From the NCBI GenBank assembly GCA_015066805.1, contig SVNP01000021.1:1-42667 (forward strand): a DNA stretch of 42,667 nucleotides, in the 5' to 3' direction. Source of the stretch: Ruminococcus sp. GTDB taxonomy: Bacteria; Bacillota; Clostridia; Oscillospirales; Ruminococcaceae. Shown here one piece after another: positions 1 through 42,667 of the stretch (the stretch's first letter is position 1; every line of letters begins with the position of its first letter). A model generated the notes under the pieces. It worked only from the letters and a program-made list of their open reading frames with translations, had not been told where the DNA came from and searched no databases. Position numbers and translations under genes: made by a program.

Positions 1-1
1 C

Positions 2-112
2 AGACAATGCGGAACTCACTTTATTAAGGACGGTAAAGAATATAAATTACAGACAAAAGACCTGTGTAGTCAAGCAAGAAAAGCAGGAATAGATTTTATA
101 GCAGACAGATAA
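2..112 (+). CDS. 3' end of an unidentified gene (partial)
   Basis: An open frame enters from the left edge and runs 36 codons to a TAA at 110-112. The visible C-terminal tail is short, hydrophilic and rich in Lys, Asp and Gln, ending Ile-Ala-Asp-Arg. I recognise no family. It is AT-rich like the flavodoxin gene that follows 25 bases later, so both may belong to one transferred segment. Its stop codon lies inside the left copy of a 21-bp direct repeat (102-122) whose right copy is at 699-719. It could be a genuine gene end or a chance open frame at the edge. Confidence 0.4.
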   Translation, partial: RQCGTHFIKDGKEYKLQTKDLCSQARKAGIDFIADR

Positions 113-122
113 ATTCCAATTT
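102..122 (+). repeat. Left copy of 21-bp direct repeat flanking the flavodoxin gene
   Basis: Bases 102-122 match 699-719 at 20 of 21 positions; the one difference is T110 versus C707. The pair brackets the 138-686 gene closely, as expected for a cassette inserted or duplicated between short homologies. Confidence 0.75.
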
Positions 123-137
123 GACGGAGGAATTAAA

Positions 138-686
138 ATGAATGCATTAGTGATTAATTGTAGCCCAGTACGAAATGGTGCGACAGCAGAAATTGTACAT
201 ATTGTTTCAGAATGTTTGAAGAATAAATTCAATGTAAAAACCATTTGTATTGATGATTATGAAATTGGTCTCTGTATGGGATGCAGAAGTTGTCATAGTA
301 CAGCAAAATGTATTCAGCACGATGATGTTGATTCAATTATGAAAGATTATGAATGGGCAAATATTGTGATTTCTGTGTCACCATCATATTGGGCTGATAT
401 ACCTGGACAATTCAAGGTATTCATAGATAGATGCACACCATGGTGCAATACTCATGAACCTCATGCGAAACTTTCTGATGGAAAAAGAGGATATACGATT
501 GCTTTGAGAACTGGACCGAGTATGCCAGAATGTGAAAAAGTAATTGGCAGTATTGAACATTTTCATGGACATTTGGAAATTGAGTCATGTGGCAAATTAG
601 GGTTATGTTCCATCGAATATAAAGAAGATGTTGCAGGAAGAATTGATGAAATAACAGATTTTTGTAATAAGATATTAGAAGCGTAA
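138..686 (+). CDS. Flavodoxin-fold NAD(P)H-dependent FMN reductase / iron-sulfur flavoprotein family
   Basis: A 182-residue protein with the flavodoxin-like fold of the FMN-reductase/NADPH quinone reductase superfamily. The N-terminal beta strand is followed by a phosphate-binding loop (NCSPVRNGAT, residues 8-17). A Cys cluster C-M-G-C-x-x-C around residues 46-52, with a further Cys near 57, is typical of the iron-sulfur flavoprotein and flavodoxin_2 groups. SPSYWADIPGQFKVFIDR near residue 80 matches the conserved 'SP-x-Y-x-x-x-P-x-x-x-K-x-x-x-DR' segment. It is expected to be a cytoplasmic electron-transfer or oxidoreductase enzyme using FMN; the substrate cannot be told. The start is supported by GGAGG at 126-130. 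The gene is visibly AT-rich compared with everything after ~1400, which suggests horizontal acquisition. A terminator follows at 742-776. Confidence 0.85.
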   Translation: MNALVINCSPVRNGATAEIVHIVSECLKNKFNVKTICIDDYEIGLCMGCRSCHSTAKCIQHDDVDSIMKDYEWANIVISVSPSYWADIPGQFKVFIDRCTPWCNTHEPHAKLSDGKRGYTIALRTGPSMPECEKVIGSIEHFHGHLEIESCGKLGLCSIEYKEDVAGRIDEITDFCNKILEA

Positions 687-698
687 AATTCAGTTGGT

Positions 699-719
699 CA
701 GACAGACAAATTCCAATTT
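699..719 (+). repeat. Right copy of 21-bp direct repeat flanking the flavodoxin gene
   Basis: Partner of 102-122, one mismatch. It lies 13 bases after the flavodoxin stop codon and just before the terminator. Confidence 0.75.
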
Positions 720-741
720 ATCGAACTGAATATGATTACAT

Positions 742-776
742 AGCCGTTTGTGATGAACAATCACAGACGGCTTTTT
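742..776 (+). terminator. Intrinsic terminator after the flavodoxin gene
   Basis: Arms 742-754 and 760-772 pair over 13 bases with one G-U wobble, followed by a T run at 772-776. Confidence 0.8.
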
Positions 777-830
777 CATCTCTATCACAAAAAGGCGGAA
801 TGCGTAAACTGCAAACTGCCTAAAAGGTGT

Positions 831-1346
831 TTATTTCTCAGGAATCTTCAGAACCTGCCCCGTAAAAATCGTATCGGATTTCAGATTGTTCAGGGCTTTG
901 ATTTCGGCATATCTTGCACCGTTGCCAAGATATTTCTCGGCAATACCCCACAGATTTTCGTTTTTGGCAACCCTATGCTCTCTGTATTTGGAAACAGAGG
1001 ATTTGAGATAGCCGTTCAGCCCTGCTGTTTTCATCATGGCAGGGTAATCCTTATAGCTGTAATTCAGGTCAACAGCGGAGGCAATGCCTTTGACAGCGCC
1101 GGTATGGCTGTACTGCCGGATGCCGTGTTCATACTTGAAATCGGTTTTCGTAACACCTGTGTGTGCCACCCATACAGCATAGCGTTTCATGAAGTCGGCT
1201 GTAAATACGGATTCCGGAAATACCTTGCAGCTTCGTACTTTTCCGGTGCGAAGTCTTTCACAAAGCTTCCGGCGGTCTTGCTTGACATTCCTGTGCCCTA
1301 TATGATATAATATAATCGTCCCGTGGCTTTCGGCTTTGTGAAACAA
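831..1346 (-). pseudogene. Degraded GH25 lysozyme C-terminus with LysM domain
   Basis: The translated C-terminal ~110 residues match the end of GH25 (Chalaropsis-type) muramidases: RYAVWVAHTG, then an Ile-Arg-Gln-Tyr-Ser-x-Thr-Gly segment, then VDLNYSYKDYP and AGLNGYLK. These are followed by a LysM-like repeat (NENLWGIAEKYLG ... GQVLKIPEK, about residues 125-170), a peptidoglycan-binding module. The catalytic N-terminal half of the barrel, with the Asp-x-Glu acids, is missing. In this frame the only upstream start is a TTG at 1344-1346 with an in-frame TGA immediately before it and no convincing ribosome site. The first ~50 residues do not resemble the family. I read it as the remnant of a cell-wall hydrolase, probably from a phage or surface-protein gene. 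A short expressed fragment cannot be excluded. Confidence 0.7.
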
Positions 1347-1422
1347 GAATCACAGGAGCCGCAGCATCACGGGGCAATGTTCTTTTGTAAGGAAATTGTT
1401 CTGATACGGGGAGGATATGCAG

Positions 1423-1848
1423 ATGAAACTGGACGGTTTTGGCTTGTTTGTGGAGGATATGCCTTCCATGATCCGTTTTTACAGAGATGTGCTTGGGTTT
1501 GAAATCCGGGAGGATGAAAATACCGTGAATGTGTATCTTGTAAAGGATGGCACCTTGTTTATGCTCTATGGGCGCAGCAGCTTTGAGCAGATGACAAGCA
1601 GAAAGTATGAGTATATCAAGGGGCTGAACGGACATTTTGAGATTGCTTTGTATGTGGATACCTTTGAGGAAGTGGATGCGGCATACGCAAAAGCCGTTGC
1701 CAAGGGTGCCCGTCCCGTTCTGGAGCCTGAAACCGAGCCTTGGGGTCAGCGTACCTGTTATATCGCAGATCCTGAGGGCAATCTCATCGAGATCGGATCC
1801 TTCAACCGCCCCTTTGAAAGCAAAACAGATTTCAACGGGGTACAATGA
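1423..1848 (+). CDS. VOC superfamily protein (glyoxalase/bleomycin-resistance fold)
   Basis: A 141-residue single-module vicinal-oxygen-chelate protein with two beta-alpha-beta-beta-beta halves. The first half opens with an LFVEDM-type strand and helix (FYRDVLGFEI). The second half carries ALYVDTFEEVDAAYAKAVAKGARP and ends in the hallmark Ile-Ala-Asp-Pro-Glu-Gly-Asn-Leu-Ile-Glu-Ile, whose final Glu is the usual metal ligand. VOC proteins include glyoxalases, dioxygenases and antibiotic-binding proteins; the substrate here is unknown. ATG at 1423 is preferred because GGGGAGG at 1408-1414 sits 8 bases before it; the ATG at 1417 would be only 2 bases away. The stop codon overlaps the first unit of an 11-bp tandem repeat. 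Confidence 0.88.
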   Translation: MKLDGFGLFVEDMPSMIRFYRDVLGFEIREDENTVNVYLVKDGTLFMLYGRSSFEQMTSRKYEYIKGLNGHFEIALYVDTFEEVDAAYAKAVAKGARPVLEPETEPWGQRTCYIADPEGNLIEIGSFNRPFESKTDFNGVQ

Positions 1849-1890
1849 TATCGAAATGATATCACATTGATACCACTTTGATACCAAACT
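1847..1890 (+). repeat. Four tandem 11-bp repeats (GATAYC-N4-T)
   Basis: Units at 1847-1857, 1858-1868, 1869-1879 and 1880-1890 all begin GATATC or GATACC and end in T. A degenerate fifth unit (GCTATC...) covers 1891-1901. The period is exactly 11 bp, about one helical turn. The first unit overlaps the stop codon of the glyoxalase-fold gene. Confidence 0.7.
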
Positions 1891-1907
1891 GCTATCTCCA
1901 TGAAAAT

Positions 1908-1940
1908 AACCGCCTGTGAGTCAACATCACAGGCGGTTTT
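1908..1940 (+). terminator. Intrinsic terminator after the VOC gene
   Basis: Perfect 12-bp stem, 1908-1919 with 1927-1938, 7-base loop, followed by a short T run. On the opposite strand a weaker T-rich tail follows, so it may also serve the convergent ATPase gene. Confidence 0.8.
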
Positions 1941-1997
1941 GCCAATTGTAAATTGCTTGTTTTGTAAGCCGGTTGCCCATAGCGGAGCATTTTGGTA

Positions 1998-2609
1998 TCA
2001 AACATCCAGAAAAGCGTGCATGGCTTCTGTCAGTTGTGCCAGCTTGCCCTTAAAATCCAGTTCATTGCCGATGATGCAATGGTGGGGGTGCCCCTGCCAT
2101 ACTGCTTGTGTCCGCTGATCCAGTGCAATGGCCTGCTGTGGTGTTTCGGTGCGGGTGCTGTTGTTTTCCAGCGTATAAAAGGGCAGTGCGCCATCTGCGG
2201 CTGTTACCAGATGAAAAACCGCATCGTACCGTGCCAATAACTGCTGCGGTGTAAAGCCTGCTTCGGCTGCCATACGATCATACTGGGCATCGGTCATATA
2301 GGCTTTGCCATCGGGGATGCCTCTGTCACAGAGGATCAGCAATGCAGGGGCTTGCATCTGCTGTGCAGCCTCTTGGAAGATAGCTTCTTTTTCCAGTTGC
2401 AGACGGAATTGCAGCACCTGATAATCGTAGGGGGTAGCGCAGGTCCAGGGGGCAACACCGCCGCCGATCAGCTCCGTTGCCGATTCGGGGATGACCAGCA
2501 CAGTATAGCCCTGTGCGGTAAAATGCTCCTTGATATGTGCCATTGCGGTGGATTTTCCGCCGCAGGGGCCGCCTGTGATGACGATGGTTTTGATATTCAT
2601 GGGATTCAC
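1998..2609 (-). CDS. AAA-family P-loop ATPase/kinase of unknown substrate (AAA_28-like)
   Basis: A 203-residue protein built around a Walker A motif GGPCGGKSTA near residue 14, in the context 'xVITGGPCGGKST'. A strand then runs into VIPESATELI, and a later ILCDRGIPDGKAYM acts as the Walker B/lid segment. This arrangement matches the AAA_28 group (P-loop kinases related to NadR and thymidylate-kinase-like enzymes). The conserved CDRG-x-x-D motif suggests a small-molecule kinase or nucleotide-dependent enzyme rather than a large AAA machine. It is cytoplasmic; the substrate is not recognisable. The ATG at 2607-2609 is followed by a second in-frame Met four codons in (ATG at 2598-2600), which is an alternative start. 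It stands alone, convergent with the VOC gene and divergent from the AraC-GGDEF gene. Confidence 0.8.
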   Translation of the reverse strand: MNPMNIKTIVITGGPCGGKSTAMAHIKEHFTAQGYTVLVIPESATELIGGGVAPWTCATPYDYQVLQFRLQLEKEAIFQEAAQQMQAPALLILCDRGIPDGKAYMTDAQYDRMAAEAGFTPQQLLARYDAVFHLVTAADGALPFYTLENNSTRTETPQQAIALDQRTQAVWQGHPHHCIIGNELDFKGKLAQLTEAMHAFLDV

Positions 2610-2751
2610 CTCACCTACATTATAGCATTTTTACGGCTGTGCGTCAATGTTTTTCTTGCCGGATCCTTGGTGGGGGATAGGATAACAGAAATCCGGAGCA
2701 GCCGGCGGCAGCAAATTTTACGCAAATCGTCAAGTCAACTGATGCAGGCTG

Positions 2752-2760
2752 TGCTATAAT
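2752..2760 (+). promoter_or_regulatory. Extended -10 promoter for the AraC-GGDEF gene
   Basis: TGC directly precedes a perfect TATAAT at 2755-2760, an extended -10 element. No good -35 hexamer lies 16-18 bases upstream. This fits activator control or reliance on the extended -10. Confidence 0.6.
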
Positions 2761-2804
2761 AAAGGTACAATCATGATTGCAGTATGTGAGAAGGGAGGAG
2801 AACC

Positions 2805-3602
2805 ATGCAGAAATTTGATATCCTGACGGCTGCGCTGACTTATATCGAGGGGCATCTTGACGAAGAACTGACCCGCGAAAAGATCGCAGATTCGTGCTAT
2901 GTATCCCTTTCGGCGTTGGAAAAGCTGTTCCGTTATGCGGTGCATATGGGGATACGGGATTATATCAACCGCCGCCGCATGACCATGGCTGCAAGAGATC
3001 TGGTCTGCAACAGGTGCAGCGTTACCGAGGCTGCCATGAAGTATCAGTTTCAGTCGGTGGAGGTCTTTTCCAGAGCGTTTCGCCGTGTGTGGTTTGAAAA
3101 TCCTTCTGCTTTTCGGGAGAAATATCGCTTTACGGATATTTTTCCGCCCATTGTCTGTATTCATCAGAAGGAGGATGAACATATGCTGAAGCAAGTGGAT
3201 ATGAGTGCTGCATTTGATTATATGCGTGAGCACAGCGGCAGCTTCGTACTGTGTGCCGATATCAAGGAGCTGACCCCTTTGAATGCTATCTCCCGCAAGC
3301 TGGGGGATCTGGCGATTCTGACCATGGCACAGCGTCTGGAGGCTGTGGCAGGGGAGGAAATGGTTGTAATGCGTGTGGGCGGCGATGAATTTGTGCTGCT
3401 GACGGCTTTGACCGAGCTTGGAGCGGCCGAAGCTTTGCGGGAAAAGCTGCTTGCCATGAACGGTGAAACCATCTCCTTTGAGGGGAAGGAATATCCGCTG
3501 CATTTGTGGTGCGGTTTGACTACTATTCCGCAGAAGCTGAATTTCGGGGCGTTTTTCGGAGATGTGCTGGAGACCATTGACAGAAGCAGGAATAACGCAT
3601 GA
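2805..3602 (+). CDS. AraC-type DNA-binding domain fused to a short GGDEF domain
   Basis: A 265-residue protein. Residues ~5-105 form the double helix-turn-helix of the AraC/XylS family (IEGHLDEELTREKIADSCYVSLSALEKLF, then SVTEAAMKYQFQSVEVFSRAFRRVWFENPSAFRE). Residues ~140-260 resemble a GGDEF fold: DIKELTPLN stands where diguanylate cyclases have D-[IL]-D-x-F-K-x-x-N, LGDLAI matches the G-D-x-x-L turn, and an intact Gly-Gly-Asp-Glu-Phe occupies 192-196. The RxxD inhibitory site is absent. It may therefore make or bind cyclic di-GMP, or use a degenerate domain as a sensor, while regulating transcription. The start has GGGAGGAG at 2794-2801. A bidirectional-looking terminator follows at once. 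Confidence 0.82.
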   Translation: MQKFDILTAALTYIEGHLDEELTREKIADSCYVSLSALEKLFRYAVHMGIRDYINRRRMTMAARDLVCNRCSVTEAAMKYQFQSVEVFSRAFRRVWFENPSAFREKYRFTDIFPPIVCIHQKEDEHMLKQVDMSAAFDYMREHSGSFVLCADIKELTPLNAISRKLGDLAILTMAQRLEAVAGEEMVVMRVGGDEFVLLTALTELGAAEALREKLLAMNGETISFEGKEYPLHLWCGLTTIPQKLNFGAFFGDVLETIDRSRNNA

Positions 3603-3609
3603 GTATTTG

Positions 3610-3645
3610 CCAAAGCCGGGGGTTTGCCTCGGCTTTGGTTTTATT
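3610..3645 (+). terminator. Terminator between convergent AraC-GGDEF and XRE genes
   Basis: CCAAAGCCG (3610-3618) pairs with CGGCTTTGG (3630-3638), followed by TTTTATT. It overlaps the stop codon of the minus-strand XRE gene. Confidence 0.8.
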
Positions 3646-3871
3646 CTATCCTGAAAATATCCTCGTAAGATGTGCCGAGAATCTGCCGCAGCAAAATGAT
3701 CTCATCGGGGTATAGGTGTCGCTGACCCACTTCAATTTTTGCTACTGCACTTCTGGTGATATCACAGCCCTGTACTTGCAGCTTGGCTGCGACTTGTTCT
3801 TGGGTCAGATTTGCCGCTTCACGGAGTTTTCGGATGTTGCTGCCCACCAGTTTTTCGATTGTTGGGTTCAT
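3641..3871 (-). CDS. Small XRE-family (Cro/C1-type) HTH regulator
   Basis: A 76-residue protein that is almost only a Cro/C1 helix-turn-helix domain: IRKLREAANLTQEQVAAKLQ, then DITRSAVAKIEVGQRHLYPDEI, ending LGTSYEDIFRIE. No sensor or dimerisation domain is present. The start at 3871 is chosen over an upstream in-frame start at 3925 because AAAGGAG stands about 8 bases before this ATG and homology begins there. It is divergent from the membrane-protein gene at 3985. Two copies of TTGCRC-N8-GTGCAR (3892-3911 and 3952-3971) lie in the shared promoter region and are probable binding sites, implying autorepression and repression of the neighbour. This small-repressor/membrane-gene layout is common in mobile or accessory regions. 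Confidence 0.85.
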   Translation of the reverse strand: MNPTIEKLVGSNIRKLREAANLTQEQVAAKLQVQGCDITRSAVAKIEVGQRHLYPDEIILLRQILGTSYEDIFRIE

Positions 3872-3891
3872 GTTGGCTGCTCCTTTCAAAT

Positions 3892-3911
3892 TTGCGCTTA
3901 AATAAGTGCAA
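3892..3911. promoter_or_regulatory. Candidate XRE operator 1
   Basis: TTGCGC, 8-base spacer, GTGCAA. The symmetry extends outward by one more base on each side. It lies between the XRE start codon and the -35 of the opposite promoter. Confidence 0.55.
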
Positions 3912-3918
3912 AATCTTC

Positions 3919-3947
3919 TTGACATTATTATAATAGTGTGCTACAAT
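3919..3947 (+). promoter_or_regulatory. Promoter for the membrane-protein gene
   Basis: TTGACA at 3919-3924, 17-bp spacer, TACAAT at 3942-3947: near-consensus sigma-A promoter. Candidate operator 2 covers the transcription start region. Confidence 0.8.
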
Positions 3948-3951
3948 GATA

Positions 3952-3971
3952 TTGCACCTGTATGAGTGCAG
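3952..3971. promoter_or_regulatory. Candidate XRE operator 2
   Basis: TTGCAC, 8-base spacer, GTGCAG; same half-sites and spacer length as operator 1. It begins five bases after the -10 hexamer, where a bound repressor would block initiation or early elongation. Confidence 0.55.
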
Positions 3972-3984
3972 GAAAGGAGAAATG

Positions 3985-4428
3985 ATGCAGATGACGAAAA
4001 TTCAGCAGAAACAACAGGCAAGATTGGATTTTACCCCTACCCATATGGTATGTGCGAGCAAGGCGTATCACTATCTCTATCCGGTTGCAGCCATCGTGCT
4101 GCCTGTGGCGTTGCTGGTCTTTACTCTGGTCAAAGGTACGTTTGCTGTGCCAACTGTATGGATCTGTTTGGCGATTGCGGTGGTTTTTCTGGGGCTTGAC
4201 CTTTTTACAAGCAGCAACCTGATCTTCTATGATGATGAGCGGATCGCACTAATCGGCAGTTTTTTGGAAAAGCCCGTTTACTACCGCTGGGATGCGTGTG
4301 TTGCTGTTTATTACGGCAATGAACTGGCAAGACTGGAGTTTTCCGACAGTAAGCCGCTGGAATTCAATCGCAAATATGAAGGTGCCGGGGAGCTGGAGGC
4401 CTATGCGGAAGCCCGCACAAGTAAATAA
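3985..4428 (+). CDS. Small membrane protein of unknown function (two TM helices)
   Basis: A 147-residue protein. After a short polar N-terminus, two hydrophobic segments (PVAAIVLPVALLVFTLV and TVWICLAIAVVFLGLDLF) make a helical hairpin at about residues 30-70. A soluble C-terminal part follows, with short strands (NLIFYDDERIALIG ... YRWDACVAVYYGNELARLEFSDSKPLEF). The tail resembles a PH-like beta domain of the kind seen in YcxB/bPH membrane proteins, but I cannot assign a family firmly. Three ATGs are close together (3982, 3985, 3991); 3985 gives the best spacing from AAAGGAG. It is expressed from a strong promoter probably repressed by the divergent XRE protein, and a terminator follows at 4438. 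Confidence 0.7.
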   Translation: MQMTKIQQKQQARLDFTPTHMVCASKAYHYLYPVAAIVLPVALLVFTLVKGTFAVPTVWICLAIAVVFLGLDLFTSSNLIFYDDERIALIGSFLEKPVYYRWDACVAVYYGNELARLEFSDSKPLEFNRKYEGAGELEAYAEARTSK

Positions 4429-4437
4429 GCATTGAGA

Positions 4438-4473
4438 AACCGTTGTATTTTCTTTTGAAATACAGCGGTTTTT
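4438..4473 (+). terminator. Intrinsic terminator before the str operon
   Basis: AACCGTTGTATTT (4438-4450) pairs with AAATACAGCGGTT (4458-4470) with one G-U, followed by TTTT. It isolates rpsL transcription from the gene upstream. Confidence 0.8.
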
Positions 4474-4564
4474 GCTGTCGAGATTACCGATATAAGGCAA
4501 AAAGCGCAAAAGAAACCGCAGATCTTAACGCAATTTGTGTAATGGGTAGAATTTCCCTGCGCCC

Positions 4565-4593
4565 TTGACTTTTTTTTCGAAAAGGGTTATAAT
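4565..4593 (+). promoter_or_regulatory. Promoter of the str operon (rpsL)
   Basis: TTGACT at 4565-4570, 17-bp spacer, TATAAT at 4588-4593, with a T-rich spacer start. It lies 53 bases upstream of the rpsL ATG. Confidence 0.85.
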
Positions 4594-4646
4594 ACTAGGG
4601 TATGCGAATGCTCGTATACAGTATCATTTAAAGAAGGAGGAAAATT

Positions 4647-5069
4647 ATGCCAACCTTTAATCAGCTTGTCCGTAAGGGCAGAAGCGTTCTGCCGGAGAAG
4701 TCTACTGCTCCTGCACTTCAGAAGGGCTACAATGCTCAGAAGAAGTCCCAGATCGACCAGAGCTCTCCCCAGAAGCGTGGTGTGTGCACTGCTGTGAAGA
4801 CCGCAACGCCTAAAAAGCCGAACTCCGCAATGAGAAAGATTGCCAGAGTCCGTCTGACCAATGGCTACGAGGTTACCGCTTACATCCCCGGTATCGGTCA
4901 CAACCTGCAGGAGCACAGTGTCGTTCTGATTCGCGGCGGTCGTGTAAAGGACCTTCCCGGTGTGCGTTATCACATCATCCGCGGTACGCTGGACGCACAG
5001 GGCGTAAACGGCCGTATGCAGGCTCGTTCCAAGTATGGTGCAAAGCGTCCTAAGGCAGGTAAGAAGTAA
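4647..5069 (+). CDS. rpsL: 30S ribosomal protein S12
   Basis: A 140-residue S12, full length for the family. It sits at the decoding centre of the 30S subunit and influences tRNA selection fidelity. The conserved [11 protein letters not shown] loop (about residues 52-64) and the [12 protein letters not shown] loop, both near the A site, are intact. The Lys residues whose substitution gives streptomycin resistance are present, so a sensitive-type sequence is inferred. The C-terminus is basic ([15 protein letters not shown]). AAGGAGG at 4636-4642 supports the ATG. It is the first gene of rpsL-rpsG-fusA and has its own promoter and an upstream terminator, unlike the common rpoB-rpoC-rpsL arrangement. 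Confidence 0.98.
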
Positions 5070-5101
5070 TCTTCTCACCCACCGAACAACCAAGCATTTA
5101 C

Positions 5102-5149
5102 CCACAAGGCTCTTGTGGATCAGATATATAGCCCCGCTTCATGAAGCGG
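5102..5149 (+). promoter_or_regulatory. Paired hairpins in the rpsL-rpsG intergenic region
   Basis: Hairpin 1 is 5102-5118 (7-bp perfect stem, CCACAAG/CTTGTGG, 3-base loop). Hairpin 2 is 5134-5149, a 16-base perfect palindrome, CCGCTTC|ATGAAGCGG. The 174-base gap is long for co-transcribed ribosomal genes. In E. coli this same interval holds the S7 translational operator, so an S7-binding element is a reasonable inference. Neither hairpin has a T run, so they are not terminators. Confidence 0.5.
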
Positions 5150-5243
5150 CTGCGTATACTGTCTGCATGGCCGAACACAAGTGACTCCATATTCATTTGT
5201 GAGTACCTGTGAATTCATTCTATTATGAAGGAGGGAAGCGAGT

Positions 5244-5714
5244 ATGCCAAGAAGAGGCAGTATCGCAAAGCGTGACGTTCTGGAAGATCCGTTGTACAAT
5301 TCCAAGCTCGTAACACGCCTCATCAACAACATCATGCTCGATGGCAAGAAGGGTGTCGCACAGAAGATCGTGTATGACGCTTTCGCTATCGTGGCAGAGA
5401 AGACCGGCCGTGAGGCTCTTGAGGTCTTTGAGCAGGCTATGGAGAACATCATGCCTGTGCTGGAGGTTAAGGCACGCCGTATGGGTGGTGCAACCTACCA
5501 GGTTCCGATGGAAGTACGCCCCGAGAGACGTCAGACCCTGGGTCTGCGCTGGATCACCAAGTACTCCAGACTCCGTTCCGAGAAGACCATGAAGGAGCGC
5601 CTTGCAGGCGAGATCATGGATGCTGTGAACGGTCTGGGCGGTTCCGTCAAGAAGCGCGAAGATACACACAAGATGGCAGAGGCAAACAAGGCTTTTGCAC
5701 ATTACCGTTGGTAA
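5244..5714 (+). CDS. rpsG: 30S ribosomal protein S7
   Basis: A 156-residue S7, the usual bacterial length. It is a primary assembly protein that nucleates the 30S head by binding the 3' major domain of 16S rRNA and lies at the E site. The N-terminal [12 protein letters not shown] and the [20 protein letters not shown] segment (about residues 85-105) are diagnostic. [21 protein letters not shown] forms the conserved C-terminal helix and tail. GAAGGAGGG about 8 bases upstream supports the ATG. It follows rpsL after a 174-base gap with two hairpins and precedes fusA by 99 bases. Confidence 0.98.
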
Positions 5715-5813
5715 TTCTCTTGGCACATTGGCGAGGCCTTCGGGCTTCGGCATTGGCAGGCCGGTGAGGATTTCACGGTCTGCAGCTTAGAAGAATTTTG
5801 AGGAGGAAACCAA

Positions 5814-7898
5814 ATGCCAAGAGATTGTTCACTTGAAATGACCCGCAACATCGGCATTATGGCTCACATCGACGCTGGTAAGACGACTACTTCCGAGCGT
5901 ATTCTGTACTACACCGGTGTTAACCACAAGATCGGCGAGACCCACGACGGTTCCGCTACAATGGACTGGATGGCACAGGAGCAGGAGCGTGGTATCACCA
6001 TTACTTCTGCAGCTACAACCGCTTACTGGAAGCAGCACCGTATCAATATCATTGATACCCCCGGCCACGTTGACTTCACCGTAGAGGTGGAGCGTTCCCT
6101 GCGTGTTCTGGACGGTTCCGTTACCGTTCTGTGCGCTAAGGGCGGTGTTGAGCCTCAGTCCGAGACTGTTTGGCGTCAGGCCGACAAGTACAAGGTACCC
6201 CGTATGGTCTACGTCAACAAAATGGATATCATGGGCGCAGACTTCTACCGTGTCGTTGACATGATGAAGGACCGCCTGAAGTGTAACGCTGTTCCGATCC
6301 AGCTTCCTATCGGCTCTGAGACCTTCTTTAAGGGCATCGTTGACCTGCTGGAGATGAAGGCTTACGTTTACTACGACGATGTAGGCAAGGATATCCGCGT
6401 GGAGGAGATCCCCCACGATATGGTCGATAAGGCCGAAGAGTACCATGCTGCTCTGGTGGAGGCTGTTGCCGAGCTGGATGAGGAGCTGATGGAGAAGTAC
6501 CTCAACGAAGAGGAGCTGACCATCGAGGAGATGAAGAGAGTCATCCGCAAGGCTACCATTGCCAACGAGATGGTTCCCGTTGTCTGCGGTACCTCTTACA
6601 AGAACAAGGGCGTGCAGAAGCTGCTGGATGCCGTTGTTGACTATATGCCCTCTCCGCTGGATGTTCCTGCCATCAGAGGCATTAACCCCGAGACCGATGA
6701 GGAGGAGGAGCGTCCTTCCTCTGACAGCGAGCCCTTTGCAGCACTGGCATTCAAGATCGCAACCGATCCCTTTGTCGGTAAGCTGTGCTACTTCCGCGTG
6801 TATTCCGGTAAGGTAGACGCCGGCACCACCGTGCTGAACGCCTGCAAGAATCAGCGTGAGCGTATGGGCCGTATCCTGCAGATGCACTCCAACCACCGTA
6901 AGGACATTGATACCATCTACGCAGGTGATATCGCTGCCGTGATCGGCGTAAAGTGCACCACTACCGGTGATACCCTCTGTGACGAGGATCACCCCATCAT
7001 CCTGGAATCCATGGAGTTCCCGGATCCCGTTATCAACCTGGCAATCGAGCCCAAGACCAAGGCAGGTCAGGAGAAGATGGGCATTGCTCTGGCAAAGCTT
7101 GCCGAGGAAGACCCCACCTTCCGTACCTGGACCGATCACGAGACCGGTCAGACCATCATCGCCGGCATGGGTGAGCTGCACCTGGAGATCATCGTGGACC
7201 GTCTGCTCCGTGAGTTCAAGGTGGAGGCTAATGTCGGCGCACCTCAGGTATCCTACAAGGAGACCATCCGCAAGAAGGTCGACGAGGATTACAAGCACAA
7301 GAAGCAGACCGGTGGTACCGGTCAGTACGGCCATGTTAAGATCACCGTTGAGCCCAATGAGCCCGGCAAGGGTTACGAGTTCGTCAATGCTATCGTGGGC
7401 GGCTCTATTCCCAAGGAGTATATCCCTGCTGTTGATGCCGGTATCAAGAGCGCAATGGCAGCCGGCGTTGTCGCAGGCTACCAGGTGGTTGACGTGAAGG
7501 TCACCCTGTACGATGGTTCCTACCACGAGGTTGACTCTTCCGAAATGGCATTTAAGATCGCCGGCTCCATGGCATTCAAGAATGCTATGCGTAAGGCTGA
7601 TCCTGTCCTGCTGGAGCCTCTCATGAAGGTTTCCGTGTTCGTTCCCGAGCAGTACATGGGCGATGTCTTCGGTGACCTCAACGGCCGCCGCGGTCAGATC
7701 CAGGGTCAGGAAGTACACACCGGCGTTTCCCAGATCGACGCTCTCGTTCCGCTGAGCAATATGTTCGGCTACGCAAGCGATCTGCGTTCCCGCTCCCAGG
7801 GCCGTGGTAACTACACCATGGAGCCTCACAGCTTCGCTGAAGTGCCCAAGAGCATCGCAGATAAGATCAAGAGTGACCGTGGTCACGGCGACGAATAA
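5814..7898 (+). CDS. fusA: Elongation factor G
   Basis: A 694-residue EF-G, full length. It is the GTPase that drives mRNA-tRNA translocation on the ribosome and, with RRF, subunit recycling. G-domain motifs are all present: AHIDAGKTT (G1, residues ~17-25), RGIT (G2), DTPGHVDFT (G3) and NKMD (G4). Domain IV includes the [17 protein letters not shown] region and the C-terminal domain V ends in the usual [29 protein letters not shown] supports the ATG. A weak hairpin with T run (7896-7915) follows, but the next gene has its own promoter, so fusA and tuf are at least partly uncoupled. Confidence 0.98.
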
Positions 7899-7937
7899 GC
7901 AAAATTTGCTTTTTTCGTAATTTTTTCTGCAAAACAC

Positions 7938-7966
7938 TTGCAATTTACTAGGAAATCTGGTAGAAT
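7938..7966 (+). promoter_or_regulatory. Promoter for tuf
   Basis: TTGCAA at 7938-7943, 17-bp spacer, TAGAAT at 7961-7966, with TGG just before the -10 (extended -10). The same hexamers, spacer length and flanks recur upstream of ftsZ. The leader then carries a small hairpin, CTCAC/GTGAG, at 7978-7997. Confidence 0.8.
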
Positions 7967-8052
7967 ATAGGTATTGGCTCACCCTTGCATTCGTGAGGGG
8001 GAGCAAAATACCGTTTCTGCCATCAAAATTCACAATTTAGGAGGAGATTCCC

Positions 8053-9255
8053 ATGGCAAAGGCACATTTCGAACGTACAAAACCCCATGTTAACATCGGT
8101 ACCATCGGTCACGTCGACCACGGCAAGACCACCACTACCGCTGCAATCACCAAGTACCTCTCTATGAAGGGCCAGGCAAAGTTTGAGGACTATGCAAACA
8201 TTGATAAGGCTCCCGAAGAGCGTGAGCGTGGTATCACAATCAACACCGCACACGTTGAGTACGAGACCGATGCACGTCACTACGCACACGTTGACTGCCC
8301 CGGCCACGCCGACTATATCAAGAACATGATCACCGGCGCTGCTCAGATGGACGGTGCAATCTTGGTTGTTGCTGCTTCCGATGGCCCTATGGCTCAGACC
8401 AAGGAGCACATCCTGCTGGCTCGTCAGGTTGGCGTGCCTGCAATCGTTGTCTTCATGAACAAGACCGACCTGGTTGACGACGAGGAGCTGCTGGAGCTGG
8501 TTGAGATGGATATCCGCGACACCCTGAGCAAGTACGAGTTCCCCGGCGATGACATTCCGATCGTTAAGGGTTCTGCTTTCCAGGCTCTGGATTCCGCTTC
8601 CACCGATCCTTCCGATCCCGTTTATGCTTGCATCGCTGAGCTGATGGATGCTGTTGACTCCTACATTCCTACTCCTGACCGTAAGGCTGACCAGCCTTTC
8701 CTGATGCCTGTTGAGGATACTATGACCATCACCGGTCGTGGTACCGTTGCTACCGGCCGTGTGGAGAGAGGTCAGGTTAAGGTTGGCGATACCGTTGAGA
8801 TCGTTGGTCTGAAGGACGAGAGCTCTTCCACCGTTATTACCGGTCTGGAGATGTTCCGTAAGCTGCTGGACTACGCTGAGGCTGGCGATAACGTTGGCGC
8901 TCTGCTGCGTGGTGTTCAGAGAAAGGACATCCAGAGAGGTCAGGTTCTGTGCAAGCCCGGTTCCATCAAGCCCCACACCAAGTTCAATGGCCAGGTTTAC
9001 GTTCTGAAGAAGGAAGAGGGCGGCCGTCATAAGCCTTTCTTCAACAACTATCGTCCTCAGTTCTACTTCCGTACAACTGACGTTACCGGCATCATCACTC
9101 TGCCTGCTGACGTTCAGATGTGCAACCCCGGCGATAACATCGAGATCGGTGTTGAGCTGATCACTCCTATCGCAATTGAGAGCGGTCTCCGCTTCGCAAT
9201 CCGCGAGGGTGGCAGAACTGTTGGTTCCGGCGTTGTTACCACTGTTAACGAGTAA
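8053..9255 (+). CDS. tuf: Elongation factor Tu
   Basis: A 400-residue EF-Tu. It delivers aminoacyl-tRNA to the ribosomal A site as a GTP complex. The motifs GHVDHGKTT (residues ~19-27), [13 protein letters not shown] and NKTD are intact, as is the C-terminal [13 protein letters not shown] beta barrel end. TTAGGAGGAG before the ATG is a near-ideal ribosome site. Codon use is strongly biased (GTT, GCT, CGT), as expected for one of the most abundant proteins. It has its own promoter at 7938-7966 and a strong terminator at 9267-9302. No second copy is visible in the window. Confidence 0.98.
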
Positions 9256-9266
9256 TTTGTTCGTTC

Positions 9267-9302
9267 AAAAAGAGATCGTGCTTTTGCACGGTCTCTTTTT
9301 TT
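9267..9302 (+). terminator. Strong terminator after tuf
   Basis: A 15-base stem, 9267-9281 with 9286-9300, with a TTTT loop, one wobble and a long T run. It separates the str region from the dcw cluster. Confidence 0.9.
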
Positions 9303-9508
9303 GTTTGCCAATCCTTGCCCAAAGGACCCGGAAAAGCAGCTTTTTGGGGGCGAAGACCCGCTTGGGCCGGCGGAAAAGATCTTTTGTCTTGCCATATGCT
9401 CGGCTGATCCATAAGGATAAGGCGTGAAACACGAGAATGGAAAATCACGGAGATACGTTGGATTTGCAGGTGGATGCAAAAAAATTCATAAAAAAACGCA
9501 ATTGGGTA
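9303..9508 (+). other. Gene-free interval between tuf terminator and mraZ promoter
   Basis: No credible gene. A local fold is possible: the outer pair GCCCAA/TTGGGC at about 9318-9366 encloses a stem of about 10 bp with one mismatch around 9330-9352. No T run or known RNA family is recognisable. Together with the leader to 9754 this makes a ~450-base non-coding stretch. Confidence 0.4.
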
Positions 9509-9537
9509 TTGACAAGCCGAGAAAGATATGGTATCAT
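9509..9537 (+). promoter_or_regulatory. Promoter of the dcw cluster (mraZ)
   Basis: TTGACA at 9509-9514, 17-bp spacer, TATCAT at 9532-9537 preceded by TGG (extended -10). The transcript would have a ~210-base leader before mraZ. Confidence 0.8.
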
Positions 9538-9663
9538 AATGGTAACGAATGGCATGCCAAGGGAAGCATTGGCAAGTCCAAATGGATTTGACAAGGCTGC
9601 CCCTCACACAAAAAAAGATAGGCTTGCCGTGGTAGAACAAAGAAAGACCCTCAAAACCAAAGC

Positions 9664-9716
9664 TGCGAAAATGGACAAACGATCATCTCCGTGCTGATCG
9701 GTTGTCCGATTTCGCA
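9664..9716 (+). promoter_or_regulatory. Long stem-loop in the mraZ leader
   Basis: The outer stem 9664-9670/9710-9716 (7 bp) and inner stem 9673-9685/9695-9707 (13 positions, one mismatch) form an interrupted hairpin of about 20 pairs with a 9-base loop. No T run follows, so it is not a simple terminator. It ends about 25 bases before the mraZ ribosome site. It may act on mRNA stability or translation of the first dcw gene. Confidence 0.55.
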
Positions 9717-9754
9717 TTGCTGCGGAACGAAAAGGGCCAAAGGAGGCGGTCGGC

Positions 9755-10216
9755 GTGGCAACAGAATTGGCGAGCAAACAGTTGGCCTCTATGGATGCGC
9801 GCGGCCGTATGAGCTTCCCAGCGGTGTTCCGTAATATTCTGGGTGATGTGCTTTACCTCACGCAGGATTCCGACGACAAGGGCTGCGTCATCGTCTATTC
9901 CGAGGACGGTTACAGTGAGTATTGTCGCTCCATGCGGGAGGGGCTTTCTCCTTATGATGCCAGCATGGTGATGACCTATATCGGTTCTGTGACCCATATG
10001 GTGGAGCCCGATAAGATGGGCCGTATTACTGTGCCGGAGGATCTGTGCAAGTTTGCAGGCATGACCAGCGGCAGCGTTGCTGTTGTTGGCGCAGGCGGCT
10101 ATGCGGAGATCTGGGATAAGGAACGCTATGAGCGGTTCTGTGAGAAGAACAACGAAATGGTTCGTGCTATGATTCTGCGAAAGCGCAAGCAGATGCCTGC
10201 ATCGACGGAGGGATGA
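9755..10216 (+). CDS. mraZ: MraZ transcriptional regulator / dcw gatekeeper
   Basis: A 153-residue protein with the duplicated SpoVT/AbrB-like fold of MraZ. The first half has the D-A-x-G-R signature (MDARGRMSFPAVFRNIL, residues ~13-29) and the second half has MVEPDKMGRITVPEDLCKFAG. MraZ forms ring-shaped oligomers on repeat sequences in front of its own operon and controls dcw transcription. The start is GTG at 9755 with AAAGGAGG about 8 bases before it. Its stop overlaps the rsmH start (ATGA, 10213-10216), so the two are translationally coupled. I did not find clear 10-bp-spaced TGGGN-type MraZ boxes near the promoter. Confidence 0.95.
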   Translation: MATELASKQLASMDARGRMSFPAVFRNILGDVLYLTQDSDDKGCVIVYSEDGYSEYCRSMREGLSPYDASMVMTYIGSVTHMVEPDKMGRITVPEDLCKFAGMTSGSVAVVGAGGYAEIWDKERYERFCEKNNEMVRAMILRKRKQMPASTEG

Positions 10217-11148
10217 CTGTGACAACGGAACAGGGCTATCATATCCCCGTGATGCTGCAGCAGGTGCTGGATGACCTTGCGGTGCGCCCTGACGGGGTGT
10301 ATCTGGATGGTACGGCGGGCGGAGGGGGACACTCCTACGCCATCGCTAAGCAGCTCACAGAGGGCGGCAGACTGTTTTCTATGGATCAGGATCCGGATGC
10401 CATTGCAGAGGCCTCTGCGAGGCTTGCGGGGCTTCCTGTGACCATGGTGCACGCAAATTTTGCCACCTTGGGCGATGTGCTGGCACAGCACGGCACGAAG
10501 GCAGACGGCATTTTGCTGGATCTGGGCGTTAGCAGCCACGAACTGGACGAGGCCTCCAGAGGGTTTTCCTACCATAAGGATGCCCCTTTGGATATGCGAA
10601 TGTCCCAGCAGGGGCAGACGGCGGCGGATCTGGTCAATGGATTGTCGCCGGAAGCATTGACAGAAATCCTCTACAAGTACGGAGAGGAGAAATTTGCACG
10701 GAGTATTGTGGCACAGATCGTTGCTGCAAGAGAACAAAAGCCCATTGAGACCACTCTGGAGCTTGCGGAGCTGGTGAAAAAGGGCGTGCCCGCTAAGGCA
10801 AGACGAGAGAAGAATCCTTGCAAGAAAACCTTTCAGGCTATTCGCATTGCGGTGAATGATGAGCTGAATGTGTTGGAGATCGCTTTGGATGCTGCTTTTG
10901 ATGCGCTGAAGCCGGGCGGCAGGCTGGCGATTCTTACCTTCCATAGTCTGGAGGATCGGATCGTGAAGCTGAAATTCAATGCACTTTGCAGCGGATGTGA
11001 GTGTCCGCCGCAATTTCCGGTTTGCGTTTGCGGCAAAACACCCAAGGGCAAGACGGTGCATCGGAAGCCTTTGGTTGCTTCTGAGGAGGAATTGCTGCGT
11101 AATCCACGCAGCCGCAGCGCAAAACTGCGAACAATAGAAAAGATATAA
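10213..11148 (+). CDS. rsmH: 16S rRNA (cytosine-1402-N4)-methyltransferase RsmH
   Basis: A 311-residue SAM-dependent methyltransferase (formerly MraW) that N4-methylates C1402 of 16S rRNA in the P site. HIPVMLQQVLDDL opens the protein. The SAM-binding loop LDGTAGGGGHS is at about residues 29-39 and the family motif DGILLDLGVSSHELDEASRGFS follows. FHSLEDRIVK near residue 240 is the late conserved catalytic-domain motif. Four Cys in SGCECPPQFPVCVCG make the usual C-terminal Cys cluster. It overlaps mraZ by four bases, the standard dcw order. The ATG at 10213 is used; an in-frame GTG two codons later is possible. Confidence 0.97.
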   Translation: MTVTTEQGYHIPVMLQQVLDDLAVRPDGVYLDGTAGGGGHSYAIAKQLTEGGRLFSMDQDPDAIAEASARLAGLPVTMVHANFATLGDVLAQHGTKADGILLDLGVSSHELDEASRGFSYHKDAPLDMRMSQQGQTAADLVNGLSPEALTEILYKYGEEKFARSIVAQIVAAREQKPIETTLELAELVKKGVPAKARREKNPCKKTFQAIRIAVNDELNVLEIALDAAFDALKPGGRLAILTFHSLEDRIVKLKFNALCSGCECPPQFPVCVCGKTPKGKTVHRKPLVASEEELLRNPRSRSAKLRTIEKI

Positions 11149-11315
11149 CGAAACAGAACAAAAGTTCGGGGTCTTGGATCCTGAAGTCAAAAATTCAAAA
11201 TAAGTGCAAAACGAGTGTTTGCCGCAACGGTGAAATCAGGATACGATATGACAGTTGCGGAGAATAGAGAACGAAGTCAAATGTCGTGCAGGATCAGGGA
11301 AAGGGGGCGCGTTAT

Positions 11316-12209
11316 ATGCCGGAGATGTTTTCGGCAAACGGTTCGCATGATCCGTTTCTGACTGCGGAAGACCGCAGACGGATGACGGAGGAAAACCGTG
11401 CACGCGCAGAGCAGAACTCGCCCCGTACCATGACGGATGTGCGAAACGAAACCGATGCGGATCGGCTTGCCCGATACCGACAGTCTGCAAGCAATCTGCG
11501 GGCTGCCGCTATGGGTGAGGAAACCATGGAGGAACGCAGTATGCGGTCTTCCTCCACGCTGAACGATGCGGGATTTCCCCGCGGTGCAAGGGGTGGATTT
11601 TCCTATGTTTCCGGTGCCAATGCGTATGCACCGTGGCAGGAGGAGGATCTGCGGGAAGAGGAACGTTGGGAGCCGGAGGACGAGGACTCCGCTGCCGATG
11701 TGACTGTTGCCGACCCCCGTTACGACGATGCGTGGGATGACCGGTATGCGTATGATGACACGCTATCCGATGGAATAAGCGGCCCGGTTGTGGCTACAGC
11801 GAGGAGGTTTCGCAATTTGTTGCGCTCCGGTTTACGCAGAACGCCGTTGGCGGCTATCCGAGTATGTTTCCTTGCAGTATGTGCGCTGGCATTGCTGGGC
11901 GGAACCATCTACGGAAAGGTCATGACCAACGAGATCTACACCGATATTGCCGAGGCACAGGCGGAGTACGATGACCTGAAGGCATCTAACGTTTCTCTGC
12001 GCTCGGAGATCGACGGAAAAACCACCGTCAAGAATGTGGAAGAATACGCGGAGGATGTTCTGGGGCTGATGCAACTGGACGACTCCCAGATCAAGTACAT
12101 CAAAATCCAGACCGAGGACGAAGTGATGATTGCAGAGCCGGAACAGGGGTTCTGGGAAAAGCTGCAGGAAAATTTCCGTCAGGTCTGGGCATGGCTGCGC
12201 GGTGCGTGA
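11316..12209 (+). CDS. ftsL: FtsL-like division protein with long acidic N-terminal region
   Basis: A 297-residue bitopic protein. Residues 1-~178 are polar, predicted disordered and strongly acidic in the middle (many Glu/Asp between ~105 and 150). They are followed by a basic stretch and one transmembrane helix (~180-200, VCFLAVCALALLGGTIYG). A short extracellular coiled coil (~205-240, EAQAEYDDLKASNVSLRSEID) ends with a septum-initiator-like NVEEYAEDVLGLMQLD. FtsL proteins are usually ~100-120 residues and scaffold FtsQ/DivIB, FtsB/DivIC and the FtsWI synthase. The assignment rests on topology and position between rsmH and the PBP rather than sequence identity. ATG 11316 is favoured over GTG 11286 by GAAAGGGGG eight bases upstream. 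Confidence 0.75.
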   Translation: MPEMFSANGSHDPFLTAEDRRRMTEENRARAEQNSPRTMTDVRNETDADRLARYRQSASNLRAAAMGEETMEERSMRSSSTLNDAGFPRGARGGFSYVSGANAYAPWQEEDLREEERWEPEDEDSAADVTVADPRYDDAWDDRYAYDDTLSDGISGPVVATARRFRNLLRSGLRRTPLAAIRVCFLAVCALALLGGTIYGKVMTNEIYTDIAEAQAEYDDLKASNVSLRSEIDGKTTVKNVEEYAEDVLGLMQLDDSQIKYIKIQTEDEVMIAEPEQGFWEKLQENFRQVWAWLRGA

Positions 12210-12457
12210 CATATACATAAAACAAACGTCCGCATAAAACCGTGCGATCAATGCGAAATATGACATGAACATCAGTGTGTGTAGAACAAAGAAAAAGAGA
12301 ATCGACACCGACATAAGACCGGAAAAACCGGCTGTGAAGGTATCCAAAACGGACGGCGGAGGGCATTATTTTGATGACTCGCCGTTCGTTTCGTTTTCAT
12401 TGGAAGAAAAAATCCGCAGGGGCAGTGCCCTCTGTGTGCCCGAAAGGAGTATGGCTC

Positions 12458-14887
12458 ATGCAGGAACCGGCTGCCGAAAACCGACAGACTAAGCAGGGGG
12501 GCAAGAGGAGATTCCGCTTCTTTTCCTCTGCAACCGCCAAAAAAACAGCCCCCACCGAGCGAAGGGATTATTCCGCTACTGTGGTGATGACCGCACTGCT
12601 GCTCATGGCTGCCGTTCTCATCGGCAATATCTTCAATCTGACCATTCTGCGCCATGATGAGTTTACCGATATGGCAAACTCCCGCCAGTTCGGCACCATT
12701 ACCATCCCCGCAGAGCGCGGTACCATTTACGATGCCAACGGTACCATTCTGGCACAGAGCGCCACGGTTTATAAGATCTTTGTGGACCCCGGCCTGTTTG
12801 CCGAGGAAATGGAGCTGGTGGAGCAGCGCAATCAGTCGGAGCTGAAAAAGGCCGCTGAGGAGGCTGAAAAAGGCAATTCTTATCAGGCGGATGTCGTGAA
12901 TACCGATCAGTTGCTGGATACGCTGGTGGATTATCTTGCCACCAACCTTTCCATGGATGCCGCCGATGTGCGTAAGGCTTTTGATGCCGACAGCAACTAT
13001 GTGGTGCTGAAAAAACAGGTGGAAAAAAGCAAGGCAGACCGTATTCTGGCTTATGTGAATGCTATCCCCACCGTAGGCAGCAAGCGTGTGATCTCTCTGG
13101 CATCGGTCAGCAGAGAATCGGACACCAAGCGGTTTTATCCGCAGAATGAGCTGGCTGCGGCGGTGATCGGCTTCAATAATTCCGATGGCGACGGCTTGTA
13201 CGGCATTGAGGCATACTACAACGAGTACCTTTCCGGTATTGACGGCAAAACCGTTACTGCACAGGATGCCAACGGCAATGAGATGCCCTATCGGTATTCC
13301 AAGACCTATGCGGCACAAAACGGTGATGACGTGTACCTGACCATTGACATTACATTGCAGACTTATCTGGAGAATGCACTGCTGGAGATGGTGGATACCT
13401 ATGAGGTCTCCAACCGTGCCTGCGGTATTATTATGAACGCCAAGACCGGTGCGGTGCTGGGTATGGCAACGGTGCCCGGTTTTGATCTCAATGAGCCCTT
13501 TGTGATCTATGATCCTGCGGTGCAGACTGCCATTGATGCCATTCCGGATGAAACCGAGCGCAGCAAAGCCATCTCTGCGGAGCGTGAGAAGCAGTGGCGT
13601 AATAAGTGCATCACCGAAACCTATATTCCCGGTTCGGTGTTCAAGGTGTTTACGGCTTCTGCTGCCTTGGAGGAAAATGCCATTACCTATGACAGTCATT
13701 TCCACTGCACAGGCTCCCATGTGGTAGTGGAGGGCGTACCGCCCATTCACTGCTGGAAGCGTGCGGGTCATGGCTCCCAGACCTTTGAGCAGGTACTGAC
13801 CAATTCCTGCAACCCTGCGTTTATGACCATCGGCAAGGAGCTGGGCAGAGATCTCTTCTGCAACTACTTCCGTGCTTTTGGTCTGACGGAAAAAAGCGGT
13901 ATTGACCTGCCCGGTGAGACTTCCTCCGTGTATAAGGCACAGGAGGATATGGGCCCTGTTGAGCTGGCTTCCAGCTCCATCGGTCAGACCAACTCTCTTT
14001 CTCCCATGGAGATGGTGGCAGGCTATGCGGCTGTGGTCAACGGCGGCTACCTGCTGGAGCCCTATGTGGTCAGCAAGATCGTGGATACCGACGGCAACGT
14101 GGTGCTCACCAACGAGAAGACTGTCCGCAGACAAGTGATTTCCGCTGAAACCTCCGCGCAGATGCGGCAGGCCTTGCAGGCTGTTGTGGAAACCAACGGC
14201 GGCGGCAACGCTTACATCAAGGGCTACAAGATCGGCGGTAAATCCGGTACGGCACAGGTCATCAGCGGCAGCACCACTGCGGATGATGATCTGTATGTGG
14301 CATCCTACTGCTGCTTTGCCCCTGCGGATGACCCCGAAATCGTTATGCTGATCATGGCTGACCGCCCCAATGCGGAGATCAACTACTACGGCAGTACCGT
14401 TGCGGTGCCCTATGCCCGTGCGGTGCTGGAGAAAATTCTGCCCTATCTGGGATACTATCCCGAATATTCCGATGAGGAAAAGCAAAACCTGGATGTGACT
14501 GTGCCTTTGCTCATTGATACGGATCTGGCAGAGGTCAAGGTGCAGCTTGAGGTGCTGGGCCTTTCCTGTGAGATCGTTGGCGACGGTAATGTGGTCACCA
14601 TGCAGACTCCCATTACAGGTTCGGTGGTTTCCAAGGGCAGCACCGTGCTGCTGTACACCGATAATGTGGTTTCCGAGGAGTATGTTGCGGTGCCCGATGT
14701 GACGGGGCTTTCCTTTGCGGAGGCCAACGCAAGATTTGCTGCGGCGCAGTTGAATTATGTGGCAAAGGGTGCCTCTACGGGGCAGAGCAATGTTAAGGTA
14801 CTGCTGCAAAGCGTGCCTGCAGGTACAATGGTGGAAAAATGGTCGGTTATCAGTCTGGACTTCGGTACCAGTGACCAGAGCGGCTGA
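12458..14887 (+). CDS. Division-type class B penicillin-binding protein (FtsI/SpoVD-like) with two PASTA domains
   Basis: An 809-residue transpeptidase that crosslinks septal peptidoglycan outside the membrane. A basic cytoplasmic tail is followed by one TM helix (~residues 45-67), a dimerisation/pedestal domain beginning RGTIYDANGTILA, then the transpeptidase domain. Active-site motifs are S393-x-x-K396, S450-C-N452 and K595-S-G-T598. Two PASTA domains follow at about 680-738 and 741-805. Such tails are found on SpoVD and some Firmicutes PBP2b/2x. Whether it serves division or sporulation cannot be told; position next to murE fits either. AAAGGAG eight bases before ATG 12458 decides the start. 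A longer form from ATG 12374 behind GGAGGG is possible. Confidence 0.93.
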   Translation: MQEPAAENRQTKQGGKRRFRFFSSATAKKTAPTERRDYSATVVMTALLLMAAVLIGNIFNLTILRHDEFTDMANSRQFGTITIPAERGTIYDANGTILAQSATVYKIFVDPGLFAEEMELVEQRNQSELKKAAEEAEKGNSYQADVVNTDQLLDTLVDYLATNLSMDAADVRKAFDADSNYVVLKKQVEKSKADRILAYVNAIPTVGSKRVISLASVSRESDTKRFYPQNELAAAVIGFNNSDGDGLYGIEAYYNEYLSGIDGKTVTAQDANGNEMPYRYSKTYAAQNGDDVYLTIDITLQTYLENALLEMVDTYEVSNRACGIIMNAKTGAVLGMATVPGFDLNEPFVIYDPAVQTAIDAIPDETERSKAISAEREKQWRNKCITETYIPGSVFKVFTASAALEENAITYDSHFHCTGSHVVVEGVPPIHCWKRAGHGSQTFEQVLTNSCNPAFMTIGKELGRDLFCNYFRAFGLTEKSGIDLPGETSSVYKAQEDMGPVELASSSIGQTNSLSPMEMVAGYAAVVNGGYLLEPYVVSKIVDTDGNVVLTNEKTVRRQVISAETSAQMRQALQAVVETNGGGNAYIKGYKIGGKSGTAQVISGSTTADDDLYVASYCCFAPADDPEIVMLIMADRPNAEINYYGSTVAVPYARAVLEKILPYLGYYPEYSDEEKQNLDVTVPLLIDTDLAEVKVQLEVLGLSCEIVGDGNVVTMQTPITGSVVSKGSTVLLYTDNVVSEEYVAVPDVTGLSFAEANARFAAAQLNYVAKGASTGQSNVKVLLQSVPAGTMVEKWSVISLDFGTSDQSG

Positions 14888-14920
14888 TATCCGATGCTGC
14901 CAAGGAACAGGAGAGATTCC

Positions 14921-16354
14921 ATGAAGCTGTATACTTTACTGGAGGGTCCGGCTGCGGCTATGCCCGACTGTGAAATCACGGGAGTGACCGACGACACCCG
15001 AAAAATTGCCGAGGGCATGGTGTTTGTATGCATTCAGGGCAGCCGCTTTGACGGCCATGATGCCGCAGAGGAAATGCTGCGGAAGGGTGCGGCGGCCGTG
15101 GTGGTGCAGCGGGATCTGGGGCTGGGCGAGAGACAGATCCTGACGGCAGATACCCGCAAAACCTACGGTGATCTGTGTGCGGCATGGTTTGGCCACCCCG
15201 AACGGAAAATGCGTCTTGTGGGTGTGACAGGCACCAACGGCAAAACCACGGTTACCACTCTGGTGCAGAAAATGCTGCAGCAGGCAGGCCGTAAGGTCGG
15301 TCTGATGGGCACGGTGCAGTATGAGATCGGTGAAAAGGTGATCCCTTCGGTGAACACCACGCCCCTGACGTATGCGTATTTTGAAATTCTGGCGGAAATG
15401 GCGGCTGCCGGCTGCACCGATGTGGTGATGGAGGTCTCCTCCTTTGGTCTGGAACAGCATCGCATCGGGCCTTCCCGCTTTGCGGCGGCTGCTTTTCTCA
15501 ATCTGACACAGGATCATCTGGATGTGCACGGCAGCATGGAAAACTACTATCAGGCAAAGAAAATGCTGTTTGACCGCTGCGATTATGCCCTTGTGAATAC
15601 CGATGATGCCTACGGAAAGCGTCTGATGGGGGAGATCGGCTGCCCGAAGGAGAGCTTTGCCTTTGAGGATGCAGAGGCGGTCTATCGGCTGCAGGATGTG
15701 TGCATCGGTGGCGACGGTACTGCCTTTACCCTGTGCTCCCGTGAAGAAAAAATCCCTGTTGCCATGGGCATGATGGGTCGGTTCAATGCGGCAAATGCGG
15801 CGGCGGCTATGATCCTGTGCCGTAAGCTGGATGTTCCCGCGCCAACGTGCCTTGCTATGCTCAGGGATTACATCGGTGTGCGGGGACGCTGTGAGCGGAT
15901 CCCCACGGGGCGTGATTTTTCTGTGATCTGCGATTACGCCCATACTCCCGATGCACTGGAAAAGGTGCTTTCCGCTATGAAGGAATGCGTCAGCGGACGG
16001 TTGATCGCTTTGTTTGGCTGCGGCGGCAACCGTGACCGTACCAAGCGGCCTTTGATGGCTGCTGCTGCGGCAAAATTTGCGGATGTACTGGTCGTGACCT
16101 CCGATAACCCCAGAGATGAAGAGCCTCTGGCCATTATTGAGGAGATCGTTGGGGGGCTTGCGGGTACTTCCGTGGAATATTATACTGTGCCCGATCGTGC
16201 AGAGGCCATCGCCTTTGCGGTACGGATGGCACAGGCAGGGGATATGATCGTGCTGGCAGGCAAGGGACATGAGGATTATCAGATCCTTGCAGGCGGTGTA
16301 AAGCAGCATATGGATGAACGTGAGCTGGTTGCTGAGGCACTGGCACGCATCTGA
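14921..16354 (+). CDS. murE: UDP-MurNAc-L-Ala-D-Glu:meso-diaminopimelate ligase
   Basis: A 477-residue Mur ligase that adds the third amino acid to the cytoplasmic peptidoglycan precursor, using ATP. GVTGTNGKTTV (residues ~103-113) is the P-loop and MEVSSFGLEQHR the central-domain motif. DNPR at residues 395-398 is the signature for meso-diaminopimelate rather than lysine, so the wall is inferred to be DAP type. The C-terminal GKGHEDYQ motif is present. ATG 14921 is used because AGGAGAG precedes it by 6-7 bases and homology starts there; an upstream ATG at 14894 lacks support. It follows the PBP by 33 bases. murF, usually next, is absent here. Confidence 0.97.
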   Translation: MKLYTLLEGPAAAMPDCEITGVTDDTRKIAEGMVFVCIQGSRFDGHDAAEEMLRKGAAAVVVQRDLGLGERQILTADTRKTYGDLCAAWFGHPERKMRLVGVTGTNGKTTVTTLVQKMLQQAGRKVGLMGTVQYEIGEKVIPSVNTTPLTYAYFEILAEMAAAGCTDVVMEVSSFGLEQHRIGPSRFAAAAFLNLTQDHLDVHGSMENYYQAKKMLFDRCDYALVNTDDAYGKRLMGEIGCPKESFAFEDAEAVYRLQDVCIGGDGTAFTLCSREEKIPVAMGMMGRFNAANAAAAMILCRKLDVPAPTCLAMLRDYIGVRGRCERIPTGRDFSVICDYAHTPDALEKVLSAMKECVSGRLIALFGCGGNRDRTKRPLMAAAAAKFADVLVVTSDNPRDEEPLAIIEEIVGGLAGTSVEYYTVPDRAEAIAFAVRMAQAGDMIVLAGKGHEDYQILAGGVKQHMDERELVAEALARI

Positions 16355-16380
16355 GGAAAAAGCAATAAAGGAGCATTTGT

Positions 16381-17433
16381 ATGCCGATTTGGGTTACTAT
16401 GGGGGCGGCTGTTACCGCCATGATCATTGCGGGTTTGGGCGGCTTGTGGCTGATCCCTTTTCTGCGGAAGATTCACTTTGGACAGACCATTCTGGATATT
16501 GGCCCCGCATGGCATAAGGCGAAGCAGGGTACCCCCATTATGGGCGGATTCCTGTTTATTGTGGGCAGTATTGCTGCTACCGTCATCGGGTATTCCTCCT
16601 GGCGGATCTTCGGCGGTGCGGATCCTACCGCTGCCGCTACCACAAACAACGCATTGCGGCTGCTGGCTGTGATATTGTTTTCGGTGCTGTTTTCCGCCAT
16701 TGGTTTTGCGGATGACTACATCAAGGCGGTAAAAAAGCAGAATCTTGGGCTGAACGCCAAGCAAAAAATGGCTGCACAGCTTGTATTGAGCATTGCATTG
16801 CTGGGCATTCTATATGCGTTGGGTGATCGTGCCACTACCATTGATCTGCTGTTCTGGCAGGTGGATTTCGGGATCTTCTACTACCCCATTATGGTAGTGT
16901 TTATCATTTATCTCTCCAATGCGGTGAATCTGACAGACGGCATTGACGGTCTGTGCGGAACAGTCACGGTGGTAGCAATGCTTTGCCTGACTGTGATCTG
17001 CGCTACGCTGGAGTATCTGGAGCTTTCTCTGTATGCTATGACCATTGCAGGCGGCTGCCTGGGCTTCCTTATCTGGAATCTGCACCCTGCAAAATGCTTT
17101 ATGGGTGATACGGGCTCCATGTATCTGGGCGGTGCTTTTGCGGCACTGGGCGTTGCCTGCCGGATGCATCTGCTGCTGGTGCTGGTGGGCATGGTGTATG
17201 TTCTGGATGCACTGAGCGTGGTGCTGCAGGTGGGATATTTCAAGATCACCGCATGGCAGCATTACAAAAAAACAGGTGAAAAGGGCGTGGGCAAGCGCAT
17301 CTTTAAGATGTCCCCCGTGCATCATCATTTTGAAATGTGCAAGTGGAGCGAATACAAAATCGTCATCGTATTTGCTTTGTTCGGTCTGGTTTGCGGACTG
17401 CTGGCAGTCTGCAAGGTGATGTTTGGCGCATAA
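16381..17433 (+). CDS. mraY: Phospho-N-acetylmuramoyl-pentapeptide transferase
   Basis: A 350-residue integral membrane enzyme with about ten TM helices. It transfers phospho-MurNAc-pentapeptide from UDP to undecaprenyl phosphate, producing lipid I. Characteristic segments are KQGTPIMGG (residues ~43-51), FADDYIK (the DDxxK Asp pair, ~104-110), SNAVNLTDGIDGL (~179-191), GDTGSMYLGG and the C-terminal MSPVHHHFE (HHH motif, ~310-318). The length is typical. AAAGGAG stands before the ATG. It lies 26 bases after murE and 33 before ftsW; the murD gene often placed between mraY and ftsW is missing. Confidence 0.98.
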   Translation: MPIWVTMGAAVTAMIIAGLGGLWLIPFLRKIHFGQTILDIGPAWHKAKQGTPIMGGFLFIVGSIAATVIGYSSWRIFGGADPTAAATTNNALRLLAVILFSVLFSAIGFADDYIKAVKKQNLGLNAKQKMAAQLVLSIALLGILYALGDRATTIDLLFWQVDFGIFYYPIMVVFIIYLSNAVNLTDGIDGLCGTVTVVAMLCLTVICATLEYLELSLYAMTIAGGCLGFLIWNLHPAKCFMGDTGSMYLGGAFAALGVACRMHLLLVLVGMVYVLDALSVVLQVGYFKITAWQHYKKTGEKGVGKRIFKMSPVHHHFEMCKWSEYKIVIVFALFGLVCGLLAVCKVMFGA

Positions 17434-17466
17434 TATTCCGATTGATCGGGAAAGGAGTGTGGTTTC

Positions 17467-18669
17467 ATGGCAGAAACAATGGCTGCCGCAGGGAAACAAA
17501 AGCGACCTGCACCGCAGAAAAAATCGGTGGGGCGTGGGTTCCGCATTGTAAAGGGCGATATGGACGGCCCGTTGTTTGCGATCGTGATCGCACTGCTGGC
17601 CATCGGTCTGACTATGATGTTTTCCGCTTCCTATCCTGCCGCCATTGAGGACGGCAAAAGCGGTACCTTTTATGCCATGCGTCAGCTTGCCTTTGCAGGC
17701 ATCGGCTTTGTCATGATGATCGTCTTTGCGCTGCTGTGCAACTACCGTATTTTTGAAAAGCTTTATATATCGGGCACTGTTTTTCTGGTTGCATTGATCC
17801 TGCTGGTGCTGGTGCTGTTTATCGGTGATGATCTGGGTACGTTTGCCACACGCTGGCTGTACATTCCCTTTACCAGCATTACCTATCAGCCTTCGGAGGT
17901 CATGAAGCTGGCCTTGATCTTATTCTTCTCGCTGCTGATCTCCCGCAATGCCCACCGTATGAGCAGCTTCCGGTACGGTGTGATCCCTTATCTGGGGATT
18001 CTGGGCGTGCTTTCCGTTCTGATGCTGTTCCAGCCCCATATTTCGGGTACGATCATTATTCTGGCCATCGGTGTTGTGCTGATGTTGGTGGGCGGCTGCA
18101 GATTCTGGCATCTTGCGACATTGGGTCTGGCCGGTCTGGCTGTTGTACTGGTGTTTCTGATGACCTCAGATAAATTCGATTATATCGGGGAGCGTTTTCT
18201 TGCCATGCAGGATCCCTTTAACCCCGAGTATATGCAGGATCAGACGTGGCAGACCTCACAATCGCTGATCGCCATTGGCTCCGGCGGATTTTTCGGACTG
18301 GGACTGGGCGCATCCCGACAGAAATATCAGTATCTTCCCGAAGCGCAGAACGACTTTGTGTTTGCGATTCTTTGCGAGGAATGCGGCTTTGTGGGTGCGG
18401 CAACGGTCATTTTGCTGTTCTGTCTGCTGATCGTCCGCGGATTCTACATTGCATCCAAGGCACCCGATCGTCTGGGCAGGCTCATTGCCGTGGGCATTAC
18501 GGTGCATATCGGGATTCAGGCATTGCTGAATATTGCCGTGGTCAGTAATATGATCCCCAATACAGGTATCAGCCTGCCGTTTTTCTCCTACGGCGGTACG
18601 GCACTGATCATGCAGCTTGCGGAAATGGGCGTGCTGCTGAATATTTCCCGTCAGTCCTCTTTGGAATAA
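17467..18669 (+). CDS. ftsW: SEDS-family peptidoglycan glycosyltransferase FtsW/SpoVE
   Basis: A 400-residue polytopic membrane protein of the shape, elongation, division and sporulation family. It polymerises lipid II at the septum together with the class B PBP encoded upstream. A ~35-residue basic cytoplasmic N-terminus precedes about ten TM helices. Conserved points include YQPSEVMKLALILFF (~140-154), QPHISGTIII (containing the catalytic-Asp loop region), GLGLGASRQKYQYLPEAQNDFVFAI (~280-305) and the last loop PNTGISLPFFSYGGTALI. GAAAGGAGTG precedes the ATG. FtsW and SpoVE cannot be told apart from sequence alone; location in the dcw cluster favours the division role. Confidence 0.95.
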   Translation: MAETMAAAGKQKRPAPQKKSVGRGFRIVKGDMDGPLFAIVIALLAIGLTMMFSASYPAAIEDGKSGTFYAMRQLAFAGIGFVMMIVFALLCNYRIFEKLYISGTVFLVALILLVLVLFIGDDLGTFATRWLYIPFTSITYQPSEVMKLALILFFSLLISRNAHRMSSFRYGVIPYLGILGVLSVLMLFQPHISGTIIILAIGVVLMLVGGCRFWHLATLGLAGLAVVLVFLMTSDKFDYIGERFLAMQDPFNPEYMQDQTWQTSQSLIAIGSGGFFGLGLGASRQKYQYLPEAQNDFVFAILCEECGFVGAATVILLFCLLIVRGFYIASKAPDRLGRLIAVGITVHIGIQALLNIAVVSNMIPNTGISLPFFSYGGTALIMQLAEMGVLLNISRQSSLE

Positions 18670-18692
18670 AAAAGATAACGGTGAGGTAATCT

Positions 18693-19820
18693 ATGAAAGT
18701 GTTATTTGCCTGCGGCGGTACCGGCGGACATATCAATCCCGCACTGGCCATTGCAGGAATCATCAGCGCAAAATATCCGGATACGGAATTTTTGTTTGCA
18801 GGTACACCCGACGGCATGGAGGCCACCTTGGTGCCTGCGGCAGGGTATCCCATTGAGTTTATCAAGGTAGCAGGCTTTCAGCGGAGCTTTTCTCCCGAAA
18901 GCATTGTGCGGAATGTAAAGGCTGCCTCCTATCTGGTGACGGCAGGGCATCATGCCAAAAAGCTGGTCAAACAGTTTGCGCCGGATCTGGCCATTGGTAC
19001 CGGCGGCTATGCGGCAGGTCCGGTGATCCGTGCGGCAAGACAATTGGGTGTGCCTACGGTTATTCACGAACAGAATGCTTTCCCCGGTGTGACCAACAAG
19101 CTGCTGGCTCCCCATGCCAAGGCCATTATGCTGACCTTTGAGGCGGCAGCAAAGTATTTTCCCGCAGATGTTGCTACGACTCTGACCGGATTGCCTGTGC
19201 GCGGCTCTCTGCTGAAACGGAAAAAAGATGAGGCGCGGCGGAAGCTGGGCTTCGGTGAGGGGATGACCATTCTCAGCTTTGGCGGCAGCCAGGGTGCAAA
19301 ATGTCTCAATGATCTTATGCCCGAGCTGATTGCATGGCACAGAGCCGAGGGAATGCAGATCAATCATATTCACGCATACGGCAAGCATGGCAAGGCGACT
19401 GTGCCCGATGCCATGCAGGCAAAGGGAATCCCGCTTGCCGATGGCAGACTGCGTGTTTCCGAGTATATCCATGATATGGATGTCTGTCTTGCGGCTGCGG
19501 ATCTGGTCATCAGCCGTTCGGGTGCATCGACTCTCAGTGAGCTGGAAATGGTGGGCAGAGGCTCTATTCTGGTGCCTTACCCCAATGCGGCAGAGAATCA
19601 TCAGCTCCACAATGCCAACGTGCTGGGCAAGGCGGGTGCAGCCATTGTGGTGGAACAGAAGGATCTGACTCTTGATGTGATGAAACGGCATATCGCTGCG
19701 CTGTATGAGCACCCCGAAAAGCTGGAGGCCATGGGGCAGCGTGCAGGTGCACTGGCCATCCGGGATACGGATGCACGGATCCTGCGGGTGCTGGAGCCGT
19801 TTTTGCCCAAGGAGAAATAA
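18693..19820 (+). CDS. murG: UDP-GlcNAc:lipid I N-acetylglucosaminyltransferase
   Basis: A 375-residue GT28-family glycosyltransferase at the inner membrane face that converts lipid I to lipid II. CGGTGGHINPALAIA (residues ~6-20) is the glycine-rich lipid I-binding loop, GTGGYAAGPVIRAA the second. The C-terminal UDP-GlcNAc site carries VISRSGASTLSELEMVGRGSILVPYPNAAENHQ (~270-305), with the conserved Glu, His and Gln. The length is typical. It follows ftsW by 23 bases with a GTGAGG ribosome site. Confidence 0.98.
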   Translation: MKVLFACGGTGGHINPALAIAGIISAKYPDTEFLFAGTPDGMEATLVPAAGYPIEFIKVAGFQRSFSPESIVRNVKAASYLVTAGHHAKKLVKQFAPDLAIGTGGYAAGPVIRAARQLGVPTVIHEQNAFPGVTNKLLAPHAKAIMLTFEAAAKYFPADVATTLTGLPVRGSLLKRKKDEARRKLGFGEGMTILSFGGSQGAKCLNDLMPELIAWHRAEGMQINHIHAYGKHGKATVPDAMQAKGIPLADGRLRVSEYIHDMDVCLAAADLVISRSGASTLSELEMVGRGSILVPYPNAAENHQLHNANVLGKAGAAIVVEQKDLTLDVMKRHIAALYEHPEKLEAMGQRAGALAIRDTDARILRVLEPFLPKEK

Positions 19821-19890
19821 TCACAAAAAAACGCAGATTGCATACCATAAACCATAAACGGCGCAAGCCGATGTGAAAGGTGTGGGTGCA

Positions 19891-21153
19891 ATGGCGGAGC
19901 AGGTGCTTCGGATCACAGGCGGACAGCCGATGCAGGGCGAGGTGACGGTACAGGGCGCGAAAAACAGTGCGCTACCCATGATGGCCGCAACGATTCTCTG
20001 CAAAGGACAGTGTGTGCTACATAATGTACCAAGGCTGACCGATGTCTGGGCAGCCAGCAGGATTCTCAATCGGCTGGGCTGCAATTGTCACATGGAAGGC
20101 AATACCGTAACCATAGACGGCGGTGCTGCACAAAGTTGGGAGATCCCCGACAGTGATATGCGGCAGATGCGGTCATCCATTATGTTTCTGGGTCCCATAC
20201 TGGGCAGAACGGGGGCTTGTACCCTTTCTCTGCCCGGTGGCTGCGAGCTTGGCCCGCGTCCCATTGATCTGCATCTGGAGGCGATGCGGCGTATGGGTGC
20301 TGCGGTAGCGGAAGAGGGAGAACGGATCCGATGCTGTGCCAAGGAGCTGCACGGTGCCAAGATCCATCTGCCGTTCCCATCGGTTGGTGTGTCTGAAAAT
20401 GTCATCATGGCGGCTACCCTTGCAAAAGGTGAAACCGTTTTAACCAATGCCGCCAGAGAACCCGAAATCATTGATCTGGCTGCATTTTTAAACCAATGCG
20501 GAGCCAAAATCAGGGGTGCCGGAGAGAGTACGGTGGTCATTCAGGGCGTGGAAAAACTGTATCCCACCTCCTACACCGTGATGCCCGACCGCATTGCTGC
20601 GGTGACTTGGCTGTGTGCGGCGGCGGCTTCCAAGGGGAGCATCTGCGTGCGAGGTGCAAGACCTTCCGATATGGAGGCTTGTCTTTCTGTGCTGGAGCAG
20701 GCAGGCTGTCGGCTGGGGATCTGCCCCGACCGTATTTTTCTGGAGGCTTCCCGTCCGCTGCGGGCGGTACCGGAGATTCGCACTATGCCGCATCCCGGAT
20801 TTCCCACCGACGGGCAGGCGATTCTCATGGCGCTGCTGGCAACTGCGGCAGGGACCTCCGTGTTTGAGGAGACCATTTTTGAAAGCCGCTATATGCACGC
20901 CGGGGAGCTGCTGCGTATGGGTGCCAATATCCGTATTTTCGGGCGGACTGCCATTGTGCGGGGCGTACCGAGGCTGCACGGTGCTGCAGTTGCGGCGCAG
21001 GATCTGCGGGGCGGTGCGGCTCTGGCTGCTGCGGCAGCGGGTGCAGAGGGTGAAACCGTTTTGCGGGGGCTTTCCCATATCGACAGAGGGTATGAGGATC
21101 TTGCAGGAGTTTTCAACAATCTGGGCTGTCAGGTGCGGCGCATCTCGTTTTAG
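19891..21153 (+). CDS. murA: UDP-N-acetylglucosamine 1-carboxyvinyltransferase
   Basis: A 420-residue enolpyruvyl transferase catalysing the first committed step of peptidoglycan precursor synthesis, UDP-GlcNAc plus PEP. The N-terminal GAKNSALPMMAATIL holds the conserved Lys-Asn pair. The catalytic Cys lies in LPGGCELGPRPIDLH at residue 118, so a fosfomycin-sensitive-type active site is inferred. The C-terminus has the GRTAIVRGV and DLRGGAALAAAAAGAEGET motifs. ATG 19891 is chosen because AAAGGTG lies ~8 bases before it; the GTG at 19873 would add six residues. Firmicutes often carry two murA copies; this is the dcw-linked one. A 233-base non-coding gap with repeated TGTGGAAA sites follows. 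Confidence 0.96.
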   Translation: MAEQVLRITGGQPMQGEVTVQGAKNSALPMMAATILCKGQCVLHNVPRLTDVWAASRILNRLGCNCHMEGNTVTIDGGAAQSWEIPDSDMRQMRSSIMFLGPILGRTGACTLSLPGGCELGPRPIDLHLEAMRRMGAAVAEEGERIRCCAKELHGAKIHLPFPSVGVSENVIMAATLAKGETVLTNAAREPEIIDLAAFLNQCGAKIRGAGESTVVIQGVEKLYPTSYTVMPDRIAAVTWLCAAAASKGSICVRGARPSDMEACLSVLEQAGCRLGICPDRIFLEASRPLRAVPEIRTMPHPGFPTDGQAILMALLATAAGTSVFEETIFESRYMHAGELLRMGANIRIFGRTAIVRGVPRLHGAAVAAQDLRGGAALAAAAAGAEGETVLRGLSHIDRGYEDLAGVFNNLGCQVRRISF

Positions 21154-21178
21154 CATTCTATGCGTGATTTTTGAGGAA

Positions 21179-21335
21179 TATTCCACAGAAAATGTGGAAA
21201 ACCCTGTGGAAAGCCCTTTCTTTTGTGGAAAGGTTGCTCCACACCCTGTCGAAATGACGTACTATCGTCTGTTTGCTGTTGAAAACCTGTTGGGATTGTG
21301 GGGAAATCCACCGCAAAACCATAAAGTTTTCCACA
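21179..21335. repeat. Cluster of TGTGGAAA / TTTCCACA sites
   Basis: Exact 8-base cores occur at 21193-21200, 21205-21212 and 21224-21231 (as TGTGGAAA) and 21328-21335 (as TTTCCACA). The weaker relatives ATTCCACA at 21180-21187 and CTCCACA at 21237-21243 are also present. The first two sites form the inverted repeat TTCCACA-N5-TGTGGAA (21181-21199). With one more base several read TTTTCCACA or CTTTCCACA, one or two changes from the DnaA box TTATCCACA. No gene or T run lies here. Confidence 0.6.
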
Positions 21336-21386
21336 AAATAATCGGAGAAAGGTGCGCCCGTTGGGCGTAAATGGGACAAAAAGGCA

Positions 21387-22235
21387 ATGCAGGAGATCGT
21401 AAAAACCAATGTAAAGCGTCAGCAGAGCAGCAAACGCCACCATCGCAGAACCAGATATCATGCGTTGTATTTTGCATTGGTGGTGCTGCTGGTGCTGGGC
21501 GTGGGCGTTTCCCTTTCCATGACGCTGCTGTTCAACATCACGACCATTGAGGTGACCAACGAAACTCAATACGCACAGGAGGATATTATCCGGCTCAGCG
21601 GCATTGAGGCGGGGGATAATCTGGTGCGGCTGGATACCGCTGTGGCAGCCGAGAGCATCCGTGCCTCGCTGCCCTATGCGGAAAAGGTGACGGTCAAGCG
21701 CAAGTTCCCCTCCACGGTGGAGATCACCGTTACGGAGGCTGTGGCTGTTGCCAATGTGGAATATTCCCACGGCTACCTGCTCATCAGTGCCTCCAACCGT
21801 AATCTGGAGACCACGGAGCATCCTGTGGCGGATCTGCTGATCATCAAGGGCTTTGATCCCGCAAATGATGTGCCCGGTGAGTATTTTACATCCCGTGAGC
21901 CCGGTGAGGACGATGTGCTGCGTGCCATTACCGCCGCTACCATTGATTCCGGTGTGGAGAATGTGTACGCCATTGATATCGCAAAGCACTATAACGTTAT
22001 TGTGTACTATGAAAACGGCAATGTGTTCGAAATGGGCAGCTACACCGATGCTGTGTACAAGCTGCGCCTTGCCGATGCAACCATGAAGGAGCTCAACGAG
22101 GAGCGTGCCTACCGCCTGCGGATGGTGGGTGATAATCAGATCTCTGTGCTCAGTGAGGGCGCTGCATCTGTTGTAACCACTACAGCACCACAGGAAACGG
22201 GCAACTCGACAGAAACCACAACCACGACAGAATAA
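21387..22235 (+). CDS. ftsQ: Cell division protein FtsQ/DivIB
   Basis: A 282-residue bitopic protein: basic cytoplasmic N-terminus rich in Lys, Arg and His (1-26), one TM helix (~27-50), then a POTRA domain (~52-122). The POTRA domain starts FNITTIEVTNETQYAQEDIIRLSGIEAGDNL and includes the VKRKFPSTVEITVTEA strand typical of FtsQ. The following domain contacts FtsL and FtsB/DivIC. In DivIB/FtsQ this protein stabilises and regulates the FtsWI complex. The last ~25 residues are a Thr/Glu-rich low-complexity tail. The ribosome site is modest (AAAAAGG). It sits between murA and ftsZ, as in Bacillus. No terminator separates it from the ftsZ promoter. Confidence 0.9.
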   Translation: MQEIVKTNVKRQQSSKRHHRRTRYHALYFALVVLLVLGVGVSLSMTLLFNITTIEVTNETQYAQEDIIRLSGIEAGDNLVRLDTAVAAESIRASLPYAEKVTVKRKFPSTVEITVTEAVAVANVEYSHGYLLISASNRNLETTEHPVADLLIIKGFDPANDVPGEYFTSREPGEDDVLRAITAATIDSGVENVYAIDIAKHYNVIVYYENGNVFEMGSYTDAVYKLRLADATMKELNEERAYRLRMVGDNQISVLSEGAASVVTTTAPQETGNSTETTTTTE

Positions 22236-22289
22236 TTCCCTTTGATTTTGGTAAATCTCGGAAAAAAAGAAAAAATTTGATTTTGGGTC

Positions 22290-22318
22290 TTGCAATCACA
22301 GAAAAACTGTGGTAGAAT
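22290..22318 (+). promoter_or_regulatory. Promoter for ftsZ
   Basis: TTGCAA at 22290-22295, 17-bp spacer, TAGAAT at 22313-22318, preceded by TGG. The core and its flanks match the tuf promoter base for base outside a 13-base inner spacer. Confidence 0.8.
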
Positions 22319-22377
22319 ATGTGTATATGTAATCGTGGCGGTTTGTCGCCGTTTGCGAAAAATGGGAGGAACAATCG

Positions 22378-23517
22378 ATGACTGATTTTATCTATGAGGA
22401 TTCTTTTGACCCGCAAGTAAATATCAAGGTTGTCGGCGTCGGCGGCGGCGGCGGCAATGCGCTTGATTGTATGGTACAGGCCGATGTGAAGAACATCGAG
22501 TATATTGCGATCAATACCGATGCAAAGGCTCTGCTGAACTCCAAGGCACCTACCCGTATCCAGATCGGCGCAAAGCTGACCAGAGGCCGCGGCGCAGGCA
22601 ATAAGCCCGAAGTAGGCCGTCAGTCCGCAGAGGAGAACCGCGATGAGATCACCAATGCACTCAAGGGCGCAGATATGATCTTTATTACCGCAGGTATGGG
22701 CGGCGGTACCGGTACCGGTGCGGCTCCCGTGGTGGCACAGCTCGCACAGGAGCTGGGTATCCTGACTGTGGCTGTTGTGACCAAGCCCTTCGCTTTTGAG
22801 CGTGAGCAGAAGATGGCTCAGGCCGAAAGAGGCATTGAGGCTCTGAAGCAGTATGTGGACTCCCTGGTGGTCATCCCCAATGAGCGTCTGCTGGTTGGTC
22901 TGGATAAGCCCCTGACCATGCGCGAGAGCTTCTCCATGTCCGACGATATTCTGAAGACCGGTGTGAAGTCTATCTCCGACCTCATTGTGGAGGACGGCTA
23001 CATGAACCTGGACTTCGCCGATGTTTCCACCATCATGAAGAATGCCGGCTATGCACACATGGCCATCGGTCACGGCTCCGGCAAGAACAAGGCAGAGGAG
23101 GCTGCGGCTGCCGTTATTACCAGCCCGCTGCTTGAAACCTCTATCGCCGGCGCAAAGCGTCTGCTCATCAATGTGGCAATGAGCGAGGATGTGCTGGCTC
23201 AGGAGGTGGATGCCGCCAACAGAATGATCACCGAGACCGCCGCTCCCGGCGTGGAGGTCATTACCGGTACCACCTTCCGCGATGACATGAATGATGAGAT
23301 GATCATTACCGTCATCGCAGCAGGCTATGAGGATGATGTCCCTGCTGCTGAGGAGAGAAAGATGGAGGAGGAGATCATTTCCATCCGTAATCCTCTGGTG
23401 GATGGCTTCCCCACCGCCGAGCCCCAGAAGGCTTCCGCTGCAAGAAGCACTACCATCCCCACGCTGGATGATGACGACGATCTCACCGAGATCTTCAAGA
23501 TCCTGGACAAGAAGTGA
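22378..23517 (+). CDS. ftsZ: Cell division GTPase FtsZ
   Basis: A 379-residue tubulin homologue that polymerises into the Z ring. The N-terminal strand [17 protein letters not shown], the tubulin signature [10 protein letters not shown] (~residues 107-116) and the T7 catalytic loop [11 protein letters not shown] are intact. The C-terminal linker is short (~45 residues). The end is unusual: instead of the common I-P-x-F-L-R type peptide it reads [20 protein letters not shown]. The conserved tail normally binds FtsA, SepF, EzrA or ZipA, and neither ftsA nor sepF is nearby. GGGAGGA precedes the ATG, and a strong terminator follows. It has a dedicated promoter at 22290-22318. Confidence 0.97.
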
Positions 23518-23568
23518 TACAGCCTTCCGGCATTGGGGTCACTTACCAAATGTAAATTTTCTGTGAAC

Positions 23569-23604
23569 AAAAGGACAAGCCTGCTGAAAGGCTTGTCCTT
23601 TTTT
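23569..23604 (+). terminator. Strong terminator after ftsZ
   Basis: A perfect 13-bp stem, 23569-23581 with 23590-23602, 8-base loop, T run from 23599. Confidence 0.9.
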
Positions 23605-23671
23605 GGCGGTTTTTACAGAGTTTATTGTCAAATTGCACGAAAATCATAAAAAATATTGTATGTTATGTACC

Positions 23672-23700
23672 TTGAAATTCAAAAAAAATTGTGGTATGAT
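23672..23700 (+). promoter_or_regulatory. Promoter for the DivIVA-like gene
   Basis: TTGAAA at 23672-23677, 17-bp spacer, TATGAT at 23695-23700, with TGG before the -10. The ~170-base leader to 23877 shows no other feature I can name. Confidence 0.7.
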
Positions 23701-23877
23701 TAAGTAGTTACAGTGAGCAAGGTGCCTCGTGCAGTCGATCATGCCCGTGCCGTATCCGCAAACGGAGGCAGCATTTCCGGCAGGCTCTTGCTTCGGGGCG
23801 GCTGATGGGTCTTTGCAGCCGCAGCAACGAATCCTAAGACCAAATTTATTTTTTTTGCGGAGAAATGGAGTGTTACT

Positions 23878-25323
23878 ATGGATCAGCCTACTGTATTGCG
23901 TACCACAAAAATCGGCAACGGATTTATCAAAGAAGATGTTCTGGCCTACGTTGATGAACTGAACTCGAAAATTTATGCTCTGGAAGAAGAATGCAACGAT
24001 CTGAGAGAAAAGCTGAATGCCGGTGGCGGTGCAAGTGATGAGACCGTCAAGCAGTATGAAGCAGAGCTGTCCAGACTCCGCGGTGAGCTGGGTACCACCA
24101 AGAACCAGCTCCGTGCCGCTCAGGATGAGCTGAAGAACCGTCCCGTTATCGGCAGCGACGGCGAGGCTGGTGTTTCCGCAGCAGAGCTGGAAGAGGCAAA
24201 GGCTCAGTTGGCAGCCGCCAATGAAAAGAATGACAGCCTGACCACTCAGGTGGAGGCTATGAAGGCCGATGTGGAGCGTCTCACCGAGGAGAACGCTTCC
24301 CTCCGCAGCGATCTCAGCGAGGCTGCTGCACAGGCAATCGGCAGCGGCGAGGATGCCGCAAAGGTCGCTCAACTGCAGAGCCAGTTGGACGAAGCAAATG
24401 CAGAGATCCAGTCCCTGAAGGGCGAGCTGGAAGCCAAGGATATGATGCTGGAGGAGCAGTCCGGTCTTTCCAATGAGGCTGATCTGGCACAGATCACCAC
24501 CCTGACCGCACAGATTTCCGAGAAGGATGCTGCGCTGGCAGAGGCTAAGAGCAAGATCGCAGAGCTGGAAGCAAAGATCGCCGAGCAGGAGAAGCGCATT
24601 GAGGACCTGAAGTCCAATGACTCCATGAGCGCAATGGGCGCACTGTTCATGCAGGCTCAGGAGATGACCTCCAAGGCTACTGCCGAGGCAAAGGCTGCTG
24701 CCGAGAAGATCACCCGTGAGGCCAAGGAGCAGGCTGAGAGCATTATCTCCGAGGCAAATGCACAGGCCGAGCAGACCATTACCTCCGCCAACACCCAGGC
24801 AGAGGAAGTTGTTACCGCTGCAAATGCACAGGCAGATACCACCATCGCCAACGCCAACGAGCAGGCTGATGCTACCATCTCCTCTGCCAATGCAGAGGCA
24901 CAGCGTACCCTCAGCGATGCAAAGGCTCAGGCCGTTAAGACTGTTGCCGATGCAGAGGAGAGCGTGCGTGCAAAGCTGGAGGACGCAGAGCGTCGCAGCA
25001 AGATGACCACCGATACCGCTGTTACCGTTCGTTCTCTGCTCCGCAGCGAGATCGACGCTGTTGCAAAGAAGATCACCGAGGCTACCGCTGCGTTGAAGGA
25101 TCTGCAGGATCAGACCAATATGCGTATGGGCGAGGCCAAGGAAGTCATCGCAAAGGCAAGAGAGACTGTTTCCGATGGCGACGCAGTACCCACCTTTGCA
25201 AGCTTTGACGAGGTCGCTTCTCACAGCTTCAGCAAGGCCGACGACAAGAAGCCCGCTAACTTCGAGTTCAACTTTGAAGAGCTGGCACAGGGCGGCGGCG
25301 ACGGCAATGACGGCTGGTCCTGA
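23878..25323 (+). CDS. DivIVA-like coiled-coil protein with eleven 11-residue repeats
   Basis: A 481-residue, almost wholly helical, acidic protein. The N-terminus (FIKEDVLAYVDELNSKIYALEEE, residues ~18-40) resembles the membrane-curvature-binding DivIVA/GpsB segment. Residues ~40-245 form a heptad coiled coil rich in Glu, Ala and Leu. Residues 260-380 are eleven consecutive 11-residue units of the pattern A-x-x-x-A-x-x-x-[IVL]-x-x, each starting with Ala, such as ANAQAEQTITS and ANEQADATISS. The last 100 residues form a further helix and an acidic Gly-rich tail. It is cytoplasmic, probably membrane- or pole-associated. Location directly after ftsZ suggests a role in septum placement or polar scaffolding, but the true function is unknown. 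The fumarase-type gene begins four bases after its stop. Confidence 0.7.
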   Translation: MDQPTVLRTTKIGNGFIKEDVLAYVDELNSKIYALEEECNDLREKLNAGGGASDETVKQYEAELSRLRGELGTTKNQLRAAQDELKNRPVIGSDGEAGVSAAELEEAKAQLAAANEKNDSLTTQVEAMKADVERLTEENASLRSDLSEAAAQAIGSGEDAAKVAQLQSQLDEANAEIQSLKGELEAKDMMLEEQSGLSNEADLAQITTLTAQISEKDAALAEAKSKIAELEAKIAEQEKRIEDLKSNDSMSAMGALFMQAQEMTSKATAEAKAAAEKITREAKEQAESIISEANAQAEQTITSANTQAEEVVTAANAQADTTIANANEQADATISSANAEAQRTLSDAKAQAVKTVADAEESVRAKLEDAERRSKMTTDTAVTVRSLLRSEIDAVAKKITEATAALKDLQDQTNMRMGEAKEVIAKARETVSDGDAVPTFASFDEVASHSFSKADDKKPANFEFNFEELAQGGGDGNDGWS

Positions 25324-25326
25324 TCT

Positions 25327-25887
25327 ATGACCTATCATCTGAATACATCAGAGCTTCCCGCGGTCGTGCGCGAGCAGCAAAAGCTGCGCGTGGGTGACCG
25401 CGTGTTGCTTTCCGGAACTGTTTATACCGCCCGTGATGCCGCCCATAAGCGCATTGTTGCCGCTATGCAGGCGGGCGAACCCCTGCCGTTTGATTTGCAG
25501 GATGCCGCAATTTACTTCGCAGGCCCTACCGCTGCACCTCCCGGAAGACCCATCGGTGCCTGCGGCCCCACTACCTCCGGTCGGATGGACCCCTTTTCCC
25601 CGCTGCTGCTGGATAAAGGCCTCATCGCCATGATCGGCAAGGGAGAGAGAAATCAGGCGGTCTGCGATGCTGTGGTGCGTAACCGTGCAGTGTATTTCTG
25701 TGCGGTGGGCGGTGCCGGTGCGCTGGCGGCTGCCCATATCACCCGCTGCGACGTGATCGCTTACCCCGAGCTGGGCTGCGAATCCGTGAAGCGGTTGGAG
25801 TTTGAGGATTTTCCGTTACTTGTCACTATTGATAATCACGGCGGGAATCTGTTTGCAGAGGGCAGAGCATCCTTTGCCGCAGAGTAA
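25327..25887 (+). CDS. Class I fumarate hydratase/tartrate dehydratase beta-type subunit (orphan)
   Basis: A 186-residue protein matching the C-terminal (beta) domain of iron-sulfur class I fumarases and L-tartrate dehydratases. Motifs are LRVGDRVLLSGTVYTARDAAHKRI (residues ~20-43), FAGPTAAPPGRPIGACGPTTSGRMDPF (~63-90), MIGKG and VGGAGALAA, all typical of FumB/TtdB. The Fe-S cluster and most of the active site are normally completed by the alpha subunit, usually encoded just upstream. None is present here, where a DivIVA-like gene precedes it by four bases. The alpha gene may lie elsewhere. No clear ribosome site precedes the ATG, so translation is probably coupled to the upstream stop. Confidence 0.88.
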   Translation: MTYHLNTSELPAVVREQQKLRVGDRVLLSGTVYTARDAAHKRIVAAMQAGEPLPFDLQDAAIYFAGPTAAPPGRPIGACGPTTSGRMDPFSPLLLDKGLIAMIGKGERNQAVCDAVVRNRAVYFCAVGGAGALAAAHITRCDVIAYPELGCESVKRLEFEDFPLLVTIDNHGGNLFAEGRASFAAE

Positions 25888-25983
25888 GTGCCCTGCTTTT
25901 CGTATGAACGCACAAAAATGCTTTGCGAAATTTATGAATAACGACAAAATTCGGCACGATATTCATAATTTTTTCAAAAATGC

Positions 25984-26012
25984 TTGACAAATCTGCAAAA
26001 TTCGCTTATCAT
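25984..26012 (+). promoter_or_regulatory. Promoter for the sigma-factor gene
   Basis: TTGACA at 25984-25989, 17-bp spacer, TATCAT at 26007-26012. Confidence 0.75.
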
Positions 26013-26131
26013 ATAAGAGTCGAGGCATACCATGGCGCAGGTTCTGCTGTGCCGTGCTGTGCTGAGATGGTGCGAACGGTAAGGAAATTCTGCGCCCTTG
26101 TGACTCACGGATGATGGAGGAGCTTCTGCTT

Positions 26132-26755
26132 ATGCAGTCTGTTTACGACCCTTCCCTGAATGACGTCCCGGATGAACAGCTGGTCGCTGCGTTTCCAACC
26201 AATGAGTACGCATTTCAGGTGCTGATGCTGCGCTATGTGCGGTTGATCTATCACATCGCCGGCGCAATGACAGCCAACCCCCAGGATGCCGAGGATTACG
26301 CAGCAGAGGGGCTTTTGGGCCTGCTCAATGCCGTGTACAGCTTCGACCCCGGTCGGGATGCGTCCTTTCGTACCTTTGCCGTAGTCTGTATCCGTAACCG
26401 AATGCGCAACGCTCACGAAAAAATGACCAGAGAGCATCGCGACGGTGCCCCACAGCCTCATGTGTCCATTGACACGTTGGAGGAAACAGGGGAGCTGCTG
26501 CATGATCCTGCGGGGACACCCGAAACCATTTTTTTGCAGAAGGAACGCATGACTTCCCTGTATCGGGAGATGGCTCGTGTGCTCACAAAGCTGGAATTGG
26601 AGATCTTCAGCTTATATGTGGATGAGCTTTCCTATGCGGATATTGCCAAACGGCTCGGGATCTCCGTTAAATCCGTCGATAACGCCATCCAGCGTGCCAG
26701 ACGGAAGCTCCGTGGTGTCCGGAATGTGCCGCAGCAAGAGGAAGGCTCCTCCTGA
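26132..26755 (+). CDS. Sigma-70 family RNA polymerase sigma factor (alternative, SigH-like)
   Basis: A 207-residue sigma factor with region 2 (FQVLMLRYVRLIYHIAGAMTANPQDAEDYAAEGLLGLLNAVYSFDPGRDASFRTFAVVCIRNRMRNA, ~residues 25-95) and region 4 (LTKLELEIFSLYVDELSYADIAKRLGISVKSVDNAIQRARRKLR). Region 3 is short or absent. The 'D-Y-x-x-E-G-L-x-G-L' and 'F-x-T-F-A' core contacts are good. The size and the LGISVKSVDNAIQRARRKL helix-turn-helix resemble SigH of the Clostridia, but the surroundings differ from the Bacillus sigH-rpmG-secE-nusG order, so I give no symbol. ATG 26132 has GGAGGAG nine bases upstream; the ATG at 26111 does not. An open frame of 59 codons continues directly after the TGA. Confidence 0.9.
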   Translation: MQSVYDPSLNDVPDEQLVAAFPTNEYAFQVLMLRYVRLIYHIAGAMTANPQDAEDYAAEGLLGLLNAVYSFDPGRDASFRTFAVVCIRNRMRNAHEKMTREHRDGAPQPHVSIDTLEETGELLHDPAGTPETIFLQKERMTSLYREMARVLTKLELEIFSLYVDELSYADIAKRLGISVKSVDNAIQRARRKLRGVRNVPQQEEGSS

Positions 26756-26977
26756 GGCGGAAGACAGGCTTATCCAAGGCTCGGGAAAGACAGAACCTTT
26801 TCCGAATTGACCGCGCAGTCCGGATGGCTGCAGACCAAGACCCGGGAGTATTTCTTCCAGCGCGATGACCTGCAAACCGCTTTGCTCCAAAAGGGCGTTT
26901 GCCCGCAGGCGATGACAGCAATAGTGATGGCGTGAAACCGTCCGAGGTCCAATTTTCAAAAAAGCGAGGAAAAAACA

Positions 26978-27256
26978 ATGTACGAAGACAGAACCTTAGT
27001 ATGCAATGAGTGCGGACAGGAGTTCACATTCACCGCCGGTGAGCAGGAGTTCTACGCAGAGAAGGGATTCGCAAATGATCCCAAGAAGTGCAAGGCTTGC
27101 CGTGACGCACGCAAGAATGCCGGCAAGGCAGAGCGTGAGATGTTCACTGCTACCTGTGCAAGATGCGGCAAGGAGGCCAGAGTGCCTTTCCGTCCCAAGG
27201 AAGACCGTGACGTGTTCTGCAGCGAGTGCTATGCTCAGATGAAGAACGAGCAGTAA
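26978..27256 (+). CDS. Small zinc-ribbon protein with four CxxC pairs
   Basis: A 92-residue protein with two treble-clef/zinc-ribbon units. The first has VCNECGQEF ... KCKACRDAR (~residues 9-45); the second has ATCARCGKEARVPF ... VFCSECYAQ (~57-88). Eight Cys in four CxxC pairs would bind two zinc ions. It matches the widespread Clostridial family of probable zinc-binding proteins (zf-trcl followed by a CxxC_CxxC_SSSS-like unit). Members are uncharacterised; nucleic-acid or ribosome binding is a guess. Codons are of the highly expressed type (AAG, CGT, GAG), suggesting abundance. GAGG precedes the ATG and a terminator follows at 27275. Confidence 0.85.
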   Translation: MYEDRTLVCNECGQEFTFTAGEQEFYAEKGFANDPKKCKACRDARKNAGKAEREMFTATCARCGKEARVPFRPKEDRDVFCSECYAQMKNEQ

Positions 27257-27274
27257 GCTTTTGATTCACACAAG

Positions 27275-27304
27275 AAAAGCGCGGTCGTAACGGCTGCGCT
27301 TTTT
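27275..27304 (+). terminator. Terminator after the zinc-ribbon gene
   Basis: AAAAGCGC/GCGCTTTT with an inner 5-bp stem using two wobbles, loop TAA, T run. Confidence 0.85.
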
Positions 27305-27364
27305 GAGTACCCGCATATTCGCGCTCCCTTTGGGAGATGCTATGCAAAGAAAGGATGTGATTAC

Positions 27365-27562
27365 ATGGAGATCACAAAGAATACCATTATCGGTGATATT
27401 CTGGATGCCGATCCTTCCACCGCCCCCTATTTTCTGGAGATGGGCATGCATTGTCTGGGCTGTCCCTCTGCAAGAGGTGAGTCTCTGGCAGATGCCTGCG
27501 CCGTTCACGGCGTGGATGCCGATGTGCTGGTGGAAAAGCTCAATGCCCATATGGCAAAGTGA
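27365..27562 (+). CDS. DUF1858 small disulfide protein
   Basis: A 65-residue protein matching the DUF1858 family (often annotated 'hybrid cluster protein-associated redox disulfide domain'). It has the layout IxGDILDADPSTAPYFLEMGMHCLGCPSARGESLADACAVHG, with the Cys-x-x-Cys pair at residues ~30-33. The second helix and the tail (VDADVLVEKLNAHMAK) are typical. Proposed roles involve redox sensing or electron transfer near hybrid cluster protein; none is proven and no hcp is in the window. The AAAGGATG ribosome site supports the ATG. It is a short single-gene unit ending in a terminator. Confidence 0.9.
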   Translation: MEITKNTIIGDILDADPSTAPYFLEMGMHCLGCPSARGESLADACAVHGVDADVLVEKLNAHMAK

Positions 27563-27571
27563 GAAAACGCA

Positions 27572-27604
27572 AAAAGCAGCGTCGCTTCGGTGATGCTGCT
27601 TTTG
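27572..27604 (+). terminator. Terminator after the DUF1858 gene
   Basis: AAAAGCAGC (27572-27580) pairs with GCTGCTTTT (27596-27604), with a few further inner pairs. Confidence 0.85.
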
Positions 27605-27611
27605 GTTTTCC

Positions 27612-27640
27612 TTGACAAATGGCGAGGATTCGTGTATAAT
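27612..27640 (+). promoter_or_regulatory. Consensus promoter of the oligosaccharide-uptake operon
   Basis: TTGACA at 27612-27617, 17-bp spacer, TATAAT at 27635-27640: exact consensus. Only 25 bases separate it from the start codon, and I see no catabolite (cre) palindrome in that gap. Confidence 0.9.
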
Positions 27641-27665
27641 GTAGGTATCTTAGCGAAAAGCGGTG

Positions 27666-28943
27666 ATGAAAATGCGTAGACCTTGGGCTGCCCTTGGGGT
27701 GGCGGCTGTGTTTACCCTCTGCTGCACCGCCTGCAACGGCAATCAGGAAGACAGCACCGTCATTCGCTTTTCATGGTGGGGCGGTGATTCCCGACATCGG
27801 GTGACCCTTGACGCTGTGGAGCAGTTTATGGCTCTCCACCCCGATATCCGTGTGGAGTGCGAGTACGGTGCGTGGTCAGGCTGGGAGGACGCTACGGCTG
27901 CGGCTTTGTATGCCGGTACCGAAGCCGATGTCATGCAGGTGAACTGGAACTGGCTGACCAATTTTGATGACGATACCATACAGTTTATGGATCTCAGCGG
28001 TATGAAGGAATGGCTGGATCTTTCGCTGTATGATGCCGAATCCCTTGCGCTGTGTACGGTGGAGGATGAGGTGCGGTGTGTGCCTGTCAGCTTAACGGGC
28101 AGAGTATTGTTCTGGAACGAAACCACCTTTGCTGCGGCCGGTTTGCCGGTGCCCGCTTCCTACGAGGAATTGCTGGCAGCAGGTGAAGTGTTCCGCACAA
28201 AGCTGGGGGAGGATTACTACCCACTTGCCCTGGGCTGGTATGATCGTATGCTGTTTTTGGTGTATATGCTGGAATCGCAATACGGCATGGATTGGACAGC
28301 GGACGGCAGGCTGCAGTATTCGCAGACACAGTTGGAGGAAGGCTTGCGGCGCATTCATGAGCTGGAAGCCGCCCATGTGATCCCTCCGCTGAAAAAAGTC
28401 ATCGGCGGCGGCGCAGACAGCTTTGATAAGGACGAAAACTGGATCACAGGCCGCTACGGCGGTATTTATGAATGGGATTCTTCTGCCGGTAAATTTCAGG
28501 ATTCTCTGGCAGAGGGGCAGCAGATGGTGGTGGGCGAGTATTTCTCCGATCTGGGCGGATACCGGGGCGGTTTTTCCAAAATCTCTCTGGGCTTTGCCAT
28601 TTCGGGGGAAACCAAAGCGCCCGAAGCCTGTGCAAAGCTGATTTCTTATCTTGTTTCACGGGAGGAAGCGGTGAAGATCCTTGGGACAGAACGAGGTGTA
28701 CCGCTGAATCGGAATGCATATCAGATCTGTAAGGAGGCAGGGCTGCTTGGGGATATGGCAGCACTGGCCAATCAGCGGATGGAAGCGTGGGTGCAGTTTT
28801 CGGTTGACCCCCGCTTTGAGGAATCCGCCCTCCGAACGGTGTATGAGGATGTATTCGTGAAGCTGAGTTATGGTGAATATACGGTTTCCCAAGCGGCAGA
28901 ACGGCTGTATGCCGGAATCAACACTGCCCTTATGGGAGAATAA
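27666..28943 (+). CDS. ABC transporter extracellular solute-binding lipoprotein (family 1, sugar type)
   Basis: A 425-residue protein with a lipoprotein signal: basic Arg-Arg start, hydrophobic core (~8-19) and the box C-T-A-C ending at Cys23, the likely lipidated residue. The mature part has the family 1 sugar-binding fold: IRFSWWGGDSRHRVTLDAVEQFMALHPDIRVE near the start, DVMQVNWNWL, a hinge around VPVSLTGRVLFWNETTFAAAGLP, and the late GAAxSFDKDENWITGRYG and GETKAPEACAKLISYL segments. It captures a carbohydrate outside the cell for the permeases encoded at 30076 and 30975. The ligand is probably a pectin-derived oligosaccharide, judged from the GH105-like neighbour. The start is ATG 27666; GTG 27663 and ATG 27672 are alternatives. 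Confidence 0.93.
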   Translation: MKMRRPWAALGVAAVFTLCCTACNGNQEDSTVIRFSWWGGDSRHRVTLDAVEQFMALHPDIRVECEYGAWSGWEDATAAALYAGTEADVMQVNWNWLTNFDDDTIQFMDLSGMKEWLDLSLYDAESLALCTVEDEVRCVPVSLTGRVLFWNETTFAAAGLPVPASYEELLAAGEVFRTKLGEDYYPLALGWYDRMLFLVYMLESQYGMDWTADGRLQYSQTQLEEGLRRIHELEAAHVIPPLKKVIGGGADSFDKDENWITGRYGGIYEWDSSAGKFQDSLAEGQQMVVGEYFSDLGGYRGGFSKISLGFAISGETKAPEACAKLISYLVSREEAVKILGTERGVPLNRNAYQICKEAGLLGDMAALANQRMEAWVQFSVDPRFEESALRTVYEDVFVKLSYGEYTVSQAAERLYAGINTALMGE

Positions 28944-28946
28944 ATC

Positions 28947-30074
28947 ATGTTGGAAGGATTCTTTCAGGCATATCTGGCGGAATACCGCCCCTTTAAGACC
29001 TATTGGAACTATGAGGACGGCTGTATCCTGCGGGGCTGCCGCAAGTTGTATGACATCACAGGAGATGTCCGCTGCTTGGATTTTGTGATGGATTATCTGT
29101 CCCCCCGTGTGCAGGAGGACGGTTCCATTCCTACTTTTTTGGAGAGCAAGCATTGTCTGGACAGCTTTCATTGCTCCAAGGCACTGTTTTTGGCGGATGC
29201 CGCAGAGCCCCATGGGAAATATGCAAGGGCATTGCGGCGGCATCCGGGGTATCTGCGCCTGCACCCGCGCACTGCCGAAGGTCTGCTGTGGCACAAGGAG
29301 ATGTACCCTCACCAGATCTGGTTAGATGGGCTGTATATGATCATGCCCTTTTTGGCGGAGTATGCTGTGTGGTCGGCGGAAGATGCCGCTGCCTGTAATG
29401 CTGAGCTCCGCAGGACCTTTGGTTTTGTACGACAGTATATGCGGGAAGAAGAAACCGGTCTGTACCGGCATGGTGCGGATCGTGCCATGGTGCAGAGCTG
29501 GGCAGATCCTGTTACGGGACTTTCTGCAAGCTGCTGGCTGCGTGGCATGGGCTGGCTGCTGATGGCTCTGGTGGATTGTATCCCCTTGGTGCAGCAAACC
29601 GATGGGGTGCTGTGTGAGGAGCTGAAGCATATGCTGCGGCAGGCGGTGGAGGATCTGCTGCCCTACCGCAATGAGACAGGGCTGTTTTATCATGTGGTGG
29701 ATCAGCCCGAGGCAGCAGAGAATTACACGGAAACCTCCGGTAATGCCATGATCGCCTATACGCTGATGCAGGGTGCTGCCTTGGAGGTGCTGCCTGCGGA
29801 ACAGGCACAGATCGGGCTGCAAATGCTGCATACGTTATGCGAAAACAAGCTTTTGCAAACCGATTCCGGTTTTGCACTGGGAGATATCTGTTCCAGTGCG
29901 GGCTTGGGCGGTGCAACCAATCGGGACGGAAGCTGCGGGTATTATTGCGGCGAGCCACGGGTACAAAATGATCCGAAGGGTGTGGGTGCGCTGATGCTTG
30001 CCTGTGCAGCAGCCGGACAATGGCAGGGCTGCACGGTGGCAAATCACAGCGCAGGCAACGCCTTGGGGGGATAA
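28947..30074 (+). CDS. GH105/GH88-like unsaturated glucuronyl (rhamnogalacturonyl) hydrolase
   Basis: A 375-residue (alpha/alpha)6-barrel protein of the GH105 family (YteR/YesR type). Family segments include WNYEDGCILRGCRKLYDITGD (~residues 20-40), LLWHKEMYPHQIWLDGLYMIMPFLAEYA (~110-137), GLYRHGADRAMVQSWADP and SASCWLRGMGWLLMALVD (~170-210) and ETSGNAMIAYTLMQGA (~260-275). The Asp in QIWLDGLYM and the His/Trp cluster correspond to the conserved active-site region. These enzymes remove the unsaturated uronic acid that polysaccharide lyases leave on rhamnogalacturonan or related glycans, by hydration of the double bond. No signal peptide: cytoplasmic. It starts three bases after the binding-protein stop and ends one base before the permease start, so it is tightly operonic. 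Confidence 0.9.
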   Translation: MLEGFFQAYLAEYRPFKTYWNYEDGCILRGCRKLYDITGDVRCLDFVMDYLSPRVQEDGSIPTFLESKHCLDSFHCSKALFLADAAEPHGKYARALRRHPGYLRLHPRTAEGLLWHKEMYPHQIWLDGLYMIMPFLAEYAVWSAEDAAACNAELRRTFGFVRQYMREEETGLYRHGADRAMVQSWADPVTGLSASCWLRGMGWLLMALVDCIPLVQQTDGVLCEELKHMLRQAVEDLLPYRNETGLFYHVVDQPEAAENYTETSGNAMIAYTLMQGAALEVLPAEQAQIGLQMLHTLCENKLLQTDSGFALGDICSSAGLGGATNRDGSCGYYCGEPRVQNDPKGVGALMLACAAAGQWQGCTVANHSAGNALGG

Positions 30075-30075
30075 C

Positions 30076-30978
30076 ATGAACGCATGGAAACGCTTTGCCG
30101 GTTTTTGTAAACGAAACCGGCATATGCTTTATATTCTGCCGTGGCTGCTGGGATTTTTTTTGTTTCAGGCAGCCCCGATGCTGTATTCTCTGGTATGCGG
30201 CTTTACTGATTTTCACCTGTTTCGGGGCATCAGTGACATTGGCTTTGCCAATTACGGGAAGATTCTGACCGATGCCGAAACTCTGGGGGCCATCGGCAGA
30301 ACGTTATTGTATACCGCTGTTACGGTTCCGCTGAAGATCCTGACGGCATTGGCGGTGGCATATCTGCTGCATTGCTCCCTGAAGGGCATTGGTGTGTTCC
30401 GTACCTTGTATTATCTGCCTTCCATTCTGGGCAGCTCTGTGGCGGCTGCTGTGCTTTGGAAGGCTCTGTTCCGTGATGGCGGTGTGGTCAATCATCTGCT
30501 GGAAATGGTGGGGCTTGCTCCCGTATCATGGCTGGCAGAGCCCCAGGCTGCCTTGTGGGTGGTGATTCTGCTGCGGGTGTGGGAATTTGGTTCCCCCATG
30601 GTGCTGCTGCTGGCGGCTTTACAGCAGATCCCTCGTACCATGCTGGAGGCTGCCCGTCTGGATGGTGCAGGGGGCTGGGCGGTTTTTTGGCATATCCAGT
30701 TGCCCATGATCTCTCCTGTGCTGTTTTATTCGGTTCTGCTGCAGATCTGTGCTGCCTTGCAGGAGTTCAATGCGCCCTTTATCATTACCGATGGCGGTCC
30801 CATGGGATCCACCACCCTGATCTCTCTGCTGATCTACCGCAATGCCTTTGGCTTGTATGAGATGGGCTATGCCAGTGCGCTGGCTTGGGTGCTGTTCTTG
30901 CTGACGGCTGTGTTTGTGGGGCTGTATCTGCTGATCGGCAGGGGCAGGCTCTTTGACGGGCAGGAGGAATCGGCATGA
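30076..30978 (+). CDS. Sugar ABC transporter permease, MalF/LplB type
   Basis: A 300-residue membrane protein with six predicted TM helices and the binding-protein-dependent transport signature. The EAA loop reads EAARLDGAGGWAVFWHIQLPM (~residues 195-215), which contacts the ATPase. The N-terminus with ILPWLLGFFLFQAAPMLYSL and the FTDFHLF segment are typical of the first permease of carbohydrate (CUT1) systems. It pairs with the next gene to form the channel. The ATG at 30076 follows a GGGGGG ribosome site inside the end of the GH105-like gene. No ATP-binding subunit is encoded in the operon; a shared MsmK/MalK-like ATPase elsewhere is the known solution in Firmicutes. Confidence 0.95.
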   Translation: MNAWKRFAGFCKRNRHMLYILPWLLGFFLFQAAPMLYSLVCGFTDFHLFRGISDIGFANYGKILTDAETLGAIGRTLLYTAVTVPLKILTALAVAYLLHCSLKGIGVFRTLYYLPSILGSSVAAAVLWKALFRDGGVVNHLLEMVGLAPVSWLAEPQAALWVVILLRVWEFGSPMVLLLAALQQIPRTMLEAARLDGAGGWAVFWHIQLPMISPVLFYSVLLQICAALQEFNAPFIITDGGPMGSTTLISLLIYRNAFGLYEMGYASALAWVLFLLTAVFVGLYLLIGRGRLFDGQEESA

Positions 30979-31823
30979 GAGCAAAGCAAAGAAACAAGCT
31001 GCTGCGGTATGGATTGCTCATTGCAGGTGCTTTTGTCATGATCTATCCGCTGCTGTGGCTCATCAGTGCCACATTCCGCAGCAACAGCGAGATCTTCTCC
31101 CACAGCGGTCTGATCCCTCTGGAGCCTACCCTGGAGGGCTGGCGCAGAGCCTTTGCCGCATACGGCGGCCAGATCGACTTGCTGCGTGCCATGGGCAATA
31201 CATATCTGTATGTGGTGCCGAAGGTGCTGTTGACGCTGATTTCCGTTACACTGACTGCCTACGGCTTTGCAAGGTTTTCCTTTGCGGGCAAAAAGCTGTG
31301 GCTGATGCTGCTGTATTCCACGCTGTTTTTGCCCCGGACTGTTTTGTATGTGCCGCAGTTTGTGCTGTTTGATCGCTTGGGGTGGGTGGATTCTCCCTTC
31401 TATCTGCCACTGATTGTTCCTGCGGCATTGGCAGGAGAAACTGCCTTGGTGGTCATGCTGATACGGTTTTTTCACAGCATTCCCAAGGTGTATGATGAAG
31501 CTGCAAGGCTGGATGGCTGTCATTCCTTGCAGGTGCTTTGGTATGTGCTGCTGCCTATGCTGCGCCCTGTGCTGATGACCTGCGGTGTGCTGCAGCTTCT
31601 GTGGTCTGTGAACGATTACATGGGGCCGCTGCTGTATGTGAAAACTCCTGCGCGGTATCCGCTTTCGGTGTTTGTCAAGCTTTCCATGGATGCCGACAGC
31701 GGCTTTGCATGGAATCGGGTGCTGGCAGTGTGCTGTGTGGCAATGCTGCCGCAGATCCTTGTGTACTTTTTGGTGCAGCGCCGCAGTGAGGACACTATTG
31801 CGGCCGGAGGTATTAAAATGTGA
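30975..31823 (+). CDS. Sugar ABC transporter permease, MalG/LplC type
   Basis: A 282-residue six-helix permease, partner of the gene before it, overlapping that gene by four bases (ATGA). The N-terminal GLLIAGAFVMIYPLLWLISATFRS is the usual start of the second CUT1 permease. The EAA loop is EAARLDGCHSLQVLWYVLLPM (~residues 175-195). It completes the translocation pore for the sugar delivered by the lipoprotein. It is the last gene of the operon; a strong terminator follows within two bases of the stop codon. Confidence 0.95.
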   Translation: MRAKQRNKLLRYGLLIAGAFVMIYPLLWLISATFRSNSEIFSHSGLIPLEPTLEGWRRAFAAYGGQIDLLRAMGNTYLYVVPKVLLTLISVTLTAYGFARFSFAGKKLWLMLLYSTLFLPRTVLYVPQFVLFDRLGWVDSPFYLPLIVPAALAGETALVVMLIRFFHSIPKVYDEAARLDGCHSLQVLWYVLLPMLRPVLMTCGVLQLLWSVNDYMGPLLYVKTPARYPLSVFVKLSMDADSGFAWNRVLAVCCVAMLPQILVYFLVQRRSEDTIAAGGIKM

Positions 31824-31824
31824 A

Positions 31825-31856
31825 AAAACGGGCGGATCGGAACTCCGCCCGTTTTT
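31825..31856 (+). terminator. Terminator of the oligosaccharide-uptake operon
   Basis: The stem AAAACGGGCGGA/TCCGCCCGTTTT is perfect (12 bp), followed by a T run. Confidence 0.92.
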
Positions 31857-31987
31857 GTGTTTGCTATGCTGTGCGAAAAAACAATTCTCCTGCCGAAGAC
31901 AACGAAAGATCGTGCTATGCTTTTTGGTTTTCGACAGGATTCGACCGATTCCGAAGTGCTTCGACGAAAGACGACGGGTTTTCACAG

Positions 31988-32016
31988 TAGACATTCAAAA
32001 TCACATATGCTATAAT
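31988..32016 (+). promoter_or_regulatory. Promoter of an orphan transcription unit
   Basis: TAGACA at 31988-31993, 17-bp spacer, TATAAT at 32011-32016 with TGC before it (extended -10). It would transcribe ~265 bases to the terminator at 32247-32287. Confidence 0.7.
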
Positions 32017-32123
32017 AATCCTGTTGCTCATACAGGTGTGTGGCGCCGGTTGCAGATCGGCAGAGTAGCAAATGGTGTGACAATTTGTTACAAAGGGCTG
32101 CATCACGAAAGGGGGAAAGAATA

Positions 32124-32294
32124 TTGCACATTCACAGAGATAAACAAACGGCAGAAAACACAGCAACGATCCGCTTTTCTCTTATACTGAATGATGCGTT
32201 TATTGGCTTTTTGTATCGGCATGTAGGGCCGCACTTTATCAGATGCAAAAAACACGGGTATTCCAAAACGAATACCCGTGTTTTTTTACTGTAA
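32124..32294 (+). CDS. Possible 56-residue small protein in the orphan unit
   Basis: An open frame starts at TTG 32124, eight bases after AAAGGGGG. It would encode a basic peptide rich in His, Arg, Lys and Thr, with a central hydrophobic patch (FSLILNDAFIGFLY). I know no family. The last third reads through the terminator hairpin and overlaps the end of hydF on the other strand, which argues against a conserved protein. The transcript may instead be a non-coding RNA. Confidence 0.22.
   Translation: MHIHRDKQTAENTATIRFSLILNDAFIGFLYRHVGPHFIRCKKHGYSKTNTRVFLL
32247..32287. terminator. Bidirectional terminator between the orphan unit and hydF
   Basis: CACGGGTATTC (32253-32263) pairs perfectly with GAATACCCGTG (32270-32280). 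A-runs and T-runs flank it on both sides, so it can end transcripts from both strands. The hydF stop codon touches its edge. Confidence 0.92.
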
Positions 32295-33470
32295 ACAGCC
32301 TCCCATAAGAGAACGCTGCAAGATGCCGTGGCATTCCGCAAGGGCAATGCCGTAATTGGTGAAGGGTACCCCCTGCGAAAGAGCGGTACGCATCCGCCAG
32401 AGCATTTCACGCTCGGTACGCATACAGCCGCCGCAGTGCACCACCAGTGCGTAGGGGGAAAGGTCTTCGGGGAAATGTCCGCCGGATGTGAAGGAAAAAT
32501 CAAACTGCTTTCCGGTAAGCTGCATCAGCATTTTGGGCAGCTTGACCGTGCCGATATCATTGCATTGGCGATGATGGGTACAGCCCTCTGCAATGAGCAG
32601 CTTTGCGCCGTTGGGGAGGTTTTTCAGCGACTCCACGCCCTTGACAGCCGTTTCCAGAAAGCCCTTGTACCTTGCCATCAGAATGGAAAAAGAAGTCAGG
32701 GGCGTATCCTTGGGGAGCATTTGCTCCACGGCACCGAATACCTGACTGTCCGTAATGACCATGCGGGGCGGTTTTTTCAGGTTGGAAAGAACAGCCGTAA
32801 GCTGTTCGGGCTGGGTGACAATGGCAATGCCGCCCATATCAATGATCTCCCGCAGGGTCTGCTGCTGCGGCAGGATCAGCCTGCCTTTGGGTGCTGCTTC
32901 ATCTATGGGGGTGACCAGAATGACCGTATCCTCGGGGGCAAGCAGATCTGCCACGATCTGTCTTTGGGGCTGCAAACGGCTCCCCATGGCTCCGATGCGT
33001 TCCTTCAAGGCTTCAATGCCCTCACCGGTTTTTGCGCTCACCCACAGGATATTTTCCTCCTGTGGATGATTGCTGCAAAGGTCGGCTTTGTTTTTTACAA
33101 TGAGATAGGGGATATTCTGCCCCGTAAACAGTTGTATGAGGGTCTGCTCCGTTTCGCCCATAGGGCGTGTGGCATCGGTGACCAAGATCGCAAGATCGGT
33201 GCGGTACAGGGCGAGGCGTGTTTTTTCGATGCGCTGCTGCCCCAGTGTGCCTTCATCATCAAAGCCTGCGGTATCGGTAATGACCACCGACCCCAAAGGC
33301 AGCAGCTCCATGCTTTTGCTGACCGCATCGGTAGTGGTGCCTGCCACATCGGAGACGATGGAAAACGGCTGACCCGTTACTGCATTGACAATGCTGGATT
33401 TGCCTGCGTTGCGTACACCGAAAAATCCGATGTGAATGCGTTCGGCGGCAGGGGTTTCATTCAGACTCAT
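32286..33470 (-). CDS. hydF: [FeFe]-hydrogenase H-cluster maturation GTPase HydF
   Basis: A 394-residue scaffold GTPase on which the diiron subcluster of [FeFe]-hydrogenase is assembled before transfer to the apo-enzyme. The N-terminal GTPase domain has FGVRNAGKSS (G1, ~residues 16-25), a TTTD G2, DTAGFDD (G3) and VKNKADL (G4). The C-terminal cluster-binding domain keeps the family ligands: Cys-Thr-His at ~297-299 and the late His-Cys-Gly-Gly-Cys at ~345-349. GCAAGGAGG precedes the ATG. It is last in a hydE-hydG-hydF operon. No hydrogenase structural gene is within the window. Confidence 0.97.
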   Translation of the reverse strand: MSLNETPAAERIHIGFFGVRNAGKSSIVNAVTGQPFSIVSDVAGTTTDAVSKSMELLPLGSVVITDTAGFDDEGTLGQQRIEKTRLALYRTDLAILVTDATRPMGETEQTLIQLFTGQNIPYLIVKNKADLCSNHPQEENILWVSAKTGEGIEALKERIGAMGSRLQPQRQIVADLLAPEDTVILVTPIDEAAPKGRLILPQQQTLREIIDMGGIAIVTQPEQLTAVLSNLKKPPRMVITDSQVFGAVEQMLPKDTPLTSFSILMARYKGFLETAVKGVESLKNLPNGAKLLIAEGCTHHRQCNDIGTVKLPKMLMQLTGKQFDFSFTSGGHFPEDLSPYALVVHCGGCMRTEREMLWRMRTALSQGVPFTNYGIALAECHGILQRSLMGGCLQ

Positions 33471-33497
33471 AGCAATCCTCCTTGCTGTGGAGAGCGA

Positions 33498-34913
33498 TCA
33501 GAAGCGGAAATCACGCTTACCCTCTGCAATGGAGCCGAGGTGGGTCGTACAGAGCTCTCTTGCCTTATCATTGGGAATATGACTGAGCTGTTCGGCGATG
33601 ACCTTTTCACCGATGGCACGGGTCTCGGGAGAGGCGTAATCCATCAGGTATTCCTTCAGCGTCAGCAGCGCATTGGGGTGGCAGCAATTCTGGATCTGGC
33701 CGCTTTTGCAAAGGGACATAAAGCGGTCTCCGGTTCTGCCCTCACGGTAGCAGGCGGTGCAGAAGGAAGGAATATAGCCCAGCTCCATGAGCCAGCGGAC
33801 AACTTCATCCAGGGTGCGGCTGTCGCTGACATCAAACTGCTCGGATTCATGGGGACGAACCTCCTCGCAGTAGCCGCCTACGCTGGTACGGGATGCACCG
33901 CTGATCTGGGAAACACCCAGCGGCAGAACCTTTTCACGCACCTCCTGGCTTTCTCTGGTGCTGATGATCATGCCGGTATAGGGTACGCAGACACGGATCA
34001 GGGCGCAGAGCTTTGCAAAGATCTCATCACTGATGCCGTTATCGAATACAGTGGGGTCGATATCGCTGGCACGCTTGATACGGGGTACACTGATGGTATG
34101 GGGGCCTACGCCGTGTACCGCCTCCAGATGCTCTGCGTGCATAAGAAGGGCGGCAAACTCGTACTTATACAGTTCCAGGCCGAACAGCACGCCCAGACCC
34201 ACATCATCAATACCGCCCTCCATGGCACGATCCATGGCCTCGGTATGGTAGGCATAGTTATGCTTGGGCCCTGTGGGGTGCAGCTTTTCGTAGCTTTCCT
34301 TGTGGTAGGTCTCCTGAAACAGAATATAGGTACCGATGCCTGCTTCCTTCAGCTTGCGGTAGTTTTCCACGGTGGTGGCGGCAATGTTGACATTTACACG
34401 GCGGATGGCACCGTTTTTATGCTGGATGCTGTAAATGGTCTTGATGCTTTCCAGAATATACTCAATGGGATTGTTCACAGGGTCCTCACCTGCTTCAATG
34501 GCAAGACGCTTGTGACCCATATCCTGCAGGGCGATGACCTCCTTGCGGATCTGCTCCTGGGTCAGCTTGATACGGGGGATCTCCTTGTTCTGGTGGTGGT
34601 AGGGGCAGTAAACGCAGCCGTTGACGCAATAGTTGGAGAGATACAGGGGGGCGAACATCACGATACGGGTGCCGTAATAGTCGATCTTGATCTGCCGTGC
34701 CAGCTCATACAGCTCCTCGATCTTCTCCTGATTTTCGCAAGCCAGCAGTACGGATGCCTCACGGTGATCCAGACCCTTTCTCAGCTTTGCCTTGGCAATG
34801 ATCCGGTCAATCAGCTCCAGATTATCCTTGTTTTCCTCGGCATACTGCAGGGTAGCCAGCACTTCCTCGTGATTGATAAACTCTTCGGCTTTCAGGGATT
34901 TGGGATTATACAT
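33498..34913 (-). CDS. hydG: [FeFe]-hydrogenase maturase HydG (radical SAM tyrosine lyase)
   Basis: A 471-residue radical SAM enzyme that splits tyrosine into p-cresol and dehydroglycine, giving the CO and cyanide ligands of the H-cluster. The radical SAM cluster motif C-x3-C-x2-C is in NYCVNGCVYCPYHHQN (~residues 93-108). The second, C-terminal cluster motif is FCTACYREGRTGDRFM (~390-405), which distinguishes HydG from ThiH. The following LCKSGQIQNCCHPNALLTL is also typical. The length matches the family. GGAAGG precedes the ATG. It lies between hydE and hydF with gaps of 21 and 27 bases. Confidence 0.97.
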   Translation of the reverse strand: MYNPKSLKAEEFINHEEVLATLQYAEENKDNLELIDRIIAKAKLRKGLDHREASVLLACENQEKIEELYELARQIKIDYYGTRIVMFAPLYLSNYCVNGCVYCPYHHQNKEIPRIKLTQEQIRKEVIALQDMGHKRLAIEAGEDPVNNPIEYILESIKTIYSIQHKNGAIRRVNVNIAATTVENYRKLKEAGIGTYILFQETYHKESYEKLHPTGPKHNYAYHTEAMDRAMEGGIDDVGLGVLFGLELYKYEFAALLMHAEHLEAVHGVGPHTISVPRIKRASDIDPTVFDNGISDEIFAKLCALIRVCVPYTGMIISTRESQEVREKVLPLGVSQISGASRTSVGGYCEEVRPHESEQFDVSDSRTLDEVVRWLMELGYIPSFCTACYREGRTGDRFMSLCKSGQIQNCCHPNALLTLKEYLMDYASPETRAIGEKVIAEQLSHIPNDKARELCTTHLGSIAEGKRDFRF

Positions 34914-34934
34914 AATGATACCTTCCTTTCTGTT

Positions 34935-35984
34935 TCAGACGCAAAAAGCGGGTGCGTCTCCCCGTTGATGGACAATTTCATAGCCGATGGCCGCAAATCG
35001 TCTGCTGCGTTCCTCCAGCAGATCTACCGTATCCTTTGCGGCGGTATCCTTGCCGTCATACAGCAGATAGCTGCTGCGGACAGCACAGGGGGTCAGGTTC
35101 GGCATAATGACGTTGGCACCTGCCAGTACGCCCTGCTCCAGACCATCGGGCAGCAAGGTGCCCAGTGCGGTGGTAGAGGGCAGCAGCACCTGCGGCAGAA
35201 TCAGCCGCACAATGGAAAGCAGCCGCAGGGTCAGATCGGCGGAGCCTGCGGGATAAGCACGGAAGGGCGTATCATGGTGGGGCATAAATGGCCCGATGCC
35301 TACCATTTCCGGCTGAAACTGCTCAATGAACCGCAGATCTGCAATGAGATGGGCGATGGTCTGGTGCGGGGAGCCTACCATCATGCCGCAGCCGGTCTGG
35401 TAGCCCAGTGCCTTCAGGCTTTGCAGGCATTTTATGCGGTGTGCAAGGGTCATTTCCGCAGGATGCAGCAGGCTGTAATGGTCGGGGTCGGCTGTTTCAT
35501 GCCGCAGCAGATAGCGGTCTGCGCCTGCCTCACGGAGCAGTGCATAGCTTTCATGACTGCGTTCTCCCAGAGAAAGGGTGACAGCACAGTGGGGTGCGAT
35601 CTCCTTGATGCGGCGGATCATGGGCACCAGACGTGCATCGGTGAAGAAGCCATCCTCACCGCCTTGCAGCACAAAGGTCTGAAAACCCAGCTCTGTACCT
35701 GCTTTGCAGCAGGCAAGCACATCGTCTTCCGTCAGGCGGTAACGCTGTACATTGGCATTTCCGCGGCGGATGCCGCAGTAAAGGCAGTTGTTTTTGCAGT
35801 AATTGGTCAGTTCGATCAATCCACGGAGATAAACCTTGTTGCCGAACTGTTTTTTTTGTACTTCCACAGCGGCACGGCGCAGCGCCGAAAGGGTCTGGGC
35901 ATCCTGTGTGGTCAGCAGTATTTCGTATTGGGCATCGGTCAGATGACGTTCTGCCCGCAGTTGATCGACAAGCTGTGCGGACAC
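34935..35984 (-). CDS. hydE: [FeFe]-hydrogenase maturase HydE (radical SAM)
   Basis: A 349-residue radical SAM TIM-barrel enzyme that processes the HydG product on the way to the diiron subcluster. The motif NYCKNNCLYCGIRRGN holds the C-x3-C-x2-C cluster ligands (~residues 63-78). TFVLQGGEDGFF, LSLGERSHESYALLREAGADRYLLRHETAD and GIGPFMPHHDTPF are HydE landmarks. The start is GTG 35984, six bases after a strong AAAGGAGG. An upstream in-frame start at 36035 would begin inside the leader terminator and is rejected. It is the first gene of hydEGF, preceded by a ~220-base structured leader. Confidence 0.96.
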   Translation of the reverse strand: MSAQLVDQLRAERHLTDAQYEILLTTQDAQTLSALRRAAVEVQKKQFGNKVYLRGLIELTNYCKNNCLYCGIRRGNANVQRYRLTEDDVLACCKAGTELGFQTFVLQGGEDGFFTDARLVPMIRRIKEIAPHCAVTLSLGERSHESYALLREAGADRYLLRHETADPDHYSLLHPAEMTLAHRIKCLQSLKALGYQTGCGMMVGSPHQTIAHLIADLRFIEQFQPEMVGIGPFMPHHDTPFRAYPAGSADLTLRLLSIVRLILPQVLLPSTTALGTLLPDGLEQGVLAGANVIMPNLTPCAVRSSYLLYDGKDTAAKDTVDLLEERSRRFAAIGYEIVHQRGDAPAFCV

Positions 35985-35992
35985 AGACTTCC

Positions 35993-36026
35993 TCCTTTCG
36001 TAAAACAAAAGCCATGCCCGAAAGGA
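35993..36026 (-). promoter_or_regulatory. Alternative hairpin masking the hydE ribosome site
   Basis: The 8 bases TCCTTTCG in the terminator hairpin (36019-36026 region, minus strand) are perfectly complementary to CGAAAGGA of the hydE ribosome site (35993-36000). The two hairpins share bases and cannot form together, which suggests a regulatory switch. Confidence 0.55.
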
Positions 36027-36032
36027 CATGGC
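36002..36032 (-). terminator. Intrinsic terminator (attenuator) in the hydE leader
   Basis: On the minus strand, GCCATGTCC pairs with GGGCATGGC (9 bp with one wobble, loop TTTC) and is followed by TTTTGTTTT. It lies between the promoter and the hydE ribosome site, so it must be bypassed for hyd expression. Confidence 0.75.
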
Positions 36033-36203
36033 CATCTTGTATCAGCAGATAAGCATAACAAAGATTCCCTGTACTTTCGCATCAAAAAATTTTTCTGCGT
36101 CAGATAAGGTTTTCGGTAACAATGCAATTGAGATCCGTGTATCGGGATGCTGCCTTGCCGCAGGAAAAAAACCGACGGTGCGGGAGCGATCCGTTACAAT
36201 ACC
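36033..36203 (-). promoter_or_regulatory. Structured 5' leader of hydEGF, no known riboswitch recognised
   Basis: About 170 bases upstream of the attenuator. A hairpin at 36078-36100 (CGCA/TGCG closing an A/T-rich stem) is visible, along with T7 and A6 runs and two copies of ACGGATC. I could not match it to cobalamin, SAM, FMN, Moco, THF, ZTP, fluoride or c-di-GMP classes by eye. Confidence 0.4.
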
Positions 36204-36232
36204 ATTATACGATATTACACGGGAAAAGTCAA
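36204..36232 (-). promoter_or_regulatory. Promoter of hydEGF
   Basis: On the minus strand, TTGACT (36227-36232), 17-bp spacer, TATAAT (36204-36209). It lies just downstream of the phosphodiesterase stop codon. Confidence 0.85.
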
Positions 36233-36258
36233 GCCCCGGTGAGAATTGCCGCTATTCT

Positions 36259-36828
36259 TTATAATACATCGGGCACGGCATCCTTCAGATCCCAGCGATG
36301 GTAGACTTCACCCTTCAGATCCTTCCATTCCAGAACGGTGTGGGTCAGGGTCATATAGCCGTGTGCAGAGCCTTCTTTGGGGATAGAAACCGAACCGGGA
36401 TTGCAGTAAAAGCAGCCATCGCCGCAGGGGATACACTTGGGTACATGGGTGTGTCCGTGCAGCAGGATATCTCCTTTATGCAGGGGCGGAAGCTGCTCCG
36501 TATGAAAATGATGCCCGTGGGTGGCAAAGATCATACGGTTTTCTACGGTCAGCAAGGCATATTCCGCCATAACGGGAAATGCCAGAACCATCTGATCCAC
36601 CTCCGTATCACAGTTGCCCCGCACACAAAGAATGCTTTCCTTGCGGGTATTCAGCATGGCAATGACTTCCTTTGGGGCGTAGTCACGAGGCAGATCATTG
36701 CGGGGGCCGTGATACAGCAGATCACCCAGCAGCAGAAAACGGTCTGCCTGTTCTGTTTCAAATGCCTGCATCAGTTTTTGAGTGTAGTATGCCGATCCGT
36801 GCAGATCGGATGCGATGAGCCATTTCAT
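36259..36828 (-). CDS. YfcE-type metallophosphoesterase (phosphodiesterase)
   Basis: A 189-residue calcineurin-like phosphoesterase of the YfcE/MJ0936 group. Metal-binding motifs appear in order: DLHG (residues 8-11), GDLLYHGPRND (~35-45), GNCD (~72-75), THGHHF (~105) and GHTHVP (~125-130), then YCNPGSVSIP. Such enzymes hydrolyse phosphodiester bonds with two metal ions, usually manganese; the natural substrate is unknown. The start at 36828 follows AAAGGAG and begins right before the first motif; the longer upstream frame is spurious. It is divergent from the two-component system and shares -35 promoter bases with it. Confidence 0.93.
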   Translation of the reverse strand: MKWLIASDLHGSAYYTQKLMQAFETEQADRFLLLGDLLYHGPRNDLPRDYAPKEVIAMLNTRKESILCVRGNCDTEVDQMVLAFPVMAEYALLTVENRMIFATHGHHFHTEQLPPLHKGDILLHGHTHVPKCIPCGDGCFYCNPGSVSIPKEGSAHGYMTLTHTVLEWKDLKGEVYHRWDLKDAVPDVL

Positions 36829-36858
36829 ATAGGGGTACTCCTTTTCAATGATGCTTTT

Positions 36859-36887
36859 ATTATAGCACAGATCCATCCCTTTGACAA
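36859..36887 (-). promoter_or_regulatory. Promoter of the phosphodiesterase gene
   Basis: On the minus strand, TTGTCA (36882-36887), 17-bp spacer, TATAAT (36859-36864). Its -35 overlaps the -35 of the divergent promoter at five of six bases. Confidence 0.8.
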
Positions 36888-36909
36888 TCCCCACAGGATG
36901 TGCTATACT
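36881..36909 (+). promoter_or_regulatory. Promoter of the two-component system
   Basis: TTGACA (36881-36886), 17-bp spacer, TATACT (36904-36909). It shares its -35 with the divergent phosphodiesterase promoter. Confidence 0.8.
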
Positions 36910-36940
36910 AAAAAATAATGCAAGGAGGTGCTTGTGAGTC

Positions 36941-37546
36941 ATGGCTAGGATCCTGATTCTGGACGATGATGCTCTGCTGAATAAAAATATCGCATTGGCT
37001 TTGACCAATGTGGGCTACGAGGTGATATGTGCCGCAACTATCCGTGAGGCGGAGCAGCTTTATGCACGGGCAGATCTGCTGCTGCTGGATGTGATGCTGC
37101 CCGACGGCAGCGGTGTGGAGCTTTGCCGTTTGATCCGAAGCTGCAGCGATGTACCGGTGATTTTTCTGACATCCTGTGATGATGAAGCCGATATCGTTTA
37201 CGGTCTGGAGCAGGGCGGTGATGATTACATTACTAAGCCCTTCCGTCTGGCAGAGCTGCTTTCCCGCATCAAGGCGAATTTGCGGCGGCGTACTGTGGTG
37301 CTGCCTCTTTCCGATCTTACGGCGGCAGAACAGAAGCTGCTGGAATACCTGATGATGAATAAGGGACGGTTTGTTTCCAGAGAGCAGCTTCTTGGATATT
37401 TATGGGATTCTAGGGGCGAATTTGTCAACGATAATACACTGTCTGTGCATATCAGCCGCCTGCGTGAAAAGCTGGAGCAGGCAGGGGATGCAGGCAGGAT
37501 CGTAACCAAAAGGGGTGTGGGCTATCAATGGATACCGCAGATCTGA
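36941..37546 (+). CDS. OmpR-family response regulator with shortened output domain
   Basis: A 201-residue regulator. The receiver has the acidic pocket D8-D10, phosphoacceptor D50 (LLLDVMLPDGSG), the Thr in FLTSCDDE and Lys in ITKPF. The winged helix contains LTAAEQKLLEYLMMNKGRFVSREQLLGYLW and VNDNTLSVHISRLREKLE ... IVTKRGVGYQW. Between receiver and winged helix only about ten residues remain. The small beta sheet that normally opens the OmpR-type DNA-binding domain is largely missing, so the protein is ~25 residues shorter than usual. AAGGAGG lies 12 bases before the ATG. It overlaps the kinase gene by 19 bases. It probably regulates the ABC genes at 38733, as in BceR-like or VirR-like modules. 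Confidence 0.92.
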   Translation: MARILILDDDALLNKNIALALTNVGYEVICAATIREAEQLYARADLLLLDVMLPDGSGVELCRLIRSCSDVPVIFLTSCDDEADIVYGLEQGGDDYITKPFRLAELLSRIKANLRRRTVVLPLSDLTAAEQKLLEYLMMNKGRFVSREQLLGYLWDSRGEFVNDNTLSVHISRLREKLEQAGDAGRIVTKRGVGYQWIPQI

Positions 37547-38649
37547 TCCTGTTTAATCGGACGCCTTTGCGGCTGCTGGCAGGTGCTATGGCTCTGGTGC
37601 TGACAGGTCTTCTGGTCGGGGCGGTAAGCTGCGGCTATTGTGCCGATCAGCTTATGGAGACTGCATATGCCGGCGGTGCCGCCAATGATTTCCCTCTGCG
37701 GCTGCTGGAGGGCTGGGAACGGCTTCGGCTGCAGAGCTTTTGGGGGATCTTTCTGTTGTTTGCTCTGCCTGCTGTCATCATGGCAGTGGTGGGTATTCTT
37801 TCCGTGATGCAGGAATACCGCCGTCTGGAACGGCTGCACAGTCAGTGCCTGCAGCTTCGGGACGGTATCCCTACGGAGATCACCGATGCCTATGCGGAAT
37901 GTGACAGCGTAGGCCGTGCGGCAGAGGGTGTGCACTGCCTGGGCAGACAGATGCACCATATGACAGTGGCGCTGGCACAGGAAAAACGTTCGCTGGCGGA
38001 ATTTCTCACAGATCTGTCCCACCAGTTGAAAACCGTGCTGGCTGTGATCCGTCTGAACAGCGATCTGCTGGCGGAACCCGAGCTGTTGCAGGCGCATCAG
38101 CGGACACAGCTTGCAGAGGAGATCGCAGGGCAGTTGGATCATATGGAGATCCTGCTGCGGACTTCCCTGAAGCTGGCAAAGTTGGAGGCAGGTGCGGTGG
38201 AATATCGGATGCAGGAGGCTTCCCTGGCAAAAACCTGCCGTGCTGCGGTAACAGAGCTTTCTCCGCTGCTGCGGCAAAAGGGCATTACTGCTGCTGTTGC
38301 AGATACGGATGCGCTGCTGTACCATGACGGTGTCTGGCTGCGGGAGGCTTTGCAGAATATTCTGAAGAATGCCATTGACCATGCCGAATGCACGCAATTG
38401 AAGCTGACTGTGACGGATACGCCTGTGTATGCTTCCGTGACAGTTTGGGATAACGGCAAGGGCATCCCGAGAGAGGAGATACCGAAACTGTTTGAACGCT
38501 TTGGCAAACGCTCCAACAGCAGTGATATGCAAAGTGTGGGCATCGGTCTGGCAATTGCCCAGAAAATCGTGGCAAGCCATGGGGGGGAGATCACCGTTTT
38601 TTCTTCTCCCGAGGAGGGGACACGGTTTGTACTGACTTTTTTGCGATAA
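37528..38649 (+). CDS. Sensor histidine kinase
   Basis: A 373-residue membrane kinase with two TM helices (~15-38 and ~72-93) around a short external loop of ~35 residues. A HAMP-like/coiled segment is followed by the phosphoacceptor His165 in LTDLSHQLKT. The ATPase domain shows the N box ILKNAIDHAE, G1 DNGKGIP, F box FERFGKRS and G2 GIGLAIA. The small external loop suggests sensing within the membrane or through a transporter, as in BceS-type kinases that work with FtsX-like permeases. The permease two genes on supports this. The start overlaps the regulator's end, so expression is coupled. Confidence 0.93.
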   Translation: MDTADLILFNRTPLRLLAGAMALVLTGLLVGAVSCGYCADQLMETAYAGGAANDFPLRLLEGWERLRLQSFWGIFLLFALPAVIMAVVGILSVMQEYRRLERLHSQCLQLRDGIPTEITDAYAECDSVGRAAEGVHCLGRQMHHMTVALAQEKRSLAEFLTDLSHQLKTVLAVIRLNSDLLAEPELLQAHQRTQLAEEIAGQLDHMEILLRTSLKLAKLEAGAVEYRMQEASLAKTCRAAVTELSPLLRQKGITAAVADTDALLYHDGVWLREALQNILKNAIDHAECTQLKLTVTDTPVYASVTVWDNGKGIPREEIPKLFERFGKRSNSSDMQSVGIGLAIAQKIVASHGGEITVFSSPEEGTRFVLTFLR

Positions 38650-38667
38650 TTCCGAAAAAAACGGTTT

Positions 38668-38701
38668 TTGTCACTTTGGCGTAAGATTTCTGTGTTACAA
38701 T
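38668..38701 (+). promoter_or_regulatory. Candidate regulated promoter for the ABC genes
   Basis: TACAAT at 38696-38701 is a fair -10, but no -35 hexamer stands at 16-18 bases; TTGTCA at 38668-38673 is 22 bases away. A defective -35 is typical of promoters needing a bound response regulator. The binding site is not defined. Confidence 0.45.
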
Positions 38702-38732
38702 ACAAGTATCAAAACCAAAGGAGGCTTTTGTT

Positions 38733-39428
38733 ATGAGCGAACAGCAAAACGATCGTGTGATCTTACAGGCGGATACATTGGTGAAAACCTACGGAAAAGG
38801 CGAAGAAATGATCTATGCACTGGATCATGTGAGCTTTACGGTCAACCGCGGAGAATTTGTGGCGGTGACCGGCGAAAGCGGCGGCGGCAAGACCACCTTG
38901 CTGAATGTTCTGGGTACACTGGATCTGCCGGATTCCGGCAGGGTGATCTTTGACGGCACGGATCTCAGCGGCCGCAGCGATGACTACCTTTCCACCTATC
39001 GGCGCAGAAATATCGGGTTTATTTTCCAGCACTATAATCTGATCCCCGTACTGACGGTGGAGGAGAATATCGTTCTGCCCCTGAATCTGGACAATACCCC
39101 CTGTGACAAGGCATATCTGGATGAGCTGCTGGAGCTGGTGGGACTGACTGCCAAGCGCAAGCATTATCCCCATGAGCTTTCCGGCGGACAGCAGCAGCGT
39201 GTGGCATTTGCCCGTGCATTGATCCACAAGCCTGCTTTGGTGCTGGCCGATGAGCCTACGGGTAATTTGGACAGCAAAAACAGCCGTGAGATCATTTCGG
39301 TGCTGAAAAATTCCATTGCCAAGTACAATCAGACCCTGATTCTGATCACCCATGACGGCAATATTGCCGCACAGGCGGATCGTGTGTTTAAAATGCATGA
39401 TGGCGTTATGACGGAAGTTGGGGTGTGA
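38733..39428 (+). CDS. ABC transporter ATP-binding protein (MacB/BceA type)
   Basis: A 231-residue ATPase. Walker [10 protein letters not shown] is at residues 47-55, the Q loop in [16 protein letters not shown], the signature [15 protein letters not shown] (~148-162), Walker [14 protein letters not shown] and the H-loop ITHDG. The VAxARAL and TGNLDS wording is typical of the MacB/LolD/BceA group, which energises FtsX-type permeases. These machines act on peptides, antibiotics or lipoproteins without a classical transport pore. AAAGGAGG precedes the ATG and the permease starts three bases after its stop. Confidence 0.96.
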
Positions 39429-39431
39429 GAT

Positions 39432-42344
39432 ATGAAGCATCTGATTTCCTTATCACTGAAGTACATACGGCGGCAAAAGCTGCGTACCTCGCTGACAGTC
39501 ATGTGCATTGTGCTTGCAGTGTTTATTCTGAATGTATTTGCGGTTGCGGGCAGCAGCCTGCTGGCTTCTTTGCGGGAAACAGAGATCCTGAATAACGGTG
39601 CATGGGAAGTGGATCTGGGTGGTTTTGTTACCAAGCCGGAGACTGCAAACGGTCGCACCACAGAAGAAATGGAGCAGCTCGTGCGGGAGCACGCAGCGAT
39701 TTCCGATTATTTGTTTACCCGCAGCGGATATTTACGCACCGGTGTTACTATGGAACGAAATCCCGCCAATGCCATCGCTTTTATGGAGCTGCAGGTGGAT
39801 GACTGTGCGCCGCAGCGTATGACGGAGCTGCAGTTTTATCAGGCAGAGGGCAACGGCACGCTGACCGGCTCTGCGGGTTCTTCCATAGCCTCTTTTGCAA
39901 CAACGCTTAAGGGGAACGAGGTGTTCCTGCCGGCATCTGTGCAGTCACAGGGCTGCAAGGTGGGAGATACCGTTATGCTGCGTGGCAGCATTGTGTATGC
40001 TGTGCTGGATGAATCTGTGCCCCAGGTGCAGGAGATCCTGAAGATCATGGAAGAAAAGAACGCTGACCCCGATGAGCATTATTACATGATCAATGACGGT
40101 ACCCGGCGCGGCACCGAGCCGCCGGAAGAGATCAGAGGAGCCGGCAGACCCATCCATCGGACCAACCTGATGACACTGATGACGACGCTGCTGGGCGATT
40201 ATACCTTGGAGGATATCGACTTCCGGGAAACCCTGCGGAGCGAGGTGGTAGAGCTGCCTGTGACCATTGCGGGCTTTTATGATGCCGATCCCTACTCCAT
40301 GCACCGTCAGACAAGTGTTCTGATGTCCCGGGAATGCATGGATTTTGCCGAGGCAATGTACATGGCTGCGGCACCTCTGACAGAACAGTGGCAGGAGGAT
40401 TATCTGACTGCTGATGATGAAACGGCAGGATTTGGCGGTACAGAGATGCTGAGCTATGATACAAATGCCGGCTGGTTTGCCTGTATCTCCGAGAAAATTC
40501 CCTTTTCCGATGGTCTGACCATGCTGCTGACCTCCGCAGGCGCAAAAGACCCGGAGCTGGTGGAGTATTACTTCTCTGCCGGCAGTCTGAACGGCACCCT
40601 GCTGATGACAAAGTTCCGCTACATGAATGCTGCGACGGATATCATGCTGCTGTTTGCCAGCTTTTCATTGCTGCTGATCCTGATCTGGGCATTCTCCCGT
40701 TTTGTCATTGACAATGCCTTTGAGATCTCCGTGCAGGAACGCAGTGTGCAGTTTGCTGCCCTGCGGCTGATGGGTGCTTCCAAGCGGCAGTTGCTGGCTG
40801 TGGTATTCACCGAAGCAACCGTGTATACGCTGATTTGTGTACCTTTGGGCCTTGGTGCCGCACTGGGGCTTACCGCTGTGATTCTGCAGGTGATCCATAA
40901 TGCCGGTCTTAGCACGGTCATTTTTGAGGTGCAGCCGGTGCTGCAGTGTGTCACGGTATTTCTTGCGGTAATTGCGATTTATATTTCTGCGTATACCTCC
41001 GCCATTTATGCTTCCCGCAAGCTGACTTTGACCGAGGCCATGCAGTTCGGTAAGCCGCAGATGCCCAAGAAGAACAAGAATGTGCACTCCAAGCTGAATG
41101 CATCTGCCAGGGGCTTTATTTACCGCTATGGCTGGAAGAACATCATGCGTACCAAGCGGCGGTTCCTCATCAGCAGCATTGCCCTGGTACTGGGCGTAGG
41201 GCTTTTTACCTTCTGCGGCTTTGTGGTGCTCAGTATGGCGGGCGAGTTTATCTATACAATGAATACAGAAAACGATGACTGGTATAAGATGCCGGACTTT
41301 TACATTGAAGGCAGCGGTGCCGCAGCGTATGATGCGCTGCACAGCTACCTGAAGGATAATTCCGATTTTGAATCCTATGTAATCACAGCAGGTGATTGGT
41401 CTGATATGGAAGACGCTTGTGCCGAGCAACTGGATGCACTGCCTATGATCGAAGCGGTGGGCCTTACTTGGGTGCCTGTCATTGATCAGGCTGCCTATGA
41501 ACGGGATCTGGCGGACCTGACCGGTATTTCCTATAAGGCATGGGTGGATTCCAAACAAGCATTCCTCACCCAGTCGCCCTATCTGCACGGCAACATGGAT
41601 GTAAACGGCGATCCTTTGGAGCCTCTGCCTGCAAAATATGCACCTGCTGCAGAGGTGTTCGGTGATCTGGAGCCTGTTGTGACCATGATGGAGGGCAAAG
41701 AGTCTGTTCCCGTTATGGGCGTTATGGTGCTGCCGGAAGCTGTGTACAGCAGCTATATGAGATGGTCGGGCTGTGGTCTGCTGCTGCCTGTGGAGAATTA
41801 TTATCAGTACTTTAATGATATGATCGTCTCTGCGGAAGTAAGGGCAAATCCGGCGGTAGGCTATGAAGATCTGATGCACTCTCTGACAGATATGGCACAT
41901 GAAAACGGTCTGGAGATTTATGACAGCTATGCGGGCGGAACAGGTCTCATCAAGATCCTCATCGCCGCGTTGATCGCATTGGTGATCTTTTTGGGCAGCA
42001 TCTGGCTGGCAGGTGTGCTTTCCATGATCAATACCCTGCATACCAATGTGCTCAACCGCCGCAATGAACTGCGTATGCTGCGTGCAGTGGGCTGCAGCAC
42101 CAAGCAGATGAAGAAAATGCTGGTGATGGAGGGCATGCTGTTCTCCTCGGTTTCCACGGCAATCGGCATTGGCCTGGGTGCGCTGCTTGTTTATCTCGCC
42201 GATGGTGGTGCGGAAGGTGCCGACACCATTGGGATTGGTATCTATGTTGTGCTGTTTTCGGCAGCGATGTTTGCGATCAATCTGCTGATCTCCGCACTGT
42301 GCGCCAAACCCGGTCTGAAAAGCCTGAAAAACGAAGTGCGATGA
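39432..42344 (+). CDS. Large FtsX-type ABC transporter permease
   Basis: A 970-residue membrane protein. An N-terminal TM helix (~18-42, with the LRTSLTVMCIVLAVFILNVFAVAG start typical of MacB-like permeases) precedes a ~330-residue external domain. A first FtsX core of three TM helices follows at ~405-540, including RLMGASKRQLLAVVFTEA. A second helix, NIMRTKRRFLISSIALVLGVGLF, begins at ~575, then a second external domain (~620-830) and a final FtsX core with LRMLRAVGCSTKQMKKMLVMEG (~880). Two complete FtsX units make one chain, so a single permease may serve with the ATPase dimer. The substrate is unknown; the two-component context suggests peptide detection or resistance. Confidence 0.92.
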   Translation: MKHLISLSLKYIRRQKLRTSLTVMCIVLAVFILNVFAVAGSSLLASLRETEILNNGAWEVDLGGFVTKPETANGRTTEEMEQLVREHAAISDYLFTRSGYLRTGVTMERNPANAIAFMELQVDDCAPQRMTELQFYQAEGNGTLTGSAGSSIASFATTLKGNEVFLPASVQSQGCKVGDTVMLRGSIVYAVLDESVPQVQEILKIMEEKNADPDEHYYMINDGTRRGTEPPEEIRGAGRPIHRTNLMTLMTTLLGDYTLEDIDFRETLRSEVVELPVTIAGFYDADPYSMHRQTSVLMSRECMDFAEAMYMAAAPLTEQWQEDYLTADDETAGFGGTEMLSYDTNAGWFACISEKIPFSDGLTMLLTSAGAKDPELVEYYFSAGSLNGTLLMTKFRYMNAATDIMLLFASFSLLLILIWAFSRFVIDNAFEISVQERSVQFAALRLMGASKRQLLAVVFTEATVYTLICVPLGLGAALGLTAVILQVIHNAGLSTVIFEVQPVLQCVTVFLAVIAIYISAYTSAIYASRKLTLTEAMQFGKPQMPKKNKNVHSKLNASARGFIYRYGWKNIMRTKRRFLISSIALVLGVGLFTFCGFVVLSMAGEFIYTMNTENDDWYKMPDFYIEGSGAAAYDALHSYLKDNSDFESYVITAGDWSDMEDACAEQLDALPMIEAVGLTWVPVIDQAAYERDLADLTGISYKAWVDSKQAFLTQSPYLHGNMDVNGDPLEPLPAKYAPAAEVFGDLEPVVTMMEGKESVPVMGVMVLPEAVYSSYMRWSGCGLLLPVENYYQYFNDMIVSAEVRANPAVGYEDLMHSLTDMAHENGLEIYDSYAGGTGLIKILIAALIALVIFLGSIWLAGVLSMINTLHTNVLNRRNELRMLRAVGCSTKQMKKMLVMEGMLFSSVSTAIGIGLGALLVYLADGGAEGADTIGIGIYVVLFSAAMFAINLLISALCAKPGLKSLKNEVR

Positions 42345-42346
42345 AA

Positions 42347-42381
42347 AAAAGACGCTGTTTCCTTACGAAACAGCGTCTTTT
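42347..42381. terminator. Bidirectional terminator between permease and aspS
   Basis: A 15-bp perfect stem, 42347-42361 with 42367-42381, five-base loop, A and T runs on both sides; it serves both convergent genes. Confidence 0.92.
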
Positions 42382-42398
42382 GTATCGGAACGGATGAT

Positions 42399-42667
42399 TC
42401 AGGCTTCTTCACGCACCTGAATATTGGCTTCCCGAAGCTGCAGCTCGGTAACGGTAGAGGGTGCACCCAGCAGCAGATCCTGTGCATTGCCGTTGAGAGG
42501 GAAGGCAATGACGTTGCGGATGGTTTCGGTTTCTGCCAGCAGCATGACCATACGGTCAATGCCGGGAGCCATACCTGCGTGAGGCGGTGCGCCGTACTGG
42601 AATGCGGTATACAGTGCGGAGAACCGTGCAGCCAGCTCTTCTTCGGTGTAGCCGGCAATGGCAAAGG
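42399..42667 (-). CDS. aspS: Aspartyl-tRNA synthetase, C-terminal end (partial)
   Basis: The last 88 residues of a class II synthetase enter from the right edge and stop at TGA 42399-42401. [34 protein letters not shown] is the bacterial AspRS motif 3 region, where Gly-Ile-Asp-Arg carries the ATP-binding Arg. It is followed by the characteristic [17 protein letters not shown]. The enzyme charges tRNA-Asp (or tRNA-Asp and tRNA-Asn in organisms with the amidotransferase route). The remaining gene lies outside the window. Confidence 0.95.

Follow-up and report, generated by a model that had tools for sequence, protein, structure and literature searches.

The leader between the promoter and hydE of Ruminococcus sp. 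(contig SVNP01000021.1; minus strand of the 42,667-nucleotide stretch analysed here as a whole, termed the window) is real, and the conserved partner of its terminator is an upstream hairpin at 36103-36074 that was absent from a preliminary description of this DNA. We consider it probable, at roughly 0.7, that the leader represents an uncatalogued class of transcription attenuator controlling [FeFe]-hydrogenase maturation. Three computed results carry this reading: the hairpin with its covariation, a locus-specific complementarity between this element and the terminator, and the association of the element with particular genes.

The hydE leader

A sigma-70-type promoter-like sequence, TTGACT-17-TATAAT, is predicted at 36204..36232 (minus strand; 11 of 12 matches in a consensus scan), in agreement with the near-consensus promoter described previously. 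An intrinsic terminator hairpin followed by TTTGTTTT lies at 36010..36033 (minus strand; -16.7 kcal/mol in the window); the leader had been said to end in a 9-bp hairpin, which we recovered, though with 10 pairs by our scoring and a loop of 4 nt. The operon also stood up to profile searches, which identified on the minus strand, in this order, hydE (34935..35984, GTG start at 35984; TIGR03956, 508.5 bits, cut-off 254.6), hydG (33498..34913; TIGR03955, 924.3 bits) and hydF (32286..33470; TIGR03918, 527.7 bits), the latter two likewise above the curated cut-offs. Counted from this GTG, the HydE profile match begins at residue 5. An ATG at 36035, in the terminator hairpin and in frame with hydE, could as a start make automatic annotation yield a 366-aa HydE.

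Only 25 nt separate the hairpin from the GTG in the window, and because this gap is too short for another promoter we infer that hydE is transcribed through the terminator. The terminator therefore lies between promoter and gene with a later promoter impossible, as in an attenuator built on an intrinsic terminator. An extremely unlikely alternative is that the hairpin is the unregulated terminator of a phosphoesterase gene on the same strand, whose end at 36259 is 226 bases ahead of the hairpin. Apart from the short gap before hydE, this would have to accommodate the near-consensus promoter in between, the recurrence of the arrangement behind different upstream genes and the locus-specific complementarity to the element documented below. 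A shuffle test of fold stability was mixed, with z -2.48 (3/200) for the part from promoter to terminator and z -0.76 (41/200) for a longer stretch. A cysteine-rich leader peptide reading across the terminator, in the window and in locus L008, was considered by eye and dropped.

A symmetric hairpin conserved above the terminator

HydE was searched in 30 genomes of the genus (25 with a match at E<=1e-80), in 396 genomes of the family (98 at E<=1e-118) and in a species-genome collection, from which the best 80 of 457 relatives were taken. Among the eight genus loci whose HydE is closest to that of the window (L007-L014; 55-69% identity), all eight have a terminator-like hairpin shortly before hydE, and seven carry the motif CUGAY-NNN...N'N'N'-RAAAG above it, with the 3' end of the motif 25-57 nt before the terminator in these seven loci and the window. 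In the eighth, L009, a related element stands before hydG. The leader is thus conserved upstream of hydE in relatives, in a form other than the one described earlier. When the leader DNA itself was searched in the 30 genus genomes, only its promoter part matched besides the window, in two genomes (L005 and L006). Element and terminator also precede hydF (L090, L105, L125) and a gene of the TM1266 family (L097, L117, L124 and others).

In the window the putative sensor is a 30-nt hairpin at 36074..36103 (minus strand), CU-GA-CGCA-GA-[AAAAUUUUUU]-GA-UGCG-AA-AG, with a model match of 40.5 bits. Its consensus, YUGA-N4-RAAR...YUGA-N'4-RAAR, combines a stem that varies and covaries with invariant unpaired purines flanking it. 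Since YUGA-N3/4-RAAR can be read on each strand, the duplex comes close to two-fold symmetry, which is clearest in the form CUGA-CGGG-RAAG...CUGA-CCCR-AAAG.

In a first alignment of 19 elements, which was selected partly by pairing (16 collected by a script requiring a 4-bp stem, 3 added by eye), the eight pairs were standard in 96.7% of cells and showed 25 double changes. None of 500 shuffles, which ignore the tree, reached the paired share, the double changes or the covariation score, and two weaker measures were reached by 94/500 (number of pairs with a double change) and 4/500. Shifting the partner by 1-3 columns reduced pairing to 28-53%, and RNAalifold proposed the same eight pairs from the same alignment. 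Fifty-five trimmed elements were then available, of which 51 entered alignment A4 and 40 alignment A5; near-duplicates and 3-bp-stem variants were omitted, a coding-sequence repeat (L180) was removed beforehand and L121, whose element carries a long insertion, entered neither. With 40 sequences, 96.3% of cells were paired with 58 double changes (0/500 shuffles, again ignoring the tree), the number of pairs with a double change being uninformative at this size (415/500).

A check by pattern alone, on loci fetched without any RNA model but with a pattern written after the motif had been seen, gave 50 distinct matches with 4-nt stems, of which 25 were fully paired, against 1.0 expected, and 12 had three of the four positions paired; for 3-nt stems, 7/27 were fully paired against 1.4 expected. 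Covariation, RNAalifold and this check agree on a conserved structured domain such as would serve as the receptor of a riboswitch. An outer helix around the element, convincing by eye, was rejected: its longest pairing was 4.75 within and 4.61 between loci (3194/20000 permutations), with a weak hint in duplex energy (659/20000).

L011 and L013 seem by eye to have a second, half-element-like hairpin, CUCCG-RAAG...CUGA-CGGAG, above the main one and about 160-240 nt upstream of hydE. The hydE-hydG junction of the window (34914-34940), CTGAAACAGAAAGGAAGG, is possibly a remnant of a hydG-type element; neither element model matched it.

A predicted antiterminator between element and terminator

Taking the final 7 nt of the element and as many as 10 following bases as its 3' strand, we found this strand to be complementary to the 5' arm and loop of the terminator of the same locus, which lies 18-81 nt downstream of the element. 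This was examined in 63 of 79 distinct elements, leaving out those with no terminator, with AAAGGA directly behind or with a terminator >90 nt away, as well as L121 and L206. The longest perfect stretch averaged 5.56 within against 4.41 between loci and the duplex energy -11.3 against -8.3, each with 0/20000 permutations, which ignore the tree. Two control stretches, compared by their means, gave 3.44 within and 3.46 between loci (17 nt before the element) and 3.49 and 3.31 (5' strand of the element). Among 43 non-redundant leaders the values were 5.56 and 4.27 (0/20000), and 4.0 and 3.35 (0/20000) when only the 9 nt after AAAG were used.

We also folded each nascent transcript only up to the terminator loop. 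An antiterminator, counted when the minimum-energy fold held >=4 such pairs, was predicted in 40/43 non-redundant leaders (the three lacking it being L008, L178 and L191), with a mean of 8.7 expected pairs; swapping terminators among loci (20 rounds) lowered these values to 34% and 3.2. In the nascent fold of the window the element is open. Its 3' strand and the bases that follow, CGAAAG-U-ACA-GG (36068..36079, minus strand), are paired there with CC-A-UGU-C-CUUUCG (36019..36031, minus strand), which covers the 5' arm of the terminator together with its loop. These computations predict an alternative antiterminator that is exclusive with the terminator. For the full-length RNA of the window, the predicted energies were -65.1 kcal/mol with the terminator, -60.9 with a hairpin masking the ribosome site and -59.0 with the antiterminator; as the complete RNA prefers the terminator state over the antiterminator, the switch must be kinetic, assuming a co-transcriptional choice. 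In L133 the complement of the terminator (7 nt) is the 5' strand, UACUGAC; by eye, L124 and L128 follow this pattern, the latter with a G-U pair.

We propose that, during transcription of the leader, CGAAAG on the 3' side of the hairpin and the bases just behind it would pair with the oncoming terminator, at its 5' arm and loop; the antiterminator so formed would allow hydEGF to be transcribed, and free RNA would favour this ON state. A factor that binds the YUGA/RAAR hairpin would keep it closed and make its 3' strand unavailable, so that the terminator could fold and transcription end (OFF). We infer this direction, and with it the role of the hairpin as a binding site for some sensor, from the mutual exclusion of element and antiterminator, because of which binding to the element should terminate transcription.

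The ribosome site

The preliminary description had instead taken the terminator hairpin and a hairpin masking the ribosome site as the alternative states. In the window its observation is exact: TCCTTTCG (36026-36019), within the terminator hairpin, is perfectly complementary over 8 bp to CGAAAGGA (36000-35993), the first eight bases of the hydE ribosome site CGAAAGGAGG (35991..36000, minus strand), and the resulting masking hairpin (-10.8 kcal/mol) and the terminator hairpin exclude each other. Among the 55 of 63 leaders with a recognisable ribosome site, however, the complement was as long between loci as within them (3.98 within, 3.91 between; permutation 0.30), a length of 8 bp occurred in the window only and the next longest was 7 bp. 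We therefore rejected masking as a general mechanism; lacking conservation over these leaders, the masking hairpin looks particular to the window genome. The CUUUCG that the two pairings share is moreover accounted for by the upstream element, with which it can pair, and we regard masking as very unlikely to be the switch of this leader.

A different link to the ribosome site was found before hydG. Fourteen of 83 elements abut it, with AAAGGA directly behind the element in 14/14 and the hydG start 14-24 nt behind, and three genomes of the order (G655, G712, G728) have both the terminator and the ribosome-site form. In such genomes the version of the hairpin set against the hydG ribosome site would act on translation.

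Distribution and gene context

Sorted by the gene that follows, with the homologous HydE and HydG told apart, the 83 elements precede TM1266 (35), NifH-like genes (15), hydG (14), hydE (11, including L139), hydF (4) and others (4: L201, L202, L206, L098), a tally biased by the many loci that were fetched through HydE or by model matches. We also searched 395 whole genomes of the order with model R2 and inspected all of the 45 hits, found in 42 genomes; five were elements used to build the model (G000, G042, G094, G152, G231). Thirty-six lie directly before TM1266 (23), hydG (9), hydE (3, window included) or hydF (1). L202 precedes an acetyltransferase-like gene followed by hydG; L201, L315 and, by its likeness to L315, L314 precede solute-binding-protein-like genes with a terminator; L310 and L313 were judged doubtful; and L206, L306 and L312, located in or at the end of coding sequence, were rejected as false. 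As 15 candidates were scored in each genome, out of several hundred, and a known case (G024) escaped the search, 42/395 is a lower bound.

Scoring more candidates within the order gave matches in 5/40 genomes, four of them with the element before TM1266, hydG or the acetyltransferase-hydG pair; the element of G929 was missed even so and was found by direct scan. Outside the class, scored in this way, 3/40 chosen TM1266-positive genomes matched at E<=0.05, of which one looks real (L256), lying behind TM1266 and before a terminator and a further gene. Forty upstream regions of TM1266, all from genomes of the order with no hit in the R2 search, gave 11 matches at E<=1 and 7 at E<=0.05, so that many TM1266 leaders have no recognisable element. 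Of TM1266 loci outside the class, the 30 with the highest scores yielded two matches at E<=0.01, L242 and L226, in each of which the element precedes TM1266 and has a terminator.

Within the genus, a first model that held no element of the NifH-like gene context matched 28/30 genomes at E<=1 and 24 at E<=0.05, one of the latter (G023, L180) being the coding repeat. In 15/30 genomes the element lies just behind TM1266 and before the NifH-like gene. At L304 (G002:C24:303400-318000), TM1266 and the element are followed by a NifH-like gene, nitrogenase-component-1-like genes and, further on, another NifH-like gene accompanied by additional component-1-like genes. The NifH-like gene scores below the cut-offs of the CfbC and NifH models, and we therefore call it only nitrogenase-like.

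At three TM1266 loci with the element (L188, L214 and L216) the next gene is a FecCD/BtuC-like permease, as scanned for L216 and by likeness for the others, and that of L201 is NMT1/SsuA-like. Together with L315, this occurrence of the element or TM1266 beside uptake genes hints at a wider regulon.

The putative sensor: TM1266 or a metabolite

The preliminary description had called the leader a riboswitch or a protein-controlled attenuator. Our analysis supports an attenuator on the [FeFe]-hydrogenase maturase operon, and we treat the two kinds of sensor as near-equal options. Our tentative first guess, weakly favoured and somewhat short of an even chance, is a protein of the TM1266 family (TIGR03959, a putative hydrogenase regulator), the most frequent first gene behind the element; otherwise the sensor would be a metabolite or an Fe-S-linked signal. 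TM1266 is encoded in 29/30 genomes of the genus and in 40/42 hit genomes against 204/395 genomes of the order, a comparison confounded by shared operons, and in the two hit genomes without it (G212, G542) the hits are false. TM1266 is thus present where the element is. Thermotoga maritima carries the family, which also occurs in genomes where the element was not found. Its only relative found in the PDB is 2NZC, deposited as a hypothetical protein, and a literature search returned no paper on the action of TM1266 or TIGR03959.

The same choice between terminator and antiterminator could be made without a protein, if the hairpin bound a small molecule; SAM, tyrosine, an iron-CO/CN intermediate, Fe-S species or a redox cofactor would be candidates. 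We regard such a metabolite riboswitch as possible, at odds below even. It would suit the invariant unpaired purines around a variable stem and the existence of two output forms, terminator and ribosome site. It would also suit the window genome, where TM1266 stands alone on another contig (C9:4175-4399; L217, G000:C9) and no element model matched in 7.9 kb around it, so that here the element goes with hydE. Less in keeping with it are the conserved core, a single short hairpin with no junction, the presence of TM1266 in all hit genomes but those with false hits, and the same motif on both strands, which would suit a dimeric protein. The single TM1266 copy at L217 lies by eye between sigma-factor-like and phosphoenolpyruvate carboxykinase-like genes, as it does at L218 and L219.

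More speculatively, and with some doubt, TM1266 proteins, whose annotation goes no further than putative iron-only hydrogenase regulators, may be RNA-binding attenuation proteins, dimers of which would clamp the YUGA-N4-RAAR hairpin in a manner set by the assembly state of iron-sulphur clusters or the H-cluster. If so, they would govern an RNA regulon of anaerobic Bacillota that takes in [FeFe]-hydrogenase maturases, nitrogenase-like operons and some uptake systems, by termination before hydE, hydF or TM1266 and by ribosome blocking at hydG. TM1266 as the sensor would define a new family of RNA regulators, and a metabolite as the sensor a new riboswitch class.

Relation to known systems

The preliminary description recognised no described class for the leader, and at the gathering score of Rfam release 15 no family matched the window, L007-L014 or 20 further loci; a permissive search gave sub-threshold matches only, two in 341 bases and two in 8 loci. 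Known riboswitches and T-boxes were ruled out on this ground.

RAT antiterminators are hairpins bound by protein dimers of the LicT/SacY type. The element resembles them as a ~30-nt hairpin with two internal loops that controls a downstream intrinsic terminator, the dimer binding being a property of the RAT. Unlike a RAT, it lies well upstream of the terminator (the 18-81 nt given above) and is predicted to promote termination when closed; its genes and its consensus differ too. With terminating riboswitches it shares a conserved element exclusive with an antiterminator and feedback on a biosynthetic operon, but it is smaller than most aptamers and matched by no Rfam family. TM1266 (2NZC) is related to the element by often being the first gene behind it and differs in being a protein family, whose binding to RNA is hypothesised here.

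A 2017 survey reportedly described 224 candidate RNAs. Our literature search found no published description of RNA-level control of [FeFe]-hydrogenase maturation, although an earlier one is possible. Hydrogenase, hydE, hydF and hydG have no mention in the main text of three RNA-discovery papers (PMC2864571, PMC6429828, PMC8632094). Tungsten-cofactor (Wco) riboswitch candidates are reported upstream of some hydrogenase genes (PMC9481103). Like the element, they are structured RNAs upstream of hydrogen-metabolism genes; unlike it, they form a separate motif, and the Rfam Moco/Wco family did not match the element loci.

What the element adds to these systems is a cis-element with an explicit ON/OFF model that extends across many genera of one anaerobe order, a candidate trans-factor with a relative, 2NZC, whose solved structure is unexplained, and a link between hydrogenase assembly and a nitrogenase-like operon. 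Upstream of the leader region, the plus strand of the window (36941-42344) appears by eye to encode a response regulator, a sensor kinase-like protein, an ABC ATPase and a large ABC permease-like protein.
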